DNA of 64,000 bases from NCBI GenBank assembly GCA_963169915.1, contig CAUJEM010000009.1:1-64000 (forward strand). Direction: 5' to 3'. Position numbers and translations under genes: made by a program. This DNA comes from Myxococcota bacterium. GTDB taxonomy: Bacteria; Myxococcota_A; Polyangia; Polyangiales; Polyangiaceae. The number at the start of each line of letters is the position of its first letter. Position 1 is the stretch's first letter. Shown here in pieces: positions 1 through 64,000 of this stretch. The notes below the pieces were generated by a model. It was not told where the DNA came from, searched no databases, and saw only the letters and a list, made by a program, of their open reading frames with translations.

Positions 1-2
1 CG

Positions 3-1295
3 GGTGACGACGGCGGGTGGCCCGGCGCGGACTACGGCGAGCCATGCTCGGACAACAGCGACTGCAAGTCGCAACAGTGCAGCAACATCAGCCAGGGCAC
101 GCTGCACCTCGTGTGCACTCAGCCTTGTACGGATGGAGCTGCTTGTCCTACGGGTTCGTACTGTGCGTTCCTCCCCGGGGCTGGGTATAGCTGCGTCCCG
201 GATCAGAACACGCAGTGCGGCGTGTGCACGGACGACGCGAGTTGCGGCGCCGTGGGAGATCTGTGCGTCGTCAGTCCCAAGGGCGACCGCTTCTGCGCCC
301 GCGATTGCTCGTTCGCCGAGGACTGCCCGAGCGGCTTCAGCTGCGTCACGCCCGAGGCCTACGGCGCCACGCCACCTACGGGGACGGATCCAGGCGCCAC
401 TCGGGAACGCAAGCTGTGCGTCCCAGACGGCGGGGAGTCCTGCGCCTGCACGGAGGCGCGCAACGGCGCCACGCGCGTCTGCAGTCAGACGTCCGGCGGC
501 ATCACCTGCGGAGGGACGGAGACCTGCAACGGCACCTCCGGGACCTGGGAGGGCTGTACGGCCAGCACGCCGCAGGCGGAGCAGTGTGACGGCGCGGACA
601 ACGACTGTGATGGCGTCGTCGACAACGGCGATCCTGCGACCCTGTGCGGCGAGCTCGGGAACCCGTCGAACGCGAGCTGGGCGTGCACCAGCGGCACCTG
701 CTTGCCCGAGTGCAGCGCGGGCTTCGTCCGCTACCCGGCCGCGCTGCCCCCGGAGGCAGGGTGCCCCTGCGAGGTGGGGGAGCCCACCTCGAACGACACC
801 TGCGCCTCGGCCACGAGCGCCGGCTCCGTCGCGGAGAGCGCCGCTCAGCCGCTCACGCTGACGGGGCGCCTCTCAGGGGACACGGACGTGGACTGGTACC
901 GCTTCGACACGGTCGACGATGGTCCCACCACGGGGGGCAACGGCTACCACGTGAAGATCCGCTTCGTCACCAACCCGAATGACGAGTTCATCTTCGACGT
1001 CATTCGCGGCGGGACCTGCGCCGATCCCGACGCCGCGCACTCCTCCCTCGTCGAGTACACCTGGTGTGTGGACGGCACCGGGTCGCCCACGCGTGGGCAG
1101 GGTGCTTGCAGCGCCACCGGGACGCCCGGCTGCCAGTCGCAGAGCTCCACGTACCTCGTGAGGGTCAAGCGCAAGCCGGGCGTTGCCGGGAGCTGCGCGC
1201 GCTACATGCTCGAGGCCTACGCCCACAAGCCCAGCGGCGCGGCAGACTGTGATTTCTCCAGCGCCACCGGTCAGTGCGACGTGCACCCCAACTAG
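3..1295 (+). CDS. Cys-rich secreted protein with MopE-like motif and PPC-like domain (5' end missing)
   Basis: The frame is open from the first bases of the window, so the real start lies upstream; 430 residues are visible. The first half is rich in regularly spaced cysteines (for example CSDNSDCKSQQCS), typical of extracellular disulfide-bonded proteins. Near nt 580-640 it carries CDGADNDCDGVVDNGD, the Asp-rich motif of the MopE/putative metal-binding family common in Myxococcota. The last third (about nt 780-1240) has GRLSGDTDVDWYRFDT, resembling the bacterial pre-peptidase C-terminal (PPC) fold, a beta-sandwich often appended to exported proteins. It ends 22 bp before the convergent Nudix gene. 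An envelope or extracellular role is inferred; no enzyme motif was seen. Confidence 0.8.
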   Translation, partial: GDDGGWPGADYGEPCSDNSDCKSQQCSNISQGTLHLVCTQPCTDGAACPTGSYCAFLPGAGYSCVPDQNTQCGVCTDDASCGAVGDLCVVSPKGDRFCARDCSFAEDCPSGFSCVTPEAYGATPPTGTDPGATRERKLCVPDGGESCACTEARNGATRVCSQTSGGITCGGTETCNGTSGTWEGCTASTPQAEQCDGADNDCDGVVDNGDPATLCGELGNPSNASWACTSGTCLPECSAGFVRYPAALPPEAGCPCEVGEPTSNDTCASATSAGSVAESAAQPLTLTGRLSGDTDVDWYRFDTVDDGPTTGGNGYHVKIRFVTNPNDEFIFDVIRGGTCADPDAAHSSLVEYTWCVDGTGSPTRGQGACSATGTPGCQSQSSTYLVRVKRKPGVAGSCARYMLEAYAHKPSGAADCDFSSATGQCDVHPN

Positions 1296-1317
1296 CTCCC
1301 AGCGCCTCGCGGAGCGC

Positions 1318-1917
1318 TCACCGCCAACGGCTCGCGAGCTGCTCTTGGAGCGTCTCCAGCATGCGGTAGGTCAGGCCCCAGACGATGCGGCCGTCGATGT
1401 CGTGCGCCGGCATGGAGTAGTGAGTCCCGGCGAATTCGAAGGGGTGCGTCGTCGCTCGCTCCCCGCGTAGCAGCGGGCGGAGCGGGGCCCAGAGCGCCTC
1501 GTCCACCTCGCCGCTCAGGTGCAGCGGCGCGGAGCGCTTGAGCTCGAAGACGAGCGGTAAGATGGTGAGCCCGACCTGGCGCCCCCGCGCCACCGCAGGC
1601 ACCCTGGGGAGGGGGCCGAGCAGCTCGGCGGAGCGGCGAAGATCCAGGCCAATTTCCTCGCTGGTCTCGCGCAGCGCCGTCTCTCGGAGGTTGCTGTCCT
1701 GGGGCTCGTAGTGGCCCCCAGGGAAGGCCATCTGCCCCGACCAGGGGTCGCCTTCACGCACCGAGCGGCGGATGAAGAGCAGCTCGGGGCCCGGCCCGAG
1801 GTCCCGGACGATGGCGGCGACCGCGGCGTTCTTCTGATCGCGAGTGAGCGTGAGATCCGGCTCAGGGGTGTAGAGCGCGGAGCGTAGGGTCGGGAGATCC
1901 AGCTCCAGGTGGCTCAC
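1318..1917 (-). CDS. Nudix hydrolase, CoA pyrophosphatase type
   Basis: 199 residues. The Nudix box is clear: GG at 67-68 followed by RETSEEIGL at 83-91, with the extra spacing seen in the CoA pyrophosphatase (NudL/PCD1) branch. The preceding segment WSGQMAFPGG matches the CoA-ase signature (xGQxAFPGG). Family knowledge: these enzymes cleave CoA or acyl-CoA derivatives to 3',5'-ADP and 4'-phosphopantetheine products. The ATG overlaps the stop of the upstream acyl-CoA dehydrogenase by 4 nt, so the two are almost certainly cotranscribed and translationally coupled, consistent with a shared role in acyl-CoA turnover (inference). Confidence 0.88.
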   Translation of the reverse strand: MSHLELDLPTLRSALYTPEPDLTLTRDQKNAAVAAIVRDLGPGPELLFIRRSVREGDPWSGQMAFPGGHYEPQDSNLRETALRETSEEIGLDLRRSAELLGPLPRVPAVARGRQVGLTILPLVFELKRSAPLHLSGEVDEALWAPLRPLLRGERATTHPFEFAGTHYSMPAHDIDGRIVWGLTYRMLETLQEQLASRWR

Positions 1918-3050
1918 CGTAGCTGCTCACGAGCGATGACGAGGCGCTGGATCTCACTGGTGCCTTCATAGATGGTGGTGACCCGCACGTCGCGGAGGTA
2001 GCGCTCGACGGGGAAATCACGGATGTACCCGTAGCCTCCCAAGACCTGCATCGCGCGGTTGCAGACGCGCACGGCCGTCTCTGACGCGAGCAGCTTGGCC
2101 TGCGCAGCCTCCACGCCGAAGCGCTCCCCGGCTTGCTTCTTCGCGGCGGCGCGCAGGCACATCAGCCGCGCGGCCTCCAGCTCGGCAGCGTTGTTGGCCA
2201 GCATGAATTGCACGGCCTGGTGCGCCGCGATGGGCTGGCCGAAGGCATGGCGCTCCTTCGCGTAGCCGACCGCGGCGTGCTGTGCGGCCAGCCCGATCCC
2301 GGTCGCCTGAGAGCCGATCCCGATGCGCCCTCCATCCAGGGCCATCATGGCGATCTTGAAGCCCTCGCCCTCCTCACCCAAGCGCGCGCCGTCCGGGACG
2401 GTGCAGCCCTCCAGGAGCAGCGGGACGGTGTTGGAGCCGCGGAGCCCCATCTTGTCCTCGGCGCGCCCCGCGCTGAACCCGGGCGTACCGGCCTCCACGA
2501 GGAAGCAGCTGATGCCCTTGGCGCCGGGGCCCCCTGTGCGCGCCCAGACGACGGTCACGCCAGCGTGAGCGCCGTTAGTGATCCACTGCTTCTGGCCGTC
2601 GAGCACCCAGCCAGCCCCCTGACGGCGGGCGGTGGTGGTCAGCGCGCCGGGATCGCTGCCTACGGCGGGCTCGCTCAACGCGAAGGCGCCCGTCACATAC
2701 TCCCCGCTCGTGAGCTTTGGGAGGTGGCGCTGTCGCTGCTCCTCATTGCCGAAGGCCTGGATCACCTCCGCGACCATGTTGGTGACCGCCATGGCCACTG
2801 CGGTGCTGGCGCAGCCCCCCGCCACTTCCATCATGGCGAGCGCGTAGGCGACGGCGCCCGCCTCGGCGCCACCGTACTCCGCGCGGACGTTGACCCCGAG
2901 CAGACCGAGCTCCGCGAGGCCCTTCAGCGACTCGATGGGGAAGCCGCCGCTCCGGTCGAGCTCCGCGGCGCGCGGCGCGATCACGCGCGCGACGTAGTCT
3001 CGCGCCGTGCGCTGAGTGAGGGTCTGCGCTTCGGTGAGTTCCAGAGTCAT
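1914..3050 (-). CDS. Acyl-CoA dehydrogenase
   Basis: 378 residues, normal length for the family. It catalyses FAD-dependent alpha,beta-desaturation of acyl-CoA, passing electrons to ETF. Visible motifs are FALSEPAVGSD and WITNGAHA (FAD/substrate region), ERHAFGQPIAAHQAVQF, and GGYGYIRDFPVERYLRD near the C-terminus. IYEGTSEIQR holds the likely catalytic base Glu362. The exact substrate (short or branched chain) cannot be read from the sequence. It lies 44 bp downstream of the DUF2330 gene and overlaps the Nudix gene by 4 nt. Confidence 0.95.
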   Translation of the reverse strand: MTLELTEAQTLTQRTARDYVARVIAPRAAELDRSGGFPIESLKGLAELGLLGVNVRAEYGGAEAGAVAYALAMMEVAGGCASTAVAMAVTNMVAEVIQAFGNEEQRQRHLPKLTSGEYVTGAFALSEPAVGSDPGALTTTARRQGAGWVLDGQKQWITNGAHAGVTVVWARTGGPGAKGISCFLVEAGTPGFSAGRAEDKMGLRGSNTVPLLLEGCTVPDGARLGEEGEGFKIAMMALDGGRIGIGSQATGIGLAAQHAAVGYAKERHAFGQPIAAHQAVQFMLANNAAELEAARLMCLRAAAKKQAGERFGVEAAQAKLLASETAVRVCNRAMQVLGGYGYIRDFPVERYLRDVRVTTIYEGTSEIQRLVIAREQLR

Positions 3051-3094
3051 AGGGGGGCTCTTCGAGGGGGGGCTCTCTGGGGGACGAGGAGGGC

Positions 3095-4885
3095 TCAGGG
3101 GCGTCGCCGGCGCAGCATCGCCAGAGCGAGCCCGAGGGCGGTGGCCAGGAGACCACCGCGGGCGTCCGGCGCGGTGGCGAGGCTGCAGCCGTCGCAGCCG
3201 GACTTCGCCCCGGCCGCTCCCGGCGCGGCGCCGTCCACGGGGGCAGCGGAGGCGCTGGCGGAGGGGGCTGCTGCGCCGCTGCTCCCCGCGTCCGCGCCGG
3301 GCGTGACCGCCGCGAGATCCAAATCAGGGATCGCCGTGTAGAGCACCTCCGCGGGGACGATCTGCGTGCGGCTCTTTCGGGCGATGTCGTCGGCGACCCA
3401 GATCTTCCGCAGCCCGCGGTAGTCCCGTGGCGCCTTGCCCCAGCGCCCGCGCTCCGGGTTGTCACAGTGGGGGACCACCTTGGACTCATGGAAATTATTG
3501 AAGCGCGTCTGGAAGCGCGGCTGCGAGGCCGGCTGAGCGCCCGTGCTCAGCTCCTTCTTCACGCCCGTGGGGAGGCTGACCCCGCCCTCGAAGACCCCCT
3601 CCGCCGGGCCGAGCGTGACGTCCGTCGCGAGCTGCGCCTTGTCGTCGTACCGGTAGTGCAGCCGGGTGAGGATGAAGCGGTTGCGCTCGAGCAGGGCGCG
3701 GCGTCGCGCGGTCTCGATCCGGTCCAGCTTCTCCGCCTTGCGCGCCTTCTCTCGCTCGGCCGGCTTGAGCTCGGTGAGCGAGGCGTCGAAGGCCTTCTTC
3801 TCCTCCGCGGTCATCTCCGGCACGGCCGGGGTGCGCTCTGCTTCTGGCACCTTGGCTTCGAAGACGTCCACGCCGAGGCTGAGCAGCTCGCTCGGGAGCA
3901 GGCGCTCGTCTTGGCACGGCTCCCCGCAGCCCTCCGTGGGCCAGGCGTATTCGGTCAAGAAGGTGCCAGGGTGCTTCTTCAAGAAGATGTCGTGGAGCGC
4001 CGCGAAGAACTCCCCCATGCGCTCCTTGACCTTGAAGTCCACCTCCACGTTGGTGGGGGCGAAGGCCGTGGGGTAGTTCTTGGCCTCCCAGCGGCTCGAG
4101 GGATCCAGCACGTAGATGAAGAGCTCTTGCGCCTTGCCGAAGCTGTTCAGGCCAAACGTGACGGGTAAAGTGCTGAGGGGCTGCTCGGTGTAGTACCGGA
4201 TGGGCGAGAGCTGGGCGCGGTCCCCGCCAACGAGCTCGATGCGGTTGGGGTCCACCTTGGCGATGAGCAGCCGCATCCCCGCCTTGACGTAGGCGGACGC
4301 CGCCGCGAGCAGCTCGGTGCTGGGCTTGACGCCGTGCTTCTCCAAGACCGCGCCGAGCCCCTCGGCCTCGGCTCCGGAGAGGAGTGAGAAGGTGTACTCC
4401 CCGTCCTTGTACTCAGGCTCGAACTTCATGAGCATTTCACGCGCGACCTTGCGCGTCGCCCCGGGCTGCTCGGCGGTCCCCAGCATGGAGGGGGTGCTGC
4501 TGGTGACGGTGAGATCACGCTGCCACTCTTGCTCGGGCTTGCCCGCTTCGCACGCGTCCATCTCCCAGAACTCGTGGAATTTGGGCGCGGTCAAGCGATC
4601 GAGCCGATCGACCACCTCACGCTTGAGCGTGCGGACCCGGTCGAGGGTGACGTCCCCCGGGACGGGCATCACGAGCACGAAGGGCTCGATGGCGCCCTGG
4701 TAGTCGGGCATCACGGTGACGACGCTCGTGTCACCCTTGCGCATCAGGACGACGTGCGTCGAGGTGGCGTTCGGTGTCTCACTCTTCCCGACGAAGGCGC
4801 CGGGGAAGGCCGAGGCAGGGGAGGCGAGGCTCGCAGCGAGCGCCAGCGCGGCGAGCCATGACGTGCAAGAGCGACGCGGGGTCAT
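3095..4885 (-). CDS. DUF2330 family exported protein with MYXO-CTERM tail
   Basis: 596 residues. A signal peptide (1-26, ending SPASA) is followed by a region resembling DUF2330 proteins (MRKGDTSVVTVMPDYQG, FVLVMPVP). A long Lys/Glu-rich segment lies around residues 365-400. The C-terminus has the MYXO-CTERM arrangement: a Ser/Ala/Pro linker, CDGCS, a hydrophobic helix and a terminal RRRR. Family knowledge: such tails direct surface sorting and cleavage in Myxococcota. No catalytic residues were recognised and the function of DUF2330 is unknown. The gene is divergent from the transpeptidase gene across a 114-bp region that should hold both promoters. Confidence 0.88.
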   Translation of the reverse strand: MTPRRSCTSWLAALALAASLASPASAFPGAFVGKSETPNATSTHVVLMRKGDTSVVTVMPDYQGAIEPFVLVMPVPGDVTLDRVRTLKREVVDRLDRLTAPKFHEFWEMDACEAGKPEQEWQRDLTVTSSTPSMLGTAEQPGATRKVAREMLMKFEPEYKDGEYTFSLLSGAEAEGLGAVLEKHGVKPSTELLAAASAYVKAGMRLLIAKVDPNRIELVGGDRAQLSPIRYYTEQPLSTLPVTFGLNSFGKAQELFIYVLDPSSRWEAKNYPTAFAPTNVEVDFKVKERMGEFFAALHDIFLKKHPGTFLTEYAWPTEGCGEPCQDERLLPSELLSLGVDVFEAKVPEAERTPAVPEMTAEEKKAFDASLTELKPAEREKARKAEKLDRIETARRRALLERNRFILTRLHYRYDDKAQLATDVTLGPAEGVFEGGVSLPTGVKKELSTGAQPASQPRFQTRFNNFHESKVVPHCDNPERGRWGKAPRDYRGLRKIWVADDIARKSRTQIVPAEVLYTAIPDLDLAAVTPGADAGSSGAAAPSASASAAPVDGAAPGAAGAKSGCDGCSLATAPDARGGLLATALGLALAMLRRRRP

Positions 4886-4999
4886 GGGGCGGTGAAGCTA
4901 CCACGCTCCGGTCAGCGGGGGAGCCCAAGGCTTCGCTAAGTGCTTCCTGGGTACCGCTGAAGTTGGCCGGGGCCAGCGCCGCCCCGGTACGATCGCTCC

Positions 5000-6193
5000 G
5001 TGGCCTCACGCCGCAGCATTGGCCGGTTTTTCGCGCTGGGCTACGCGCTGGCCCTCGGCGTCGTGCAGCCCGCGGCGGCGCGGAGCAGCGGCGCCGGGCA
5101 GGAGGCAGAGCCAGCGCTCGGGCTGGCGCAGCTCCGCTGGGAGCGCGGCCGCTACGTCGCGCCCGATCCCTCCGGACGAGCGGTCGCCCTGACCCTGGAC
5201 CGCGAGCTCCAGGTGGGTGTCGAGCGCCTGCTCGGCCGCGCGCGCCCCGCCGCCGGCGCGGTGGCGGTCCTCGACGTCGTGACCGGGCGGGTGCTGGCCT
5301 TGGCGGAGCGTCGTGGCGGGCGCGCCTCGCTGCTCGAGGGGCGCGCCGTGCCGGCCGCGAGCCTCTTCAAGCTGGTGACGACGGCGGCGCTGCTAGAGCG
5401 CGCGAGGCTCTCTCCCTCCTACAGGGTCTGCACTCAGGGGGGACAGCACGGGATCGCTCGAGCGCACCTCTCGCCTCCCCGAGGGAGCGCCGTGTGTACG
5501 ACCTTCGCTGGCGCGCTCGGTCACAGCCGCAACGCCGTGTACGCGCAGCTCGTGACGGAGCACCTGACGCGCGAGGATCTCCTCCAAGTAGCGCTCGCCA
5601 TGGGCTTCGGCGCCTCGGTCCAAGCGGACTTCCTCGCGCCCTTCGGGAGCTTCACCGCGCCCTACAATGACCTCGATTTCGCGCGGGCCGCGACCGGCTT
5701 CGAGGGGAGCCGCTTGACCCCCCTCGGTGCCCTGCAGCTCGCGGCGCTCATCGCGCGCGGGGGACGGGCTCCGAAGATGATCCTGGTGGAGCCAGAGGTG
5801 AGCGGCGCGCCGGTACCGCGCGCGGAGCTCGGCAAGCCAGCCGTGCGGGCCGAGACGGCGCGCGAGCTCGCCAGGATGATGGAGGTGACGACCGTGAGCG
5901 GCACCTCCGCGCAGGTCTTCACCGAGCGCGCCACGGGGCGTCGCTACCTCGGGAGGCTCCACGTCGCGGGCAAGACTGGGACGCTGGGGAGCTCCGAGGC
6001 CGACACCACCACGAGCTGGTTCGTCGGCTTTGCCCCGAGCCGGCGCCCGCGGATCGCGGTCAGCGTGCTGCTGGAGAACGGCGGCGTCTGGCGTGAGAAG
6101 GCCAACGAGGTGGCGAGGGACGTGCTACGGCTCTACTTCGCGCGCCGAGGCTTCCGCGGCGTGACGGACCCGACCCGCGCGCCAGGGAGCTAG
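5000..6193 (+). CDS. Penicillin-binding transpeptidase-domain protein
   Basis: 397 residues from a GTG start; the encoded N-terminus (RSIGRFFALGYALALGVVQ) is a plausible signal peptide or anchor. The three transpeptidase motifs are present: SLFK at 121-124 (acyl-enzyme serine), SRN at 176-178 and KTGT at 325-328, followed by SWFVGFAP. It lacks the glycosyltransferase and dimerisation domains of full-length PBPs, so it resembles small stand-alone transpeptidases or carboxypeptidases acting on peptidoglycan. Two cysteines near the active-site region (144 and 166) could form a disulfide. Whether it cross-links or trims cannot be decided from sequence. Confidence 0.85.
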   Translation: MASRRSIGRFFALGYALALGVVQPAAARSSGAGQEAEPALGLAQLRWERGRYVAPDPSGRAVALTLDRELQVGVERLLGRARPAAGAVAVLDVVTGRVLALAERRGGRASLLEGRAVPAASLFKLVTTAALLERARLSPSYRVCTQGGQHGIARAHLSPPRGSAVCTTFAGALGHSRNAVYAQLVTEHLTREDLLQVALAMGFGASVQADFLAPFGSFTAPYNDLDFARAATGFEGSRLTPLGALQLAALIARGGRAPKMILVEPEVSGAPVPRAELGKPAVRAETARELARMMEVTTVSGTSAQVFTERATGRRYLGRLHVAGKTGTLGSSEADTTTSWFVGFAPSRRPRIAVSVLLENGGVWREKANEVARDVLRLYFARRGFRGVTDPTRAPGS

Positions 6194-6208
6194 AGCCCAC
6201 GTGGCGGC

Positions 6209-6952
6209 TCAGAAGCGCTCACTCTTGATGACGCTCCGGCCGCCGTCGATCACGAGCTCCTGCCCGGTGACGAAGGGAGAGTCCGCCAAGAAGCGCACCG
6301 CGCGCGCGACGTCCTCCGCGCTCCCGAAGCGGCCGAGCGGGATGCTGGCGCGGAGCCGCTCCGCGGCGCCCTCGGGGTAGCCCTCCGGCGGCAGGACCGT
6401 GCCCGGAGCCACGGCGTTGACCCGGACGAGGGGCGCCAGCTCGAGCGCGAGCGTGCGCATGAGGTGAGCCAGGGCGCCCTTGCTCACGACGTAGGGCAGG
6501 TGGTTCTTGAAGGGCACGCTGGCGCTGGAGCAGGTGATCATCACGATGTTGCCCTTGGAAGCGCGGAGCGCCGGGGTGGCGGCGTGCGCCAGCGCGAAGG
6601 GCGCCGCCAGGTTGAGCTGGAGCGAGCGCGCGAAGGCGTCGTCGTCCAGCTCCTCATAGGCGATGCGCTCGAAGCTCGCGGCGCTGAGGACCAACACGTC
6701 GAGCCCGCCGAGCTGCGACACCACGCGCTCCATCAGCTCGCGCGCGGCGTGGGGCTCCCTGAGGTCCGCCTGGTGGAGCGACGCGGCGCCGCCGCGCGCG
6801 AGGAGCTCGCGGCGCGTGGCCTCCGCGGCCTCGTGGCTGCCATGGTAGTGCAGCGCGACGTTCATCCCCGCCGCGCCCAGCTCGAGGGCGATGGCGCGGC
6901 CCACGCGCACCCCGGCGCCAGTGACGAGGGCTCGGCGCGGAGGAGGGGTCAC
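6209..6952 (-). CDS. Short-chain dehydrogenase/reductase (pteridine-reductase-like)
   Basis: 247 residues, standard SDR size. The cofactor loop is TGAGVRVGRA (11-20); an Arg in this loop is typical of NADPH-dependent pteridine-reductase/FolM-like SDRs rather than the usual TGxxxGxG. The catalytic set is Ser in ITCSSASVP, Tyr154 and Lys158 in YVVSK. The C-terminus has FVTGQELVIDGGRS, the usual SDR dimer/closing segment. The ATG overlaps the stop of the upstream lipoprotein gene by 4 nt (ATGA). The substrate is unknown; a pterin or small carbonyl compound is only suggested by the loop. Confidence 0.88.
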   Translation of the reverse strand: MTPPPRRALVTGAGVRVGRAIALELGAAGMNVALHYHGSHEAAEATRRELLARGGAASLHQADLREPHAARELMERVVSQLGGLDVLVLSAASFERIAYEELDDDAFARSLQLNLAAPFALAHAATPALRASKGNIVMITCSSASVPFKNHLPYVVSKGALAHLMRTLALELAPLVRVNAVAPGTVLPPEGYPEGAAERLRASIPLGRFGSAEDVARAVRFLADSPFVTGQELVIDGGRSVIKSERF

Positions 6953-7653
6953 AGCGGGAAGGTCACCTTCGCGGGCCAGCTCCCGGGGCTCGGGTAGCTG
7001 AGCGCCCGCAGCGCCTCCACCAGGCAGTCGGTCGCTGCGTCACCGGCCTCGTCGGGGGGCGTGACCCCGACCCCGAGCGGCTTGCCGTCCGTGTCGACGT
7101 AGACGGTGGCCTCGAAGCTCCCGCTCACCGCCTGCTTGCACTGCGCGATCGTGTCCGCGGCCTGGGCCAAGGTCTGCGCGACCCGATCCGGGCTCCAGGT
7201 GGTGGGGGGCCGTCCGTCGTTGACGGGATCGAATTCGAAGGATTTCCGGGCGAGCCCAGCCTGTCCTCCCTGGGGCTTGGGCCAGCGCTGCGCGGCGATG
7301 GCGCGCAGCATGCACTGCTCGGTCGCGCGGTCGCCCAAGGTGGAGCTCTCGAGGTGCGCGTGCGCCACGGCGCCGGTGGCGTCCACGCGGACGAAGAAGG
7401 CCACGTTGCCGCCCAAGGGCTCGACTCGGCGCGCGCCCTCGGCGAGGCAGGTGGAGAGGCCATCGAGGCTGGCGTTGAACGCGCGGGTGACGGCCGCTTC
7501 GTCGAGCGCGCCGATCTCCGCGCTGACGTCCGGGACAGGCCCGGAGCGCCGGGCGTGCGCGGGGGCCTCCTCCTGGTGCGGTGGCTCAGGGGGGGGCGGC
7601 GAGCCGCAGGCAGAGAGAGAGAGCAGCGTGAGCAGCGCGGTCCAGCGAGGCAT
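6949..7653 (-). CDS. Lipoprotein with two AgmX/PglI-like repeats
   Basis: 234 residues from the ATG at 7653, which gives a compact lipoprotein signal (MPRWTALLTLLSLSACGS) with lipobox LSAC. An upstream in-frame start at 7713 would bury that signal and is rejected. The mature part holds two tandem copies of the C-terminal fold of AgmX/PglI proteins: a C-x(n)-L segment followed by a strand like VRVDATGAV (first copy, about 60-150) and VYVDTDGKP (second copy, about 165-234). In Myxococcus these domains occur in gliding and envelope proteins. Each copy has a pair of conserved cysteines. It is translationally coupled to the SDR. A periplasmic scaffold or TonB-like role is inference only. Confidence 0.75.
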   Translation of the reverse strand: MPRWTALLTLLSLSACGSPPPPEPPHQEEAPAHARRSGPVPDVSAEIGALDEAAVTRAFNASLDGLSTCLAEGARRVEPLGGNVAFFVRVDATGAVAHAHLESSTLGDRATEQCMLRAIAAQRWPKPQGGQAGLARKSFEFDPVNDGRPPTTWSPDRVAQTLAQAADTIAQCKQAVSGSFEATVYVDTDGKPLGVGVTPPDEAGDAATDCLVEALRALSYPSPGSWPAKVTFPL

Positions 7654-7883
7654 CTCATGAGAGGTAGCGGCGGGGGCCACGGCGCTCAAGGTGCAGTTGG
7701 TGCGGGGCGCCAATTCAGCTCGAAGGCCGTGTGGAGACGACGGAAGATTGCGGTCAGCGTGACAAGTCTCCGGGCGGCGTGGGACGGTGAGCGCGAGGTG
7801 GAGCCACGGGCGGGGGACGGGGCGCCGCCGCCCAGCCCGGTCGTCGTGCCCGCGGTGGCCGTCAGGCGCTCCGGATAGCCTGG

Positions 7884-9329
7884 CTAGGAGGACGAGCCAG
7901 GTCTGGAGGGGCGCCGCTCCCGCGGTGTGACCGCGGGGACCGCGCTCTTGGGCGCGGCGCCGTACTGCTGGAGCTTGTACTGCACCTTGCGCACGCTGAT
8001 CCCGAGCACCTCGGCCGCGCGCGAGGTGCTCCCCCCGACCGCCTCCAGGGTCGTCAAGATGGCGTGACGCTCGAGCTCCTCGAGCGTCGCGTGTGGGGCG
8101 CTGGGCCCGGAGCGCTCCGCGGAGCCGTCCGCGACCAGCTCCGCTGGGAGCTGCCGTAGCTCGATGAGGGGGCTCTGCGCGAGCACCACCGCACGCTCGA
8201 TGACGTTCTCCAGCTCTCGGACGTTCCCCGGCCAGCCGTAGCGGTGCAGCGCGGCCATCGCCTCCGCGCTGAACCCGGTGACGGTGCGCCCGTTGTCGCG
8301 CGCGTGGCGCTCGAGGAAGTACATGGCGAGCGCGGAGAGATCTCCGCTGCGGCTCCGGAGGGGGGGCAGGTGGATCTCGATGACGCGGAGCCGATAGTAG
8401 AGATCCTCGCGAAAGCGCCCTTCGGCGACGAGCTGCTTGAGGTCACGGTGGGTCGCCGCGACGAGCCTCACGTCGGTCTGCACCGGGTGCGTCCCGCCGA
8501 CCCGCTCGAACTCGCGCTCTTGGAGCACCCGCAGGAGCTTCACCTGCATGTTGAGGGGGATCTCGCCCACCTCGTCGAGGAAGAGCGTGCCGCCGTTCGC
8601 GCGCTCGAAGCGCCCCTCTCGCCGCCGCTCCGCGCCGGTGAAGGCGCCGCGCTCATGGCCAAACAGCTCACTCTCCAGCAGGCTCTCTGCCAGCGCGGCG
8701 CAGTGGAGCTTGATGAAGGGGCCGCGTGCGCGCGGCGAGGCCTCGTGGAGGGCCGCAGCGATGAGCTCCTTGCCCGTGCCGGACTCCCCCGTGAGCAGCA
8801 CGGTGGCACGGCTGGGCGCCACCAGCGCCACCTGAGCCAACACCTCTTGCATGCCCGGTGAGCTGCCGATGATCTTGTGGCTGCCTCGGTGGTCTTGCAG
8901 CTCTCGCTTGAGCTCCTGAGACTCCACGCGCAGCGCGCGGTGCTCCAGCGCACGGTCGAGGACGAGCAGCAATTCGTCCAGGTTGATGGGCTTGGTGAGG
9001 TAGCTGGTGGCGCCCTGTTGCATGGCGCGCACCGCGGTCTCCACGGCGCCGAAGGCCGTCATGACCAGCACGCTCACGTCAGGATCCTGGCTCCGGAGCT
9101 TCTGCATGAGCTCGATCCCGTCCATGCCGGGCATCTTCAGATCCGTGAGCACCACGTCGGGATCGAGCTCCGCCGTCTTGGCCAGCGCCTTGAACCCGTC
9201 AGCGGCAGTCTCCACCGTGTAGCCCTCGCCGCGGAGCAGCTCGGCGAGCGCGCTGCGGGCGTTGGGCTCGTCATCGACCACGAGCACGCGGCCGCGGCGG
9301 GAGCGCAGGCTCTGCTTGACGTCCGTCAT
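7884..9329 (-). CDS. Sigma-54-dependent response regulator, NtrC family
   Basis: 481 residues with the full three-domain layout. The receiver has acidic pair D19/D20, phospho-acceptor Asp63 and the TKP lysine. The AAA+ domain has Walker A GESGTGKE at 181-188, the sigma-54 contact loop GAFTGA at 228-233 and an FLDEVGEIPLNMQ Walker B region. A Fis-type helix-turn-helix lies at about 425-450 (TSRAAEVLGISVRKVQYKL). It activates sigma-54 RNA polymerase from enhancer sites when phosphorylated. The start overlaps the histidine kinase stop by 4 nt, so kinase and regulator form a coupled pair at the end of the cbb3 operon. The cbb3 promoter itself is a likely target (inference). Confidence 0.95.
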   Translation of the reverse strand: MTDVKQSLRSRRGRVLVVDDEPNARSALAELLRGEGYTVETAADGFKALAKTAELDPDVVLTDLKMPGMDGIELMQKLRSQDPDVSVLVMTAFGAVETAVRAMQQGATSYLTKPINLDELLLVLDRALEHRALRVESQELKRELQDHRGSHKIIGSSPGMQEVLAQVALVAPSRATVLLTGESGTGKELIAAALHEASPRARGPFIKLHCAALAESLLESELFGHERGAFTGAERRREGRFERANGGTLFLDEVGEIPLNMQVKLLRVLQEREFERVGGTHPVQTDVRLVAATHRDLKQLVAEGRFREDLYYRLRVIEIHLPPLRSRSGDLSALAMYFLERHARDNGRTVTGFSAEAMAALHRYGWPGNVRELENVIERAVVLAQSPLIELRQLPAELVADGSAERSGPSAPHATLEELERHAILTTLEAVGGSTSRAAEVLGISVRKVQYKLQQYGAAPKSAVPAVTPRERRPSRPGSSS

Positions 9330-10849
9330 GCGGACCCACCAAGCTTGGTGTGGGTGGGCGTCAGCCGGCGCAGAGAGGCGCTGGGCGCCGAGCCCATCGC
9401 CTCCGGGAGCCGGATGGTGAACACGGTGCGCCCCGGGCGAGAGCTGGCGCTGAGCTGTCCGCCGTGCTCCTGGATGATGGAGTGGGCGATGGAGAGCCCT
9501 AGCCCCGTACCGCTGGGCTTGGTCGTGAAGAAGGCATCGAAGATAGGGGCGTCATCGGGGAAGCCCGGCCCATCGTCTTGGATCTCCATCGTAACGTAAC
9601 CTTGCTCGTCGGGGGCGCGGCTGATGAGCTGGAGATGTCCGCCGCCGTCCATGGCCTCGATGGCGTTGCGCGCCAGGTTGAGCAGGACCTGACGAAAGCG
9701 CTCTACCTCGATCTCTACCTGAGTGGTGCGAGCCTCGAGCCTCAGCTCGAGCTCCACGCCCCGCTCGCGCGCCTCCGGGCCCAGCAGCTCCGCCACCTTG
9801 GTGAGCTCCGCGTCGATCGGCTGAGCGTGCAGCGTGAGCGGACGTGGCCGGGCGAAGGCCAAGAAGTCCTGGACGAGGTGCTCCAGCCGCGAAATCTCGC
9901 TCTTGACGACGTCGAGGACGGGCAGAAGCTCCTCGGCCTCCGTGGTCCCGCGCTCGATGCGGCGCTGGAGCACCTGGACCTGGAGGAGGGCGGCGTTCAG
10001 AGGGTTGCGCACTTCATGGGCCAGCCCTGCAGCAAGCGTGCCAGCGGCGCTGAGGCGCTCGGCGCGCCGGGTGCGACGCTCGAGCTCCCGCTCTTCGGTG
10101 ACGTCGACCCCCACCGCGTAGATGAGGCTGCTCTGGGTCCCCTCCGACCGCTGCCAGCGCACGAGGCGGTGCCCGCCGTCACGCTGCGCGAGCCGACGGT
10201 CGTCGCCGTCACCGAGCAGCTCGCTCCCCGAGCTGCCTCGCATCTCGTCGGCGCTGAAGCCGGTGATGTGAGCGAGCCGGTCGTTCCAGAGCACGATCTC
10301 GTCCTCGGCGTTGACCGCGATCACGTAGGCGGGCACGGCCTCGGTCAGGGCGCGCCGCTCGGCGTCCCGCGCCTTGGTGAGGAGATCCTGGCGGTAGGTG
10401 TCGAGCATCAGCGTGAGCTCCAGATCGAGGACACGGTGCATCGAGAGGCGAGTGGCGTTCGAGAGCGCCGGGCTCATCGTCAGCTCCAGGACCTCGACGA
10501 GCCGAGCGCGGATCCGGTTCATCGCGGTGACCATGAAGCTTTGCGGGAGGGCGATCTCCACGTGACGTCGCCCGATCCGCGCGTGCGCCTCGAGGTAGCG
10601 CTCGTCGTAGGGGCCGCTCAAGACCTGGAGCAGCCAGTTGCCGAGCGTCTTCTTGAGGCGCTCGATCTGCTCGGCGCCGCCCGACAGCACTTGACTGGCC
10701 TCTGGGTGCTGGCCGATGGCGAGGAAGAAGTCGTCGATGATCGTCGGGAAGCACGGGATGAGCAGCGGGAGTGCCGCGTGGATGCGGGCCTCGTCCTCCG
10801 CGGTGAACTCCACGTAGCGCCGCAGCGCCAAGTACTCTCTCAGCTGCAC
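9326..10849 (-). CDS. Globin-coupled sensor histidine kinase (protoglobin-PAS-HisKA-HATPase)
   Basis: 507 residues, no membrane segment, so cytoplasmic. Residues 1-155 look like the sensor globin (protoglobin) of HemAT/DosC-type proteins: an all-helical stretch with YDERYLEAHARIGRRHVE, where His96 sits at the place of the proximal heme ligand. A PAS domain (about 165-255) follows, then HisKA with phospho-acceptor His278 (LAHEVRNPLN) and a HATPase with DDGPGFPDD and GTGLGLSIAH. The expected role is sensing O2 (or NO/CO) through heme and phosphorylating the adjacent regulator. The GTG start lies 10 nt inside ccoS with a good AGGAGG site, so it is cotranslated with oxidase assembly genes. Heme binding is inferred, not shown. 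Confidence 0.87.
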   Translation of the reverse strand: MQLREYLALRRYVEFTAEDEARIHAALPLLIPCFPTIIDDFFLAIGQHPEASQVLSGGAEQIERLKKTLGNWLLQVLSGPYDERYLEAHARIGRRHVEIALPQSFMVTAMNRIRARLVEVLELTMSPALSNATRLSMHRVLDLELTLMLDTYRQDLLTKARDAERRALTEAVPAYVIAVNAEDEIVLWNDRLAHITGFSADEMRGSSGSELLGDGDDRRLAQRDGGHRLVRWQRSEGTQSSLIYAVGVDVTEERELERRTRRAERLSAAGTLAAGLAHEVRNPLNAALLQVQVLQRRIERGTTEAEELLPVLDVVKSEISRLEHLVQDFLAFARPRPLTLHAQPIDAELTKVAELLGPEARERGVELELRLEARTTQVEIEVERFRQVLLNLARNAIEAMDGGGHLQLISRAPDEQGYVTMEIQDDGPGFPDDAPIFDAFFTTKPSGTGLGLSIAHSIIQEHGGQLSASSRPGRTVFTIRLPEAMGSAPSASLRRLTPTHTKLGGSA

Positions 10850-11085
10850 GGCGGCCTCCTCGGCGCTGCGGTGGCGGGAGGGGGCGTCGCCGTGGCTGCT
10901 GCGGCGGGCGCCCCTGCGACGTCAGACCCCCCGAGTGAGGGGGCGAGCGGCGCGTCGTGCAGCGCACGCCAGGGCGGCGAGGAGAGCTCGTCCAGCTGCC
11001 CCTGGCGGACGCTCCAAATGAACCAGCCCACGGCCCCCGTGGAGAAGAGGAGCGCGAGGGGGATGAGCACGTAGAGGACGCTCAC
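10840..11085 (-). CDS. ccoS: cbb3 oxidase maturation protein CcoS
   Basis: 81 residues. The N-terminus MSVLYVLIPLALLF is the hallmark single-helix start of CcoS; the following WFIWSVRQGQLDEL matches the cytoplasmic face motif. CcoS is needed to insert copper and heme cofactors into CcoN. The protein has a longer Ala/Pro/Thr-rich tail than usual (about 35 extra residues). GTG start overlapping the ccoI stop by 4 nt (GTGA); its own 3' end overlaps the kinase start. Confidence 0.93.
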   Translation of the reverse strand: MSVLYVLIPLALLFSTGAVGWFIWSVRQGQLDELSSPPWRALHDAPLAPSLGGSDVAGAPAAAATATPPPATAAPRRPPCS

Positions 11086-13550
11086 GCAGGGTCTCCTGGG
11101 AAGGCCCGCCAGCGGAAGGCGTGGCTGACGACGGTGAGCGAGCTGATGGGCATCAAGATGGCAGCCAAGAGGGGGCCGAGCACCCCGGCGATGGCCAAGG
11201 CCGCGCCCATCACGTTGTAGAGCAAGGAGAAGCCCAGCCCGCGGCGGATGACGCCGTGGGCCGCGCGGGCGCCGCGCACCAGCTCGACGATGGGGCCGAG
11301 CCCGGGGCGGGCGAGGAACACGTCGGCGGCGGCCAAGCTGGCCTCGGCGCCTCCTTGGACGGCGACGCCGACGCTCGCCGCAGACAGCGCTGCCGCGTCA
11401 TTGACGCCATCACCTACCATGAACACCTCCGAGGCCTTGGTGGCGTGCTCCACGAAGGCCAGCTTCTCTTCTGGGCCGACATCGCCGCGCGCGAGCTCCA
11501 AGTCTAACCCGAGCTCAGCGACGATACGAGCGACGACCGCGGGATGGTCGCCCGACAGGACCGCGAGCCGATAGCCGAGCCCGCGCAGCGCGAGCAGGCT
11601 CTCCCGCGCGTCCTCGTGCAGCGGATCTCCCAGCTCCGCGAGCGCGCTGACCCGTCCGTCGACCGCGATCAGCACGGGGGTGGAGCCCGCCTCCGCGACG
11701 CTGGTGATCTGCGCCTCGAGCGCGCTCATGCAGGACCAGTCCTCGCTCACCGCGGCGGCTTGGGCGAGGACGAAGCGCGGAGAGCCCACGACGAGCCGCT
11801 GCCCGGCGACGACCCCCGTGATCCCAGCGCCCGGCACGCTGTGCACCTCGGTGACGCGCGCGGCGGGGGACTCGGAGAGGGCGGCGCTCAGGGTACGGGC
11901 GATGACGTGAGTGCTCGCGCCCTCGAGGGCCCCGACCGCGCCGCGCAGCTCGGCGGCGCCGTGCCAGCGCAGCAGCCGCAGCTCGCCGCGGGTGAGCGTC
12001 CCGGTCTTGTCGAAGACGAAGAGCCCCGGGCGCGCCAGGCGCTCCAGCGCCTCGCCGTGCTTGATGTAGATGCCGCGCCGCGCCGCCTGCCCGAGCGCCG
12101 CCGTGACGGCGAGCGGGGTCGCCATCCCGAGCGCGCAGGGGCAAGTGACCACCAGCAGAGCGACCGCGTGCTGCAGGGCGAGGTCGGGCCCCGCGGGCCA
12201 CCAGAGCGCGAAGGTGAGCGCCGCCGCCGCGAGGACCACGGCGACGAAGCGCGCGGTCAAGCGATCGGCCATGAGCACCATGGGGGCGCGCTTGGCCGCC
12301 GCCGCCTGCATGGCCACGACGAGCTGCCCGAGGCGCGTGGCCTCGCCGGTCTTGGTGACCCGCGCCACCAGCGGCGCTCGGACGTTCAAGGTGCCCGCGT
12401 GGACCGCCTGGCCCTCACCGACGGCTTGGTGTCGTGACTCTCCGGTGAGCCAGGCCGTGTCGACGTGGCTTGCACCCTCCACGATCACCGCGTCCACCGG
12501 GATCTGCTCACCTGCGCGCACCTCGATCAGATCCCCCAGCACCAGCGCGGCGGTGGGGACGCTGGTGAGGCGCCCGTCGGGCTCGCGCCTCCAGGCCGTG
12601 CTGGGCGCCAAGGCGTGGACGCGGTCGGCGGCGTCCTCGGCAGAGCGCTGGTGCCCGAGGGTGAGCCAGCGCCCGACGAGCAGCAAGAAGACGAGCGTGG
12701 TCAGGGTGTCGAAGTAGAGCTCGCCCTCCCCTCGGAGCGTGCTCACGGCGCCCCACAGGCCTCCGGCGATGACGCCCATGCTGATGGGAAGGTCCAGGTG
12801 CGGCGTCCGGGTGAGCACGGAGGCCAGCGCCCCGCGGTGAAACGGCAGGGCGGCCCAGGTGACGCTGGGCAGCGCCAGGAGCAGGCTGGCCCAGCGAAAG
12901 AGCGTGGCGAAGCCCGGGTCGCCCTCGGTCCCGGCGCCACCATAGAGGGCGAAGGACAGCAGCATGACGTTGCCTGCGATCGCCCCCGCGACGCCGATGC
13001 GGACGAGCAGCGCGCGCCGCTCGCGGGCGCGCTGCTGGCGGCGCGCGCTGTGCTGCAGGGGGTGCGGGACGTAGCCGAGCTTGGCGAGCGCGCGGGCGAC
13101 GACGGACAGCCGCGTCCGCTCGGGCTCCCACACCAGCTCGGCGGTCGCGCGCTGGAGATCGAGCCGAGCCTCCAGCAGCCCTGGGGTGATGAGGGGAGCC
13201 CGCTCCACGAGCCAGAGGCAGGCCGCGCAGTGGACCCCGTCGAGCATCAGCCGCACGCTGCGCGTGCCATCGCCCCTGAGGCTGGCGTGTCGCTCGAGGA
13301 AGGCCGGATCGTCGAAGGCGTCGAAGCGATCTTCCACCGAGGGGATGGGGCGCGCTGGGGCGTCGCACTGGGTGCGGATGTCGTAGTAGGCCTCGAGCCC
13401 GCCGGCGCGCAGCGCGCCATACACGACCTCACAGCCATCGCAGCAGAAGCTGACGGCGCCCTCCAGGCGCCCTTCGGGGACCCGCGTGCCGCAGTGAGCG
13501 CACGCGCGCGCGCCGAGCTCGATGGGCAGCGGCAGCGCCTCAGTGAGCAT
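11082..13550 (-). CDS. ccoI: Copper-exporting P1B-type ATPase for cbb3 assembly (CcoI/FixI)
   Basis: 822 residues. The N-terminus has a Cys cluster typical of CcoI/FixI (C17, C20, C36, C37, C40) followed by an HMA domain with GVHCAACLW (C108, C111). Then come the transmembrane region, the CPC metal-transport motif at 470-472, the phosphorylation site DKTGTLT (Asp514) and GDGVNDAAALS in the hinge. It pumps Cu(I) to the periplasmic side for the CuB centre of the oxidase. ATG start; stop shared with ccoS in a 4-nt overlap, start overlapping safE by 11 nt. Confidence 0.95.
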   Translation of the reverse strand: MLTEALPLPIELGARACAHCGTRVPEGRLEGAVSFCCDGCEVVYGALRAGGLEAYYDIRTQCDAPARPIPSVEDRFDAFDDPAFLERHASLRGDGTRSVRLMLDGVHCAACLWLVERAPLITPGLLEARLDLQRATAELVWEPERTRLSVVARALAKLGYVPHPLQHSARRQQRARERRALLVRIGVAGAIAGNVMLLSFALYGGAGTEGDPGFATLFRWASLLLALPSVTWAALPFHRGALASVLTRTPHLDLPISMGVIAGGLWGAVSTLRGEGELYFDTLTTLVFLLLVGRWLTLGHQRSAEDAADRVHALAPSTAWRREPDGRLTSVPTAALVLGDLIEVRAGEQIPVDAVIVEGASHVDTAWLTGESRHQAVGEGQAVHAGTLNVRAPLVARVTKTGEATRLGQLVVAMQAAAAKRAPMVLMADRLTARFVAVVLAAAALTFALWWPAGPDLALQHAVALLVVTCPCALGMATPLAVTAALGQAARRGIYIKHGEALERLARPGLFVFDKTGTLTRGELRLLRWHGAAELRGAVGALEGASTHVIARTLSAALSESPAARVTEVHSVPGAGITGVVAGQRLVVGSPRFVLAQAAAVSEDWSCMSALEAQITSVAEAGSTPVLIAVDGRVSALAELGDPLHEDARESLLALRGLGYRLAVLSGDHPAVVARIVAELGLDLELARGDVGPEEKLAFVEHATKASEVFMVGDGVNDAAALSAASVGVAVQGGAEASLAAADVFLARPGLGPIVELVRGARAAHGVIRRGLGFSLLYNVMGAALAIAGVLGPLLAAILMPISSLTVVSHAFRWRAFPGDPA

Positions 13551-14247
13551 GGCAGCTCTCTGGCGCGCCAGCGTGGAGCGGCGTGGGGGTGAAGGGGACC
13601 CGCAGCAGGACCGAGCTGAGCCCCATGACGAGCAGCGCGAGCGCCGTCAGCAACGGGGCGCGCTGCCTGAGCTGGGCGCCGAGCCGCTGCGCCCCGAGAC
13701 CTAGCGCCAGCAGGATGGGGGAGGTGCCGGCCCACAGGGCGGCCGTGACGAGCGCACCGCCCGCGACGCTGCCGGTGCTGGCGGAGGCCAGGAGCACCGA
13801 ATAGAGCAGGCCGCAGGGTAGCAGCCCGGTGAGCAGCCCGATGCCGAGCGCCCGCTGGACGGGGGACAGCTTGCTGACGCGTGCCATCAGCGCCGCGAGC
13901 GGACGCTTGAGGGGGGACAGCCCGGGCCAGCGCGGCAAGCGCTGCCCCGCGACCTGGAGCAGCAGCGCCAGCGCCCAAGCGACGAGCAGCGAGCCCGCGA
14001 CGAGCCCCGCGAGGCGCCCGAGCCCCGCGGCCTCCCCGGCGAGATCCAGGCTGCGTCCGAGCAGCCCTGCCAAGGCCCCGAGCGCGAGGTACACGCCGAG
14101 GCGCCCCGCGTGGTAGGCGAGGTGCGGCCAGCGCCGCTGCCCGCCTTGGCCCGAGTACAGCCCCACGAGGCCACCGCACATCGCCGCGCAGTGGAGGCTG
14201 CCGACGAGGCTGGCGCCCAGGACCGACAGCGCGAGGGCGCTGTTCAT
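13540..14247 (-). CDS. SafE/TauE-like membrane protein (UreH-type)
   Basis: 235 residues, about six hydrophobic helices. The first helix holds GSLHCAAMCGG, the conserved Cys/His/Met motif of the sulfite-exporter-like/UreH transmembrane family that is often found in cbb3 clusters beside ccoI. These residues are plausible copper ligands, and the C-terminus adds a second small Cys/His patch (ESCHAH). The gene sits between fixH and ccoI with 4-nt and 11-nt overlaps. A role in copper handling for oxidase assembly is inferred from the motif and location; sulfite export is unlikely here. Confidence 0.85.
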   Translation of the reverse strand: MNSALALSVLGASLVGSLHCAAMCGGLVGLYSGQGGQRRWPHLAYHAGRLGVYLALGALAGLLGRSLDLAGEAAGLGRLAGLVAGSLLVAWALALLLQVAGQRLPRWPGLSPLKRPLAALMARVSKLSPVQRALGIGLLTGLLPCGLLYSVLLASASTGSVAGGALVTAALWAGTSPILLALGLGAQRLGAQLRQRAPLLTALALLVMGLSSVLLRVPFTPTPLHAGAPESCHAH

Positions 14248-14741
14248 CGCCAGGCCCCCGGCGGGAGCTGGAGCCTCTGGGTCTCCAAGAAGCGCTGCGC
14301 GCCACGCTCTGCCACGAGCCGCAGCTCCCAGAGCCCTGGGCGCGGTCGCGCAGGGGTGGCCTGATACCGGCCGTCGCCGAGCGCCTGGGCGCGTAGCTGC
14401 TCGGGTGCCGCGGAGCGCGCGACGGGGAAGGCCGTGAGGGTCAGCGTGGCGTCGCGGATGGGCGCCCCGGCGCGATCCTTCAGCTCCAGCTCGAAGTGAT
14501 CGCCGCTCCAGGCGAGGTGGCTCTTCCAGCCGAGTCGGCGGCTCTCGGTGAGCTCCGCGCGGTGCTCATCCCAGTGGAGGGCCTTGGTGTAGTACTGGCT
14601 CTCCAGCGCGAACCCTGGATCGTCCATGGCCAGGCGGGTCATGGCGCCGAGCCCCAGCAGCATGAGCCCGAGGATGAGCGGCGCCGCGAGCGCCCAGCGC
14701 TGCGCGTAGAGCCGTTGGGCGAGCGTCGGAGCCTGGCTCAC
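14244..14741 (-). CDS. ccoH: cbb3 assembly protein FixH/CcoH
   Basis: 165 residues from the GTG at 14741. This start is chosen because its GTGA overlaps the ccoG stop by 4 nt; a longer in-frame reading up to 15041 only shadows ccoG. One N-terminal membrane helix (WALAAPLILGLMLLGLGAM) is followed by a periplasmic domain with FALESQYYTKALHWDEH, the typical FixH region. FixH/CcoH is a small integral assembly factor that stays with the cbb3 complex. The 3' end overlaps safE by 4 nt. Confidence 0.88.
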   Translation of the reverse strand: MSQAPTLAQRLYAQRWALAAPLILGLMLLGLGAMTRLAMDDPGFALESQYYTKALHWDEHRAELTESRRLGWKSHLAWSGDHFELELKDRAGAPIRDATLTLTAFPVARSAAPEQLRAQALGDGRYQATPARPRPGLWELRLVAERGAQRFLETQRLQLPPGAWR

Positions 14742-16126
14742 GGAGCGCTCCTTTCCATGGGGCCCAGCAGGGTGACGGGGGTCTGCGACTGGAAGCCCCG
14801 CGCTCCCGTCACCTGCAGGGTCAAGCTGGCGCGTCCGGCTCGAAAGGCGCTCGGGGGGGCGAGCACGAAGATGGTGGTCGTGGCTTGCCCGTCTGCGGCG
14901 ACGGGCAGCGGGTTCTCCGGGGCGATCAGCTCCACCTCCGCCAAGCCCGAGGTGCTGATGGAGTACCGCTCCGGCTCGAGGCTGTGATTGGCGACCTTCA
15001 CGCGGAGCTGGTTGCGGATCTTCCCCTCCTGTAGCACCCACGGCATCGTCGTCCCTCGCAGCACGGTGACCTCCGCGGGGGCGCGGCCGGTGATCAGCAC
15101 GACGAGGGTGGCGAGCAGCGCGAGCGTCAGCCCCGCGTAGAGCAGCACCCTCGGCCGGAGCCGGCGCGCCTTCGTGGGGCCGCCCGTGAGCTCGAGCTGC
15201 GTGGCGTACCGGATGAGCCCTCGGGCTTGGCCGGTCCGATCCATGATGGCGTCACACGCGTCCACGCACTGAGCGCAGGCGATGCACTCGAGCTGAAGTC
15301 CGTTGCGGATATCGATGCCGGTGGGGCAGGCCGTGACGCAGGCGTTACAGTCCACGCAGCTCCCGAGGTCATCGCGCCGCTTGCCGAGGCCGCGCGGTTC
15401 ACCCCGCCCGACGTCGTAGGCGATGATGTCGCTCGCGGGATCGAGCAGCACGCTCTGTAGGCGCGCGTAGGGGCACACCACCGTGCAGGTCTGCTCGCGG
15501 AAGTAGGCGAAATCAAAGAAGACGAGCCCTGCCGTGACGGCCATCACCAAGAAGGGCGTCCAGGCCTCGGTGGGCGACGCCTGCATCCAGCGCCACACCG
15601 CCTGGTAGCCGACGAAGTACGAGAGGAACAGGTTCCCCAGCATGACGGACAGCGCGGCGTAGAGGGTGAGCAGCAGCAGGCGGCGCCCGGAGAGCTCACC
15701 CTTCTTCGCGGCGGCCCCGAGCACCCAGCGCTCGAGGGGGCGAAACAGGAAGTCCATGTAGACCGTCTGCGGGCAGGCCCAGCCACACCACGCCCTGCCG
15801 ACCAGCGCCGTCACGAGCAAGATGCCAGCGAAGATGGTCAGCAGCAGGAACATGAGCAGCACCCCGTCCGTCGGGAGGAAGGTGGCGCCGAAGAAGTGAA
15901 AGCGCCGCGCGGCGACGTCGAGGAGGATGGCGGGAGCCCCCCCGATGGTCACGAAGGGCAGCGCCGCAAACAGCAGCATCAGTGAGAGCGCGACCCAGCG
16001 CCGCCGCCTGAGCCAGCGTCCCTCGATGATCCTGGGCACGATGGGCCGCGCGACCACGCTGCCGCCCACCACGGGCAGTGACCGTCGACGACGGGGAGCG
16101 GCGGAGGTCGCGTCTCTGGCGGACAT
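14738..16126 (-). CDS. ccoG: cbb3 oxidase accessory ferredoxin CcoG (FixG/RdxA)
   Basis: 462 residues. Several N-terminal transmembrane helices with WCGWACPQTVYMD, then two 4Fe-4S motifs, CVDCNACVTACP and CIACAQCVDACD, and a C-terminal Ig-like periplasmic domain (LRVKVANHSLEPERYS). CcoG is a membrane iron-sulfur protein that reduces Cu(II) to Cu(I) for oxidase assembly. The start is 10 bp downstream of the ccoP stop. All expected cysteines are present. Confidence 0.95.
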   Translation of the reverse strand: MSARDATSAAPRRRRSLPVVGGSVVARPIVPRIIEGRWLRRRRWVALSLMLLFAALPFVTIGGAPAILLDVAARRFHFFGATFLPTDGVLLMFLLLTIFAGILLVTALVGRAWCGWACPQTVYMDFLFRPLERWVLGAAAKKGELSGRRLLLLTLYAALSVMLGNLFLSYFVGYQAVWRWMQASPTEAWTPFLVMAVTAGLVFFDFAYFREQTCTVVCPYARLQSVLLDPASDIIAYDVGRGEPRGLGKRRDDLGSCVDCNACVTACPTGIDIRNGLQLECIACAQCVDACDAIMDRTGQARGLIRYATQLELTGGPTKARRLRPRVLLYAGLTLALLATLVVLITGRAPAEVTVLRGTTMPWVLQEGKIRNQLRVKVANHSLEPERYSISTSGLAEVELIAPENPLPVAADGQATTTIFVLAPPSAFRAGRASLTLQVTGARGFQSQTPVTLLGPMERSAP

Positions 16127-16136
16127 GGCCGGAGGC

Positions 16137-16817
16137 TCAGGGGCTCCCTTCGCTCCCGGCGGGGGCGGCGGGAGGGGGCGAGGCCGCAGGGGGCGGTGCG
16201 GAGGCGCTGGGGGCCGCGGCGGGAGGCGCGCCGGGGCTGATCAGCGCGCCCTCGGCGGCCTTGCCGGGGAGGTTCTTCCCCCGCAGGCTGCCGATGAAGG
16301 CCGACACCTGACGGAGCTCATCCGGCGTCAGCTGCTTGTTCCAGGCAGGCATCCCCTTGGCGGGGACCCCCTCACTCACGACGCCATAGATGGCGGCGAA
16401 GCTGCCATCACCGTGGAGCCAGTGAGCGTCGGTGAGGTTGGGCCCGATGAGCCCCTGCCCTTGGTCGGCGTGGCAGGCCGCGCAGCGCTGCGCGTACACC
16501 TGCGCGGCCCCGGCCATCATCGACGCGTCGAGCGCCAGCTTGGCGAGGCTGTCTTCCGTGACGGGCTCCGCGAGCGCGAGACCGGCGGCCTTGGCGCGCG
16601 CCTCTTGCACGTCCGCTTCGTACTCCTCCAGCATGCCGAGGCCGTTGCCGGTGAGGGAGTACCAGAAGGCGTAGCCGAGGCAGAAGAAGAACGAGGCCCA
16701 GAACATCGCCGTCCACCAGCGCGGCATGGGGTTGTCGTACTCACGGATCCCGTCGTACTCGTGGCCCGTGAATCGAGCGCCGTGATGCGAGTCATCGTTG
16801 CTGGGTGCTGCGCTCAT
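16137..16817 (-). CDS. ccoP: cbb3 oxidase subunit III (CcoP), single-heme form
   Basis: 226 residues. The N-terminus has the CcoP-specific segment YDGIREYDNPMPRWW before one transmembrane helix (about 33-53). Only one cytochrome c motif is present: C112-x-x-C115-H116 (CAACH), with likely axial Met156 (KGMPAW). Classical CcoP has two c-type hemes and about 290-310 residues, so this one has lost or never had the second cytochrome domain; in its place is a Pro/Ala-rich tail of about 50 residues. It accepts electrons from soluble cytochrome c and passes them to CcoO. ATGA overlap with ccoQ. Confidence 0.92.
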   Translation of the reverse strand: MSAAPSNDDSHHGARFTGHEYDGIREYDNPMPRWWTAMFWASFFFCLGYAFWYSLTGNGLGMLEEYEADVQEARAKAAGLALAEPVTEDSLAKLALDASMMAGAAQVYAQRCAACHADQGQGLIGPNLTDAHWLHGDGSFAAIYGVVSEGVPAKGMPAWNKQLTPDELRQVSAFIGSLRGKNLPGKAAEGALISPGAPPAAAPSASAPPPAASPPPAAPAGSEGSP

Positions 16818-17005
16818 GTCTGTCGTTCTCCGGTCACGCGCGCCGCGTCCTCCAGGGGGAGCGTCCGTGCGCGCTCATACTCAGCGGCGTGACGCCGGCT
16901 GTAGGTGCGCCAGCTCACCGCCAGGAAGACGACGATGAACACCACCAGCGCCGCCTCGGCCCAGCTCGAGAGCTGCAGCCCACTCATGACGTCCTTGAGG
17001 CTCAT
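16814..17005 (-). CDS. ccoQ: cbb3 oxidase small subunit CcoQ
   Basis: 63 residues, identified inside a longer spurious frame. The ATG at 17005 overlaps the ccoNO stop by 4 nt and its stop overlaps the ccoP ATG by 4 nt. The product has a single membrane helix (AALVVFIVVFLAVSW) followed by a charged, basic tail, as in CcoQ, which stabilises CcoP in the complex. Identification rests on size, topology and position between ccoNO and ccoP. Confidence 0.85.
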   Translation of the reverse strand: MSLKDVMSGLQLSSWAEAALVVFIVVFLAVSWRTYSRRHAAEYERARTLPLEDAARVTGERQT

Positions 17006-19224
17006 TGGCTCGCCACCTCCGGCTCGGTGTCGATGATCACGGGGCTGGTCAGGTCCTTGCCGAGCCGCTGCAGGTAGGCCACGAGCGCCACGATCTCTTT
17101 GTCTTCCAGCCCGGCCGGCCCGCCCTGCGCCTCGATGTTCGCGGCGATCTGCTTGGCCTGAGCTCGTGCCATCGACTCGCCGTGCTGGATGGCGTCCCCG
17201 TAGGGCACGCCGAGCATCGCCATGGCGTCCACGCGCGGCTGCACGACGCTGAAGTCCAAGGGCTTGGTGAGCATCCAGGAGTAACGCGGCATGATGGAGT
17301 CGCGCGTCACCTCGGCGGGGGCGGCCATGTGCCGCACGTGCCAGAGATCGGGATATTTCCCGCCCAGCCGCGCCAGATCCGGCCCAATCCGCCGCGAGCC
17401 CCACTGGAAGGGCCGGTCGTAGATGAACTCTCCCGGCTTGCTGTACTCCCCATAGCGCTCCGTCTCCGCGCGGATGGGGCGGATCATCTGCGAGTGGCAA
17501 TTGTAGCAGCCCTCCGCGACGTAGACGTCACGACCCACCAGCTCCAAGGGGGTGTAGGGCTTGACCGACGCGATGGTGGGGACGTTCGAGCGGATGAGGA
17601 AGGTGGGGATGATCTCGAACAGCGAGGCCACGCTGACCGCGAGGGTGGTCATCAGCGTGAAGCGCAGGGGCCGGCGCTCCCAGAAGCGGTGCCAGGCCGC
17701 CTCCACGAAGTAGCGCACCTTGTAGCCGAGCTCGAGCTGCGTGCGGGTGGCCGGGAGCCGCAGGCGCGGCCGCTCCTCCTCGTCCGGGCCGAGCGCTGGA
17801 GCCTCGTACACGGGCTCCTCGTAGCGGCTCGGTCGGGTGCTCCACGTCATGAGCAGGTTCAGCAGGCCGAGCAGGATGCCCAGCACATACAGCGTGCCAC
17901 CGAGGACGCGCACCCAGTACATGGGGAGGATGCGCACGACGGTCTCCACGAAGTCCGGGTAGGTGAGCCGCCCGGTCTCGTCGAAGGCTCGCCACATCAA
18001 GCCTTGGGTGACGCCGGCGGCGTAGATGGCCACGATGTAGAAGAGGATCCCGAGCGTCCCGAGCCAGAAGTGCGCGGTGGCCAGGCCCTTCGACCAGAGC
18101 CGCTGGGTCTGGAAGATCCGCGGGGCCAGCCAGTAGAGCATGCCGAAGGCCATGAAGCCGTTCCAGCCGAGCGCGCCGGCGTGCACGTGCGCGATGGTCC
18201 AGTCCGTGTAGTGGCTGAGCGCGTTGACGCTCTTGATGCTGAGCAGCGGCCCCTCGAAGGTGGCCATTCCATAGAAGGTGATGCCCACCACGAAGAACTT
18301 GAGCACCGGCTCCTCGGCCACCTTGTTCCAGGCGCCGCGCAGGGTGAGCAGGCCGTTGATCATGCCGCCCCAGGAGGGCATCCACAGCATGACGCTGAAC
18401 AGCATGCCGAGCGTGGAGGCCCACTCCGGCAGCGCGGTGTAGTGCAGGTGATGAGGCCCCGCCCAGATGTAGATGAAGACCAGGGACCAGAAGTGCAGGA
18501 TGCTGAGGCGGTAGCTGTAGACCGGGCGCTCCGCCGCCTTGGGCACGAAGTAGTACATGAGGCCCAAGAACGGGGTGGTGAGCACGAAGGCCACCGCGTT
18601 GTGCCCGTACCACCACTGCATGAAGGCGTCCTGGACGCCGGCGTAGAGCGGGTAGCTCTTGGCCAGGCTCACCGGCAAGGCCAGGTTGTTGAAGATGTGC
18701 AGCAGCCCCACCGTGACGATGGTGGCGATGTAGAACCAGAGCGCGACGTAGATGTGGCGCTCACGGCGCCGGGCCAGCGTCCCGAAGAAGTTGATCGCGA
18801 AGATGACCCACACGACCGTGAGCGCCAGATCCACGGGCCACTCGAGCTCGGCGTACTCCTTGGACTGCGTGATCCCGAGCGGCAGCGTGACGGCCGCGGC
18901 GACGATGATGGCCTGCCAGCCCCAGAAGTGGACGTTGCTGAGCTTGTCGCTGAACATCCGTGCCTTGAGCAGGCGCTGGCTGGAGTAGTACACGGCCGCG
19001 AAGATGGCGTTGCCGGCGAACGCGAAGATGGCGGCGTTGGTGTGCAAGGGGCGGAGCCGCCCGAAGGTGAGCGGCGGGAGCCCGAAGCTGAGGGCGGGCA
19101 TCACCAGCATCAGGGCGAGCCACAGCCCGATGATGGTGGCGACGGCGCCCCACAGGATGGTGGCGAAGGCGAATTTTCTGACGATGGCGTCGTCGTAGCT
19201 GAAGGTCTCTTGCCCGGGGCTCAT
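17002..19224 (-). CDS. ccoNO: cbb3 oxidase subunits I and II fused (CcoNO)
   Basis: 740 residues. Residues 1 to about 475 are CcoN, the heme-copper catalytic subunit: many transmembrane helices, LRPLHTNAAIFAF, the histidine-rich WWYGHNAVAF, WAGPHHLHYT (CuB region) and DWTIAHVHAGALGWNG. After a charged linker, residues about 510-740 are CcoO: one membrane helix, then CYNCH (C573-H577) and likely axial Met in SIMPRYSW near 644. The fusion makes O2 reduction and heme-c electron entry one polypeptide. First gene of the operon; no Shine-Dalgarno-like site precedes the ATG. A sigma-54-like promoter lies 13-28 bp upstream. Confidence 0.96.
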   Translation of the reverse strand: MSPGQETFSYDDAIVRKFAFATILWGAVATIIGLWLALMLVMPALSFGLPPLTFGRLRPLHTNAAIFAFAGNAIFAAVYYSSQRLLKARMFSDKLSNVHFWGWQAIIVAAAVTLPLGITQSKEYAELEWPVDLALTVVWVIFAINFFGTLARRRERHIYVALWFYIATIVTVGLLHIFNNLALPVSLAKSYPLYAGVQDAFMQWWYGHNAVAFVLTTPFLGLMYYFVPKAAERPVYSYRLSILHFWSLVFIYIWAGPHHLHYTALPEWASTLGMLFSVMLWMPSWGGMINGLLTLRGAWNKVAEEPVLKFFVVGITFYGMATFEGPLLSIKSVNALSHYTDWTIAHVHAGALGWNGFMAFGMLYWLAPRIFQTQRLWSKGLATAHFWLGTLGILFYIVAIYAAGVTQGLMWRAFDETGRLTYPDFVETVVRILPMYWVRVLGGTLYVLGILLGLLNLLMTWSTRPSRYEEPVYEAPALGPDEEERPRLRLPATRTQLELGYKVRYFVEAAWHRFWERRPLRFTLMTTLAVSVASLFEIIPTFLIRSNVPTIASVKPYTPLELVGRDVYVAEGCYNCHSQMIRPIRAETERYGEYSKPGEFIYDRPFQWGSRRIGPDLARLGGKYPDLWHVRHMAAPAEVTRDSIMPRYSWMLTKPLDFSVVQPRVDAMAMLGVPYGDAIQHGESMARAQAKQIAANIEAQGGPAGLEDKEIVALVAYLQRLGKDLTSPVIIDTEPEVASQ

Positions 19225-19236
19225 CGGCGCCGGCAG

Positions 19237-19252
19237 AGCAACTGTCGTGCCG
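19237..19252 (-). promoter_or_regulatory. Candidate sigma-54 promoter for ccoNO
   Basis: On the minus strand the bases read CGGCACGACAGTTGCT, matching TGGCACG-N4-TTGCW at all specified positions except the first T. The invariant GG and GC have correct spacing. The predicted transcription start is about 2 nt before the ccoNO ATG, which would make the mRNA nearly leaderless; the absence of a Shine-Dalgarno site agrees with this. The operon encodes its own sigma-54 activator. By-eye match only. Confidence 0.5.
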
Positions 19253-19400
19253 CTGCGTCACGTTCCACGCCGGCGCGCGCTTCGCGCAAAGTCTGCGTGA
19301 TGATCGCCTGTGCCAGCAAGTTCTGCGCCGCGGCTCGCGCCGCCGCTGGGGGCCCCCCGGGGCCGTCACGACCGCCGCTGGCAGCTCGGCGTGGAGGAGC

Positions 19401-20177
19401 TCAGGGAGCGGGCGCCTCCGCGCCGAGGCGATACGCTCCCTCTAAGCCCTGGAGCTGCTGCGTCAAGGCGGGCTCGGGGTATACCGCGACGGCGAGGCGG
19501 GCGTAGCGCAGCAGCTCGAGATCGAACAGCGAGTCCCCGAACGCCGCCAGGGGGCGCACGTCGCCGAGGAGCTGCCGGCAGGCCCTCACCTTGTCCTCCC
19601 CGAAGGGGACGAAGCCGGGGAGCCGCTGCTGCGCGAGGCCACGCTCGAAATGCAGCCGAGTGCCGTGCACGTCCCGGGGCTCGAAGCCGAGCGCTTGGAC
19701 GCCTCGCTCGACGATGAATTGAGGGGACGCGGAGACGACGACGCAGCGCAGCTCATGCTGGCGAGCCCACTGCAGCACCTGGCGGAGGGCGGGGCGATGA
19801 CGGCGCTCGAGCTCGGGTGGGCCTCGCAGCGCAGCGTCGGTGAGCTCAGCGAGCTCACTGGCGCCGAGCCCCGCGTAGATCCAGGTCATCAGCTGGAAGG
19901 TGGGCAGGCGCGGCACCGCGCCGGCTTCGAAGGCGTGGAGCACCCTGAGCGCGAGCTCGTGCACGTTGCCCGTGGACGACAGCCCATGGTGCGCGGCGAA
20001 GGCGGCGACCGCGGGCGCGACCTCGGGCTGGAGGCACTCGACCCGGCAAGCGTAGCGCAGCACGTCGTCCGACACGTCGCCCTCCCACAGCGTGCCGTCG
20101 GCGTCGAAGGCGAGGGCGCCCGGGCCGCCCTGGTGGAGCTCGCGCTCGAGCTGCTGCAGGAGGCGCTGCACGCTCAC
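19401..20177 (-). CDS. HAD-superfamily phosphatase (HAD-IB, SerB-like)
   Basis: About 258 residues. HAD motif I is FDADGTLWEGD, motif II VVVSASPQF (Ser), motif III the Lys in GEDKVRACR, motif IV AFGDSLFDLELL. The cap and layout resemble phosphoserine-phosphatase-like HAD-IB enzymes. Start: GTG at 20177 gives a 4-nt GTGA overlap with the upstream nucleotidyltransferase; a GTG at 20201 (28-nt overlap) is the alternative. It probably dephosphorylates a small metabolite linked to the nucleotidyltransferase product (inference). It ends 176 bp before the cbb3 operon. Confidence 0.85.
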   Translation of the reverse strand: MSVQRLLQQLERELHQGGPGALAFDADGTLWEGDVSDDVLRYACRVECLQPEVAPAVAAFAAHHGLSSTGNVHELALRVLHAFEAGAVPRLPTFQLMTWIYAGLGASELAELTDAALRGPPELERRHRPALRQVLQWARQHELRCVVVSASPQFIVERGVQALGFEPRDVHGTRLHFERGLAQQRLPGFVPFGEDKVRACRQLLGDVRPLAAFGDSLFDLELLRYARLAVAVYPEPALTQQLQGLEGAYRLGAEAPAP

Positions 20178-20944
20178 GGCGCTGGCCGGGTGCTCCACCA
20201 CTGCGCGCCGTGCGCGAGGTCCTCCAGCGTGTCGAGCTCCATGTAGCCCCCGTGCGTGTCTTCGTGCTCCATCACCACGCCACGCTCGAGCAGCTCAGCG
20301 AGGAGATCGATGAGGTACGCGCGCTCGAAGCTACGCCCCTCGCGGTAGGGGCCTGCGGGGTGCTGCGCCGCGGCGGCGTCGTAGGCGTCGATGAGCGTGG
20401 CCGCACCCGCGGCGGAGGCCTTCATCACGCCGATGAACTCGCCGGTGGCAGCGTCGCTGGGTAGGCGCCGCGAGAGCTCCACGACGCGCCCACCCTCCGC
20501 GCGGAGCTTCTCGGCGTCGGTCTCGGGGTGCTGGTGGCGGTCTACGTAGCGGCGACGCCACGCGGTGTCACAGCCTAGGACGAAGGGCGCGGGGTTGGCG
20601 AGCAGCCGGCGGACGACGTCGCCCTCGTACACGATGTCCGCGTAGGTCGCGACGAAGCCGCCCCGGAGCTGCTCCCGGGCGCAGAGCAGCGAGCCTAGGA
20701 TGTTGTTGTGCTCCCACCGAGGGTTATGGATCTGACGGAGCTCCGGGTAGCGCTCCCGCACCACCTCCGCTTTGTAGCCAGCGATGAACCAGACGTCTTG
20801 GCGGCGGAAGCCGCCGTGCTCCAGCGCCAGCAGGATGTGCTCCAGCATGGGCTTGCCCAGCACCTCCACGAGGGTCTTGGGGACCGCGTCCGTGCGGTGC
20901 TGGAGGCGTGAGCCTCGTCCGGCGCCGATGATGATGGCTTGCAC
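20174..20944 (-). CDS. Nucleotidyltransferase (LicC/phosphocholine cytidylyltransferase-like)
   Basis: 256 residues. N-terminal nucleotide-binding loop GAGRGSRL (8-15) followed by PKTLVEVLGKPMLEHIL, the signature of NTP-transferases of the LicC/sugar-1-phosphate type. ATYADIVYEGDVV provides the metal-binding Asp. Such enzymes activate a phosphorylated alcohol or sugar with CTP/UTP; the LicC-like spacing favours an amino-alcohol or polyol phosphate, but the substrate is not certain. Start 3 nt after the acetyl-CoA synthetase stop, 3' overlap with the HAD phosphatase: one operon. Confidence 0.85.
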   Translation of the reverse strand: MQAIIIGAGRGSRLQHRTDAVPKTLVEVLGKPMLEHILLALEHGGFRRQDVWFIAGYKAEVVRERYPELRQIHNPRWEHNNILGSLLCAREQLRGGFVATYADIVYEGDVVRRLLANPAPFVLGCDTAWRRRYVDRHQHPETDAEKLRAEGGRVVELSRRLPSDAATGEFIGVMKASAAGAATLIDAYDAAAAQHPAGPYREGRSFERAYLIDLLAELLERGVVMEHEDTHGGYMELDTLEDLAHGAQWWSTRPAP

Positions 20945-20947
20945 GAC

Positions 20948-22906
20948 TCACTCCTCGGCCTGTTGAAGCTGGACGAGCACGTTCAGATCCTCGAGCGTGC
21001 TGGTGTCGCCGCGCGGCGCCTGGCCGGCGACGAGATCTTTCAAGAAGCGGCGCATGATCTTGCCGCTGCGGGTCTTCGGGAGCGCCTCCGCGAAGCGGAC
21101 GTCGTCCGGCTTGGCGAAGCGCCCGATCTCTCGGGCGACGTGCTCGCCGAGCTCCGCGGCGAGCGCTGGGCCGGGGGCGTGGCTCGGCTTGAGGCAGACG
21201 AACACGACCAGCGCCTGCCCCTTCAGCTCGTCTGGGCGCCCCACCGCGGCGGCCTCGGCGACGGCGGGGTGAGAGACGAGCGCGCTCTCCACCTCCGCGG
21301 TGCCGATCCTGTGCCCAGCGACGTTGAGGACGTCGTCGATCCGCCCGACGACACGGTAGTAGCCGTCGGCGTCCTGGTGGGCGCCGTCCCCGCTGAAGTA
21401 GTGGCCCGGGATGGGCGCGAAGTACTGCGCGTGGTAGCGGGCGGGATCACCCCAGACGCCGGCGAGCATGCCGGGCCAGGCGCGCTTCATCGTGAGCAAG
21501 CCGCTCTCCTGCGCGCCGACGGGCGAGCCGTCGACGCGCACGATGGCCGGCTCCGCGCCAAAGAACGGCAGCCCCGCCGAGCCCGGCCGCGCGGCGTGCA
21601 CCCCCGGCAGCGTGGTCAGCAAGATGGAGCCCGTCTCGGTCTGCCACCAGGTGTCCACGATGGGGCAGCGGGACTGGCCCACGGTCTCGTAGTACCAGAT
21701 CCACGCCTCCGGGTTGATGGGCTCCCCGACGCTCCCGAGCAGCCGGAGGGAGCTCAGATCGGCGCGCTGCACGTGCTCCGGCCCTTGACGGATGAACGCG
21801 CGGATGGCGGTGGGCGCGGTGTAGAGGATGCTGACGCGGTGCCGCTCGATGAGCTGCCAGAAGCGCCCCCAGTCCGGCTGGTTGGGGGCGCCCTCGTACA
21901 TCACGCAGGTGGCGCCGTTCGAGAGGGGGCCGTAGACGAGGTAGCTGTGGCCGGTCACCCAGCCCACGTCCGCCGTGCACCAGAAGACGTCCTCGGGCTT
22001 CAGATCGAAGACGTAGCGCGTGCTGACGTGGACGGCCGCGAGGTAGCCGGCGGTGCTGTGGACCACCCCCTTGGGCTTGCCGGTGGAGCCCGAGGTGTAG
22101 AGCACGAAGAGCGGGTGATCGGCGCCGACGATCTCCGGCGCCCCGCTGGCCTCCCCGCCGTGGAGCTCCTGCCAGGTGAGGTCGCGCCCCGGCTGAAGCT
22201 GGATGGGGGCATGACGGGGTCCGAGGCGCTCGTAGACGACGACGTGCTCCACCTCCGGCAGCGTGCTGAGCGCCTCGTCCACGGTCCGCTTGAGCTCGAC
22301 CACCTTGCCCCGCCGCCAGGCGCCGTCCTGGGTGAGCACCACGCGCGCGCCAGAGTCGCGGATGCGCTCGCGCAGCGCGTCCGCCGCGAAGCCCCCGAAC
22401 ACGACCGAGTGCGGGGCGCCGACCCGCGCGCAGGCGAGCATGGCGATCACCGTCTCAGGCACCATGCCCATGTAGATGACGACGCGGTCCCCGGCGCGGA
22501 CCCCCAGGGAGCGCAGCGCGCGGGCCAGCGTGACGACCTGGGCGTGCAGCTCCGCGTAGCTGAGTCGACGCACCTCCCCGGGCTCCCCCTCCCAGATCAG
22601 CGCCGCCTTGTCGGCGCTGGTCGTCAGGTGGCGATCGAGGCAGCTCTCGGTGACGTTGAGGGTCGCCCCTTCGAACCAGCGGGCGTCCTCGAACCCGCCG
22701 GACACGATGCGCCGCGGAGGTGAGCGAAAGCTCAGCTCCGCGGTCTCACGAGCCCAGAACGTCTCCGGGGAGTCGAGGCTCTCGCGATAGAGCCGCTGGT
22801 AGTCCTCCAGGCGGCCGAGGCGCGCCTGGGCGCGAAAGGCCGCCGAGGGCTCGAAGCTGCGCGCCTCGTTACTGTAGGCCCCGATGATCCCGACTGAGTC
22901 CGACAT
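20948..22906 (-). CDS. acsA: Acetyl-CoA synthetase (AMP-forming)
   Basis: 652 residues from the ATG at 22906 (MSDSVGIIGAYSNEA), normal for Acs; an in-frame extension to 22996 lacks similarity and is rejected. It converts acetate, ATP and CoA to acetyl-CoA. Visible motifs: P-loop YTSGSTGKPKG, DTWWQTETGS (ANL core), YYRVVGRIDDV (hinge) and PKTRSGKIMRR, whose Lys is the catalytic residue normally controlled by acetylation. First gene of a three-gene operon with the nucleotidyltransferase and phosphatase. Confidence 0.93.
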   Translation of the reverse strand: MSDSVGIIGAYSNEARSFEPSAAFRAQARLGRLEDYQRLYRESLDSPETFWARETAELSFRSPPRRIVSGGFEDARWFEGATLNVTESCLDRHLTTSADKAALIWEGEPGEVRRLSYAELHAQVVTLARALRSLGVRAGDRVVIYMGMVPETVIAMLACARVGAPHSVVFGGFAADALRERIRDSGARVVLTQDGAWRRGKVVELKRTVDEALSTLPEVEHVVVYERLGPRHAPIQLQPGRDLTWQELHGGEASGAPEIVGADHPLFVLYTSGSTGKPKGVVHSTAGYLAAVHVSTRYVFDLKPEDVFWCTADVGWVTGHSYLVYGPLSNGATCVMYEGAPNQPDWGRFWQLIERHRVSILYTAPTAIRAFIRQGPEHVQRADLSSLRLLGSVGEPINPEAWIWYYETVGQSRCPIVDTWWQTETGSILLTTLPGVHAARPGSAGLPFFGAEPAIVRVDGSPVGAQESGLLTMKRAWPGMLAGVWGDPARYHAQYFAPIPGHYFSGDGAHQDADGYYRVVGRIDDVLNVAGHRIGTAEVESALVSHPAVAEAAAVGRPDELKGQALVVFVCLKPSHAPGPALAAELGEHVAREIGRFAKPDDVRFAEALPKTRSGKIMRRFLKDLVAGQAPRGDTSTLEDLNVLVQLQQAEE

Positions 22907-23005
22907 GCGCCCAAGCCTACGCCGATGCCCGCCGGGGTGGGGGAAAGAAGGCGCTGCCCCCGGGGAGGCTCGGCGTGACGAGCGGGGCTCGACCACCCCT
23001 CACGA

Positions 23006-23042
23006 CGAAGACCGGAACCCCCAGCCGGGGCCCCGGTCTTCG
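23006..23042 (-). terminator. Strong hairpin after rpsT (Rho-independent-like)
   Basis: Perfect 10-bp inverted repeat CGAAGACCGG / CCGGTCTTCG, with a loop that can itself pair (CCCC with GGGG), starting 20 nt after the rpsT stop. No T-run follows on either strand, as is frequent in very GC-rich genomes, so intrinsic termination is likely but not certain. It could also serve as an mRNA 3'-end stabiliser. Confidence 0.6.
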
Positions 23043-23061
23043 AGGCGTGACGCGGGTGGCG

Positions 23062-23325
23062 TCAGGCGAGCTTGTGCAGGGCCGACTGGATGCGTGACGT
23101 GAGCCTCGCCGCCGCCTTCGGGTGGATGAGCCCCTTCGCCGCGGCCTTGGCCAGGGCGATCGAGGCGCTGGCCACCGGACCGGCGGCCTCCCCCTTCGTG
23201 CCTGCGACGAGCGCCGCGCGGGCGCGCTTGACGGTGGTGCGCATGGCGCTGCGCGCAGCACGGTTGCGCTCGGCGCGCGTGATGCGTTGACGGTTACGTT
23301 TTGCGGCGGACGGGTGGTTGGCCAT
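23062..23325 (-). CDS. rpsT: 30S ribosomal protein S20
   Basis: 87 residues, highly basic, the normal length of bS20. MANHPSAAKRNRQR and RNRAARSAMRT match the conserved N-terminal helix that binds 16S rRNA; the C-terminal AAARLTSRIQSAL is also typical. A strong AAGGAGG ribosome-binding site lies 8 nt before the ATG, inside the 3' end of the small gene upstream, so the two are probably translated together. Confidence 0.97.
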   Translation of the reverse strand: MANHPSAAKRNRQRITRAERNRAARSAMRTTVKRARAALVAGTKGEAAGPVASASIALAKAAAKGLIHPKAAARLTSRIQSALHKLA

Positions 23326-23328
23326 CGA

Positions 23329-23490
23329 TCAGCCCTCCTTCTTTGCGTCAGCGGACTTCACATCATCGCCCACGGGGTGGACAGGGAACTTCGGGGTGCC
23401 TGCGCGCACGCGTGCGCGCTTCTTGGCCGCACCGTTGCGGGCGGCGTTGATGGCGCGTCGGCGCTGGGTCTGCTGGGTGGAGGAAACCAT
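23329..23490 (-). CDS. Small basic protein upstream of S20 (53 aa, unknown)
   Basis: ATG at 23490, stop 3 nt before the rpsT ATG. The 53-residue product begins MVSSTQQTQRRRAINAARNG and is very Arg/Lys-rich in its first 30 residues (RRR, AAKKRARVRAG), then has TPKFPVHP and a charged tail. It carries the strong rpsT ribosome-binding site in its last codons and follows a near-consensus sigma-70 promoter by about 40 nt. A role in ribosome binding or assembly is suggested by charge and position, not by recognised homology. The weak SD before its own ATG is a caveat. Confidence 0.65.
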   Translation of the reverse strand: MVSSTQQTQRRRAINAARNGAAKKRARVRAGTPKFPVHPVGDDVKSADAKKEG

Positions 23491-23537
23491 GACTATCTCA
23501 TGCGGTGAGCCGCGCCCGGCGGGCGCGAGGGAGGCGC

Positions 23538-23566
23538 ACTATGGGCAACTATCTTGCCCTTGTCAA
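23538..23566 (-). promoter_or_regulatory. Sigma-70-type promoter for the small gene-rpsT operon
   Basis: On the minus strand: perfect TTGACA (23566-23561), 17-nt spacer, CATAGT (23543-23538; 4 of 6 bases of TATAAT). Predicted transcription start near 23531, giving a leader of about 40 nt to the 53-codon gene. The TTGACA and spacing are optimal for a housekeeping promoter, fitting ribosomal-protein expression. Confidence 0.7.
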
Positions 23567-23578
23567 TTCGCCTTTTCA

Positions 23579-23598
23579 GGGGGCCCTGCCGAGCCCCC
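23579..23598 (-). terminator. Hairpin after the S1-like gene
   Basis: Six-base inverted repeat GGGGGC / GCCCCC with an 8-nt loop, beginning 4 nt after the S1-like gene stop and just before the rpsT-operon promoter. No T-run. Probable terminator separating the two transcription units. Confidence 0.4.
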
Positions 23599-23602
23599 GC
23601 CC

Positions 23603-25369
23603 TCACTTGGAGAGGCGCTTGGCCAGCAGGTCTCCCAGGGTCCCGAAGCTGCTCTCTGCCTTGAGCTTCTGGCGGTACTCCTTGGTGGCCCGCTTCTCCT
23701 CGTCCTCCGCCAGCCCGCGGATGCTGAGCTTCGGCTCGTTGCGGTCCAGGTCGATGATCTTGGCCTCGATGATGGCGCCCTGCTTGAAATGCTTGCGCAG
23801 ATCCGTGCCGCGCTGGGTCCCGGTCTGCCCGGCGGGGACGAAGCCGCGCGCGGCACGCCCCATGACCCCCAAGATACGGACGACGAGGCCCGCGGGGTCC
23901 GCCTTCAGCACCTCCGCCTTGACGCTCCCGTACTTGACGATGCGCTGGGGTTCTTCATTCTCACGCCCTGGCGGCGGTGGAGGCTGTAGCCCGATGCGGC
24001 GCGCGTGGACGTCGAAATCCACGACGACGACGTCGAAGTCTTGTCCCACGCTGACCAAGCTGGCGGCCGTCTCTACCCGCTCGAAGGACAGATCCGAGAC
24101 GTGGACCATCCCCTCGAGGCCGGGCTCGAGCTCCACGAAGGCGCCGTACTTCTCCACGCGCGTGACCTTGCCGGCGTGACGCGTCCCTGGGGCGAACTTG
24201 AGCTTGGCGGCGGCCCAAGGATCTTCCACGAGCGCCTTGCGCGAGAGCCAGATCTTCCCGCGCTCGTCCACCTTCGTGATCTTGACGTCGAACCTGTCGC
24301 CGGGCTTCATCAGCTCAGCGAGCTTGGCTCGGGGATCGTGGCTGGCCTCGGAGACGTGGATGAGCCCCTCGAGGCCCTCCGCTGCCGGCAGCGCCACGAA
24401 GGCGCCCCACTCCACGACGGTGCGGACCACGCCCTCGAGCACCTGGCCCTCGCTGAGCAGGGTGAGCGCGTGCTTGCGTCGCTCTCTGGCCTCTTGCTCC
24501 AGCATGGGGCGCCGCGTGACGACCACGTCTCGTCCCTGGCTCTTGTAGTCCGCGACCTTGAAGTCCAGCCGCTGCCCGACGAGCCCAGCGAAGTTGGCGT
24601 TGCCAGGGTGGAGGTCCATCCCGGACGCAGGCGCGAAGGCCCTCAGCCCGTCGATGTCGACCTCGACGCCGCCCTTGATGACGCCCGTGACGAGGCCCTG
24701 GATGAGCGCGCCGTCTTTGTGGGCCTGCTCGACGCGAGGCTTGGCCTCCTCCTCACGGAGCGGCTTGCGGGTCATCACCACGAGGCCGCCCCGCAGCCCG
24801 TCATTGTGAATGCGCGCGACGAAGCGGTCTCCCACGCTCGGGACCAGATCATCCGGCTCCATCTCCAGGCGATCGAAGATGGCGAGCGCCTTGCCGGACA
24901 GGTCGATCATGATGGCGGTGTCCAGCACGGCCGTCACCTTGCCGAAGGTCTCCTCCCCGACGTGGAAGGGCGCGCGCTCCATCGCGGGGCGCGGGTGATG
25001 CCGCCGCGCGCTGGGGGGCGCGCTCGGCCCTGCGCCCTCGGGCGCGCCCTCGGCGCCCGAGGTAGGCTTCTTCTTCTTACGGCGCCGCTTCTTCTTCTTG
25101 GGGGCGTCGGCGCTGGCGTCGGCTTCGGTCGTCTCCTCCGCGTCGCCGTCGTCGCTGCCCGAGTCGGCCGCGTCCGTGGGCGCGCGGTGCTCGGCCTCGC
25201 CCGCCTCCCGTGGTTCGGCGGTGACCTCGACGGCGGCCGCGGGAGGAGGTGATGACGGCTCAGTCACCGCGGCGTCCTGGGGAGGGGCGTCGCTCCCCTG
25301 CGCTGCAGGAGAGTCCGTGCCGTGAGCTGAGTCGACGTGGGGAGGAGGGGGGGGACGTTCGGAGGCCAT
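23603..25369 (-). CDS. rpsA: Ribosomal protein S1-like protein, five S1 domains with charged N-terminal extension
   Basis: 588 residues. About five S1 RNA-binding folds can be followed: around 130-200 (degenerate), 215-290, 305-380 (EWGAFVALP, GLEGLIHVSEAS), 395-470 (KYGAFVELEPGLEGMVHVSD) and 485-560. Before them is an unusual about 125-residue extension: Pro/Ser-rich, then acidic (DSGSDDGDAEE), then the Lys/Arg tract KKKKRRRKKKKP. S1 domains bind mRNA on the ribosome; the extension is not part of the usual protein. No Shine-Dalgarno precedes the ATG, as in other bacterial rpsA genes. An alternative is a Tex/PNPase-independent RNA chaperone paralogue. Confidence 0.85.
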   Translation of the reverse strand: MASERPPPPPHVDSAHGTDSPAAQGSDAPPQDAAVTEPSSPPPAAAVEVTAEPREAGEAEHRAPTDAADSGSDDGDAEETTEADASADAPKKKKRRRKKKKPTSGAEGAPEGAGPSAPPSARRHHPRPAMERAPFHVGEETFGKVTAVLDTAIMIDLSGKALAIFDRLEMEPDDLVPSVGDRFVARIHNDGLRGGLVVMTRKPLREEEAKPRVEQAHKDGALIQGLVTGVIKGGVEVDIDGLRAFAPASGMDLHPGNANFAGLVGQRLDFKVADYKSQGRDVVVTRRPMLEQEARERRKHALTLLSEGQVLEGVVRTVVEWGAFVALPAAEGLEGLIHVSEASHDPRAKLAELMKPGDRFDVKITKVDERGKIWLSRKALVEDPWAAAKLKFAPGTRHAGKVTRVEKYGAFVELEPGLEGMVHVSDLSFERVETAASLVSVGQDFDVVVVDFDVHARRIGLQPPPPPGRENEEPQRIVKYGSVKAEVLKADPAGLVVRILGVMGRAARGFVPAGQTGTQRGTDLRKHFKQGAIIEAKIIDLDRNEPKLSIRGLAEDEEKRATKEYRQKLKAESSFGTLGDLLAKRLSK

Positions 25370-25402
25370 GGGGAAGGGCAGGGGCTAGGGAGAGGGCGGG
25401 GC

Positions 25403-25430
25403 AATATAGCCGGTCAGGCTCGGCTGCCAA
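25403..25430 (-). promoter_or_regulatory. Sigma-70-type promoter for the S1-like gene
   Basis: On the minus strand TTGGCA (25430-25425), 16-nt spacer, TATATT (25408-25403). The AT-rich -10 stands out in a GC-rich background. Predicted start near 25396, 27 nt before the ATG. Confidence 0.6.
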
Positions 25431-25438
25431 CCGTCCCT

Positions 25439-26548
25439 TCAGCGCATCATCGGAAGGTGACGGTTCTTGCCCCCCGAGCGGTCGATGGTGAGCCCGCCTG
25501 CGCTCTGGGCGTGGTGGGCCTCCACGCGCTCCACCAAGGCCTCTGCCACCGCCACGAAGGCCTTGGCGATGGGAGAGCCCGGCGCCGCTTGCACGACCGG
25601 GGTGCCGGCGTCCCCCCACTCGCGCACGGCGGGGTGCAGCGGGATCTGCCCGAGCAGCGGGGCGCCCGCCATCTCAGCGACCTTCTGCCCGCCGCCGGCA
25701 CCGAAGAGCTCATGGCGTCGGTCACAGCCGTCACAGATGAAGTAGCTCTCGTTCTCGATCACGCCGAGGACGTCCAGGCCCACCTTCTGCGCCATGGACA
25801 CGGACTTGTACACGTCCTGGATAGCGACCTCCTGGGGCGTGGTCACGATGATGCTCCCCGTGGACTTGACCTTCTGCGCCAGGGTGAGCGCGACGTCTCC
25901 AGTGCCAGGCGGCAAATCCAGGATGAGGTAGTCGAGCGCCCCCCACGCGACGTCCTTCAGGAACTGGAGCAGCGCCCCATGGAGCATGGGGCCGCGCCAG
26001 ATGACGGCGGTGTGGGGGTCCTCGAGCATGAACCCGATGCTCATCAGCTTGACCCCGAAGCGAGAGAGCGGCTGGATCTGCTTGCCGTCGCTCATGGGCT
26101 GGCCGGTGATGCCGAGCAAGGTGGGGATGCTGGGGCCGTAGATGTCCGCGTCCAGCAGCCCGGTGCGCAGGCCCATGCGGGCGAGCGCGAGCGCCACGTT
26201 GGTCGCGACGGTGCTCTTGCCCACCCCGCCCTTGCCGCTCATCACCAAGATGACGTTCTTCACCTGCGGCACGGGATCGCCTGCGTCGATGCTGCGGCTG
26301 GGAACGTCCACCTCCCACTCGAGGCTCAGGGCATGCACGCCCTCGACGCCGAGCGCTGCTCGAGTAGCAGCCTCGGTGAGCGCGTCTCGCTGTGGATAGT
26401 TGGGGTTTTGGAGCCGCAGCACCGCCGTGGCGCGTCCGTCGTGGACGCGACAGCGGCCGACCATCCCAAGCTCTCCCAGCGATCGCCCAGCCACTGGCTC
26501 GGAGACCGCCGAGAGCGCTGCCGTGAGCTGACTCTCGATGTCCGACAT
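25439..26548 (-). CDS. Mrp/NBP35-family iron-sulfur carrier ATPase (ApbC)
   Basis: 369 residues. N-terminal MIP18/DUF59-like domain (about 1-85), then a deviant Walker A MSGKGGVGKST, LLDADIYGPSIP, LDLPPGTGD (Walker B region) and CDGC (the C-x-x-C that binds a bridging Fe-S cluster in the dimer). Proteins of this family carry and transfer 4Fe-4S clusters to targets in an ATP-dependent manner. Complete and normal in length. Single gene; its 3' end is 70 bp upstream of the S1-like gene. Confidence 0.93.
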   Translation of the reverse strand: MSDIESQLTAALSAVSEPVAGRSLGELGMVGRCRVHDGRATAVLRLQNPNYPQRDALTEAATRAALGVEGVHALSLEWEVDVPSRSIDAGDPVPQVKNVILVMSGKGGVGKSTVATNVALALARMGLRTGLLDADIYGPSIPTLLGITGQPMSDGKQIQPLSRFGVKLMSIGFMLEDPHTAVIWRGPMLHGALLQFLKDVAWGALDYLILDLPPGTGDVALTLAQKVKSTGSIIVTTPQEVAIQDVYKSVSMAQKVGLDVLGVIENESYFICDGCDRRHELFGAGGGQKVAEMAGAPLLGQIPLHPAVREWGDAGTPVVQAAPGSPIAKAFVAVAEALVERVEAHHAQSAGGLTIDRSGGKNRHLPMMR

Positions 26549-26592
26549 GATGAGCGCCCCCTACGCTCCGGCGCGCTTCGCGTCAAACTGGG

Positions 26593-27837
26593 TCAGGGCT
26601 GGCTCGAGCTGCTGGCGCTCACGTCCGCGCTCGCCCGCACGCTGACGCTGACGCTGGCGGAGGCCGCGCCCGCGGCCTTGAGATCCGCCGCGAAATCCAG
26701 GCCATAGCGGGCGAGGCACCCAGCAGAGCCCGTGATGTCCGCCGCGACGGTCGTCGCGCTGGACGCCACGCTCGTCGCCGCGTCGACCGCCAAGCGCCCG
26801 CGGCTCAGCACCGCCAGCACCTTGGGGAGGTTGGCCTGGAGCGTGCTGGTGAGCCGCGCCGAGCCGCCCGCTTGGACCTCGATGGTGGGCGGAGAGCACT
26901 CCGCCTCGAACTTGCCCCGCCCGTCGCACGCCGCTTCGCAGTTGGCGTCGAGCTCGCAGCTTGGCGGGTCGAGCTTGCCCTCGCAGCGCGGCGCGGAGGC
27001 GGTGCCTTCACAGCTCCCCTTGCACGTGGCCTCGGCGCCGCACGTCACCTGCGTGTTGGCCGCGAGCTGGCACTCCCCGGTGCAGGTGCCCTGGCACTCA
27101 CCCGCGCAGCTCCCGGTGGCGGTGCCGCCGGTGCACGTGCCCTCGCAGGTCCCGGCGCAGGTGGCGCCGCTGACCGCCTGCCCGTCGCACTGCCCGTCGC
27201 AGCTGCCCGCGCAAGACCCACGGAAGCTGCCCGAGCACTGGCCCTCGCAGGTGGCGGAGCACGTCCCCTGGCAGTTGGCCTTCACGCTCGCCGAGCCCTG
27301 GCAGCTCGCGCCCGCCGAGCACACGCCGTCGCACTGGACGCTGAGCTCGCCGGGCGTGCAGCGCGCCTCGACGGTGCCGGGGTCACAGGCGCCGTTCACC
27401 GCGCACTTGCTCTCGCACGAGAACTGCGCCTGAGCGTTCAGGCTGCACCGGCCGCCCGCCACCGTGAACTGGATGGCGCCGGCAGCGCTGATCTCCGCGC
27501 GCAGGGCGGCGGAGGCGGCCGTGCACGCCGCGGTCACCTCGTCGTCCGTGGGCGCCGCGGGGTTGGCGATGGGCGCCGGGGTGCCCCCGAGGTCCGTCGT
27601 GAGGGCGGTGCAGGCCACGGCGAGATCCGCCTTCATCTGCCCGGAGACCGCCACCAGGGCGTCCACCGAGCCGGTCAGGGCGTCCGCGTTGGCCGCGATG
27701 CCGGCCTCGCAGCTGGTGGCCTGCTCCAAGGACTCGCACCCCGGCGTGAGCAGCCCGAGCCCCAACAGACAGAGGCCGGCTTGCAGCGTGCGAGCAGGGA
27801 ACAGGCGGAAGGCTCGAGAGCGGGGGGCGAGGCGCAT
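26593..27837 (-). CDS. Lipoprotein with C-x3-C tandem repeats
   Basis: 414 residues from the ATG at 27837, which has a GGAG site 6 nt upstream; an in-frame extension to 27933 is rejected. The signal ends LLTPGC, a non-canonical lipobox. The middle holds 36 cysteines in all, many in the regular pattern C-x3-C-x3-C (for example CQGTCSATCEGQC and CAGECQGTCTGEC) with Gly/Thr/Glu spacers, giving a low-complexity, knob-like disulfide stack. N- and C-terminal parts are Ala-rich, predicted helical, without cysteines. I do not recognise the function. Cysteine content and signal point to the envelope or cell surface. Confidence 0.78.
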   Translation of the reverse strand: MRLAPRSRAFRLFPARTLQAGLCLLGLGLLTPGCESLEQATSCEAGIAANADALTGSVDALVAVSGQMKADLAVACTALTTDLGGTPAPIANPAAPTDDEVTAACTAASAALRAEISAAGAIQFTVAGGRCSLNAQAQFSCESKCAVNGACDPGTVEARCTPGELSVQCDGVCSAGASCQGSASVKANCQGTCSATCEGQCSGSFRGSCAGSCDGQCDGQAVSGATCAGTCEGTCTGGTATGSCAGECQGTCTGECQLAANTQVTCGAEATCKGSCEGTASAPRCEGKLDPPSCELDANCEAACDGRGKFEAECSPPTIEVQAGGSARLTSTLQANLPKVLAVLSRGRLAVDAATSVASSATTVAADITGSAGCLARYGLDFAADLKAAGAASASVSVSVRASADVSASSSSQP

Positions 27838-27998
27838 GGGGAACTCCGGGGGCGAAAAGAAAGAGGAACTGCGGGAGAGCCGGCGAGGGTGTCCGCGCGT
27901 GGGCTCCCACCGGGGCTGGCCCCAGTGTAGCACGGGCCGCCGCGACGTCCCGCCGGCGCCCCTTCCCCAGGGCTGCGTTTCGTTCTAAGGGCGGCGGC

Positions 27999-28532
27999 AT
28001 GGTAGCTTGGCGAAGCGTCGTGGTGGTGCTGGGGCTCGCGGTCGGGGCGGTCGGCTGTGGCGCCAGCCCGTCGGCTGGGCCCGGCGCGCCGGAGTCCAGC
28101 GGCTCCTTCGCGCCGGATTTCGAGCTCGACACGCTCGACGGCAAGAGCGTGCGGCTGTCGGATCATCTCGGCAAGGACGTCATCCTCTTGGACTTCTGGG
28201 CGACCTTCTGCGACCCCTGCCTCGCCGCCATGCCGCACCTGGAGCAGGTGTACCAGGCCCGCCGGGCTCAGGGCTTGGTCGTGCTCGGGATCTCCATCGA
28301 TGGTCCGCAGAGCATGGCTGCCGTGCGTGGAGAGGTGCAGAAGCTCGGGTTGAGCTTCCCCATCTTGCTGGACCAGGAGTCGCGCGTGGTGGCGCTCTAC
28401 AACCCGCGCACGAGCGCCCCCTACAGCGTCCTCATCGGTCGAGACGGGCGGATCATCAAGAAGAAGGACGGCTACGTCACGGGCGACGCCGCCACGCTCG
28501 AGCGTGATCTCGACGCCGCGCTGGCGCGCTGA
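27999..28532 (+). CDS. Thioredoxin-like lipoprotein (TlpA/ResA type)
   Basis: 177 residues. Lipoprotein signal with VGAVGCG, then the redoxin fold: FAPDFELDTLDGKSVRL, DFWATFCDPCLAAMPHL with the active-site pair CDPC, and the cis-Pro strand as APYSVLIG. Such proteins reduce or oxidise disulfides outside the cytoplasm, for example in cytochrome c maturation or in protein quality control. It is divergent from the C-x3-C lipoprotein and 27 bp from the next, convergent redoxin gene. Confidence 0.9.
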   Translation: MVAWRSVVVVLGLAVGAVGCGASPSAGPGAPESSGSFAPDFELDTLDGKSVRLSDHLGKDVILLDFWATFCDPCLAAMPHLEQVYQARRAQGLVVLGISIDGPQSMAAVRGEVQKLGLSFPILLDQESRVVALYNPRTSAPYSVLIGRDGRIIKKKDGYVTGDAATLERDLDAALAR

Positions 28533-28559
28533 AGCGGCGGCAACGCGCGGCGGCCTGCC

Positions 28560-29264
28560 TCAGTCTTCGAGGGCCGTGTCCACCGCACGCCAAATGGCAC
28601 CCGGCGAGCCGCCGTCCACGACGCTCAGGATGCGCATGGTGCGCGTGTCGATGATGATGTTGGCGGGGAAAAATCCGAAGCTCCGCCTCAGCGCGTTGAT
28701 CTTCTCCGCGCTGTCGATGGCGATGGGGTGGTAGAGCTCGTAGCGGGACGCCCAGGCGACCAAGTCCTTCAGCTGAGCCGGGTTGGCTTGGGAGTCTTGA
28801 GCAAAAATCTCGAGGTAGCGGTAGCCGAAGGGCGCGCGCTCGTCCGCCTCCTCCGAGATGGGGCGCGCGTACTTCACGCCGTTGAAGGAGCCGCCGGTGT
28901 GCTCCGCACGGCAGTAGCCGCACCAGCCCGCCGTCACGTTGATGTGCAGGACCCGCGTGCCGCCGTTGTTCCCCTGGGCGTCGAGGGGATCGTAGTAGTC
29001 CGCGAGGCTGATGGGGGACAGCTTGCTCGGGTCGTAGTCGACCGCTGCGGCGTCCGGGAAGCCCATGAAGTCCAGGTTCGGGATGGTGGAGCCGATGGAG
29101 AAGCCGTAGGGGGCGTCCGGGTAGGGGAGCGCAGCGGTGGAGCGGCGGCCCCCTGGCACGGCTTGGCTCCCGTCGTCGAAGGCGACGGTGTCCATGGGCT
29201 CGGGCCCGCACCCCGTGGCTCCGAACGCGAGGGCTGCGCCGAGGAGAGTGGAGAGGATTCGCAT
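28560..29264 (-). CDS. Redoxin-domain lipoprotein (GWCGYC)
   Basis: 234 residues. Lipoprotein signal with GATGCG. After an about 90-residue lead segment comes HINVTAGWCGYCRAEH, a thioredoxin-like active site with CGYC, then the fold-closing FFPANIIIDTRTMRIL. The relation to TlpA is distant. It lacks the common WC-x-P spacing but retains both cysteines. It shares a divergent 106-bp region with the 47-Cys lipoprotein at 29371, making a functional link plausible (inference). Confidence 0.85.
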   Translation of the reverse strand: MRILSTLLGAALAFGATGCGPEPMDTVAFDDGSQAVPGGRRSTAALPYPDAPYGFSIGSTIPNLDFMGFPDAAAVDYDPSKLSPISLADYYDPLDAQGNNGGTRVLHINVTAGWCGYCRAEHTGGSFNGVKYARPISEEADERAPFGYRYLEIFAQDSQANPAQLKDLVAWASRYELYHPIAIDSAEKINALRRSFGFFPANIIIDTRTMRILSVVDGGSPGAIWRAVDTALED

Positions 29265-29370
29265 TGGTTCAGTCTCCCAGCAGTGGTAAGCGGCGCTGGT
29301 TCGCAGGGCGCCTAGAGCTTAGGGGTCTGCGGTTCAGCGTCAAGCGCCCCAGGGAGAAGGAAGCCGAGAG

Positions 29371-30543
29371 ATGAATCGATGGACGAAGTGGCTGGGGCGC
29401 TCGGGCTTGCTCTTGGCGGTGGCCCTTGGGGGGGCGGCCTTGCCCGTCACGGGCTGCAGCAGCGGCGAGGCCACCTGCGACGGAGTGCAGATCCGGGGTC
29501 GGTGTGAGCAGAAGTGCGACCCTGCCAAGTGCACCGAGGGCTTCGAGTGCGTCGGGAACGCCTGCCGCGCGCGCTGCGTCCATGACTTCGAGTGCGGCGC
29601 GGGCGAGGCCTGCCTCAACACCTACGAGGACACCACGCGGGTCCCGTCGCCGCACTGCTTCCCCTACCTCGAGGGAGAGGTGACGGGTCAAGGGACCGGG
29701 TGCGCGTCGGACGGGGAGTGCGACACTCGACGTGGCTGGGCGTGTGTCGCGGCGACGTGCCAGCGCGTCTGCAAGAGCCACTCGGACTGCCCGAACGGCT
29801 CCTGCACCGGTCAGGCCGAGGGGCGTTGGCTGTGTGAGCCGGACACCGTGGACCACGCTCCGGGGCGCTATGGAACCACCTGTCCGAACGGCGCCGCGGA
29901 CTGCGACGCGAGCGGCGGCTTCGTCTGCATCGGCCGCGGCATCCAAGATCCGGACAACTACTGCTCGAAGAAGGGCTGCACGGCGGACTCGGAGTGCCCG
30001 AGCGGCCTCTACTGTGGAGCCTATGGAGAGGGGACCCGGGCTTGCCTGAAGCGGGACTACTGCCGGAGCTGCGAGACGGATCTCGACTGTCGTGGGCTGC
30101 CGAACCAGGTGTGCGCGCAGGACGCAGGGGGCAAGAAAATCTGCACCCAGCGCTGTGATCCGAAGGTGGCGCTGCCCTGCCCCTGGGGCGCGGCGTCGAC
30201 GTGCGCGGAGACCGACCCCACCGTGGGTGGACCGACGTGCAGCCACGCGTTTGGCTCCTGCGTGGGCAGCGGCAAGGCCTGTGAGCCCTGCACGGCCAAC
30301 GAGGACTGCGGATCCCAGGGGGCCTGCGTCGCCATCCTGGGTTCCTTGGAGCGCCTGTGCATCGACATGAGCTTCACCTGCGAGAAGAAGGAGGACTGCC
30401 CGCTGTCCCCGGATGGGCTCCAGATGGACTGCCTGAGCGCCGACGCCGCGGCGGAGAGCGATCTGTACAAACGCTGCGTCCCACCGAACATCTACGAGGG
30501 GAGCCTCAGCGTCGGGGGCGCTCGTTACAGCTGCTGGCAGTAG
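29371..30543 (+). CDS. Cys-rich lipoprotein (47 cysteines)
   Basis: 390 residues. Signal ending PVTGCSS (lipobox TGC) leaves one lipid-bearing cysteine and 46 others, an even number suitable for complete disulfide pairing. The body is built of short repeats such as C-x5-C-x(5-6)-C (for example CTADSECPSGLYC, CTANEDCGSQGAC), like the Dickkopf/EGF-like small modules found in many myxobacterial surface proteins. A GGAGAAGGAAG stretch precedes the ATG. The function is unknown. Divergent from a redoxin lipoprotein that could be its folding partner. Confidence 0.82.
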   Translation: MNRWTKWLGRSGLLLAVALGGAALPVTGCSSGEATCDGVQIRGRCEQKCDPAKCTEGFECVGNACRARCVHDFECGAGEACLNTYEDTTRVPSPHCFPYLEGEVTGQGTGCASDGECDTRRGWACVAATCQRVCKSHSDCPNGSCTGQAEGRWLCEPDTVDHAPGRYGTTCPNGAADCDASGGFVCIGRGIQDPDNYCSKKGCTADSECPSGLYCGAYGEGTRACLKRDYCRSCETDLDCRGLPNQVCAQDAGGKKICTQRCDPKVALPCPWGAASTCAETDPTVGGPTCSHAFGSCVGSGKACEPCTANEDCGSQGACVAILGSLERLCIDMSFTCEKKEDCPLSPDGLQMDCLSADAAAESDLYKRCVPPNIYEGSLSVGGARYSCWQ

Positions 30544-30567
30544 GCCGTAGGCCCTGCGCGCGCGGGC

Positions 30568-32481
30568 TCAGAAGCGCACCGTGGCGTCGAGCCGCGCGCC
30601 CTCGAAGGCCGGGAAGACCCGGCAGACGCCGGCCACGCAGCGCAACGCGCCCCGACGCTGGCCGACGAACAGCCCCACGCTAGTGTCGCTCGTGAAGCGC
30701 CACCCGAGCTGACCGTTGAAGTAGGTCGTCGGTACCCCGGGGGCGGTGGAGTACTCCACGCCGAGCGCCGCGGACAGGTGCGGCGCCCACTCGAAGCCCG
30801 TCAGGTGTTGCCCCTCGACCCACGGCGTGTGGGTCAGCTCCGTCTCCATGCGGCGGCGGTGCCACCCTTGGAGCTGCAGGGACCACGGACCACCCAGTGA
30901 GCGGATGGCGTCGTAGCGGAGATAGGTCTCTCGATAGTACGTCTGGGTGGTGCCGCCGGGGACCCGCAGCTCGAGCTCCGCCGTCTCATCCAGGCGCACG
31001 CCGGTGGTGACGGTGACGCGCGATCTTCCGCGCTCGGAGCTGAGCTCGACCCCGCTGGCAACATCCCAGATCCGGTTCTCCTGGGCCGCCGTGGTCTCGC
31101 AGGCCTCGTTGCTGACGCTCTCCGCCCAGGTGTGGCTCCGCCCCACCCAAGCGAAGACGGACCGCTGGGCTGCCACCTCCACGTCCGCGCGTAGCCGCCC
31201 GCCGGTGACGCAGGTGTTGTAGTGATTGAAGGTGGAGTCCACCCACAGGGCCTCCGTGGTGGGGGGGGCGCTGTACTGCACGAGGGAGAACTCGCTGGCG
31301 CGGCCGAGGGCGACGTTGGCCGAGAGCGGGAAAAAGCGACGATAGTGGCGGGCCTCGGCGCTCAGGGTGACGGGAGCGAGCGCCAGCGAGCCGCTGAGGT
31401 AGGCCGCGTAGCCGAGGCTGGTGCCGGCGCCCTGCGCCAGGGTGTGCTCGCCGTCCCGACGCATGTCCTGGAAGGCGAGCTCCGCGTAGAGCGAGCCGGC
31501 CTCGCCCAGGCGCGGCAGCTCCACGGACTGTGAGCCCGTGAAGAGGGTGTTCGAGCTGCGGATCGCGTCGTGGCTCAGGGGAGCCTGGCGGATGAGCAGG
31601 GAGCCCTGGGTCCCCAGCTTCACCGAGCGCGACGCGAGCTCCACCTGCGCGGCCGCCAGGCGATCTGGCGCGTAGGTGCAGGTGGCGAAGGTCTGACAGT
31701 CTCCCGTGTCCTGGACGAAGTCCGTGGGGAGCGCGCGGGGCATGCCGGCCTCCGTGAGGCGGACCCAGCTTGGCAGCACGTCGTCGCTGACCCCGAGCCA
31801 GCGACCGCTCGCGTCGTCGAGGCGCAGCGGGTTCATGGAGCCGCCGAGCGCGGTGAGCCGGAGGCGCAGCGGACCAGCCTGGGTCTTGGCTCCCAGGCGG
31901 ACGCCCCGCACCGTGGTGTCACTCGACAGCTCGTCGAGCTTCCGCACGCTGAGCACCAGCCCGCGCCCAAACTGGGCATAGAAATCACCCACGTCGACCT
32001 CGAGGTCTCGCCCCTGCCACGCGAAGTACCATTTCGCGGGGTAGGCCCAGTTTTGATAGCGGTTCGAGAGCTCGACGCCGGCCTCGTCGAGCTTGCGACG
32101 GAAGTACTCTGGATCGGGCGTGGCCCCCGGAGGTAGGGGGTGGGGGCGCAGGGCCACCATGTCGAGCGCGAGCTGCGTCGCGTTGGGGGAGCGAAAGAAC
32201 CACGCGTTGTCGAGCCGCAGCCCGAGCCGGAAGCTGCCCCACGTGGCCTGGAGATTGAGGCGGTTGTACCAGAAGCCCCAGTCGTCGTTGGCGATCGTCC
32301 CGATGCGGTTGGGGCGGGTGTCGCGGTTGTCGAAGTTGTACGACAGGCTCGTCACCTCCGTGACGTCGACGTTGACGGGCTCATCCCCTAGCGCGCCGGC
32401 CTCCAGCGCCAGCGCCGAGGCCGGGCCGCCCAGCAGCGCGCTCGCCGTGGCGAGGCCGACCCAGCGCGCCGGCCAGCTCAC
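30568..32481 (-). CDS. Outer-membrane beta-barrel protein candidate
   Basis: 637 residues from the GTG at 32481, chosen because its GTGA overlaps the upstream redoxin stop by 4 nt and it exposes a clean signal peptide ending GPASALA. A start at 32517 would overlap by 40 nt. The mature protein has many alternating strands with Tyr/Trp/Arg (DWGFWYNRLNLQATW, FRLGLRLDNAWFF) and ends in ...LDATVRF, the C-terminal aromatic of outer-membrane barrels. It resembles DUF6029-like proteins. The genetic link to a thioredoxin-like lipoprotein and a Gly-rich lipoprotein suggests a joint envelope complex (inference). Confidence 0.78.
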   Translation of the reverse strand: MSWPARWVGLATASALLGGPASALALEAGALGDEPVNVDVTEVTSLSYNFDNRDTRPNRIGTIANDDWGFWYNRLNLQATWGSFRLGLRLDNAWFFRSPNATQLALDMVALRPHPLPPGATPDPEYFRRKLDEAGVELSNRYQNWAYPAKWYFAWQGRDLEVDVGDFYAQFGRGLVLSVRKLDELSSDTTVRGVRLGAKTQAGPLRLRLTALGGSMNPLRLDDASGRWLGVSDDVLPSWVRLTEAGMPRALPTDFVQDTGDCQTFATCTYAPDRLAAAQVELASRSVKLGTQGSLLIRQAPLSHDAIRSSNTLFTGSQSVELPRLGEAGSLYAELAFQDMRRDGEHTLAQGAGTSLGYAAYLSGSLALAPVTLSAEARHYRRFFPLSANVALGRASEFSLVQYSAPPTTEALWVDSTFNHYNTCVTGGRLRADVEVAAQRSVFAWVGRSHTWAESVSNEACETTAAQENRIWDVASGVELSSERGRSRVTVTTGVRLDETAELELRVPGGTTQTYYRETYLRYDAIRSLGGPWSLQLQGWHRRRMETELTHTPWVEGQHLTGFEWAPHLSAALGVEYSTAPGVPTTYFNGQLGWRFTSDTSVGLFVGQRRGALRCVAGVCRVFPAFEGARLDATVRF

Positions 32482-33104
32482 TGTCGCGCGTCGAGCTCGG
32501 CTTCGATGTACGGCCACATGACGCTCGCTTGGTTGCCCTCGAAGACGCGCAGGACGCGCATGGTCTTCGGATCCACGATGAGGTTGAGCGGCGCGAGCGC
32601 GGCGCGGTCGCTGCCCCCGAGCGAGTACTCGGGATCGAGCACGAGGGGATGGTCGCTCTTGAACTCCGTCCCCCAGGCCGCCAGATGTGAGGGCTTGGCG
32701 GCGCTGCGGCTGGCGTCCTCCGCGATGGCGGTGAGCCAGCGTAGCCCCCGCGGCTTCAAGACGCTCAGGTGCGAGGGCAGCTCACGGTGCTCGATCTTGC
32801 AGTTTTGACACCACAGCGCGGCGGTGTTGAGCACGAGCAGCCGCGCCCCAGGATCCGCGAAGAGCTGCGCGAGCTGGACCTCTTCGAGGGCGTCCGGGGC
32901 GTAGCCGGCAGCCTTGGGATCCAGCCAGCCACGAAACTTGAGGTTGTCTACCGTGCCCCCGAGCGTCTGAGAGTAAGGGCCTGGCGGATAGCCGGCGCCG
33001 GCGTCCCCAGCGCCGCCGCCCAGCAGCTCCGGGGGGATCTCCGGGGTGTTGGAGCCACAGGCGCCCAGCAGGAGCGCCACGCAGAGCAGAGGCCAGCGGC
33101 TCAT
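32478..33104 (-). CDS. Thioredoxin-like lipoprotein (CQNC)
   Basis: 208 residues from the ATG at 33104, whose ATGA overlaps the upstream gene stop by 4 nt; a longer in-frame reading to 33746 only shadows that gene. Signal with lipobox LLGACGS. The redoxin domain has VLNTAALWCQNCKIEH (active site CQNC) and, later, APLNLIVDPKTMRVLR, very similar in layout to the redoxin lipoprotein at 28560 (both end in a strand IxxDxxTMRIL). The two are probably paralogues. Middle gene of a three-gene operon. Confidence 0.86.
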   Translation of the reverse strand: MSRWPLLCVALLLGACGSNTPEIPPELLGGGAGDAGAGYPPGPYSQTLGGTVDNLKFRGWLDPKAAGYAPDALEEVQLAQLFADPGARLLVLNTAALWCQNCKIEHRELPSHLSVLKPRGLRWLTAIAEDASRSAAKPSHLAAWGTEFKSDHPLVLDPEYSLGGSDRAALAPLNLIVDPKTMRVLRVFEGNQASVMWPYIEAELDARQ

Positions 33105-34036
33105 GGCGCGGCCAGCTTGAGCCCGAAGGTGCCCAACATGGGGATGCCCTCGGCCGGCGTGGTGGTGATGGTCTGACCGTCGTCGGAGACGCGGGCGGTG
33201 CTCACGCGCTGCCAGCCGCCGTAGGGAGCCCACTCTTGGGTGACGTCCACCCCTTGAAGCCAGACCTCGACCGCAGCTCCTGGCGCCCAGCCGGGCTGGT
33301 TGGTGACGCTGAGCCGCGCCGCCGGGCAGAGCTTGGTGAGCACGGGCGCGGTGCCCACGACCAGCTCGAAGCCGAGCGCCGGATCCACGCCGCTGAGCGC
33401 CGCGCCGGGCTTGGCGATGACCGCGCGAAAGCCGCGCTGGTCCACGTCGTAGGTGAGGGTGTCGATGTCCACCTGGGCCGCGCTCCCGAGCTCGAGCGTC
33501 ACCCCGCCCGAGCTGGGGGACGTGCCCGCCGTGAGGGGCGCGCCGGCCTCGAAGGGCGGGAGCCGGAGCGTGGAGAGCCGCCCAAGCTCGAACACGTCCG
33601 TCTCTTGCGAGAGCACGAGGCCGAACTCCGGCGTGGCGAAGCCGATGCCAAACTTGAGCACGGGGAGATCGATCTCGGCGTTGGGCTTGATCTCGATGGC
33701 GCCGTTGCTGCTGGTGGTCCCGACGAGGCACACGGTCAGGCCGCACACTTGCATCAGCTCGCCCCCGACGGGGACCCCGTCCTGGTCGACCAAGGTGGCC
33801 GTCACGGAGCTGACGCGTTGGGGCGTGGCGGCTGAGGTGTAGCCCGGTCCGGGCTTACACGCCCAGGCCGGCGCGCCGCCCTCGCCGCTCTCGCCGCCGC
33901 TCCCTGCGGCGCCAGCGCTCGCGCCGCTCCCTCCCGCTCCCGCGGTGGCGCCGTGGCCGCCCCCCTCTGCACCTCCACCACTGCAGGCGAGCGCGAGCAG
34001 CGCCGCTCCGCCGACGATCGACCAATGATGAGCCAT
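33101..34036 (-). CDS. Lipoprotein with Gly/Ala-rich linker and beta-rich domain
   Basis: 311 residues. Lipobox LALACS, followed by a 40-residue Gly/Ala/Ser/Glu linker that would hold the domain away from the membrane. The folded part (about 60-311) is strand-rich with VTATLVDQDGVPVGGEL, resembling carboxypeptidase-regulatory-like or Ig-type adhesive modules, and has few cysteines. I do not recognise a family. First gene of an operon with the CQNC redoxin and the beta-barrel protein. Confidence 0.75.
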   Translation of the reverse strand: MAHHWSIVGGAALLALACSGGGAEGGGHGATAGAGGSGASAGAAGSGGESGEGGAPAWACKPGPGYTSAATPQRVSSVTATLVDQDGVPVGGELMQVCGLTVCLVGTTSSNGAIEIKPNAEIDLPVLKFGIGFATPEFGLVLSQETDVFELGRLSTLRLPPFEAGAPLTAGTSPSSGGVTLELGSAAQVDIDTLTYDVDQRGFRAVIAKPGAALSGVDPALGFELVVGTAPVLTKLCPAARLSVTNQPGWAPGAAVEVWLQGVDVTQEWAPYGGWQRVSTARVSDDGQTITTTPAEGIPMLGTFGLKLAAP

Positions 34037-34067
34037 GACGCAGCGGAGCTTAGCACCACCGGGCCGC

Positions 34068-36128
34068 TCAGCGGGGAAAGGCGGCCACGTTCCCGCCGTC
34101 GACCGTCACGACCAGCCCGGTCGTGGCCTGCGCGGTCGCCAGCCAGGCGAAGGCCTGGGCGACGTCCTCCGCGCGCGTCTCACGGCGGAGCAAATTTTGC
34201 TGGAAATACTGCTCGGGGCTGAGCCCGCGGGCGAGCGCCCGAGCCCTCAGGGTGGCCTCGTCGAAGAGCCCTGTCCGGATACGATCGGCGTTGACGGCGC
34301 CGGTGCGGATCCCATGCTCTCCGAGGTCGACGGCGTACTGCTTCATCAGCGCGATGACGGCGGCCTTCGGCACCGCGTAGGGCCCGAAGCGCGGCCCGGG
34401 GTCGAAGGCGCTCTTCGAGGCGTTGAACAGGAGCGCTCCGCCGGCGGCTTGGCGCAGCAGCACCTCGGCGGCGTGGCGCGCCACCGTCTGGTGAGCCAGG
34501 AGGTTGAGCGCGAGGCTGTCGCGCAAGGCGGCGTCACCCTCCGGCTCGTGGAGCAGGCCCTGCGGCGCGCTACCGGCGTTGCTGACGAGGAGGTCCAGCC
34601 CTCCGAAGGTGCGCACCACCACGCGCATCAGGGTGGCGACCGCGGCGTCGCTCGTCACGTCGGCGACGTGATGCGCCACCGCCTCGCCGAAGCGGCGCCG
34701 CAGCGCCTGCGCGCTGGCCTCGAGCGCGTCCTCCCTCAGATCCGTGAGCATGACCTCTGCGCCCTGCTCGAGGAAGTGGCGAGCCGTCGCGAGCCCCAGG
34801 CCGCTCGCGGCTCCGGTCACCAGCGCCACCTTCCCGACGAGGGCGCCGCGGGGTCTCGCGCTGCGCGCGAGCTTGGCCTGCTCGAGGCTCCAGTACTCGA
34901 CATCGAACAGATCGAGGGCGCTGACGGGCTGGTAATCGCCGAGCGCCGCCGCGTCGAGCTGGACGAGCGCGTCGTGGAGCGCGACGTCGCCCGTGACCGC
35001 GGCGCCGGCGTGGCCGTCACCGGCGCACAGCGCGCCCAGCCCTGGGACGATGAAGACGCGAGGGATCCCGGCGAGCGGCTGGACGACGCGCTGCCGGCGC
35101 GCGGCGCCGTGCGTGACGAAGGCGTCGTAGTCGGCGGCGTAGCCGTCGAGGGCCGCGTCGAGCTCTGCCTGGGTGGCAGCGGCGGGGAGCCAGAGCGGCC
35201 ACGGCTTGACGCGCAGGACGTGGTCGGGCGTCGCCGGGCCTCGCAGGCTCAGCTCGCGACCCCGGGGGTGCTGCGCCAGCGCCGTCCAGACCGGCTCGGT
35301 GCGCCAGGTGAGCGTGCTCGGGTGGCCTCGACGCAGCAGGGCTCCCCGGACGAGCACGCTCAGACGATCGCGCTGCTCGTCGAGGGGCGCTGCGTCCAGC
35401 GCGAGCTCCGAGCTGGTGGGTGCCGCCGGGACGAAGGCGCGCGCGCGCTGGAGGAGCTCCTCCGCCTGCGTCACGCAGCGGATCATCTGCTCGTAGCTCT
35501 GCTCGGCGCTCTGCCCCCAAGTAAAGATCCCATGCTTGTCGAGCAAGAGCACGTCGACCTCTGGCGCGAAGGGGAGGCGCGTCGCGACGGCGCGCGCGAG
35601 CTCGAAGCCGGGCATCACGTACGGGATGACCAGCGCGTGCTCCCCCCAGAGATCCCTCGCTCGCTCGGCTCCATCGGGCTGGGTGAGCAGCGCGAGCACC
35701 GCGTCCGCGTGGGTGTGATCCACGACGCTGGCGGGGAGCAGCGCGTGGAGCAGCGCCTCCACGCTGGGCGTGGGCGCGCCCGGATCGAGCAGCTGAGCGC
35801 GCAGGCCGCGCACCATCGCCTCGTCCGACAGGCGCTCGAGCCGAGCCAGGCGACGCAGCGGCTCCAGCCGGCATGCGGGCAAGCCGTCGGGCTCGAGGGT
35901 CTCGAGGTCCCAGCCGCTGCCCTTGACCCACAGCACTTCGACGGGCTCTCCCGTCAGCTCGATCGCCCAGCCCTTGGCGCTGGTGTTGCCGCCCCCGTGC
36001 ACGACGAGCGCCGGCTCCGCGCCCAGCAGCCGTGAGGTGTAGACGCGCTCGACGAGCGTGCTGGGGGTCTCAGGGGCCAGCGCGTGGCGCAGGCTGCGTA
36101 GATCGGTGGCGCTGAAGCGTGAACGCAT
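34068..36128 (-). CDS. Bifunctional aldolase/short-chain dehydrogenase (RhaD-ADH type)
   Basis: 686 residues. Residues 1 to about 400 are a class II aldolase/adducin domain: GGGNTSAKG (phosphate/substrate loop) and VDHTHADAVLALL (metal-binding His pair). Residues about 425-686 are a Rossmann SDR: VTGAASGLGLATARHF, ISNAG-like LLVSNAGSAP, and YAVPKAAV with the catalytic Tyr/Lys. Such fusions (for example YuxG/RhaEW) cleave rhamnulose-1-phosphate-like sugars and oxidise the resulting lactaldehyde. No rhamnose catabolism genes are near, so the substrate is open. Confidence 0.92.
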   Translation of the reverse strand: MRSRFSATDLRSLRHALAPETPSTLVERVYTSRLLGAEPALVVHGGGNTSAKGWAIELTGEPVEVLWVKGSGWDLETLEPDGLPACRLEPLRRLARLERLSDEAMVRGLRAQLLDPGAPTPSVEALLHALLPASVVDHTHADAVLALLTQPDGAERARDLWGEHALVIPYVMPGFELARAVATRLPFAPEVDVLLLDKHGIFTWGQSAEQSYEQMIRCVTQAEELLQRARAFVPAAPTSSELALDAAPLDEQRDRLSVLVRGALLRRGHPSTLTWRTEPVWTALAQHPRGRELSLRGPATPDHVLRVKPWPLWLPAAATQAELDAALDGYAADYDAFVTHGAARRQRVVQPLAGIPRVFIVPGLGALCAGDGHAGAAVTGDVALHDALVQLDAAALGDYQPVSALDLFDVEYWSLEQAKLARSARPRGALVGKVALVTGAASGLGLATARHFLEQGAEVMLTDLREDALEASAQALRRRFGEAVAHHVADVTSDAAVATLMRVVVRTFGGLDLLVSNAGSAPQGLLHEPEGDAALRDSLALNLLAHQTVARHAAEVLLRQAAGGALLFNASKSAFDPGPRFGPYAVPKAAVIALMKQYAVDLGEHGIRTGAVNADRIRTGLFDEATLRARALARGLSPEQYFQQNLLRRETRAEDVAQAFAWLATAQATTGLVVTVDGGNVAAFPR

Positions 36129-36205
36129 GGGGAGGAGCCTACCAGGGGAGCGCGGCGAGCCGGTGGCTTGCGCCGAGCGCGCCGAGCAGGGACAATCAAG
36201 CTCGA

Positions 36206-36805
36206 GTGGCTTCCATCCCCCCTCCCCGTGGTGCTCCGCCGGCGCGCGCGCGCGTCCAGGCTGCCACCGTTCGGCTCCGCGGGACGTTCACGGAGGTGCG
36301 CTTCGGCCTCGAGGCGCGTCAGCGGCTCGTCATGCAGGCCACCCCCGCGCTCCGTGAGGTGCTGATGGCACCGAAGCTGAAGGGGTGGGTGGAGTTCGAC
36401 ACCTTCGTGGAGGCGACGACACTGGTCGACCGGCTCTTCGGCAAGGGAGATCTGGCGCTGGCTCGTGAGATCGGGCGCTTCTCCGCCGATCACGAGATCG
36501 GGGTCTGGAAGAGCCTGCTCCTGCGCCGCATCAGCCCCGGCATGTTGCTCGGGATGGCGTCCGGGGTGTGGAGCCACCACTACGACGGCGGCAGGCTCGT
36601 GAGCCGCGCTACCGGCGCCACGGGGCTCAGCGTGAGGATCGAGGGCTTCCCGCAGCCGCACGCGGCGCACTGCCGCTCCATCGCCGGTTGGATGGAGGGG
36701 TCGCTCGCGCTCGGGCCACGCCAACGGATCGAGGTCGCGGAGCTGAGCTGTCGGGCGCGTGGAGGCGCGAGCTGTGAGTTCACGGTGCGCTGGGCGGACC
36801 GCTGA
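36206..36805 (+). CDS. DUF2378 (TIGR02265)-like protein
   Basis: About 199 residues from the GTG at 36206. The longer start at 36119 would overlap the divergent aldolase start by 10 nt and is less likely. Sequence features (ISPGMLLGMASGVWSHHYDG, HCRSIAGWMEGSL, CEFTVRW) follow the pattern of the DUF2378/TIGR02265 family, largely confined to Myxococcota and related in fold to heme-NO-binding/V4R-type sensory domains. No catalytic motif. The function is unknown; a ligand-sensing or signalling role is suggested only by the family. Confidence 0.7.
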   Translation: MASIPPPRGAPPARARVQAATVRLRGTFTEVRFGLEARQRLVMQATPALREVLMAPKLKGWVEFDTFVEATTLVDRLFGKGDLALAREIGRFSADHEIGVWKSLLLRRISPGMLLGMASGVWSHHYDGGRLVSRATGATGLSVRIEGFPQPHAAHCRSIAGWMEGSLALGPRQRIEVAELSCRARGGASCEFTVRWADR

Positions 36806-36811
36806 CGTCCG

Positions 36812-38920
36812 CTAGAACTGCGCGCCCAGGAGCAGGCGCGCCGTCTGCGCCAAGCTGGTCTCCGAGCCACCCGGCAAATCGCGCTCGATGCGCTCCGCCT
36901 CGAGCTTCTGGTACCCGAGCCCCGCGAGGGGGAACAAGACGCCATACTGGAGCGCGGCGATGAAGCCACCGGGGCGCTCGAGGCCGTCGTTGAGCGCGCC
37001 GTCCTTCGACTGGAAGTAGACGCTCGCGTTGAGCTCGAGCCCGAGATCCGACGCGTGCCCCGGGGCCTGCATGAAGCGGCTGGCGCGCGTCCAGATCCCC
37101 GCGAGGTTGCCGCCGAAGCGCTGGCCATCCTGCTTGCGCATGAAGTCGTACTCCACGCTGGGGCGGAAATAGTACGTGCCCTGCACGCGCGTCAGCAGCT
37201 GCCGATGCAAGATCATGTCGACCCGATAGGAGGGGTGGAAGCGGAACGTCGAGATGACGTTGTCGCCGCGCTGGGGGTCGAGCCCATCGCCGTTCGGCGT
37301 GAGGGAGCCGCCGCCGCGCCCTCCGGAGTCGAGGTCAGGATCTCCCGAGGCGTAACCGAAGCCGAACTGGAGCCGGAGCCGGTCCTCCACCAGCTTCTGC
37401 TCGAGCTCGGTGGCGATGCCGTACTGGGCGATCTTCCAGCCGGCACCGCCGGGCGCGGTGAGATAGTTGCTGGGCCCGTTGAGGGTGTTCTCGATGGTGC
37501 CTTGGACGCTGACCGCCTCGAGCTCGAAGCGGAATTTCCGGTAACGGAGCTGGAACCACGCGTCCGGGATCCACGCCTGGGCGCCGCGTCGATCGAACTG
37601 ATAGGGCGTCAGCGGGGCGGGACCGCAGCCGATGCTGGCGCCGCCGACGGCGCAGGTCCCTGCCGTGCCCCCGCCGTCGTGCGACAGCCGCTGGGACCGA
37701 TAGACGACGTAGGCGCCCCCGTTGAGCGTGACCTCCCCGCGCGCCAGCGCCGCAGCCTGCTTCTCCGGGGGCTGGCGCCGCATGACGGCGACGACGTACT
37801 GGTCCACGTCGTCCGACTGGGCGAGATCATAGGGCTGCGCTCCAGGGAGCGAGAGCGAGTCGCTCGTGAGCCCCTCGTTCTGGAAATCCCAGGCGCCCAC
37901 GATGTAGAGATCCCAAGACTTCACCCCCGTGACGAACATGAGACGGTCGCTCACCGTCTGGTAGTCGTCGTCGAAGTTGTCGCCGGCGTTGACCAAGATG
38001 CCGAGCCCCCAGTGCCCCGGCATCCTGCCGAAGCGCAGCTGCCCGACGGGGGTCATGTACTCGGCCCACGCGCGCTTGACGCGGACGCTGTCACGGAGCC
38101 CGTTGATGCCTGCGCTGGGGGGAGCCTGCGTGGACTCGAAGGCGCCGAGGGGGTAGTAGCCGCCGTGCGGACGCTTGGAGTAGCCCGTCCCCAGGGGCTC
38201 CACGCCGTAGCCCTCCGGCGTAGAGCCGAGCACGAGGTTGTCCAAGAGATCCACCTGGGTCAGGACGCGGAGGTTGTCCGAGATGTGCAGCTCGGGGTTC
38301 AGCCGCAGCCGCAGGTTGGCGCCGGCCTGGCTCTTCGTCTTGCAGGCCTGCGTTGCGCGCTCCGGGGAGTCGTCGTCTCCGACGCCTGCCTCGCTGGCGG
38401 TACAGAGGGCTGGCCCCGTCAGCCCGACCCGATAAGCGGAGTAGCGGTTGTCCGCAGGCATGGGCCAGAGCGCGTTGGTGCGCGCGTCCACCCGCCCCAG
38501 CGAGAAGTTGTACATCCACTCCGAGCGGACCCGGAGGTAGCCGTGGAGCTCCAGCGCGGGCCGGGCGTGTGACCACCACTCCTCGGCGTAGACCTCGTCC
38601 TCGCCGCGGGGTGCGCGTGCCTTCGCTTGCTCGGCCGCGCCGGCATCGCTGCTGCTGGGCACCGCGCTGGGGCCCAGCGGGAGGGGCGTGAACCCCCTCG
38701 GCGCCGAGGGGGGAGGGGTGGCAGGGGCTGGCGCCGCAGCGCCCTCGGTCTCTGGCTGCTCCGCGTCCTCGGTGGGCTCGGCGTCGGCCGCGGGCGGCGC
38801 GGCGGCCGCAGGCGGAGTGGGGGCCGCAGGCGGCGTGGGCGCGGGCGCCTGCGCTCGGGCGCTCAGGGTGACGAGCAGCGGGCTCACGGCGAGCACGAAT
38901 GAGAGAGAGACCTTGACCAT
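36812..38920 (-). CDS. Large outer-membrane protein candidate (TIGR04551-like)
   Basis: 702 residues. Signal peptide ending ARAQA, then a Pro/Ala/Glu-rich linker to about residue 100, then a strand-rich body (ALELHGYLRVRSEWMYNF, AWAEYMTPVGQLRFGRMPGHWGLG, YRKFRFELEAVSVQG) ending in ...LLLGAQF. The aromatic C-terminus and amphipathic strands indicate an outer-membrane barrel. The overall pattern matches the TIGR04551 family found in Myxococcota, as far as I can judge without a search. It lies next to, and convergent with, the DUF2378-like gene. Confidence 0.75.
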   Translation of the reverse strand: MVKVSLSFVLAVSPLLVTLSARAQAPAPTPPAAPTPPAAAAPPAADAEPTEDAEQPETEGAAAPAPATPPPSAPRGFTPLPLGPSAVPSSSDAGAAEQAKARAPRGEDEVYAEEWWSHARPALELHGYLRVRSEWMYNFSLGRVDARTNALWPMPADNRYSAYRVGLTGPALCTASEAGVGDDDSPERATQACKTKSQAGANLRLRLNPELHISDNLRVLTQVDLLDNLVLGSTPEGYGVEPLGTGYSKRPHGGYYPLGAFESTQAPPSAGINGLRDSVRVKRAWAEYMTPVGQLRFGRMPGHWGLGILVNAGDNFDDDYQTVSDRLMFVTGVKSWDLYIVGAWDFQNEGLTSDSLSLPGAQPYDLAQSDDVDQYVVAVMRRQPPEKQAAALARGEVTLNGGAYVVYRSQRLSHDGGGTAGTCAVGGASIGCGPAPLTPYQFDRRGAQAWIPDAWFQLRYRKFRFELEAVSVQGTIENTLNGPSNYLTAPGGAGWKIAQYGIATELEQKLVEDRLRLQFGFGYASGDPDLDSGGRGGGSLTPNGDGLDPQRGDNVISTFRFHPSYRVDMILHRQLLTRVQGTYYFRPSVEYDFMRKQDGQRFGGNLAGIWTRASRFMQAPGHASDLGLELNASVYFQSKDGALNDGLERPGGFIAALQYGVLFPLAGLGYQKLEAERIERDLPGGSETSLAQTARLLLGAQF

Positions 38921-38981
38921 GGACGCCTACTTCCCGAGCAAAAACCGGCGCTCGGGGTTTCGCATGGGGGTCGCTCGCCTG

Positions 38982-40358
38982 TCAATCGCGGGAGGTCGGG
39001 TCGTGGTAGGCGTCCAAGATTTCGGTGCGGAGCCGCGCGGCGGACGACAGGACCGCCTGCTCTTGGAACTGCTCCAGCGTCTTCGACGCTGGAGCGGCCT
39101 CTTCGGCCGGGGGCGCACCGTCCGTCGTGGGGGCGACCGAGGGCGGAAAGGAGCGCGACTCGGCGAGGGGAGTCGCTGAGGCTGCCTCGACGCTCACCAC
39201 AGGGAGCACCAGCCGTGAGATGGATCGCGCTTGCAGCACGAGCGAGCGCTGCGCTGCCCAGCCGGCGGAGTCTGGGAGCTCCAAGGCCGCGCGCACCGCC
39301 TCGCCGAGCTCCACCGCGGTCGCGAAGCGTTGCTCTCGAGCCTTGGCGAGGGCCCGAACGACGACCGCGTCGAGCGCAAGCGGGAGGCCATCGACGAGGG
39401 TGCTCGGTCGCGCCGGCGCTTCATTGAGCTGCGCCGCGCGGACGGCCAGCTCGGCGCGGTCCGGTCGGTCGAAGGGCGTCACGCCGGTCAGCATCTCGTA
39501 GAGGACGACGCCAGCCCCGTAGAGGTCGGCTCGCTGATCGAGGGGGTGCGCCATCACCTGCTCCGGTGACATGTAGGCGCCGGTGCCCGGAGCTAGGCCG
39601 GTCGTCGCCTTGGCGTCGGCGAGGGGGAGCCGAGCGATGCCAAAATCCGTCAGCTTGCAGACCCCCACCGGATCGACGAGCAGGTTTCCGGGCTTGATGT
39701 CGCGGTGCAAGATCCCAAGCTGATGGATGGCGCCGAGCGCGCCCAGCAGCTGCGAGAGGTAGTGCCAGGTGCGAGGCAGGGACAAACAGGGGCGTCGCTC
39801 GAGCCTCGCGGCCTTGGCGTGGCGCGCCAGGACCTGAGCCAGGGACTGCCCCTGCACGAGCTCCATCACGATGGCGAGCTGCGCGCCACGCTGCACGAGC
39901 GCGTAAAAGCGCACCACGTTCGGGTGATCCAGGCGGCTGAGGGCCGTCGCTTCCCGGAGAAAGAGCGTCCGAGCGCGCTCCTTGCGGAGCAGCGAGCGGT
40001 GGAGCAGCTTGATGGCGACGGGGGTCGGGGGGCGCGCCTCGGCAGGGGCCGGGGACGCCGGGGCAAAGAAGAGCCAGCCTTGGTGGACCGCGCCCATCCC
40101 ACCTTCACCGATGAGCTCGCCGAGGATGACCTTCCCCCACTCGAGATCGAGCTCCGTGCCCGGGCCGATGGGGCTGGGGCTGGCGCTTGGCAGAGGCTGC
40201 CCGCAGTGGGGGCAGAAGCTCGCGCCGGCCTCCGCGACCGGGCGCTGACACGAAGGACAAAGCTCCACGGGCAAGACCATATAGCGGGCCGAGGCCTCGG
40301 CGGGGGGAACTTGCGGTGAGATCTCCACAAAACGCGTTGCAGCCGAGCCCCCAGTCAT
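38982..40358 (-). CDS. Ser/Thr protein kinase with N-terminal zinc ribbon
   Basis: 458 residues. A zinc ribbon at 34-52 (CPSCQRPV ... CPHCGQPL) precedes the kinase domain: Gly loop GEGGMGAV (84-91), ATP Lys117 in VAIKLL, HRDIKPGN (catalytic Asp220), DFG 238-240 and the activation-segment GTGAYMSPEQV. The kinase is complete. The roughly 90-residue C-terminal tail is Pro/Ala/Ser/Thr-rich with no membrane helix, so a soluble enzyme. An internal ATG at 40280 is a possible alternative start. Divergent from the OmpA gene over a short region with a perfect palindrome. Confidence 0.92.
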   Translation of the reverse strand: MTGGSAATRFVEISPQVPPAEASARYMVLPVELCPSCQRPVAEAGASFCPHCGQPLPSASPSPIGPGTELDLEWGKVILGELIGEGGMGAVHQGWLFFAPASPAPAEARPPTPVAIKLLHRSLLRKERARTLFLREATALSRLDHPNVVRFYALVQRGAQLAIVMELVQGQSLAQVLARHAKAARLERRPCLSLPRTWHYLSQLLGALGAIHQLGILHRDIKPGNLLVDPVGVCKLTDFGIARLPLADAKATTGLAPGTGAYMSPEQVMAHPLDQRADLYGAGVVLYEMLTGVTPFDRPDRAELAVRAAQLNEAPARPSTLVDGLPLALDAVVVRALAKAREQRFATAVELGEAVRAALELPDSAGWAAQRSLVLQARSISRLVLPVVSVEAASATPLAESRSFPPSVAPTTDGAPPAEEAAPASKTLEQFQEQAVLSSAARLRTEILDAYHDPTSRD

Positions 40359-40360
40359 GA

Positions 40361-40376
40361 GAGCCTAAAAAGGCTC
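40361..40376. promoter_or_regulatory. Palindrome between the divergent kinase and OmpA genes
   Basis: GAGCCT-AAAA-AGGCTC: a perfect 6-bp inverted repeat with an A4 centre, only 3 bp from the kinase ATG and 45 bp from the OmpA ATG. It could be an operator for both genes or a hairpin in the OmpA mRNA leader. Confidence 0.35.
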
Positions 40377-40420
40377 GGCGTCGGCCGTCGGGTGTTCACC
40401 AAGAAAGCGAAATCAGGCGA

Positions 40421-42283
40421 ATGAACGCGCAGTTGCCCAGGCTTACCGGCTTCGTCTCTTCGTGCTTCGGCGGCGGCCGCCGGTGGCGCCGTGCGTCGCT
40501 CGGGTTCGCGGCGGCGGCGGGGCTCACGGGCCTCTGCGTGACCCCCAGCGCCCAGGCTCAGAGCAGCGGGGCTCTGGACGGGGAATTCTCGGTGCAGCGC
40601 TTCAACCCCGCGCCCGGCAGTCGGAACTTCATCACCACGCGCGGCGTGCGCCACGAGGGCAACATGTCGCTCAGCTTGGGCCTGATGGCCAGCTACGCCT
40701 ACAAGCCCTTCGTCTTGCGGAGCTGTCTGTCGGAGACCAACTGCGACGACGCCAACGCGGTACAGAGGCAAGACATCCCGGTCGTGGAGAGCTTGTTCAC
40801 GGGCGACCTCTGGGGGGCGCTCGTCATCATTCCGCGGCTGCAGGTGTCCCTGCGCGTCCCGGTGACGTACTCGAAGGGGCAGGGGCTCTCGCCCGAAGGG
40901 CGCCCGGCAGTGGACGGGCTGAGCGGCCTGGCCCCCGGCGACGCCGAGCTCGAGGGCAAGTTCCGGTTCTACGGGGAGCCCTCGGACACGATGAACGCAG
41001 GCGTCGCGGTGTTCGCGACGGGACCCCTGGGGCACGCGGTGTCGGAGGGCGCTTACATCGGCGATACCTCGCCGGGGGTCGGCGGGAGGCTCATCTTCGA
41101 CGGGATGTCCGGTCCCTTCTCGGTCGGACTCAACCTCGGGGGGCTCTGGCGCGAGGCCGGCCGCGCCGGCTCGGTGGAGCTCGGCCCAGAGCTGCGGTAC
41201 GGCGTGGCGGCGGGCTACAAGGTCAGCCCCTTGCTGCGGGTCGTGGCCGACGGCTTCGGGAGCACGAAGTTCTCATCCCGCAACGGCACCAACGCGCTGG
41301 AGATCGACGGCGCCGTCCAGGTCACCCCCTCGGGGTCGCCGCTGGTCGTCACGGCGGGAGCCGGGACGGGCGTCGTGCAGGGGGTCGGGGTCCCGTTGGT
41401 CCGGGGCTTCCTCGGCGTGGGGCTCGTGTTCGACCGCCCGGATCAGGACGGGGACGGCATCCCGGACGACGAAGACCAGTGCCCCACGGTGGCCGAGGAC
41501 ATGAACGGCGTCGAGGACAGCGACGGCTGCCCCGAGGGGGATCTCGACAGCGACGGCGATGGCATCCCGGACTCGAAGGACAAGTGCCCGAGCGATCCGG
41601 AGGACCTCGACGGCTTCGAGGACGGGGACGGCTGCCCGGAGCCCGGGGATGGCAGCCCCGCGGTCGTGCCCGTCGCGGATCGCGACAAGGACGGCGTCCC
41701 GGACGAGCGCGACCAGTGCCCGGACGAGCCGGAGGACACCGACGGCTTCCAGGACGAGGACGGCTGCCCAGATCCGGACAACGACGGCGACGGCATCCCG
41801 GACATCAAGGACGAGTGCATCGACGAGCCCGAGACCATGAACGGGTTCGAAGACGAGGACGGCTGCCCCGACGTGGCGCCCAACCAGCCGAAGGCCGCCG
41901 CGCCAGCGCCGAAGCTGGTGGAGGTGACGGCCGAGGGCATCCAGATCCTGCAGCGCGTCGAGTTCGAGAACAACAAGTCCAAGATCAAGGGCAAGCAGAG
42001 CTTCGCGGTGCTGGACGCCGTCGTCGCCGTGCTCAAGTCCAACCCGGGCATCAAGCTCGTGGAGGTCCAGGGCCACACGGACAACAAGGGCGTCGCTGCC
42101 AACAACAAGAAGCTCAGCCAGGAGCGCGCGGAGGCCGTCAAGAAGTACCTCGTCGGCAAGGGCATCGCGGCGGAGCGCCTGACGGCAGTGGGCTACGGGG
42201 ACGAGCAGCCCGTGGCCGACAACAAGACCGACAAAGGGCGCGCCACCAACCGTCGCGTGGAGTTCAAGATCCTCCAGCGATGA
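40421..42283 (+). CDS. OmpA-family protein with thrombospondin type-3-like repeats
   Basis: 620 residues. Signal peptide (ending SAQAQS), a beta-barrel-like segment (about 45-340), then Asp-rich calcium-binding-type repeats (DQDGDGIPDDEDQCP, DSDGDGIPDSKDKCP and others, about 340-485) and a C-terminal OmpA domain (about 505-620) with VEVQGHTDN and ERAEAVKKYLVGKGI, which binds peptidoglycan. Typical of Myxococcota and related groups: an outer-membrane barrel tied to the cell wall by a stiff spacer. The stop overlaps the next ATG by 4 nt. Confidence 0.93.
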   Translation: MNAQLPRLTGFVSSCFGGGRRWRRASLGFAAAAGLTGLCVTPSAQAQSSGALDGEFSVQRFNPAPGSRNFITTRGVRHEGNMSLSLGLMASYAYKPFVLRSCLSETNCDDANAVQRQDIPVVESLFTGDLWGALVIIPRLQVSLRVPVTYSKGQGLSPEGRPAVDGLSGLAPGDAELEGKFRFYGEPSDTMNAGVAVFATGPLGHAVSEGAYIGDTSPGVGGRLIFDGMSGPFSVGLNLGGLWREAGRAGSVELGPELRYGVAAGYKVSPLLRVVADGFGSTKFSSRNGTNALEIDGAVQVTPSGSPLVVTAGAGTGVVQGVGVPLVRGFLGVGLVFDRPDQDGDGIPDDEDQCPTVAEDMNGVEDSDGCPEGDLDSDGDGIPDSKDKCPSDPEDLDGFEDGDGCPEPGDGSPAVVPVADRDKDGVPDERDQCPDEPEDTDGFQDEDGCPDPDNDGDGIPDIKDECIDEPETMNGFEDEDGCPDVAPNQPKAAAPAPKLVEVTAEGIQILQRVEFENNKSKIKGKQSFAVLDAVVAVLKSNPGIKLVEVQGHTDNKGVAANNKKLSQERAEAVKKYLVGKGIAAERLTAVGYGDEQPVADNKTDKGRATNRRVEFKILQR

Positions 42284-42816
42284 GGCGCGTGGGCGCGTGG
42301 CGCGCGAGGGCGTCGGCCGCGGCCGGTGCCCTCTTGCTCCTGGCGTGTGGTGGAGAGGCCCCGCCCGAGGCGCCGGCCTCTGCCGAGCACTGGCTCGTCG
42401 GTGAGCCAGCGCCTGCGTTCTCCCTCCCAGCGCAGGCCGGTGCAGGTCGAGTCACGCTCACGCCGCGGCTGGGGAAGCTGAGCCTGGTGGACTTCTTCGC
42501 CACCTGGTGCGTCCCCTGCGAGCAGGCGTTCTACGCCTACGAGCGGCTCGCGGAGCGCTACGGTGACCGGCTCGAGGTCTTGGCGCTCAGCGTGGACGAG
42601 GACCCCCAAGGGCTCGCGGCGTTCCGTGAGCGGACGGGCGTCGGCTTCGCGGTGGCGTGGGACGAGGCGCGCCGGACGGCCAAGCGCTACGGACCACCGG
42701 GGATCCCCACGGCGTACCTCGTGGATGGGAGCGGGATCGTGCGGGGGGTCCACTCCGGCTTCGTTCCGAGCGACGAGGCCCGGCTCCGCGCCGAAATCGA
42801 CCAATTATTACAGTGA
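42280..42816 (+). CDS. Thioredoxin-like lipoprotein (TlpA type, CVPC)
   Basis: 178 residues from the ATG that overlaps the OmpA stop (ATGA). Lipobox LLLACGG. Redoxin core: APAFSLPAQAG, VDFFATWCVPCEQAF (active site CVPC) and GIPTAYLVDGSG with the cis-Pro. A bona fide TlpA-like periplasmic reductase. Coupling to the OmpA gene suggests it services that cysteine-containing repeat region (repeats carry Cys pairs). Confidence 0.9.
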   Translation: MRRVGAWRARASAAAGALLLLACGGEAPPEAPASAEHWLVGEPAPAFSLPAQAGAGRVTLTPRLGKLSLVDFFATWCVPCEQAFYAYERLAERYGDRLEVLALSVDEDPQGLAAFRERTGVGFAVAWDEARRTAKRYGPPGIPTAYLVDGSGIVRGVHSGFVPSDEARLRAEIDQLLQ

Positions 42817-42843
42817 AGGCGCTCGTTTTCCCCCGCTGATGGA

Positions 42844-42868
42844 GCCCACATCGGGCCCGGCTGTGGGC
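42844..42868 (+). terminator. Hairpin after the OmpA-TlpA operon
   Basis: Seven-base inverted repeat GCCCACA / TGTGGGC around a self-complementary loop (CGGGCCCG), 28 nt after the TlpA-like stop. No T-run; low confidence. Confidence 0.35.
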
Positions 42869-42948
42869 CTGAGTGGCACCTATTCCAGGGCTGCTCCGAG
42901 CAACGGCTTGTCGCCCAGGGAAAACTGCTTCAGTAAGTAGAGGTCGTG

Positions 42949-43746
42949 ATGAGGGCGCTACGCTGGGCAGTGCTTGTCGTCGGTCTGGCGGTGTCCACGG
43001 CCGCGGCGGCGCCCACCCCTGTGGCGGAGCTCACGGAGCGCTTGCGGCGTGGCGAGGATTTTCGGGAGCGCGTGCAGGCGGCGCTGCAGCTCGGCAAGAC
43101 CAAGGCGACGGAGGCCCGCCTCCCCCTCGAAGCCGCGCTGCGAGACCCCTCCCCCGCGGTGCGCGCCGCCGCAGCCGCTGCGCTCCGGGTGCTCGGAGAC
43201 AAGCGGTCCATTCCAGCCCTGGAGCGCCAAGCCAACGACGCCCAAGAGGCGGTCCGCCAGCAGATCCGCGCCACCCTGGAGGCCCTCCGGAGAAATCAGA
43301 TCAAGCCTCAAATGGTGGTCGAGGTCGGGAGCATCGTCATCAAGGACAAGCGCGTCGCCACGCTCAAGCCGTACTTGGAGCGTGAGTCGCGCGCGGGGTT
43401 CGGTGAGCTCCCAGGCGTCAGCGTCGTGGAGCCCGGCGCCGACGGAGCCCAGCGCGCCGAGCAGCTCCAGGTGCCGCTGGTGAAGGTCACCGGCAGGCTC
43501 AAAGACATCAAGGAGACCCGCGCGGCGGAGGGCATCATCCTCTCCGCGAGCGTGGAGTTGGTGGTCCACCGGATGCCGGGGCATGATCTGGTCGGCACCG
43601 TCTCGGGCAGCGCGAGCACCACCGTGACCGAGGGCGAGCTGCGGGATCGCACGCGGGGCCAGGAATTGCGCCGCACGGTGCTGGCAGCGGCCATCGCGGG
43701 CGCCATCAAGCGCGCGCCTCGGGCGCTGCTCGCCGCCGCGCGCTGA
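42949..43746 (+). CDS. Exported HEAT-repeat protein
   Basis: 265 residues from the ATG at 42949, with AGAGG about 6 nt upstream; a GTG three bases earlier is in frame. A signal peptide (ending STAAAA) is followed by about three HEAT/PBS-type alpha repeats (ALRDPSPAVRAAAAAALRVL, ALERQANDAQEAVRQQIRA), then a mixed C-terminal domain (about 120-265). HEAT repeats mediate protein contacts; no enzymatic motif was seen. Probably periplasmic. The partner is unknown. Confidence 0.82.
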   Translation: MRALRWAVLVVGLAVSTAAAAPTPVAELTERLRRGEDFRERVQAALQLGKTKATEARLPLEAALRDPSPAVRAAAAAALRVLGDKRSIPALERQANDAQEAVRQQIRATLEALRRNQIKPQMVVEVGSIVIKDKRVATLKPYLERESRAGFGELPGVSVVEPGADGAQRAEQLQVPLVKVTGRLKDIKETRAAEGIILSASVELVVHRMPGHDLVGTVSGSASTTVTEGELRDRTRGQELRRTVLAAAIAGAIKRAPRALLAAAR

Positions 43747-43794
43747 GGGCGAGCGCGCCAGCTTCACTGGCTTTGTTGGTAGGCTGCGCCCACC

Positions 43795-44931
43795 ATGCGC
43801 GTGCTCATCGTCTCGAAGCCCGTCGTCCCGCCGTTCCACGATGGGACGAAGTGCCTGGTGCGAGATCTCGTGAAGCACTTCGAGCAGACCGAGGTCACGG
43901 TGATGACCACGCCGGGGGCGCCCGCGCTCCTGCCGGAGCGCCACCCACGGCGCGCGGCCTTGGAGGAGCTGCCCATCTACGGCCAAGCTGGGGGCTTCTC
44001 GCCAGCCCTCCAAGACAACCTTCGGGCGGCGCTCTTCCTGCTGCTCAGGGCGCGCGCCACGCTGTGGCACTTCGTGTTCGCTCCAAACGCACGCACCAGC
44101 GCCGTCGGGCGTACGCTCTCGCGCCTGCGACGCGTGCCCGTGGTCCAGACCATCGCGTCGCAGCCGCGGAGCTTCGAGGGGATCCAAGGCTTGCTCTTCG
44201 GGCAGCACGTCGTCGCGCAGAGCGAGTGGACGGCGGGGCGGCTCCGCGAGGCGTGGGGCGCCGCCGGGCTCCCCGAAGCACGACGCCCGCGGCTGCACGT
44301 CATCCCGCCCCTCGTCGCGGCCCTCCAGCCTCCTGGGCTCGAGCCGCAGCGCCGGCTGCGCCGCGAGCTCGCGCTGCCCGACGACGCGCAGCTCTTCGTT
44401 TACCCTGGAGATCTGGAGACCTCGCGCGGCGCCCAGCTCGTGGCGGAGGCGGTGGCGCCGCTCTTGACGCAGCTCCCTCGCGCCCACGTGGTGTTCGCGT
44501 ACCGCGAGAAGACGCCCGCCGCGCGCGAGCTCGCGGAGGGGCTGCGTCAGCGGTTCTCGGGTCAGCGCGTCCGCGTCGTGAAGGAGCTGTCCAACGTGCT
44601 CGAGCTCATCGTCCAGGCCGAGGCCGTCTTGCTCCCGGTGGACGACCTCTACGGGAAGGTGGATCTGCCCATCGTCGCGCTCGAGGCCATGGCCTTGGGC
44701 GTCCCGGTGGTGGCGTTGAATCAGGGGCCCCTGGCGGAGCTGCAGGGGGCGGTGCGGTTGCCGCCGGACGCGCGGGCGCTGGTGGCGTCGTGCGTGGCCC
44801 TGGCAGGCCACGGGAGCGAGCGCGCGGCCGTGATCGCCGCGCAGAGGGCCGCGGTGACGGAGCGCTACGCAGCACCCGTGGTCGCTCGGGCCTACGAGCG
44901 CGTCTACGCCGAGGCGCACGGGACGCGCTGA
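43795..44931 (+). CDS. Glycosyltransferase, GT4-like
   Basis: 378 residues. N-terminal MRVLIVSKPVVPPFHDGTK is the typical GT-B start; the C-terminal domain has PGDLETSRGAQLVAEA, and IVALEAMALGVPVVAL contains the E-x7-E-like nucleotide-sugar-binding motif of GT4 retaining enzymes. Membrane segments are absent. It transfers a sugar to an unknown acceptor, possibly lipid or polysaccharide. It stands 48 bp after the HEAT gene. Confidence 0.87.
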   Translation: MRVLIVSKPVVPPFHDGTKCLVRDLVKHFEQTEVTVMTTPGAPALLPERHPRRAALEELPIYGQAGGFSPALQDNLRAALFLLLRARATLWHFVFAPNARTSAVGRTLSRLRRVPVVQTIASQPRSFEGIQGLLFGQHVVAQSEWTAGRLREAWGAAGLPEARRPRLHVIPPLVAALQPPGLEPQRRLRRELALPDDAQLFVYPGDLETSRGAQLVAEAVAPLLTQLPRAHVVFAYREKTPAARELAEGLRQRFSGQRVRVVKELSNVLELIVQAEAVLLPVDDLYGKVDLPIVALEAMALGVPVVALNQGPLAELQGAVRLPPDARALVASCVALAGHGSERAAVIAAQRAAVTERYAAPVVARAYERVYAEAHGTR

Positions 44932-45047
44932 ACCCCGCGCCGCCCGGCCTGGCAGAGCGGCGGCCCGGCCGGTGGAGGAGGCGGCAGCGCGCGCTCGGAA
45001 AAAGCGCGCCCCAGGACGGGCCGAGCTTGTGCTATGCGCGCTCCGCC

Positions 45048-47708
45048 ATGACTCGGACCTCTGCGGAGCTTCGTCGCGCGTTCTTGGACTACTTCGACGG
45101 GAAGGGGCACACGGTCGTGCCGAGCGGCCCGGTCGTGCCCCCCAACGATCCCAGCTTGATGTTCACCAACGCCGGGATGGTGCAGTTCAAGGACGTCTTC
45201 ACCGGCAAGGAGCAGCGCAGCTACTCCCGGGCGTGCTCCAGCCAGAAGTGCATCCGTATCAGCGGCAAGCACAACGATCTGGAGGCCGTGGGGCCCTCGC
45301 CGCGCCACCACACCTTCTTCGAGATGCTCGGCAATTTTTCCTTCGGGGACTATTTCAAGCGGGACGCCATCCACTTCGCCTGGGAGTTCCTCGTCGAGAC
45401 CTTGGGGCTCGAGCGCGAGCGCCTCATCGTCACCTACTTCAAGGGCGGCGACGGCGTGCCGGCGGACGAGGAGGCGCGCGCGCTGTGGAAGGAGCTCAGC
45501 GGCTTCGGTGACGACCGGGTGATCGGCCTGGGGGCGGAGGACAACTTCTGGCAAATGGGGGACACCGGCCCGTGCGGGCCCTCGAGCGAGATCTACTACT
45601 GCTTCGGACCGCTGGAGCTCGGACGCTTCGGTCAGGAGCAGACCGCGGAGGGGCACGGCTGGATGGAGATCTGGAACTTGGTCTTCATGCAGTTCGACCG
45701 TAGCGTCCAGGGCGGTGAGGCGGTGCTGACGCCGCTCCCGGCGCCCTGCGTGGACACCGGGGCGGGCCTGGAGCGGCTGGCGAGCGTGGTGCAGGGGGTG
45801 ACCAGCAACTACCACACCGATCTCCTGCGTTCGCTGGTGGAGCACGCGGCCAGCGTCGCGGGCAAGGCCTACGGTGAGAGCATGTCACCGGACGATGTGA
45901 GCCTCCGGGTCATCGCCGATCACGCGCGGACGACCGCCTTCATGATCGCCGACGGGATCCTCCCGGATCGCGCGGGTCGCGCCTACGTCCTGCGCCGCGT
46001 GATGCGCCGCGCGATCCGCCATGGGCACCGTCTGGGCATCGCCCGGCCGTTCTTGCACGAGGTGGCGCGCCAGGTCGTCGCGGCGATGGGGGCTCAGTAC
46101 CCGGAGCTCCGGGCGCGGGAGGAGCTCATCACGAGCGTGTGTGAGCAAGAGGAGACGCGGTTTCGACAGACCATCGAGCGAGGGCTCGGGTTGCTGGAGG
46201 AGCGCTTCACGCGGCTCGACGCCGAGGGGCACCGGCGCCTCGACGGCGCCGACGCGTTCAAGCTCTACGACACCTACGGCTTCCCGTTGGATCTCACGGA
46301 GGTGCTCTGCGCGGAGCGCGGCTATGAGGTCGACCGCGAAGGGTACGAGCAGGCGCTCGACGAGGCGAAGCGCCGCTCGGAATTCAAGGGCCAGGCGGAG
46401 GCCATCGAGGGCGTGTACCGCGAGGCGCTGGCGAGCGCGCCGGAGGGCGGCGTGCGCTTCACGGGGTACGAGCGCGTGGACGATCGCGCCCGGATCGTGG
46501 CGCTCATCCGCGGGGGGCGGCTCGTGGACGCCGCCGTGGCTGGGGATGAGCTCGAGGTGATCACGGACCAGACGCCCTTTTATGGCGAGAGCGGCGGGCA
46601 AGTCGGCGACACGGGCCGGCTGACGACGGCCGAGGCGAGCCTGGAGGTGGTCGACACGCAGCGCCCGCTGACCGGCGTCATCAGCCACCACGGCACGCTG
46701 AGCGCGGGGTCGCTCCGCGTGGGGGAGGAGGTGACGCTGCGCGTGGACGAAGCTCGCCGGGACGCCATCCGGCGGAGCCACTCCGCGACCCACCTGCTGC
46801 ACTTGGCGCTGCGCAAGGTGCTGGGGCCCCACGCCCAGCAGAAGGGGTCGCTGGTCGGCCCGGACCGGCTGCGCTTCGATTTCACCCACGGCAAGCCGCT
46901 CAGCGCAGAGGAGCTGGCGCGGCTCGAGGACCTGGTCAACGAGCGGGTCTTGCTCAACCTCCCCGTACAAACGGAGGTGGGCGACATGAAGCGCGCCGAG
47001 CAGCGAGGCGCCATGATGATCTTCGAGGAGAAGTACGGCAGCGAGGTGCGGATCCTCTCCATGGCGGACTCCGTGGAGCTGTGCGGAGGGACGCACGCGC
47101 GCGCCACGGGAGACCTCGGGCTGTTCAAGATCTCGAGCGAGCAAGGGGTCGCGGCCGGCGTCCGCAGGATCCTGGCGACCACGGGTGAGAGCTCACTAGG
47201 GTACGTGCGAGAGCTCGAGCAGCGGCTGAGCGCCGCCAGCGCCGCGGCGAAGGCCGGCGGCGGCAGCCTGGTCGAGAAGATCGGCAAGCTGGTGGAGCAC
47301 GAGCGAGCGCTCGAGCGCCAGGTGGAGGAGCTGCAGCGCAAGCTCATGACGGCCGGCGGTGGGGCGAGGGACTGGCTGGCCGAGGCGCGGCAGCACGAGG
47401 GCTTCCGGGTGCTGGGGGTCCAGGTAGAGCTCGAAGACCGCGGCGCGCTGCGCGAGCTGGCCGAGCGGCTGCGCGATCAGCTCGGGGAGAGCGTGGTGCT
47501 CGTCGGCGCGCGCACGGGAGACAAGGCGCAGCTCGTGCTCACCGTGAGCAAGGGCCTGACCTCGCGCTTCAAGGCCGGTGAGCTCATCCGCCCCGTGGCG
47601 GCCGTCGTCGGGGGCAGCGGAGGGGGGCGACCGGATCTCGCGCAAGCGGGTGGCACGGAGGTCGCGCAGCTCGACGCCGCGATCAGCGCCTTCTACGCCG
47701 CGTTCTGA
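45048..47708 (+). CDS. alaS: Alanyl-tRNA synthetase
   Basis: 886 residues from the ATG at 45048 (MTRTSAELRRAFLDYFDGKG); a longer in-frame run upstream only shadows the glycosyltransferase. N-terminal catalytic part with HTVVPSGPVVPPNDP and GCFGPLE-type motif region, then the editing domain with SHSATHLLH (HxxxH) and CGGTHARATGD (C-x3-H), and a C-terminal coiled/DHHA1 domain. Charges tRNA-Ala and hydrolyses Ser/Gly mischarging. Complete. Confidence 0.97.
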   Translation: MTRTSAELRRAFLDYFDGKGHTVVPSGPVVPPNDPSLMFTNAGMVQFKDVFTGKEQRSYSRACSSQKCIRISGKHNDLEAVGPSPRHHTFFEMLGNFSFGDYFKRDAIHFAWEFLVETLGLERERLIVTYFKGGDGVPADEEARALWKELSGFGDDRVIGLGAEDNFWQMGDTGPCGPSSEIYYCFGPLELGRFGQEQTAEGHGWMEIWNLVFMQFDRSVQGGEAVLTPLPAPCVDTGAGLERLASVVQGVTSNYHTDLLRSLVEHAASVAGKAYGESMSPDDVSLRVIADHARTTAFMIADGILPDRAGRAYVLRRVMRRAIRHGHRLGIARPFLHEVARQVVAAMGAQYPELRAREELITSVCEQEETRFRQTIERGLGLLEERFTRLDAEGHRRLDGADAFKLYDTYGFPLDLTEVLCAERGYEVDREGYEQALDEAKRRSEFKGQAEAIEGVYREALASAPEGGVRFTGYERVDDRARIVALIRGGRLVDAAVAGDELEVITDQTPFYGESGGQVGDTGRLTTAEASLEVVDTQRPLTGVISHHGTLSAGSLRVGEEVTLRVDEARRDAIRRSHSATHLLHLALRKVLGPHAQQKGSLVGPDRLRFDFTHGKPLSAEELARLEDLVNERVLLNLPVQTEVGDMKRAEQRGAMMIFEEKYGSEVRILSMADSVELCGGTHARATGDLGLFKISSEQGVAAGVRRILATTGESSLGYVRELEQRLSAASAAAKAGGGSLVEKIGKLVEHERALERQVEELQRKLMTAGGGARDWLAEARQHEGFRVLGVQVELEDRGALRELAERLRDQLGESVVLVGARTGDKAQLVLTVSKGLTSRFKAGELIRPVAAVVGGSGGGRPDLAQAGGTEVAQLDAAISAFYAAF

Positions 47709-47714
47709 GCCAGC

Positions 47715-47746
47715 CTGAGCGCACCGCGTGGAGGGGCGCGGCTCAG
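47715..47746. terminator. Hairpin between convergent alaS and murB
   Basis: CTGAG ... CCGCG / CGCGG-CTCAG: two 5-bp helices separated by a 4-nt bulge around an 8-nt loop, spanning the 34-bp gap and the murB stop. Bidirectional terminator candidate, without T-runs. Confidence 0.4.
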
Positions 47747-48825
47747 CGCACCGGGAGGCTGGGCAGGCCGTGCTCGAGCCCGTCGAAGCCCCAGAAATTC
47801 GGCTCGGGCAGGAGCAGGACGTCCGAGTGGTCGGCCACGCGCCGCTGGATCGTCCGCGCGAAGCGGACGACCTCGGCGGCCGAGGCGCCGGCGCGCGCGA
47901 CGATGGCGAGCGCGTGTCGGCGCGAGAGGCCCACCGGCCCCTCGGGGCGCCCCCGCTCGAAGCCGGCGCGCTCGATGAGCCAAGCCGCGGCGAGCTTGAC
48001 GCGCCCGTCCGACGTGGGCCAGGCCGGGACGGGCTGCCCCGGGAAGGCCGCGATGAGCTGCTGGTGGGTCGAGGCGCTGACGATGGGGTTGGTGAAGAAG
48101 GAGCCACAGCTTCTGCTGTCCGGGTCGGAGGCGTCGAAGACCATGGACTTGCTGCGTCGGAGCTGCAGCACCAGCTCCCGCACCTCCGCGGGGCTCGGCG
48201 CCGAGCCCCCGCGCGCCTCGAGGGCAGCGCGTAGCTCGGCGTAGCGCAGCGCGGGTGGCTCACGCTGGAGTCGGTAGCTCACCTCCACGATGACGTAGCG
48301 TCCGGGCTGAGCGCTCTTGAAGAGACTGTCGCGGTAGCCGAAGCCGCACTCCGTGCCCGACAGCTCGACGAGCTGGTGCGCCTGACGGTCGAAGGCCCGC
48401 ACGGTCTCGAGCGTCTGAGCGACCTCCTGGCCGTAGGCGCCCACGTTCTGGAGCGGGGTCGCCCCCACCGTTCCAGGGATGCCCGAGAGGCACTCCAGCC
48501 CCGAATAGCCCGCGCTGCAGGTGGCCTGCACCAGCTCGTCCCAAGAGGCGCCCGCCCCGGCCGTGACCAGGAGCTCCTCACCTCGCGGCACGAGGGAGGG
48601 GGGCGTCGGCGCCCAGCAGAGCACGAGCCCCGGGACGCCTCCGTCCGCGATGACGAGGTTGCTGCCTCCACCCAGGAGCTGCACGGGGAGCCGGCGGGCG
48701 TCGGCCCAGGCGAGGGCGCGACGGAGCGCGTCCACCGAGCCGAGCTGCAAGAAGTACTCGGCGCTCCCGCCGACCCCGAGGGTCGTACGGGGGGCCAAGG
48801 GGACGCGCTGGGCCGGGGTGGACAC
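47743..48825 (-). CDS. murB: UDP-N-acetylenolpyruvylglucosamine reductase
   Basis: 360 residues from the GTG at 48825, which has a strong AAGGAGG site 7-8 nt upstream; the 78-residue in-frame extension to 49059 is rejected. FAD-binding domain with LGGGSNLVIADGG, then RSKSMVFDASDPDSRSCGSFFTNP (catalytic Ser of type I MurB in GSFF) and the last-step Glu in EPNFWGF. It reduces UDP-GlcNAc-enolpyruvate to UDP-MurNAc with NADPH. Complete. Confidence 0.95.
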   Translation of the reverse strand: MSTPAQRVPLAPRTTLGVGGSAEYFLQLGSVDALRRALAWADARRLPVQLLGGGSNLVIADGGVPGLVLCWAPTPPSLVPRGEELLVTAGAGASWDELVQATCSAGYSGLECLSGIPGTVGATPLQNVGAYGQEVAQTLETVRAFDRQAHQLVELSGTECGFGYRDSLFKSAQPGRYVIVEVSYRLQREPPALRYAELRAALEARGGSAPSPAEVRELVLQLRRSKSMVFDASDPDSRSCGSFFTNPIVSASTHQQLIAAFPGQPVPAWPTSDGRVKLAAAWLIERAGFERGRPEGPVGLSRRHALAIVARAGASAAEVVRFARTIQRRVADHSDVLLLPEPNFWGFDGLEHGLPSLPVR

Positions 48826-49012
48826 GACGACACCCTCCTTATCAGCTCCTCGGCGCCCTGGCCTGCGAGGCCCACGCTTTCTCCCATGGACCGGCCGTGG
48901 TATCGGAGCAGCTCGAACGCCAGCGGCGTTCTGGAGGGCGCGACGACGCGTGGCGCCTTCAGCCAGGCCCTCAGCCCTGGGACACCCTCCTTTTTCCCCG
49001 AGATTGACCGGA

Positions 49013-50587
49013 ATGACCTTCACTGAAGCGGCAGCCCTCGTGCTGCGCCTCGTCGGCAAGCCCCTACACTACAAAGAGATCACTGACGTCGCCATCGAGA
49101 AGAACCTCCTCAGCCACGTGGGCAAGAGCCCCGAGGTGACCATGGGGGCTCGCTTGGCGGCGCTCGTCAAGAAGCATGATCGCGACAACCCCTTGGTGCG
49201 GATCAAGCCCGGGGTGTTCGCGCTGCGGGAGTGGGACGACAAGACCATCGAGCAGGGCCTCGCCGACCGCACCCCAGCGCTGGAGCGCATCGCACAGCAG
49301 CCGGACATCCCCATCCCCAGCGTCAGCCCAGAGGCGCCCACCGCCGCGCTGGCGCGCGCCGGGGGAGACGAAGGGGCGGCTCAGCCCGACGCTCAGGAGA
49401 TAGCCCGCGGGCAGCTAGCCGCCGAGGCTACCGCGTTTTTTGCCAGTGAAGAGGACGACGACGAGCCCATCTTCGGTGGCGCGCCGGCCGCGTCTGCCGC
49501 CGCCGAGGGGGCCGCGGGCGAGGAGGCTGGACAGCGAGGGCGCCGCCGTGGCCGTCGCCGCCGCAACGGCGACGACGCGGGCCGTGACGCCGGCGGAGGG
49601 GATGATCTGCCGGGCTACACCGTCAGTGACGCCCCGGCCGATCTGGACCTCGAAGCGCTGGAGCCGCGCCGGGAGGAGCCGCGTGAGCGCGACCGTGAGC
49701 GTGACCGTGAGCCCCGCCGCGACGAGCCGCGGCGCGAGCGTGAGGCGCGCCGTGAGCGCGACGACGGCCGGATGGACGTCCGCGGCCCGCTGGACGATCT
49801 CACCGGCGTGGAGCTCGCCCAGCAGCTCCACCAGGTGCTGCTCGGCTTCGACAAGGGGCAGGGGCCGGTCCCCATCGGGAGGCTCGTGGAGCAGCTCCAG
49901 CGGCGGGGCAAGTGGGGGGCGGAGCCCTCTCAGGCCCAGGCGCTCGTCCAGGCGGTCCTTCGAGCGGACAACCTCAGACGCTCCGCGGCCGGACAGCGCC
50001 CACGGTTTCGGTTGAGCGGCGGGCGCGCGGCCCCGACCGACTGGGCGATGGACCCGGAGCTGCTTCGGCTCGAGCGAGAGGCGCAGAGCGCCGTGGAGCG
50101 CTATCGCGACGTGGCGCGACGACAGCTCATGCGGCGGCTCCAGGAGCTGACGCCGCGGGCAGGGACGGAGCTGTTCGCCTTGCTCTTCGAGCGCCTGGGG
50201 ATCACGGAGCTGACGCTCATCAAGCGCCCGGGCGCGCCACCTGCCGAGCTGCACTTCGCTGGCAGGCAGCGTGGACCGATGGGGGAGGCACACCTCGCCC
50301 TCTTGGTGCGCCAGGACGGTCGGGAGGTCGGCCGCGAGCGCGTCAGCGAGCTGCGTGGGACGCTGCACCACTACGGCTCGGCCAGCGCGGGGGTGATCCT
50401 CACCACCGGGCAGGTCCTCAGCGGCGCCCGTGAAGAGGCCGCGGCGGCGGGCGCCGCGCCGGTGGCGCTCTACGACGGGCTGGCGCTGGCCAAGCTCTGC
50501 GAGGAGCAAGGCGTCGGAGTAAAGCTGACGCAGCTCCCGCTGCCTCAGCTGGATCTCGAGCTGTTCGAGGCCTTGCGGGGCGCATGA
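49013..50587 (+). CDS. HARE-HTH protein with Mrr-like (endonuclease-fold) C-terminal domain
   Basis: 524 residues from the ATG at 49013. Residues 1-75 are a HARE-HTH winged helix (LHYKEITDVAIEKNLL, RIKPGVFALREW), as in the RpoE delta factor and ASXL proteins. An Asp/Glu-rich, then Arg/Glu-rich low-complexity segment follows (REEPRERDRERDRE). A second winged-helix-like unit lies around 255-330. The C-terminus (about 345-524) follows the Mrr fold up to GVILTTGQVLSGAREEA and ALYDGLALAKL, but the expected catalytic D ... QxK residues are replaced (LHF, LLVRQD). So probably DNA-binding without nuclease activity. Stop overlaps the next ATG by 4 nt. Confidence 0.82.
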   Translation: MTFTEAAALVLRLVGKPLHYKEITDVAIEKNLLSHVGKSPEVTMGARLAALVKKHDRDNPLVRIKPGVFALREWDDKTIEQGLADRTPALERIAQQPDIPIPSVSPEAPTAALARAGGDEGAAQPDAQEIARGQLAAEATAFFASEEDDDEPIFGGAPAASAAAEGAAGEEAGQRGRRRGRRRRNGDDAGRDAGGGDDLPGYTVSDAPADLDLEALEPRREEPRERDRERDREPRRDEPRREREARRERDDGRMDVRGPLDDLTGVELAQQLHQVLLGFDKGQGPVPIGRLVEQLQRRGKWGAEPSQAQALVQAVLRADNLRRSAAGQRPRFRLSGGRAAPTDWAMDPELLRLEREAQSAVERYRDVARRQLMRRLQELTPRAGTELFALLFERLGITELTLIKRPGAPPAELHFAGRQRGPMGEAHLALLVRQDGREVGRERVSELRGTLHHYGSASAGVILTTGQVLSGAREEAAAAGAAPVALYDGLALAKLCEEQGVGVKLTQLPLPQLDLELFEALRGA

Positions 50588-51462
50588 ACCTCGCGACGGC
50601 TCGAGCGGGGCTGCTGGGCGCTGGGCTGCTGGCGGCGTGCAGCAGCCCGCCGCCGTCGCAGTTTCCTTCGGCCAACGCGGCGCTGGAGCGCATGCACGCC
50701 ACCCACGAGTGCAGCCGCGGCGTCGCGGGGGAGGCCAAGCTCGACTACTTCGACGATTCGGGGCGGGTCCGGGGCGAGCTGCTCTACGTCGCCATGCTGC
50801 CGGAGCAGCTCCGCTTCGACGTGGTGAGCCCCTTCGGCGCCACCGTGGTCACGCTCACCTCCGACGGCCAGCGCTTCGGGCTCTTCGATCTCCCGAACAA
50901 GCAGTACCTCTACGGCCCCGCCAACGGCTGCAACGTCGCCCGCTTCACGCGAGTCCCGGTCCCGCCCTTCGCGCTGGTGCAGATGCTACGCGGTGAGGCG
51001 CCGGTGCTGGTGCACCGCCCGGGTGACGCGCAGCTACGCTGGGCCGGCGGCGCCTATGAGATCACGGTCGCCAGCACGCGCTCGGCCTCGCAGCTCATCC
51101 GGCTGGTCCCCCACCCGGAGGACTTCCAGAAGCCCTGGGCCCAGCAGCGCGTGCGCGTCCTCGGGGTCTCGGTGGAGCAGCGAGGCAACCCCATCTACTC
51201 AGTGAGCTTCGAGGATCACGTGATGGTCAAGACGGCGCCAGCGCGCGTGGACCCCGACGGCCTCGAGCCGCCCATCGCGCCGAGCGGCCCCGAGTGTCGG
51301 ACGGAGATCCCCCGCGCCATCCGCTTCGAGGTGCCGTACAGCGGCCAAGACCTCATCATCAAGGCGAAGGAGCTGAACCACAACCCACCGCTCGCCGAGG
51401 GGGTCTTTCAGCAGGAGCCGCCCCGAGGGGTGCGCTCGCGGCAGGCGCTCTGCACGGACTGA
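50584..51462 (+). CDS. LolA/LolB-like (DUF4292-type) lipoprotein
   Basis: 292 residues. Lipobox LLAACSS. The mature half-barrel pattern GELLYVAMLPEQLRFDVVSPFG and TLTSDGQRFGLFDLPNKQYLYG resembles LolB-like/DUF4292 outer-membrane lipoproteins that bind a lipid or a lipoprotein tail. Two sites, CNVARF and CRTEIPRAI, add cysteines. ATGA overlap with the HARE-HTH gene; the reason for this unusual pairing is not evident from sequence. Confidence 0.78.
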   Translation: MNLATARAGLLGAGLLAACSSPPPSQFPSANAALERMHATHECSRGVAGEAKLDYFDDSGRVRGELLYVAMLPEQLRFDVVSPFGATVVTLTSDGQRFGLFDLPNKQYLYGPANGCNVARFTRVPVPPFALVQMLRGEAPVLVHRPGDAQLRWAGGAYEITVASTRSASQLIRLVPHPEDFQKPWAQQRVRVLGVSVEQRGNPIYSVSFEDHVMVKTAPARVDPDGLEPPIAPSGPECRTEIPRAIRFEVPYSGQDLIIKAKELNHNPPLAEGVFQQEPPRGVRSRQALCTD

Positions 51463-51470
51463 GCCGAGGC

Positions 51471-52256
51471 TCAGCCGTCAGCGGTGAGCGCCGCGAGCAG
51501 CGCTCCAGGGGCGTCGCTGATGAGGCCGTCCACCCCCAAGCGTGCCAGCGTCCGCGCGACGGCTGGCTCATTGACGGTCCAGACGTAGACGAGCGCGCCG
51601 CGGGCTCGTAGCGGCGCCACGTAGTCCTCTGTCAGCAGGGCGGCTTCGGGGTTGACCCCGCTGGCGCCGACCGCTCGCCACCCTGGAGCCGACCGGAGCC
51701 AGCGCTGGCCGGCGTGCACGAGCCAGGCCACCGGGACCTGGCGCTGAGCGCGCGCCAGGGCGGTGACCAGCAGAGGATCGAAGCTCGAGAGCAGCAGCCG
51801 GTCCCCGGCGTCTCGCTCCTGCGCGAGGGCTTGGAGGACGCCTTGGAGCAGCGCCAGTCTGCTGGAGACGTCGTGCTTCAGCTCGATGTCGAGGCGCTGG
51901 TCACGCTCGCGCGCCCAACGGAGCGCGTCCATCAGCGTGGGTGGACGCTCGCCTTCCCCGACGTCCACGCGGTCGAGGGCCGCGCGGTCGAGCCTCTCGA
52001 CGTCGCGGGGATCTCGGCCGCCCGTGGTGCGTGCCAGCGTACGATCGTGCAGGATGACCAGGGAGCCATCGCCGGCCAGCCGCACGTCCAGCTCGACGCC
52101 ATCCGCACCCTGCCGCGCGGCCAGCTCGAAGGCTCGGAGGGTGTTCTCCGGGGCGGCTCGGCGGGCCCCACGGTGCCCCAAGACGAGCGGACGGTGCCCC
52201 GCTCGACGCGCCCAGGTAGGGTAGCGCCCTCGGGGACCCAGCGGGGCGTGCCTCAT
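51471..52256 (-). CDS. Glycerophosphodiester phosphodiesterase
   Basis: 261 residues from the ATG at 52256, whose ATGA overlaps the DHH gene stop. GDPD signature: [14 protein letters not shown] (His28, Arg29), then GVELDVRL (Glu55, Asp57) and [11 protein letters not shown] (His70), and the later LDIELKHD (metal-binding Glu). It hydrolyses glycerophosphodiesters to glycerol-3-phosphate and an alcohol. No signal peptide, so cytoplasmic. Complete. Confidence 0.93.
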
Positions 52257-53212
52257 CGGTCGAGCTCTCGGGCGATCTCGAGGCCTACGGCTTGCGCGTG
52301 CTCGAGCTCGTGCGGTGGGAAGGAGATGCCGCCGACGAAGGGGTGTCCCCCGCCGCCGTGGCGCGCGCAGATGGCGCTGATGTCTCTGTCGAGGGCCGCG
52401 CCGTGCCAGGGGTTGAAGCCGACCGAGATGCGGACGCCGCCGGGCAGGCGCCCCACCACGACCGAATACAGCGACTCCGGGTAGAGCGCGTAGGTGACGA
52501 ATTTCCCGACGGTCTCCAGCAGCTGCCCCGTGAGGTCGACGTAGACGACGCGCCCCATGGCGCGCGCCGTGCTGCGCACGCGCGCGACGAAGCGCTCGTG
52601 CTTGGCGGCGAGCGGCGCCCAGCGCTGTTGGATGAAGGGGCTCGCCGCCACCACGTGCAGCGGCTGCTGGAGCAGCGCCGGGACGAGCCTGGCGAGGAAG
52701 CGGTCGTCCCCGTAGTGCTCGGTCACCCCTACGAGCTGCATCACCGCCGTGTCGCGGTTGGTGGCCGCCGCGGCGCTGGTGAAGCGCGCTGCGTCGACGG
52801 TATCGGCGAGCTGGATGAGCTCGGTGAGCTCGCTCAGGTCGAGCCCATGGTCCTGCTGGGCGACGTCGGCGATGAGCTTGGTGCAGGAGCTGTAGCTGGG
52901 CTGGAAGTGAAAGCCACGCGCGCCGCGCCACGCCTCGAACTGGTCTCGGTCGGCCTCGCTGGCGAAGGCGGTCCGGTGATGATCGAAGTACCAACCCAGC
53001 CGCTCTGCGGGAAAAAACCGATAATCAAGGATGGCGTTGTCGTCACCCGTGAGCACGCTAGCGTCGGCGCGGAGCTGCTGGGCTCCATAGCCACAGGCGC
53101 GGTAGCGCAGCTCGGCGGCGGCACCGCGAAGGTGCTGGTAGAGCCGCGTGAAGACCACGGCGCTCGCCAAGCCATCGAAGCAGTGCCCGTGGGTTGCCAC
53201 CACTAGCTTCAT
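52253..53212 (-). CDS. DHH-family phosphoesterase
   Basis: 319 residues from the ATG at 53212; upstream in-frame extensions only shadow other genes. N-terminal [12 protein letters not shown] (His8, His10, Asp13), LDYRFF (Asp63) and FDHH (77-79) are the metal-binding motifs of the DHH core, and [14 protein letters not shown] is the substrate-binding GGGH of the DHHA1 domain. Similar proteins degrade short oligonucleotides or cyclic dinucleotides. Coupled with the GDPD gene by 4 nt. Exact substrate unknown. Confidence 0.9.
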
Positions 53213-53308
53213 GGATCTCCACGTAGCATGACGCTGCCGCGCTGCGGAGGTCGTGGTAAGAAGGGGGCCGAGAACGCTCGCGACGGTCGCGGGCCAGAGG
53301 TCACACCC

Positions 53309-53971
53309 ATGAAGCTTACCCCGGTCCTCATCATCGCGCTTGGCGCCGCCTCCACCCTCGCGTGCAAGAAGAAGGGTGATCAGCCGCCGCAGTCGAGCTA
53401 CCAGCAGCCGCAGTGCGGCGGCTACAACCAGCCGCCGTGCCAGCCGGTCAGCACCTGCGGAGGGGTGGGTCAGCCTGCGTGCCCGGCGCCCGCGCCCAGC
53501 ACGACGGCGACGACCGCGCCGACCGACCCGCTGCAGGCGCTCATCGGTGGCTTCTTGAGCGCGACCTCGTCGTCGCTCGGCGCGTTCACGGGTGGGGAGC
53601 TCGGGCCAATTCAAGGCGGTATCGAGCTGCGCGCCAAGGAGGACGCCAAGGGCATGCGCCCCGTAGGGCAGCTCATGAGCGCGAAGCTCCAGCAGGGGAG
53701 CCACGCAGAGGGGGACCTGCTGATGGAGCCGGGCAAGTGCTACACCATCGTCGGCTTCGGGGGCTTTGGCGTGAGCCGTTTTCAGATCAACGTCATCGTC
53801 CCCGTCGTCAACCAGGTGCTCGCCCAGAGCCCGGACGGCTCGCCTGCGCCCACGCTCGGCCCGAAAGATCAGTGCTTGCGGACGCCCGCGCCAGCGCCCA
53901 TGCCCGTGAAGGTCGACCTGTACCTCATCCAAGGGCAAGGCATGGTGGGCGCGCAGGCCTACGTGAAGTAG
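53309..53971 (+). CDS. Lipoprotein of unknown function
   Basis: 220 residues from the ATG at 53309. Lipobox STLACKK. A short Gln/Pro/Cys-rich stretch (SSYQQPQCGGYNQPPCQPV) leads to a compact domain (about 75-220) with EPGKCYTIVGFGGFGVSRF and VKVDLYLIQGQGMVGAQAY, as in exported proteins of Myxococcota without known function. The four cysteines of the linker could be cross-linked. A strong hairpin follows. Confidence 0.75.
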   Translation: MKLTPVLIIALGAASTLACKKKGDQPPQSSYQQPQCGGYNQPPCQPVSTCGGVGQPACPAPAPSTTATTAPTDPLQALIGGFLSATSSSLGAFTGGELGPIQGGIELRAKEDAKGMRPVGQLMSAKLQQGSHAEGDLLMEPGKCYTIVGFGGFGVSRFQINVIVPVVNQVLAQSPDGSPAPTLGPKDQCLRTPAPAPMPVKVDLYLIQGQGMVGAQAYVK

Positions 53972-54010
53972 GCCCCGGCGCCGTCCAGGGGAGGGGGCGT
54001 CGCTCCCTCG

Positions 54011-54044
54011 CCGTCCGAGCCCCGCACAACGGGCGCTCGGACGG
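54011..54044 (+). terminator. Strong hairpin between the lipoprotein and dprA
   Basis: Ten-base repeat CCGTCCGAGC / GCTCGGACGG, with the inner CCCG / CGGG also paired (one bulged C) and a CACAA loop. It ends 14 bp before the dprA ATG. No T-run. A terminator for the upstream gene or a leader structure for dprA. Confidence 0.55.
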
Positions 54045-54058
54045 ACCGAGGGGAGCTC

Positions 54059-54961
54059 ATGGGCTCCGTTGTCGCGCGGCGGCTTCGAGGCGCGGAGCTG
54101 CCCTCCGCCCTCACCACCTTGCCAGCGCCGCCGGAGGAGCTGTGGCTGTCGGGGCCGTGGCCGGACGGTCCGGCGGTCGCCCTCGTCGGCACGCGCAAGG
54201 CCAGCGCCGAGGCGCTCCGGTTCACGAGCCAGCTCGCGCGTGAGCTCGCCGAGCGTGGGATCTGGATCGTCTCGGGCGGGGCCGAGGGCATCGACACCGC
54301 CGCACACCGGGGAGCGCTGGCCGCCCAGGGTGGCGGCGCCACGCTCGTGGTCGCCCCGGCGGGGATCGAACGCCCGTATCCAGCGGAGAACGCGGAGCTG
54401 TTCCAGGCGATCCTTGGGCGCGGGGGCGCCTACGTGTCGCTGGTTCCCCCGGCGGTGGCCGCGACACGCCAGGCGTTCTTTCCCCGCAACGCGGTGCTGG
54501 TGGCGCTGGCCCAGGTCTTGGTCGTCGTGGAGACGGGCGTCCGCGGGGGAGCCCGAAACGCCGCCAAGGTAGCGCGCGCGCTCGGGCGCCCGTGCCTCGT
54601 GGTGCCTCAAGCACCCTGGTGCCGGGCGGCGCTCGGCGGGCTCGTGGAGCTCGAGCTGGGGGCGCGCCCCTTGGTCGGGCTGCACAGCGTCCTCGAGGCG
54701 CTGTCACGGGCGGCCCCGTACGTCCCGCGCGCCGTGCGCCCCCGCGCCGTTCCGGCCCAGGAGCCACTGCCGGGGCTCGGCGGTGACGGGCCGACCGAGC
54801 GGGTCCTCAGGGCCGTCCAGCGGGGCCGTCGGAGCGTGGACGAGGTCTGTGAGGCGACCCAATTGTCGGCCGCGGAGGTGTCCTCGGCGCTGCTCGACCT
54901 CGCGCTGGAGTCACGGCTCAGGGTGTCCCCCTCGGGCCGGATCGAGCTGGTAAATACCTAG
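54059..54961 (+). CDS. dprA: DNA processing protein DprA (Smf)
   Basis: 300 residues. Rossmann-like core: ALVGTRKASAEAL, IVSGGAEGIDTAAHRGAL (signature), FFPRNAVLVALAQVLVVVETG and ARNAAKVARALGRPCLVV. It protects incoming single-stranded DNA and loads RecA in transformation. The N-terminal SAM-like domain is reduced and the C-terminal winged helix (about 240-300) is present. A GGGGAG site lies 4 nt before the ATG. First of the conserved dprA-topA-trmFO series. Confidence 0.92.
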   Translation: MGSVVARRLRGAELPSALTTLPAPPEELWLSGPWPDGPAVALVGTRKASAEALRFTSQLARELAERGIWIVSGGAEGIDTAAHRGALAAQGGGATLVVAPAGIERPYPAENAELFQAILGRGGAYVSLVPPAVAATRQAFFPRNAVLVALAQVLVVVETGVRGGARNAAKVARALGRPCLVVPQAPWCRAALGGLVELELGARPLVGLHSVLEALSRAAPYVPRAVRPRAVPAQEPLPGLGGDGPTERVLRAVQRGRRSVDEVCEATQLSAAEVSSALLDLALESRLRVSPSGRIELVNT

Positions 54962-54982
54962 GATTATAGAGGTTAGTTGCTG

Positions 54983-55000
54983 GTCCCCTAGACAGGGGGC
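54983..55000 (+). terminator. Short hairpin after dprA
   Basis: GTCCCCT-AGAC-AGGGGGC: 7-bp stem (one G-T pair), 4-nt loop, 21 nt after the dprA stop, within the unusually AT-richer dprA-topA gap. Weak terminator or attenuator candidate; it is followed by TTGCATT. Confidence 0.4.
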
Positions 55001-55081
55001 TTGCATTAGCGGCGGTGGGAGCGCATGTCAGGGCGTCCAGCGGCCCTGCTGAGGGCTGCCGAGCACCGCCAGAAGGAAGTG

Positions 55082-57565
55082 ATGAGCAAGACGCTCGTAG
55101 TCGTTGAGTCTCCCGCGAAGGCCAAGACCATCAAGAAGTACCTCGGCGCAGGCTATGAGGTGCTGGCCAGCAAGGGGCACGTCAAAGACCTCCCCAAGAA
55201 GCTCGGGATCGACGTCGAGGGGGGGTTCACGGAGACCTATGAGGTCATCGAGGCGAAGGCGCCCGTCTTGAGGGAGCTCAAGAGCCACGCGAAGTCCGCT
55301 GAGCGTGTCCTCTTGGCGACGGACCCGGATCGTGAAGGCGAGGCCATCGCGTGGCACATCGCGGAGGAGCTCAAGCGCCCGAAGCTGCAGATGCAGCGCG
55401 TCGAGTTCCATGAGATCACCAAGAAGGGCGTGGAGGCCGGGCTCAAGGCGCCCCGCGCCCTCGACTCTCATCTCTACGACGCCCAGCGGTCACGGCGAGT
55501 CCTGGACCGCATCGTCGGCTATGACGTCTCGGCGCTGGTGTGGTCGAAGCTCGCCTTCGGGCTCAGCGCGGGCCGCGTCCAGTCCGTCGCCCTGAGGCTC
55601 ATCGTCGATCGCGAGCGAGAGATCGAGGCCTTCGTCCCCGTGGAGTACTGGAACATCGGGGCGCTGCTGCGGGGCAAGTCCAAGACCAAGTTCATGGCGC
55701 GGCTCGCTCGGCTGGACGGCGAGAAGGCGGAGATCGGCACGGGGGAGCAGGCGGCGGCCGTGCGGTCGGATCTCGAGAGCGCGCGCTACGTCGTACGAGC
55801 GGTGACGAAGAAGGAGCAGCGCCGCAACGCACCGGCCCCGTACACCACCAGTAAGCTCCAGCAAGACGCCACCACGCACCTGCGCTTCACCACGAAGCGC
55901 ACCATGAACGTGGCGCAGAAGCTCTACGAGGGCATCGATCTCAAGAAGGACGGCGGCCCCGTCGGGCTCATCACCTACATGAGGACGGACTCCACCCGGG
56001 TCAGCCCGGACGCCGTGGAGGGCGTGCGGGAGCACATCGCCGAGCGCTTCGGCAAGGACTACGTGCCGGTGAAGCCGAACCTCTTCAAGTCGAAGAAGAG
56101 CGCGCAGGAGGCGCACGAGGCCATCCGACCGACGTCGCTGGAGTACACCCCCTGGCTCGTGCGCAAGCACCTGACCGACGAGCAATTCAAGCTCTACCGG
56201 CTGATCTGGAACCGCTTCGTCGCCTCGCAGATGGCGCCCGCCGTCTACGACCAGACGAGCGTCGACATCGACGCGGCGCCGAGCCGGCCCGCGGCGAAAT
56301 ACCGGGTGCTCGGCCTGCGCGCCAGCGGCAAGGTGCTGAAGTTCAGCGGGTGGCTTGCCCAGTACGAGGCGAGCAGCAAGCAAGCGGTGGAGACCGCGGA
56401 GCCGTCCGAGGAGGACGGCGAGCGGCCGCTCGAGCTCGCTGGGGAGGACGAGGCGCTCGACGCTCCGCCGGACTCTGGGACGCAGCCGCTCGGGACGGCG
56501 GCGCGTTGGGAGGGGGAGCTCGATGATGACGACCACGCGCTGCCGGCGTTGGAGGAGGGGGAGACCCTGGCGCTCGTGGCCCCGCCAGGCGTCGTCACCG
56601 AGCAGAAGTTCACGCAGCCTCCGCCGCGCTTCAACGAGGGCTCCCTGGTCAAGGAGCTGGAGAAGCGCGGCATCGGCCGCCCCAGCACCTACGCAGAGAT
56701 CATCGGGAAGGTGCAGGCGCGGGACTACGTCGAGCGCCTGCCGGGTGGGCAGATGAAGGCGACCGAGCTCGGGAAGATCATCATCGACGGGCTCGTCGGT
56801 ACGGAGCTCGAGTTCATGGACCCGAGCTTCACCGCGAGCATGGAGGAGGAGCTGGACGAGGTCGCCGCGGGCCGCTTGGGCCGGGTCGAGCTGCTCGGGC
56901 GCTTCTACTCGCGCTTCCGTGAGGTGCTGGACCGCTCCAAGAAGCAGAAGCGCTGGGCGCCGGAGCCCGAGCGCACGGCGGAGAAGTGCGAGAAGTGCGA
57001 CGGCGTGCTCCTGAAGCGCTGGAGCAAGAACGGGTTCTTTCTAGGGTGTGAGCACTACCCCACCTGCAAGTACACGCGAGATCTCGGCGCGAGCGGCGCG
57101 GCGGCCCCGGAGCCGACGGAGTACCCGTGTCAGCTCTGCGGTAAGCCCATGCTGAAGAAGAAGGGGCGCTACGGGGAGTTTCTCTCATGCAGTGACTACC
57201 CCACCTGCAAGGGCACCCGACCGGTCCCGGTGGGCGTGCCCTGCCCGAAGTGTCAGGGAGACATCGTCGAGGTCAAGAGCCGCAAGCGCGGCGGCAAGAG
57301 CTTCTGGGGCTGCCAGCGCTACCCCGAGTGTGATTTCCGCTCCTGGGCCCTGCCGGTGGCGGAGGCGTGCCCGAGCTGCCAGAGCCCGTACCTCACCGTC
57401 GCCAGCACCAAGCAGCACAAGAAGCTCGTGTGCCCCAACAAGGAGTGCGGCTACTCCCGGCCCTTGGAGCAGGACGGCGAGGCCACGGGCCCCAGCTCGG
57501 AGCTGCGCCCAGGGGCCAACACCAAGGCCCGAAAGAAGGAAGCGCCCAGCGCGGTCGGCCCGTGA
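55082..57565 (+). CDS. topA: DNA topoisomerase I
   Basis: 827 residues from the ATG at 55082 ([18 protein letters not shown]) with AAGGA 5-6 nt upstream; an in-frame start at 55025 is less likely. Toprim domain ([15 protein letters not shown]), catalytic Tyr299 in [12 protein letters not shown], and four C-terminal zinc ribbons (CEKC, CQLC, CPKC and CPSC pairs, about 635-800). Relaxes negative supercoils. A Glu/Asp-rich insertion of about 60 residues (about 440-500) lies before the toroid end. GTGA overlap with trmFO. Confidence 0.96.
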
Positions 57566-59022
57566 GCGCGCCGCCGGTCGTCACCATCATCGGCGCCGGA
57601 CTCGCGGGCAGTGAGGCGGCGCTCACGCTCGCCGCGCGTGGACACCAGGTGCGGCTCTTCGAGCAGAAGCCCGTGGCGCGCACCCCCGCTCAGACGAGCG
57701 ACCTGCTGTGCGAGCTCGTGTGTAGCAACTCTCTCCGCGGCGCCGCCCTCACCAACGCCGTGGGCCTACTGAAGGCCGAGATGCGCCAGCTCGGGTCGCA
57801 CGTCCTGCGAGCCGCCGCGCAGACCAGCGTGCCCGCCGGCGGCGCCCTCGCCGTGGACCGAGAGCGCTTCGCTGCGCTGATGACCGAGTGGCTCCGCTCC
57901 TCGCCGCGCATCGAGCTCGTCTCGGGCGTGGTGGAGCGGCTGCCCGCGGAGCGCCCGCTCATCGTCGCCACGGGGCCCTTGACGGGGGACGCGCTCGCCG
58001 CCGACATCGCCAGGAAGGTGGGCGCGGACGCCCTGGCCTACTACGACGCCATCGCGCCCATCGTCAGCGCGGACAGCGTCGACGAGTCCAAGACCTTCAG
58101 GGCCTCTCGCTACGGCAAGGGCGACCCGGACGCGTACATCAACTGCCCGCTCGACCGCGAGCAATACGAGGCCTTCGTGGCGGCGCTACGGCAAGCCGAG
58201 AAGGTGAGGCCGCGCAGCTTCGAAGAGCCACGCTACTTCGAGGGCTGCCTCCCCATCGAGGTGATGGCGGAGCGCGGGGAGCGGACGCTGGCCTTCGGAC
58301 CCATGAAGCCGGTCGGGCTCGTCGACCCGCGTGATCAGCGGCGCCCCTGGGCGGTCGTGCAGCTCCGGCGCGAGGACGAGGCCGGCACGGCCTACAACCT
58401 GGTCGGCTTTCAGACCCGGATGACGTGGTCGGAGCAAGCGCGCGTGTTCCGCATGATCCCGGGGCTCGAGGCGGCGAGCTTCGAGCGCTACGGCGCCGTG
58501 CATCGCAACACCTTCATCGACGCGCCGCGGCTGCTCAATGCGCAGATGGAGCTGCGCACCGAGCCGGGGCTCTACTTCGCTGGGCAGCTCACCGGGACGG
58601 AGGGCTACGTGGAGAGCGCCGCCGGGGGCTGGCTCGCGGCGCTGTTCATTGACCAGCGGCACGCCGGGAGGGAGCCCAGCCCGCCGCCTCCGACCACGGC
58701 GCATGGGGGGCTGCTCGCCCACCTGACGCGAGAGCGGTCCGACTACCAGCCGTCGAACATCAACTTTGCGTGCTTGGCGCCCTGGGACGGCCCTCGCCTC
58801 AGGAAGACCGACCGCTACCAGGCGATGGCGGAGCGCGCGCTCCGAGACCTGGACGCCTGGTGGACGCTGGAGCAGCAGGCTCGGCTCCGGACCGCGCCGC
58901 CTCACGCTGAGGGCTCACACGAGCTGAGCGATGGTGCCGTCGGCGAAGATCCACGCCTCCGGCGGGATGAACCAGCGGGCTCCGTCGCGAGCTATCCGGC
59001 CTCGCACCGAGAGCTCCTCTAG
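57562..59022 (+). CDS. trmFO: tRNA U54 methyltransferase TrmFO (folate/FAD-dependent)
   Basis: 486 residues from the GTG at 57562, which overlaps the topA stop (GTGA). FAD loop [13 protein letters not shown], catalytic region [30 protein letters not shown] and [10 protein letters not shown] are diagnostic. It methylates U54 of tRNA using 5,10-methylene-THF. Usual length is about 440 residues; the last about 40 ([20 protein letters not shown] and beyond) lie antisense over the hemW 3' end by 108 bp and look like read-through rather than a functional domain. Confidence 0.95.
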
Positions 59023-60105
59023 GCGGCGCAGGCGCTCCTCCGAGAGCACGCGGAGCCCCAATTCCCGCCCGAGCCGCTCGAGGTCCACCCCCTCGGCGAG
59101 CCGCAGCCCCAGCATCAAGCGCTCGACGAGGAGCGTCTCTGGGCTGAGCCGCTCCAGCTCCGACTGCGCCTGGCCAGGCCCTGCTCGATCGAGGGTGGCG
59201 CGCTGCCAGTCCTGGGTCAGGTAGCGGTCCGGTAAGGGGACGTTCCGGTAGCGGAACTTGCCGCGTACGCTCGTCAGCGTGCCGTAGGCACCGCAGCCGA
59301 GCCCCAGGTAGTCCGCGCCACGCCAGTAGCCCAGGTTGTGCTGGGAGACGCGGCGCGCCCGCGCGTAGTTGCTGATCTCGTAGTGCTCGTAGCCGGCGCC
59401 CTGGAGCGCCTCGGACAGCGCGCTGAAGCTGTCCGCCACCACCTCCTCGGGGCTCAGCGGGAGCCGTCGTCGCCGCGCGAGCGCGCCAAACGGGGTCCCT
59501 GGCTCGATGGTGAGCGCGTACACGCTCTGGTGGGTCACCCCGAGCTCGGCGATGGTCAAGGCCTCGTGGACCGCCTGCTGGGCGGTCTGACCGTGGACGC
59601 CGAAGATGAGATCGACGTTGACCTCGGGCAGACCGGCGCTCAGCGCGGCGCGCACGGCGCGGAGGCCCCCCTGGACGTCGTGCAGGCGTCCCAGGAACTG
59701 GAGCCGCCCGGCGTCGAGGCTCTGCACCCCGAGGGAGACCCGGTTGACCCCCTGCTCGAGCAGCGCCTCGGCGCGCCGCTCGTCGAAGCTCGTGGGGTTG
59801 CACTCCACCGTCACCTCCACGGGGCCGCCCGCGGGCAGCAGCGCCTGGAGGGCGCGCAGGACGCGGCCGAGCTGAGCGGGCTCCCAGAGCGAGGGGGTCC
59901 CACCGCCGAAGAAGACGCTCTGGAGCTGGTAGCCCGCGACGCTCGGGGCCCGCCGCTCGAGCTCTCGCAGCACGGCGTCGGCGTAGGCTGCGTGCGGGAG
60001 CTCGAGTGGCTCACGCGCCACGCTGAGGAAGTCACAGTAGGGGCACTTGGCGAGGCACCAAGGGAAGTGGACGTAGACGCCGAGCGGGGCCACGGGCGGT
60101 CCCAT
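58915..60105 (-). CDS. hemW: Radical SAM heme chaperone HemW
   Basis: 396 residues. Radical-SAM cluster motif C17-x3-C21-x2-C24 ([11 protein letters not shown]), [24 protein letters not shown], and the HemN/HemW C-terminal domain with [10 protein letters not shown]. HemW delivers heme to respiratory proteins; it lacks the extra residues of true coproporphyrinogen oxidase HemN. The presence of a heme-copper oxidase operon in the same window is consistent. Convergent overlap with trmFO. Confidence 0.92.
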
Positions 60106-60185
60106 AGCAGCTTGTGGCCCCGTGATGCGCTAGAGTGTGCGGCTCGGGCGACCGGTGCCGCCCGGCTTGGCCCTCCGCGCTCCCC

Positions 60186-62348
60186 ATGCCCCCCGCCGTC
60201 GACCAGCTCGTACAACGTGTCCACAGCTATCACCCCATGGCGGACACGGAGCTCATCCGTCGAGCGTGGGGCTTCGCGGAGTGGGCCCATCGAGACCAGA
60301 AGCGTAAGAGCGGCGACCCCTACTTCATCCACCCCGCCAGCGTGGCCGGCATCATCGCGGAGCTGCGCCTAGACACCGCCAGCGTGTGCGCTGGGTTGCT
60401 CCACGACGTCGTGGAGGACACGGGCGTGCCGCTCGATGAGCTGGCGGGGCACTTCGGAGGCGAGGTGGCCACCCTCGTGGATGGCGTCACCAAGCTGGGG
60501 AAGGTCAACTTCACGAGCAAGGAAGATCGCCAAGCCGAGAACTTCCGCAAGATGGTCGTCGCGATGGCGCAGGACATCCGCGTCCTCCTCGTCAAGCTCT
60601 GCGATCGCCTCGACAACATGCGCACCCTCGAGCACATGAAGCCAGAGGCGCAAGAGCGCATCGCGCGCGAGACCATGGAGATCTACTCGCCGCTCGCCAA
60701 CCGGCTGGGGATCCAGCGCTTCAAGAGCGAGCTGGAAGACCTGTCGTTCCGGTGGCTGGAGCCGGAGGCCTACCGGGAGATCACCAGCAAGCTGAACCAG
60801 ACGCAGAAGGAGCGCGACCGGTACATCGACGGCGTCTGCAAGACCATCAGCTCGCGCCTCGCGGAGCACCATTTCGCGTCGGACGTGTACGGGCGCGCGA
60901 AGCACATCTACTCCATCCATCGAAAGATGAAGGAGCAGCACTGCGACTTCGACTCCCTGTTCGACACCCTAGCGTTCCGCATCTGCGTGGAGTCGGTCGC
61001 GGACTGCTACGCGGTACTCGGGGTCATTCACTCGCGCTGGACGCCCATCCCGGGCCGGTTCAAGGACTACATCGCGCTGCCCAAGCAGAACATGTACCAG
61101 TCGCTGCATACCTCGGTGCTAGGGCCGGGCGGCAAGCGGATCGAGATCCAGATCCGGACGCATGAGATGCACCGGGTCGCGGAGGACGGCGTCGCGGCGC
61201 ACTGGAAGTACAAGGAGCGTCACTCGGGAGGCGTGGACCCGAAGGACGCCGCGCGCTTCGGGTGGCTGCGGGAGCTGGCGGACTACCAGAGCAGCGTCAA
61301 AGATCCGGCCGAGTTCCTCGAGAGCGTCAAGGTGGATCTCTTCCCGGACGAGGTCTACGTGTTCACGCCGCGCGGGGACGTGAAGGTGATGCCCAGGGGC
61401 GCTACGCCGCTGGATTTTGCGTTCGACGTCCACTCGGACGTGGGCTTTCACTGTACGGGCGCCAAGATCAACGGGCAGATGGTCCCGCTGCGCTACAAGC
61501 TGCGCAACGGTGACTCCGTCGAGATCTTGACGTCGCCTCACCAGAAGCCCAGCAAAGACTGGCTGGATTTCATCGTGACGACCCGGGCGCGGAGCCGGGT
61601 GCGCAGCCACTTCAGGGCGGAGCAACGCGAGAAGAGCGTGAACCTGGGCCGTGAGCTGCTCGAGAGCCGCATGCACGCGGCGGGGATGAGCTTCGCCAAG
61701 CTCTGGAAGAACGACGACGAGGTCAAGCGGATCGCCGAGCAGCACCGCTGCGGCAGCCGAGAGGAGCTCTTGCTGCAGATCGGCTTCGGCAAGCTGGACG
61801 CGGACGCGGTGGCGGCCAGCGCGCGTGGCAAGACCCAGGATCCCACGGAGGTCCCCAAGGAGCTCAAGCCGAGCCCCTTGGAGACCATCGTCCGCAAGGT
61901 CACCCGGCGAGAGGGCGGCGGGCTCAAGGTCAACGGCGTGGACGACGTCCTCGTCCGCTACGCCAAGTGCTGCAATCCCTTGCCGGGAGACGCCATCATC
62001 GGCTTCATCACGCGCGGCCGTGGCGCCACCATCCACCGCCGGGACTGCCTCAAGGCCTTCGACACGGACCCGGAGCGCCGCATCGAGGTGAGCTGGGACA
62101 CGAAGGCCAAGATCCAGCGCCCCGTCCAGCTCAAGGTCTACACCGCGAACAAGCCCGGCATCTTGGCCGTCTTGAGCCAGACCTTCAGCAGCCAGAAGAT
62201 CAACATCAGCGAGGCCAATTGCCGCGCGGAGGACGAGGATCGAGCGTGCAACCTGTTCACCTTCACGGTGGCGGACACCACGCAGCTCAAGTCCGTGGTG
62301 AGGGCGCTCGAGAAGGTCAGCGGCGTGGTGGGGGTGGAGCGCGTCTGA
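60186..62348 (+). CDS. relA: (p)ppGpp synthetase/hydrolase, RelA/SpoT family
   Basis: 720 residues from the ATG at 60186; a frame start at 60135 is possible but adds a low-complexity leader. Hydrolase HD domain (HDVVEDTG, LCDRLDNMRTL), synthetase domain (RFKDYIALPKQNMYQSLHTS), TGS (FAFDVHSDVGFHCTGAKING) and C-terminal ACT (VYTANKPGILAVLSQTFSS). Both catalytic halves look intact, so a bifunctional Rel. Controls the stringent response. It is followed, 103 bp later, by tRNA-Gly. Confidence 0.95.
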   Translation: MPPAVDQLVQRVHSYHPMADTELIRRAWGFAEWAHRDQKRKSGDPYFIHPASVAGIIAELRLDTASVCAGLLHDVVEDTGVPLDELAGHFGGEVATLVDGVTKLGKVNFTSKEDRQAENFRKMVVAMAQDIRVLLVKLCDRLDNMRTLEHMKPEAQERIARETMEIYSPLANRLGIQRFKSELEDLSFRWLEPEAYREITSKLNQTQKERDRYIDGVCKTISSRLAEHHFASDVYGRAKHIYSIHRKMKEQHCDFDSLFDTLAFRICVESVADCYAVLGVIHSRWTPIPGRFKDYIALPKQNMYQSLHTSVLGPGGKRIEIQIRTHEMHRVAEDGVAAHWKYKERHSGGVDPKDAARFGWLRELADYQSSVKDPAEFLESVKVDLFPDEVYVFTPRGDVKVMPRGATPLDFAFDVHSDVGFHCTGAKINGQMVPLRYKLRNGDSVEILTSPHQKPSKDWLDFIVTTRARSRVRSHFRAEQREKSVNLGRELLESRMHAAGMSFAKLWKNDDEVKRIAEQHRCGSREELLLQIGFGKLDADAVAASARGKTQDPTEVPKELKPSPLETIVRKVTRREGGGLKVNGVDDVLVRYAKCCNPLPGDAIIGFITRGRGATIHRRDCLKAFDTDPERRIEVSWDTKAKIQRPVQLKVYTANKPGILAVLSQTFSSQKINISEANCRAEDEDRACNLFTFTVADTTQLKSVVRALEKVSGVVGVERV

Positions 62349-62410
62349 GGGCGGGCGCGCCAGGCAGGCGCCGGCGCGGTGCCCCAGGCGAGCCTGGCGT
62401 ATTTTCCAGC

Positions 62411-62438
62411 TTGACAGGGGAGAGGGGCGGGCTAGGGT
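62411..62438 (+). promoter_or_regulatory. Sigma-70-type promoter for tRNA-Gly
   Basis: Perfect TTGACA (62411-62416), 16-nt spacer, TAGGGT (62433-62438; 4 of 6 to TATAAT). Predicted start about 6 nt before the mature tRNA 5' end. Confidence 0.65.
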
Positions 62439-62450
62439 GCCCATCCCGTT

Positions 62451-62525
<75 letters not shown>

Positions 62526-62539
62526 CACAGGTCGCCGCT

Positions 62540-62554
62540 CGAGGCATGGCCTCG
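62540..62554 (+). terminator. Hairpin after tRNA-Gly
   Basis: CGAGGC-ATG-GCCTCG, 6-bp stem with a 3-nt loop, 15 nt after the tRNA, followed by a G-run rather than a T-run. Possible terminator or processing signal; it also lies just before the YkgJ-type gene. Confidence 0.4.
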
Positions 62555-62571
62555 GGGGGGCGCCGCCGCTG

Positions 62572-62892
62572 ATGGCTGAGCTGCCCCTCGACTGCTTGAC
62601 GTGCGGCGCCTGCTGTCGTGAGGGGAGCGACGGGCGCATCCTCGTGCCTGCACAGGATCTCGTGCGCTGGCGCCGCGCGGGCCGGGAGGACTTGATCGCC
62701 GCGCTGCAGCCCGGGCATTTTGGGGAGCAGGCCTTCGCCACTACGCCGGAGGGGGCCTGCGTCCACCTGGGCACGCCAGACCAGCCGAACGCGTGCCGCA
62801 TCTATCCGCTGCGCGGCACCACGTGCCGGGAGTTCGAGGTGGGGAGCTGGCAGTGCCTCGAGTACCGGCGTCAGCACGGCATCACGGCCTGA
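62572..62892 (+). CDS. YkgJ-type cysteine-cluster protein
   Basis: 106 residues. Cysteines CLTCGACCRE near the N-terminus, then GACVHL, NACRIYPLRGTTCREFEVG and CLEYR follow the YkgJ/DUF-type zinc or iron-sulfur cluster family (C-x2-C-x2-CC ... C ... C-x(n)-C). The biochemical role of the family is not known. Starts at the ATG 46 bp after the tRNA; its 3' end is 14 bp from the convergent rnhA. Confidence 0.85.
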   Translation: MAELPLDCLTCGACCREGSDGRILVPAQDLVRWRRAGREDLIAALQPGHFGEQAFATTPEGACVHLGTPDQPNACRIYPLRGTTCREFEVGSWQCLEYRRQHGITA

Positions 62893-62906
62893 GGGGCCGC
62901 GGTGGC

Positions 62907-63356
62907 TCAGCGTGGAGGGTGCTCTCCCCGTGCCGCTCGCTGGGTCTGACAGGCCAGGACCGCGAGGCGGTCCACCAGGTCGTTCATCGGATCGCCGCCG
63001 TGCCCCTTCACCCAGCGGAAGCGCACGTCCCCGCGGCTGAGCACCAGGTCGATGAAGGGCTCCCAGAGATCACGGTTGGCGACAGGGTCGCCCTTGCTGT
63101 TCTTCCAGCCGCGCTGGCGCCAGCCTTGCCACCACTTGTCGTTGAAGCACTTGACCACGTAGTTGGAGTCGCTCACCACCTCGAGCGCGCCGGGATGGGC
63201 GCGGACCGCCTCCAGCGCCGCGGTGATCTCCATGCGCTGGTTGGTGGTGTGGGCTTCCGCGCCGCTGGCCCAGGCGCCGCCGCGGAGCGCCCAGGCCCAG
63301 CCCCCCGGTCCCGGGTTCCCGCTGCAGGCGCCATCCGAGTAGACGATGAGGCTCAC
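62907..63356 (-). CDS. rnhA: Ribonuclease HI
   Basis: 149 residues. Metal-binding acids Asp8 (VYSDGACSGNPGPGG), Glu43 (NQRMEITAALEA), Asp63 (VVSDSNYVV) and the late Asp129 in NDLVDRLA, with the mobile His119 in RWVKGHGG. Degrades the RNA strand of RNA-DNA hybrids. A complete, normal-length cytoplasmic enzyme. Confidence 0.96.
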   Translation of the reverse strand: MSLIVYSDGACSGNPGPGGWAWALRGGAWASGAEAHTTNQRMEITAALEAVRAHPGALEVVSDSNYVVKCFNDKWWQGWRQRGWKNSKGDPVANRDLWEPFIDLVLSRGDVRFRWVKGHGGDPMNDLVDRLAVLACQTQRAARGEHPPR

Positions 63357-63411
63357 GGCGGCAGCCTAGTACGGACCGCCACCCGCTACTAATGGCTCGT
63401 GCGGCCGAGGC

Positions 63412-64000
63412 TCACTCGGCCCTGGCCTGCCCACGTGGGTCGCGCCTTCGCCGGCGCGCGAGCAGCCCGCCCGTGAGCACGCCGAGGAGCCACGCCCCAT
63501 GCGCCCGGGGGAGCGGCGCTGGCTGGCAGCCGCAGCCCCCGCTCAGGTCGAGCTCGAGGGGCCCGAGGACGCTCACGGCGGTGGCCTCATCGTCTTGCGT
63601 CGTGCTCTGGCAGCCGGCTTCGAGGAGCGACGCGTCGAGGCGCAGCTCAGCGACGTCCGCGACGGTGATCCGCAGCTCGAGCTCGGCGGGCCGTGCCGCG
63701 GCGACTCCCTCCACGAGGACCGTACCGTCGGACGCGGGCGTGAGCACGGCACCGCCCCGAAGCACCTCCTGGAGCCGTCCGCCGTCGAGATGGAGCCGCA
63801 GCCGAGCGCTGGAGGTAGCCTCGCTGGTGCTCTCCACGGTGACCTGCGCCGTGATGTGCGTCTCCGGCTGGACGCTGGGGGGGAGCGAGGCCGTGACGCG
63901 CAGGTTCCTCGACGTGAGCGGGAGGATCTCGTGGCGCGGGCTCTCCAGGGAGTTGCTGTGGTGGAGCAGCAGCAGGGAGGGCGCCGGCGTGTCGGCGCCG
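63412..64000 (-). CDS. MYXO-CTERM protein (5' end beyond the window)
   Basis: The frame stays open to the right-hand end of the window (196 residues visible), so the start lies outside; the internal GTG at 63837 is not the true start. Strand-rich segments (NLRVTASLPPSVQPETHITA, ARLRLHLDGGRLQEVL) suggest an Ig-like domain. The tail has GGCGCQPAP, a hydrophobic helix (AWLLGVLTGGLLA) and RRRRR, the MYXO-CTERM signal. Exported and probably surface-anchored. Function unknown. Confidence 0.82.
   Translation of the reverse strand, partial: GADTPAPSLLLLHHSNSLESPRHEILPLTSRNLRVTASLPPSVQPETHITAQVTVESTSEATSSARLRLHLDGGRLQEVLRGGAVLTPASDGTVLVEGVAAARPAELELRITVADVAELRLDASLLEAGCQSTTQDDEATAVSVLGPLELDLSGGCGCQPAPLPRAHGAWLLGVLTGGLLARRRRRDPRGQARAE

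Follow-up and report, generated by a model that had tools for sequence, protein, structure and literature searches.

A redoxin and DUF6029 beta-barrel gene cassette for a possible exchange of thiols and disulfides through the outer membrane

Gene content of the island

The window, a stretch of 64,000 nucleotides, raises the question of why two Cys-rich predicted lipoproteins, one of 36 and the other of 47 cysteines, are encoded among three redoxin-like lipoproteins with CDPC, CGYC and CQNC motifs between positions 26593 and 33104. All five were present as described in a sequence-only reading, which had proposed a dedicated system of disulfide folding or repair for surface proteins. We propose that the island is one lineage's form of a conserved outer-membrane thiol-disulfide relay, which there serves Cys-rich surface proteins, and give this reading a probability of about 45%. 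The relevant features are as follows.

26593..27837, minus strand: CysA, predicted lipoprotein of 414 aa with 36 Cys, lipobox at Cys34
27999..28532, plus strand: Tlp1, TlpA/ResA-like predicted lipoprotein of 177 aa, FCDPC (active site CDPC)
28560..29264, minus strand: Tlp2, redoxin and predicted lipoprotein of 234 aa, WCGYC
29371..30543, plus strand: CysB, predicted lipoprotein of 390 aa with 47 Cys, lipobox at Cys29
30568..32481, minus strand: DUF6029 outer-membrane beta-barrel; the ORF opens at 32517, 32481 being the likelier start
30622..30639, minus strand: C-x4-C hairpin (motif RCVAGVCRVFP) in the last barrel loop, its cysteines being C615 and C620 when the 637-aa form is numbered
32478..33104, minus strand: Tlp3, redoxin and predicted lipoprotein of 208 aa, WCQNC
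33101..34036, minus strand: Lp, predicted lipoprotein of 311 aa, C98-x4-C103

Lipoproteins of the island were called solely from lipobox patterns. The lp, tlp3 and barrel genes overlap by 4 bp at each junction and look like a single operon with lp as its first gene, in which tlp3 would be co-transcribed with the barrel gene. Lp had no Pfam family in the Pfam scan; both of its paired cysteines are kept in 20/20 homologues, and its gene is linked to tlp3 in several classes. Elsewhere in the window, a fourth redoxin (42280-42816, plus strand; CVPC; AhpC-TSA match at 3e-17) had been described as coupled to an OmpA gene, and it does overlap that gene (40421-42283) by 4 bp. The hub gene of the island, encoding the DUF6029 beta-barrel with its invariant Cys pair, had been missed.

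The DUF6029 barrel and its cysteine hairpin

The barrel scored 54.1 bits against PF19494 (DUF6029), for which the curated cut-off is 27. Its AF2 model (pLDDT 89.9, pTM 0.87) has approximately 24 strands, lacks a plug, and places the C-x4-C pair in a hairpin formed by residues 612-616/619-623. This pair is kept in all 55 barrels of the window's phylum and in 39/39 intact barrels of an independent Bacteroidota sample, and is the sole cysteine content of some 15 and 18 sequences from the two groups, respectively. The PF19494 profile weights both cysteines strongly, each Cys to Ala change costing 7.4 bits when tested in a homologue, and the C-terminal C-x-x-G-x-C motif that is weighted in the same profile is present in the island barrel. 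The hairpin is probably redox-active, although it can also be viewed as a purely structural element. Going by the strand order of the model, it would occupy an extracellular or lumenal position.

The nearest solved architectures are the usher pores FimD and PapC, also of about 24 strands, with Z about 16–17 and about 10% identity (FimD: Z 16.8, rmsd 5.5, 378 aligned residues). The island barrel differs from these in having neither plug nor usher domains and no associated pilus genes. The Pfam scan gave no row for the usher family and the resemblance is one of fold; membership in that family appears doubtful. The likeness does invite a second reading, namely that a large, plug-less barrel exports Cys-containing proteins, with Tlp1 holding them reduced and unfolded on the periplasmic side, Tlp2/Tlp3 or Omp28 oxidising or isomerising them outside, and CysA and CysB as cargo. 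Its nearest neighbours being translocation pores, and the cassette having redoxins likely on both sides of the membrane together with cargo-like Cys-rich lipoproteins, are consistent with such a redox-guarded channel. Nevertheless, large barrels reach middling to high Z with unrelated porins (OccK and AlgE also resemble our model, at Z 14–16), the barrel is widespread without CysA or CysB, type IX secretion (T9SS) already exports proteins in every barrel-bearing Bacteroidota genome, and no cargo conserved across the two phyla was found; we regard export as unlikely.

It has also been suggested that DUF6029 proteins are sugar-polymer porins, some homologues of the Wzi barrel having HHpred likeness to DUF6029 (PMC9603273). 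AlgE is indeed among the structural neighbours, but the constant partners of the barrel are redoxins rather than OPX proteins or glycosyltransferases. No OPX or sugar genes were recognised beside the barrel, where neighbours were judged by size and family only, and polysaccharide export, the least probable of the readings considered, was rejected.

The redoxins and their linkage to the barrel

Tlp1 matches AhpC-TSA at 1e-22, and its CxxC and P141 are invariant in about 58 homologues. Tlp2 is a paralogue of Tlp3, with a blastp E of about 1e-29 between them; the profile built from the two and their relatives matches ResA structures at 1.8e-14, the W-C-x-x-C is invariant across 33 sequences, and the Tlp3 clade has a support of 0.99. 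With the TlpA/ResA/CcmG (DsbE) reductases all three share a thioredoxin fold, a CxxC site and a membrane or lipid anchor. They differ in that their genes are linked to that of an outer-membrane barrel and not to cytochrome c maturation, and their scores lie far under the curated cut-offs of the DsbE and ResA models. Against TIGR00385 (CcmG/DsbE; cut-off 123) Tlp1, Tlp2 and Tlp3 reached 36.9, 17.0 and 14.7 bits, scores on which a role in cytochrome c maturation was rejected and which agree with the view that these redoxins are dedicated rather than generic.

Barrel loci were first gathered by a DNA-motif scan, and the resulting motif bias was then controlled using loci found with an HMM. In the window's phylum a TlpA-like Tlp1 gene adjoins the barrel gene in 34/50 loci, rising to 46/50 if a nearby Tlp3 or Tlp1 is counted; tlp3 is adjacent to the barrel gene in related loci. 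An unbiased Bacteroidota sample gave a TlpA-like redoxin beside the barrel in 32/40 loci. For both phyla these counts compare with a background of about 11 TlpA-type genes in 4.2 Mb. One genome carries a natural fusion (L089:8583-10769), a single ORF comprising a signal peptide, a TlpA domain (1.7e-16) and a DUF6029 barrel (1.7e-16), and ending in the barrel Cys motif. TlpA and the DUF6029 barrel are the core of a conserved cassette. The pair of redoxin and Cys-rich protein put forward in the sequence-only reading is not that core; many genomes have TlpA and the barrel without CysA or CysB. Linkage and co-occurrence of the cassette genes show a shared process rather than a flow of electrons.

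Perhaps the redoxins simply form or repair the loop disulfide of the barrel itself, as Dsb does for LptD, the Cys-rich proteins being separate clients or neighbours. The invariant Cys pair and the tight pairing with TlpA-like proteins, including the fusion, would suit such a role in maturation. On the other hand, a local C-x4-C hairpin bond requires no isomerase, TlpA-type proteins are usually reductants, and two or three redoxins, the co-occurrence of Omp28 and the CysB link would be left unexplained; we rate this somewhat below the export reading. Our own proposal shares with Dsb and LptD a thiol-disulfide oxidoreductase that serves an outer-membrane barrel, and differs in its dedicated, gene-linked redoxins, its single C-x4-C hairpin and the predicted presence of redoxins on both sides of the membrane.

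The cysteine-rich lipoproteins

CysA has CxGxC repeats, its Cys columns are conserved among 16 homologues, and its gene is often found in tandem with cysB (11 tandem pairs). Among 22 homologues of CysB there are 28 invariant columns, 27 of which are Cys. The AF2 model of CysB (pLDDT 78.5) predicts a disulfide-knot-like fold of small units; a fold search gave nothing significant (best Z 3.0, to knottin-like fragments), which does not imply a novel fold, and the protein scored 15.2 bits against Myxo_Cys_RPT (TIGR04201), under the cut-off of 25. Another Cys-rich ORF of the window has a weak MopE metal motif.

Binding of Cu, Zn or Hg by these lipoproteins, with redoxins keeping their thiols reduced and the barrel passing the metal, was also considered. 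The high number of cysteines, the CxGxC repeats and the MopE-type motif point that way. The predicted CysB units with their spaced cysteines do not, the barrel core occurs without Cys-rich proteins, and no conserved metal transporter or regulator was seen in the loci, whose neighbours were judged by size and family only. Metal handling appears improbable.

CysB was found in 52/144 genomes, and within the window's order every genome that has it also carries the Tlp2/Tlp3 family (52/52; 52 vs 0, p 1e-24). In 49 of the 52 its gene is no more than about 4 kb away from one for Tlp2/3 or the barrel, and it is divergent from the redoxin gene in 24/24 called loci, counting Tlp2 cases and those labelled Tlp3. 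Roughly 21 of 22 Tlp2 genes adjoining the barrel/Tlp1 core have a Cys-rich gene beside them (Fisher 4e-16 vs random genes); of 133 genes drawn at random from the same order, 13 had a very Cys-rich gene at a distance of 4 kb or less. The association of redoxins with Cys-rich proteins is therefore not random, being conserved and specific across genomes. A general pairing of the two was rejected, since no Cys-rich gene, CysB included, occurs within 4 kb of those Tlp2 paralogues that are encoded away from the barrel. It is possible that the redoxins fold or repair the Cys-rich proteins.

The cassette in Bacteroidota

Proteins encoded beside the barrel in Bacteroidota match Omp28 (PF11551), a thioredoxin-type lipoprotein with a CxxCP site, and 38/39 Omp28 genomes have the barrel (Fisher 9e-27). 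Neither Tlp2 nor Tlp3 matched PF11551 at E up to 1 in the Pfam scan, and their equivalence to Omp28 is one of position and motif only. The TlpA partner in this phylum is soluble, its signal region lacking Cys in 55/69 cases, whereas Tlp1 of the window is a predicted lipoprotein. Omp28 has at least two acidic residues at +2 to +7 in 41/51 sequences, a stretch resembling a described surface export signal (PMC5080379). Because the TlpA partner mostly lacks a signal-region Cys and Omp28 is a surface-type lipoprotein, a two-sided layout of redoxins is suggested for Bacteroidota.

The T9SS marker SprA was present in all 54 barrel genomes and the barrel in 0/44 Bacteroidota genomes without SprA (1.4e-7), a correlation that may partly reflect phylogeny. 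No account of a TlpA-DUF6029 cassette turned up when the literature was searched for Omp28 and for surface thiol systems.

The proposed relay and its significance

In the relay that we propose, electrons would leave an inner-membrane carrier for the TlpA-like Tlp1 on the periplasmic side, and pass through the Cys pair of the barrel hairpin to a surface redoxin. This thioredoxin-fold lipoprotein, probably located at the cell surface (Omp28 in Bacteroidota and Tlp2/Tlp3 in the window), would contact the hairpin, exchange disulfides with it and in this way determine the state of the disulfides in secreted or surface proteins. The likeliest clients in the window would be CysB, encoded divergently from tlp2, and CysA. 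We infer that reduction or isomerisation is a more likely direction than oxidation.

Porin-cytochrome conduits of the MtrCAB type consist of a periplasmic redox protein, a barrel and a surface redox lipoprotein. The conduit proposed here would follow the same logic, with thiols in place of haems and no multihaem protein. More tentatively, the cassette in Bacteroidota and the window's phylum could represent an undescribed outer-membrane machine, a porin-thioredoxin conduit in which TlpA plugs or docks onto the DUF6029 barrel and reducing equivalents pass by way of the Cys hairpin to surface thioredoxins, letting the cell control disulfides outside itself.

How disulfides are made, reduced or shuffled outside the outer membrane is an open question, and no carrier is known to supply electrons there. 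The DUF6029 barrel cassette may carry thiol-disulfide exchange across this membrane. Found in two phyla, with its Cys-pair barrel, a surface-type thioredoxin and a TlpA that is gene-linked to the barrel and in one genome fused with it, it is a concrete and genetically tractable candidate. It suggests a function for Omp28 and for DUF6029, a name that a single paper used in the literature searched. It also connects these two families with T9SS genomes among the Bacteroidota, and with putative Cys-rich surface lipoproteins in the order to which the window belongs.

Gene content and organization

The genes of the island (26593-33104) and its surroundings are as follows.

26593-27837, minus strand: CysA, predicted lipoprotein with 36 Cys, lipobox by pattern
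29371-30543, plus strand: CysB, predicted lipoprotein with 47 Cys, lipobox by pattern
30568-32481, minus strand: DUF6029 (PF19494) outer-membrane beta-barrel, 637-649 aa, between redoxin genes
33101-34036, minus strand: Lp, 311-aa lipoprotein, upstream of tlp3
Within the island: Tlp1, redoxin-like lipoprotein, CDPC active site, lipobox by pattern
Within the island: Tlp2, the same type, CGYC active site, lipobox by pattern
Within the island: Tlp3, the same type, CQNC active site, lipobox by pattern
40421-42816, plus strand: OmpA-type protein and CVPC redoxin, genes overlapping by 4 bp

The sequence-only reading of two Cys-rich lipoproteins accompanied by three redoxins was borne out, as was the coupling of a fourth redoxin to the OmpA gene, the overlap lying at 42280. 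The Lp, Tlp3 and barrel genes are likewise joined by 4-bp overlaps, one each. Lipoprotein and surface assignments were made from sequence patterns. Tlp2 and Tlp3 are paralogues, and this genome (4.2 Mb, 90.7% complete) has no further member of their family. Lp contains an invariant C-x4-C pair distinct from that of the barrel and accompanies tlp3 in several classes. A further Cys-rich open frame (111-1295, plus strand; 39 Cys) reaches the window edge and shows a weak match to the MopE metal motif.

Linkage of redoxin and cysteine-rich genes

Most genomes in the analysis are MAGs. Loci of the Tlp2/3 family were collected from the same order, and their genes were called with a purpose-written simple GC-frame caller. 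The recurrent layout is S1 protein, Mrp ATPase, cysA, cysB and then divergent tlp2-tlp1-barrel, which tlp3-lp joins in closer relatives of the window. Random association of redoxins and Cys-rich genes is countered by the counts: of the Tlp2 genes beside the barrel/Tlp1 core, approximately 21 of 22 have a very Cys-rich neighbour no further than 4 kb away, versus 13/133 genes in random 20-kb stretches taken from the same genomes (Fisher 4e-16). For Tlp2 paralogues elsewhere in the genome no such gene was found within 4 kb. Of 144 genomes of the order, 52 gave a CysB match in an independent profile search, and all 52 possess the Tlp2/3 family (p 1e-24; 50 from the first family search, G032 and G069 only via refined profiles). 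By-eye comparison of coordinates puts no more than about 4 kb between CysB and a Tlp2/3 or barrel match in 49 of these, the three without matched coordinates being G032, G092 and G114. In all 24 called cases cysB is divergent from its redoxin.

The DUF6029 barrel

The hub of the cassette is the barrel, which occurs in 110/282 genomes of the phylum, far more widely than CysA/CysB. Of 50 barrels in the phylum, 34 have a TlpA-like gene no more than 600 bp away, and 46 have either a TlpA-like gene or Tlp3 nearby. All 55 aligned barrels retain a C-x4-C pair close to the C-terminus (RGGxRCxGGVCRxFPxFxG), these being the only cysteines in about 15. In a scan of point variants of one homologue against Pfam, changing either Cys to Ala cost 7.4 of 45 bits, exceeding every other position tried; the family model itself therefore weights both cysteines. 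A divergent DUF6029 subgroup (L299, L317-L319) carries CTSGICYE in place of CxGGVCR, together with two additional TlpA-like genes lacking WCxxC. At L045:7393-8316 a Tlp2-type redoxin has an inserted CNCVSGVCR resembling the barrel motif.

AlphaFold returned a confident barrel of approximately 24 strands and no plug (pLDDT 89.9, pTM 0.87), the Cys pair forming a short hairpin joining the last two strands. Since even-to-odd turns are short and odd-to-even loops long, strand order in the model suggests that this hairpin is extracellular or lumenal. Among solved structures, the model is closest to usher pores (Z 16.8, rmsd 5.5, 378 aligned); OccK and AlgE follow only slightly behind.

Distribution beyond the phylum

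The motif's DNA pattern was scanned over 85,000 species genomes, giving at least 119 stretches; among the matches listed, motif-bearing stretches were nearly all from Bacteroidota, with a few from Ignavibacteria and Kapabacteria. A TlpA gene lay within 500 bp of 37 of the 47 barrels with enough upstream sequence. Because this set was motif-selected, the count was redone on 40 barrels found by Pfam profile: TlpA adjoins 32, and the Cys pair is present in 39/39 intact genes, the fortieth being frameshifted. In one genome of the window's own phylum (L089:8583-10769), one uninterrupted ORF runs from a signal peptide through a TlpA domain into a DUF6029 barrel and ends with the Cys motif. The Bacteroidota TlpA partner is probably soluble and periplasmic, as its signal region is without Cys in 55/69 sequences.

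In Bacteroidota the barrel is often followed directly by Omp28 (PF11551), a lipoprotein carrying F-T-G-x-x-C-x-x-C-P. In a sample of 198 genomes, the barrel was found in 38 of 39 with Omp28 (Fisher 9e-27); the T9SS marker SprA was present in 54/54 barrel genomes, and the barrel in 0/44 genomes without SprA (1.4e-7). At least two acidic residues occupy +2 to +7 in 41/51 Omp28 sequences, a pattern similar to the surface export signal described for Bacteroidetes (PMC5080379). Tlp2/3, thioredoxin-fold lipoproteins (ResA match 1.8e-14), have the same genomic role but no Pfam match to Omp28.

Tlp2-like redoxin domains also occur near the barrel in proteins of 540-620 aa (L070:16932-18599, L268:12123-13913, L272:6920-8785, L277:12606-14234); in the first, the only one read, the redoxin runs into haem CxxCH sequence like that of dihaem cytochrome c peroxidase. 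In another class, proteins with Ig-like repeats followed by a redoxin domain (L085:13632-15200, L103:13221-14834) adjoin lp-tlp3-tlp1-barrel.

Proposed thiol-disulfide relay

Redox-guarded export, self-maturation of the barrel, metal binding and polysaccharide export are rival explanations of these genes. A relay, to which we assign a probability of roughly 0.45, is the simplest single account of the combination of a periplasmic redoxin, a barrel bearing an invariant Cys pair, a surface-type redoxin and, here, Cys-rich lipoproteins. Thiol-disulfide exchange would pass from periplasmic redoxin to barrel Cys pair to surface-type redoxin, or the reverse: the genome encodes one DsbD-type and one VKOR-type protein, so that reducing and oxidising power are both at hand and the direction could be either. 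CysA and CysB, as surface-type Cys-rich lipoproteins, would be its local clients. The conserved, gene-linked outer-membrane thiol cassette is a firm result; the thiol-disulfide relay that it may serve would act at the outer membrane or cross it.
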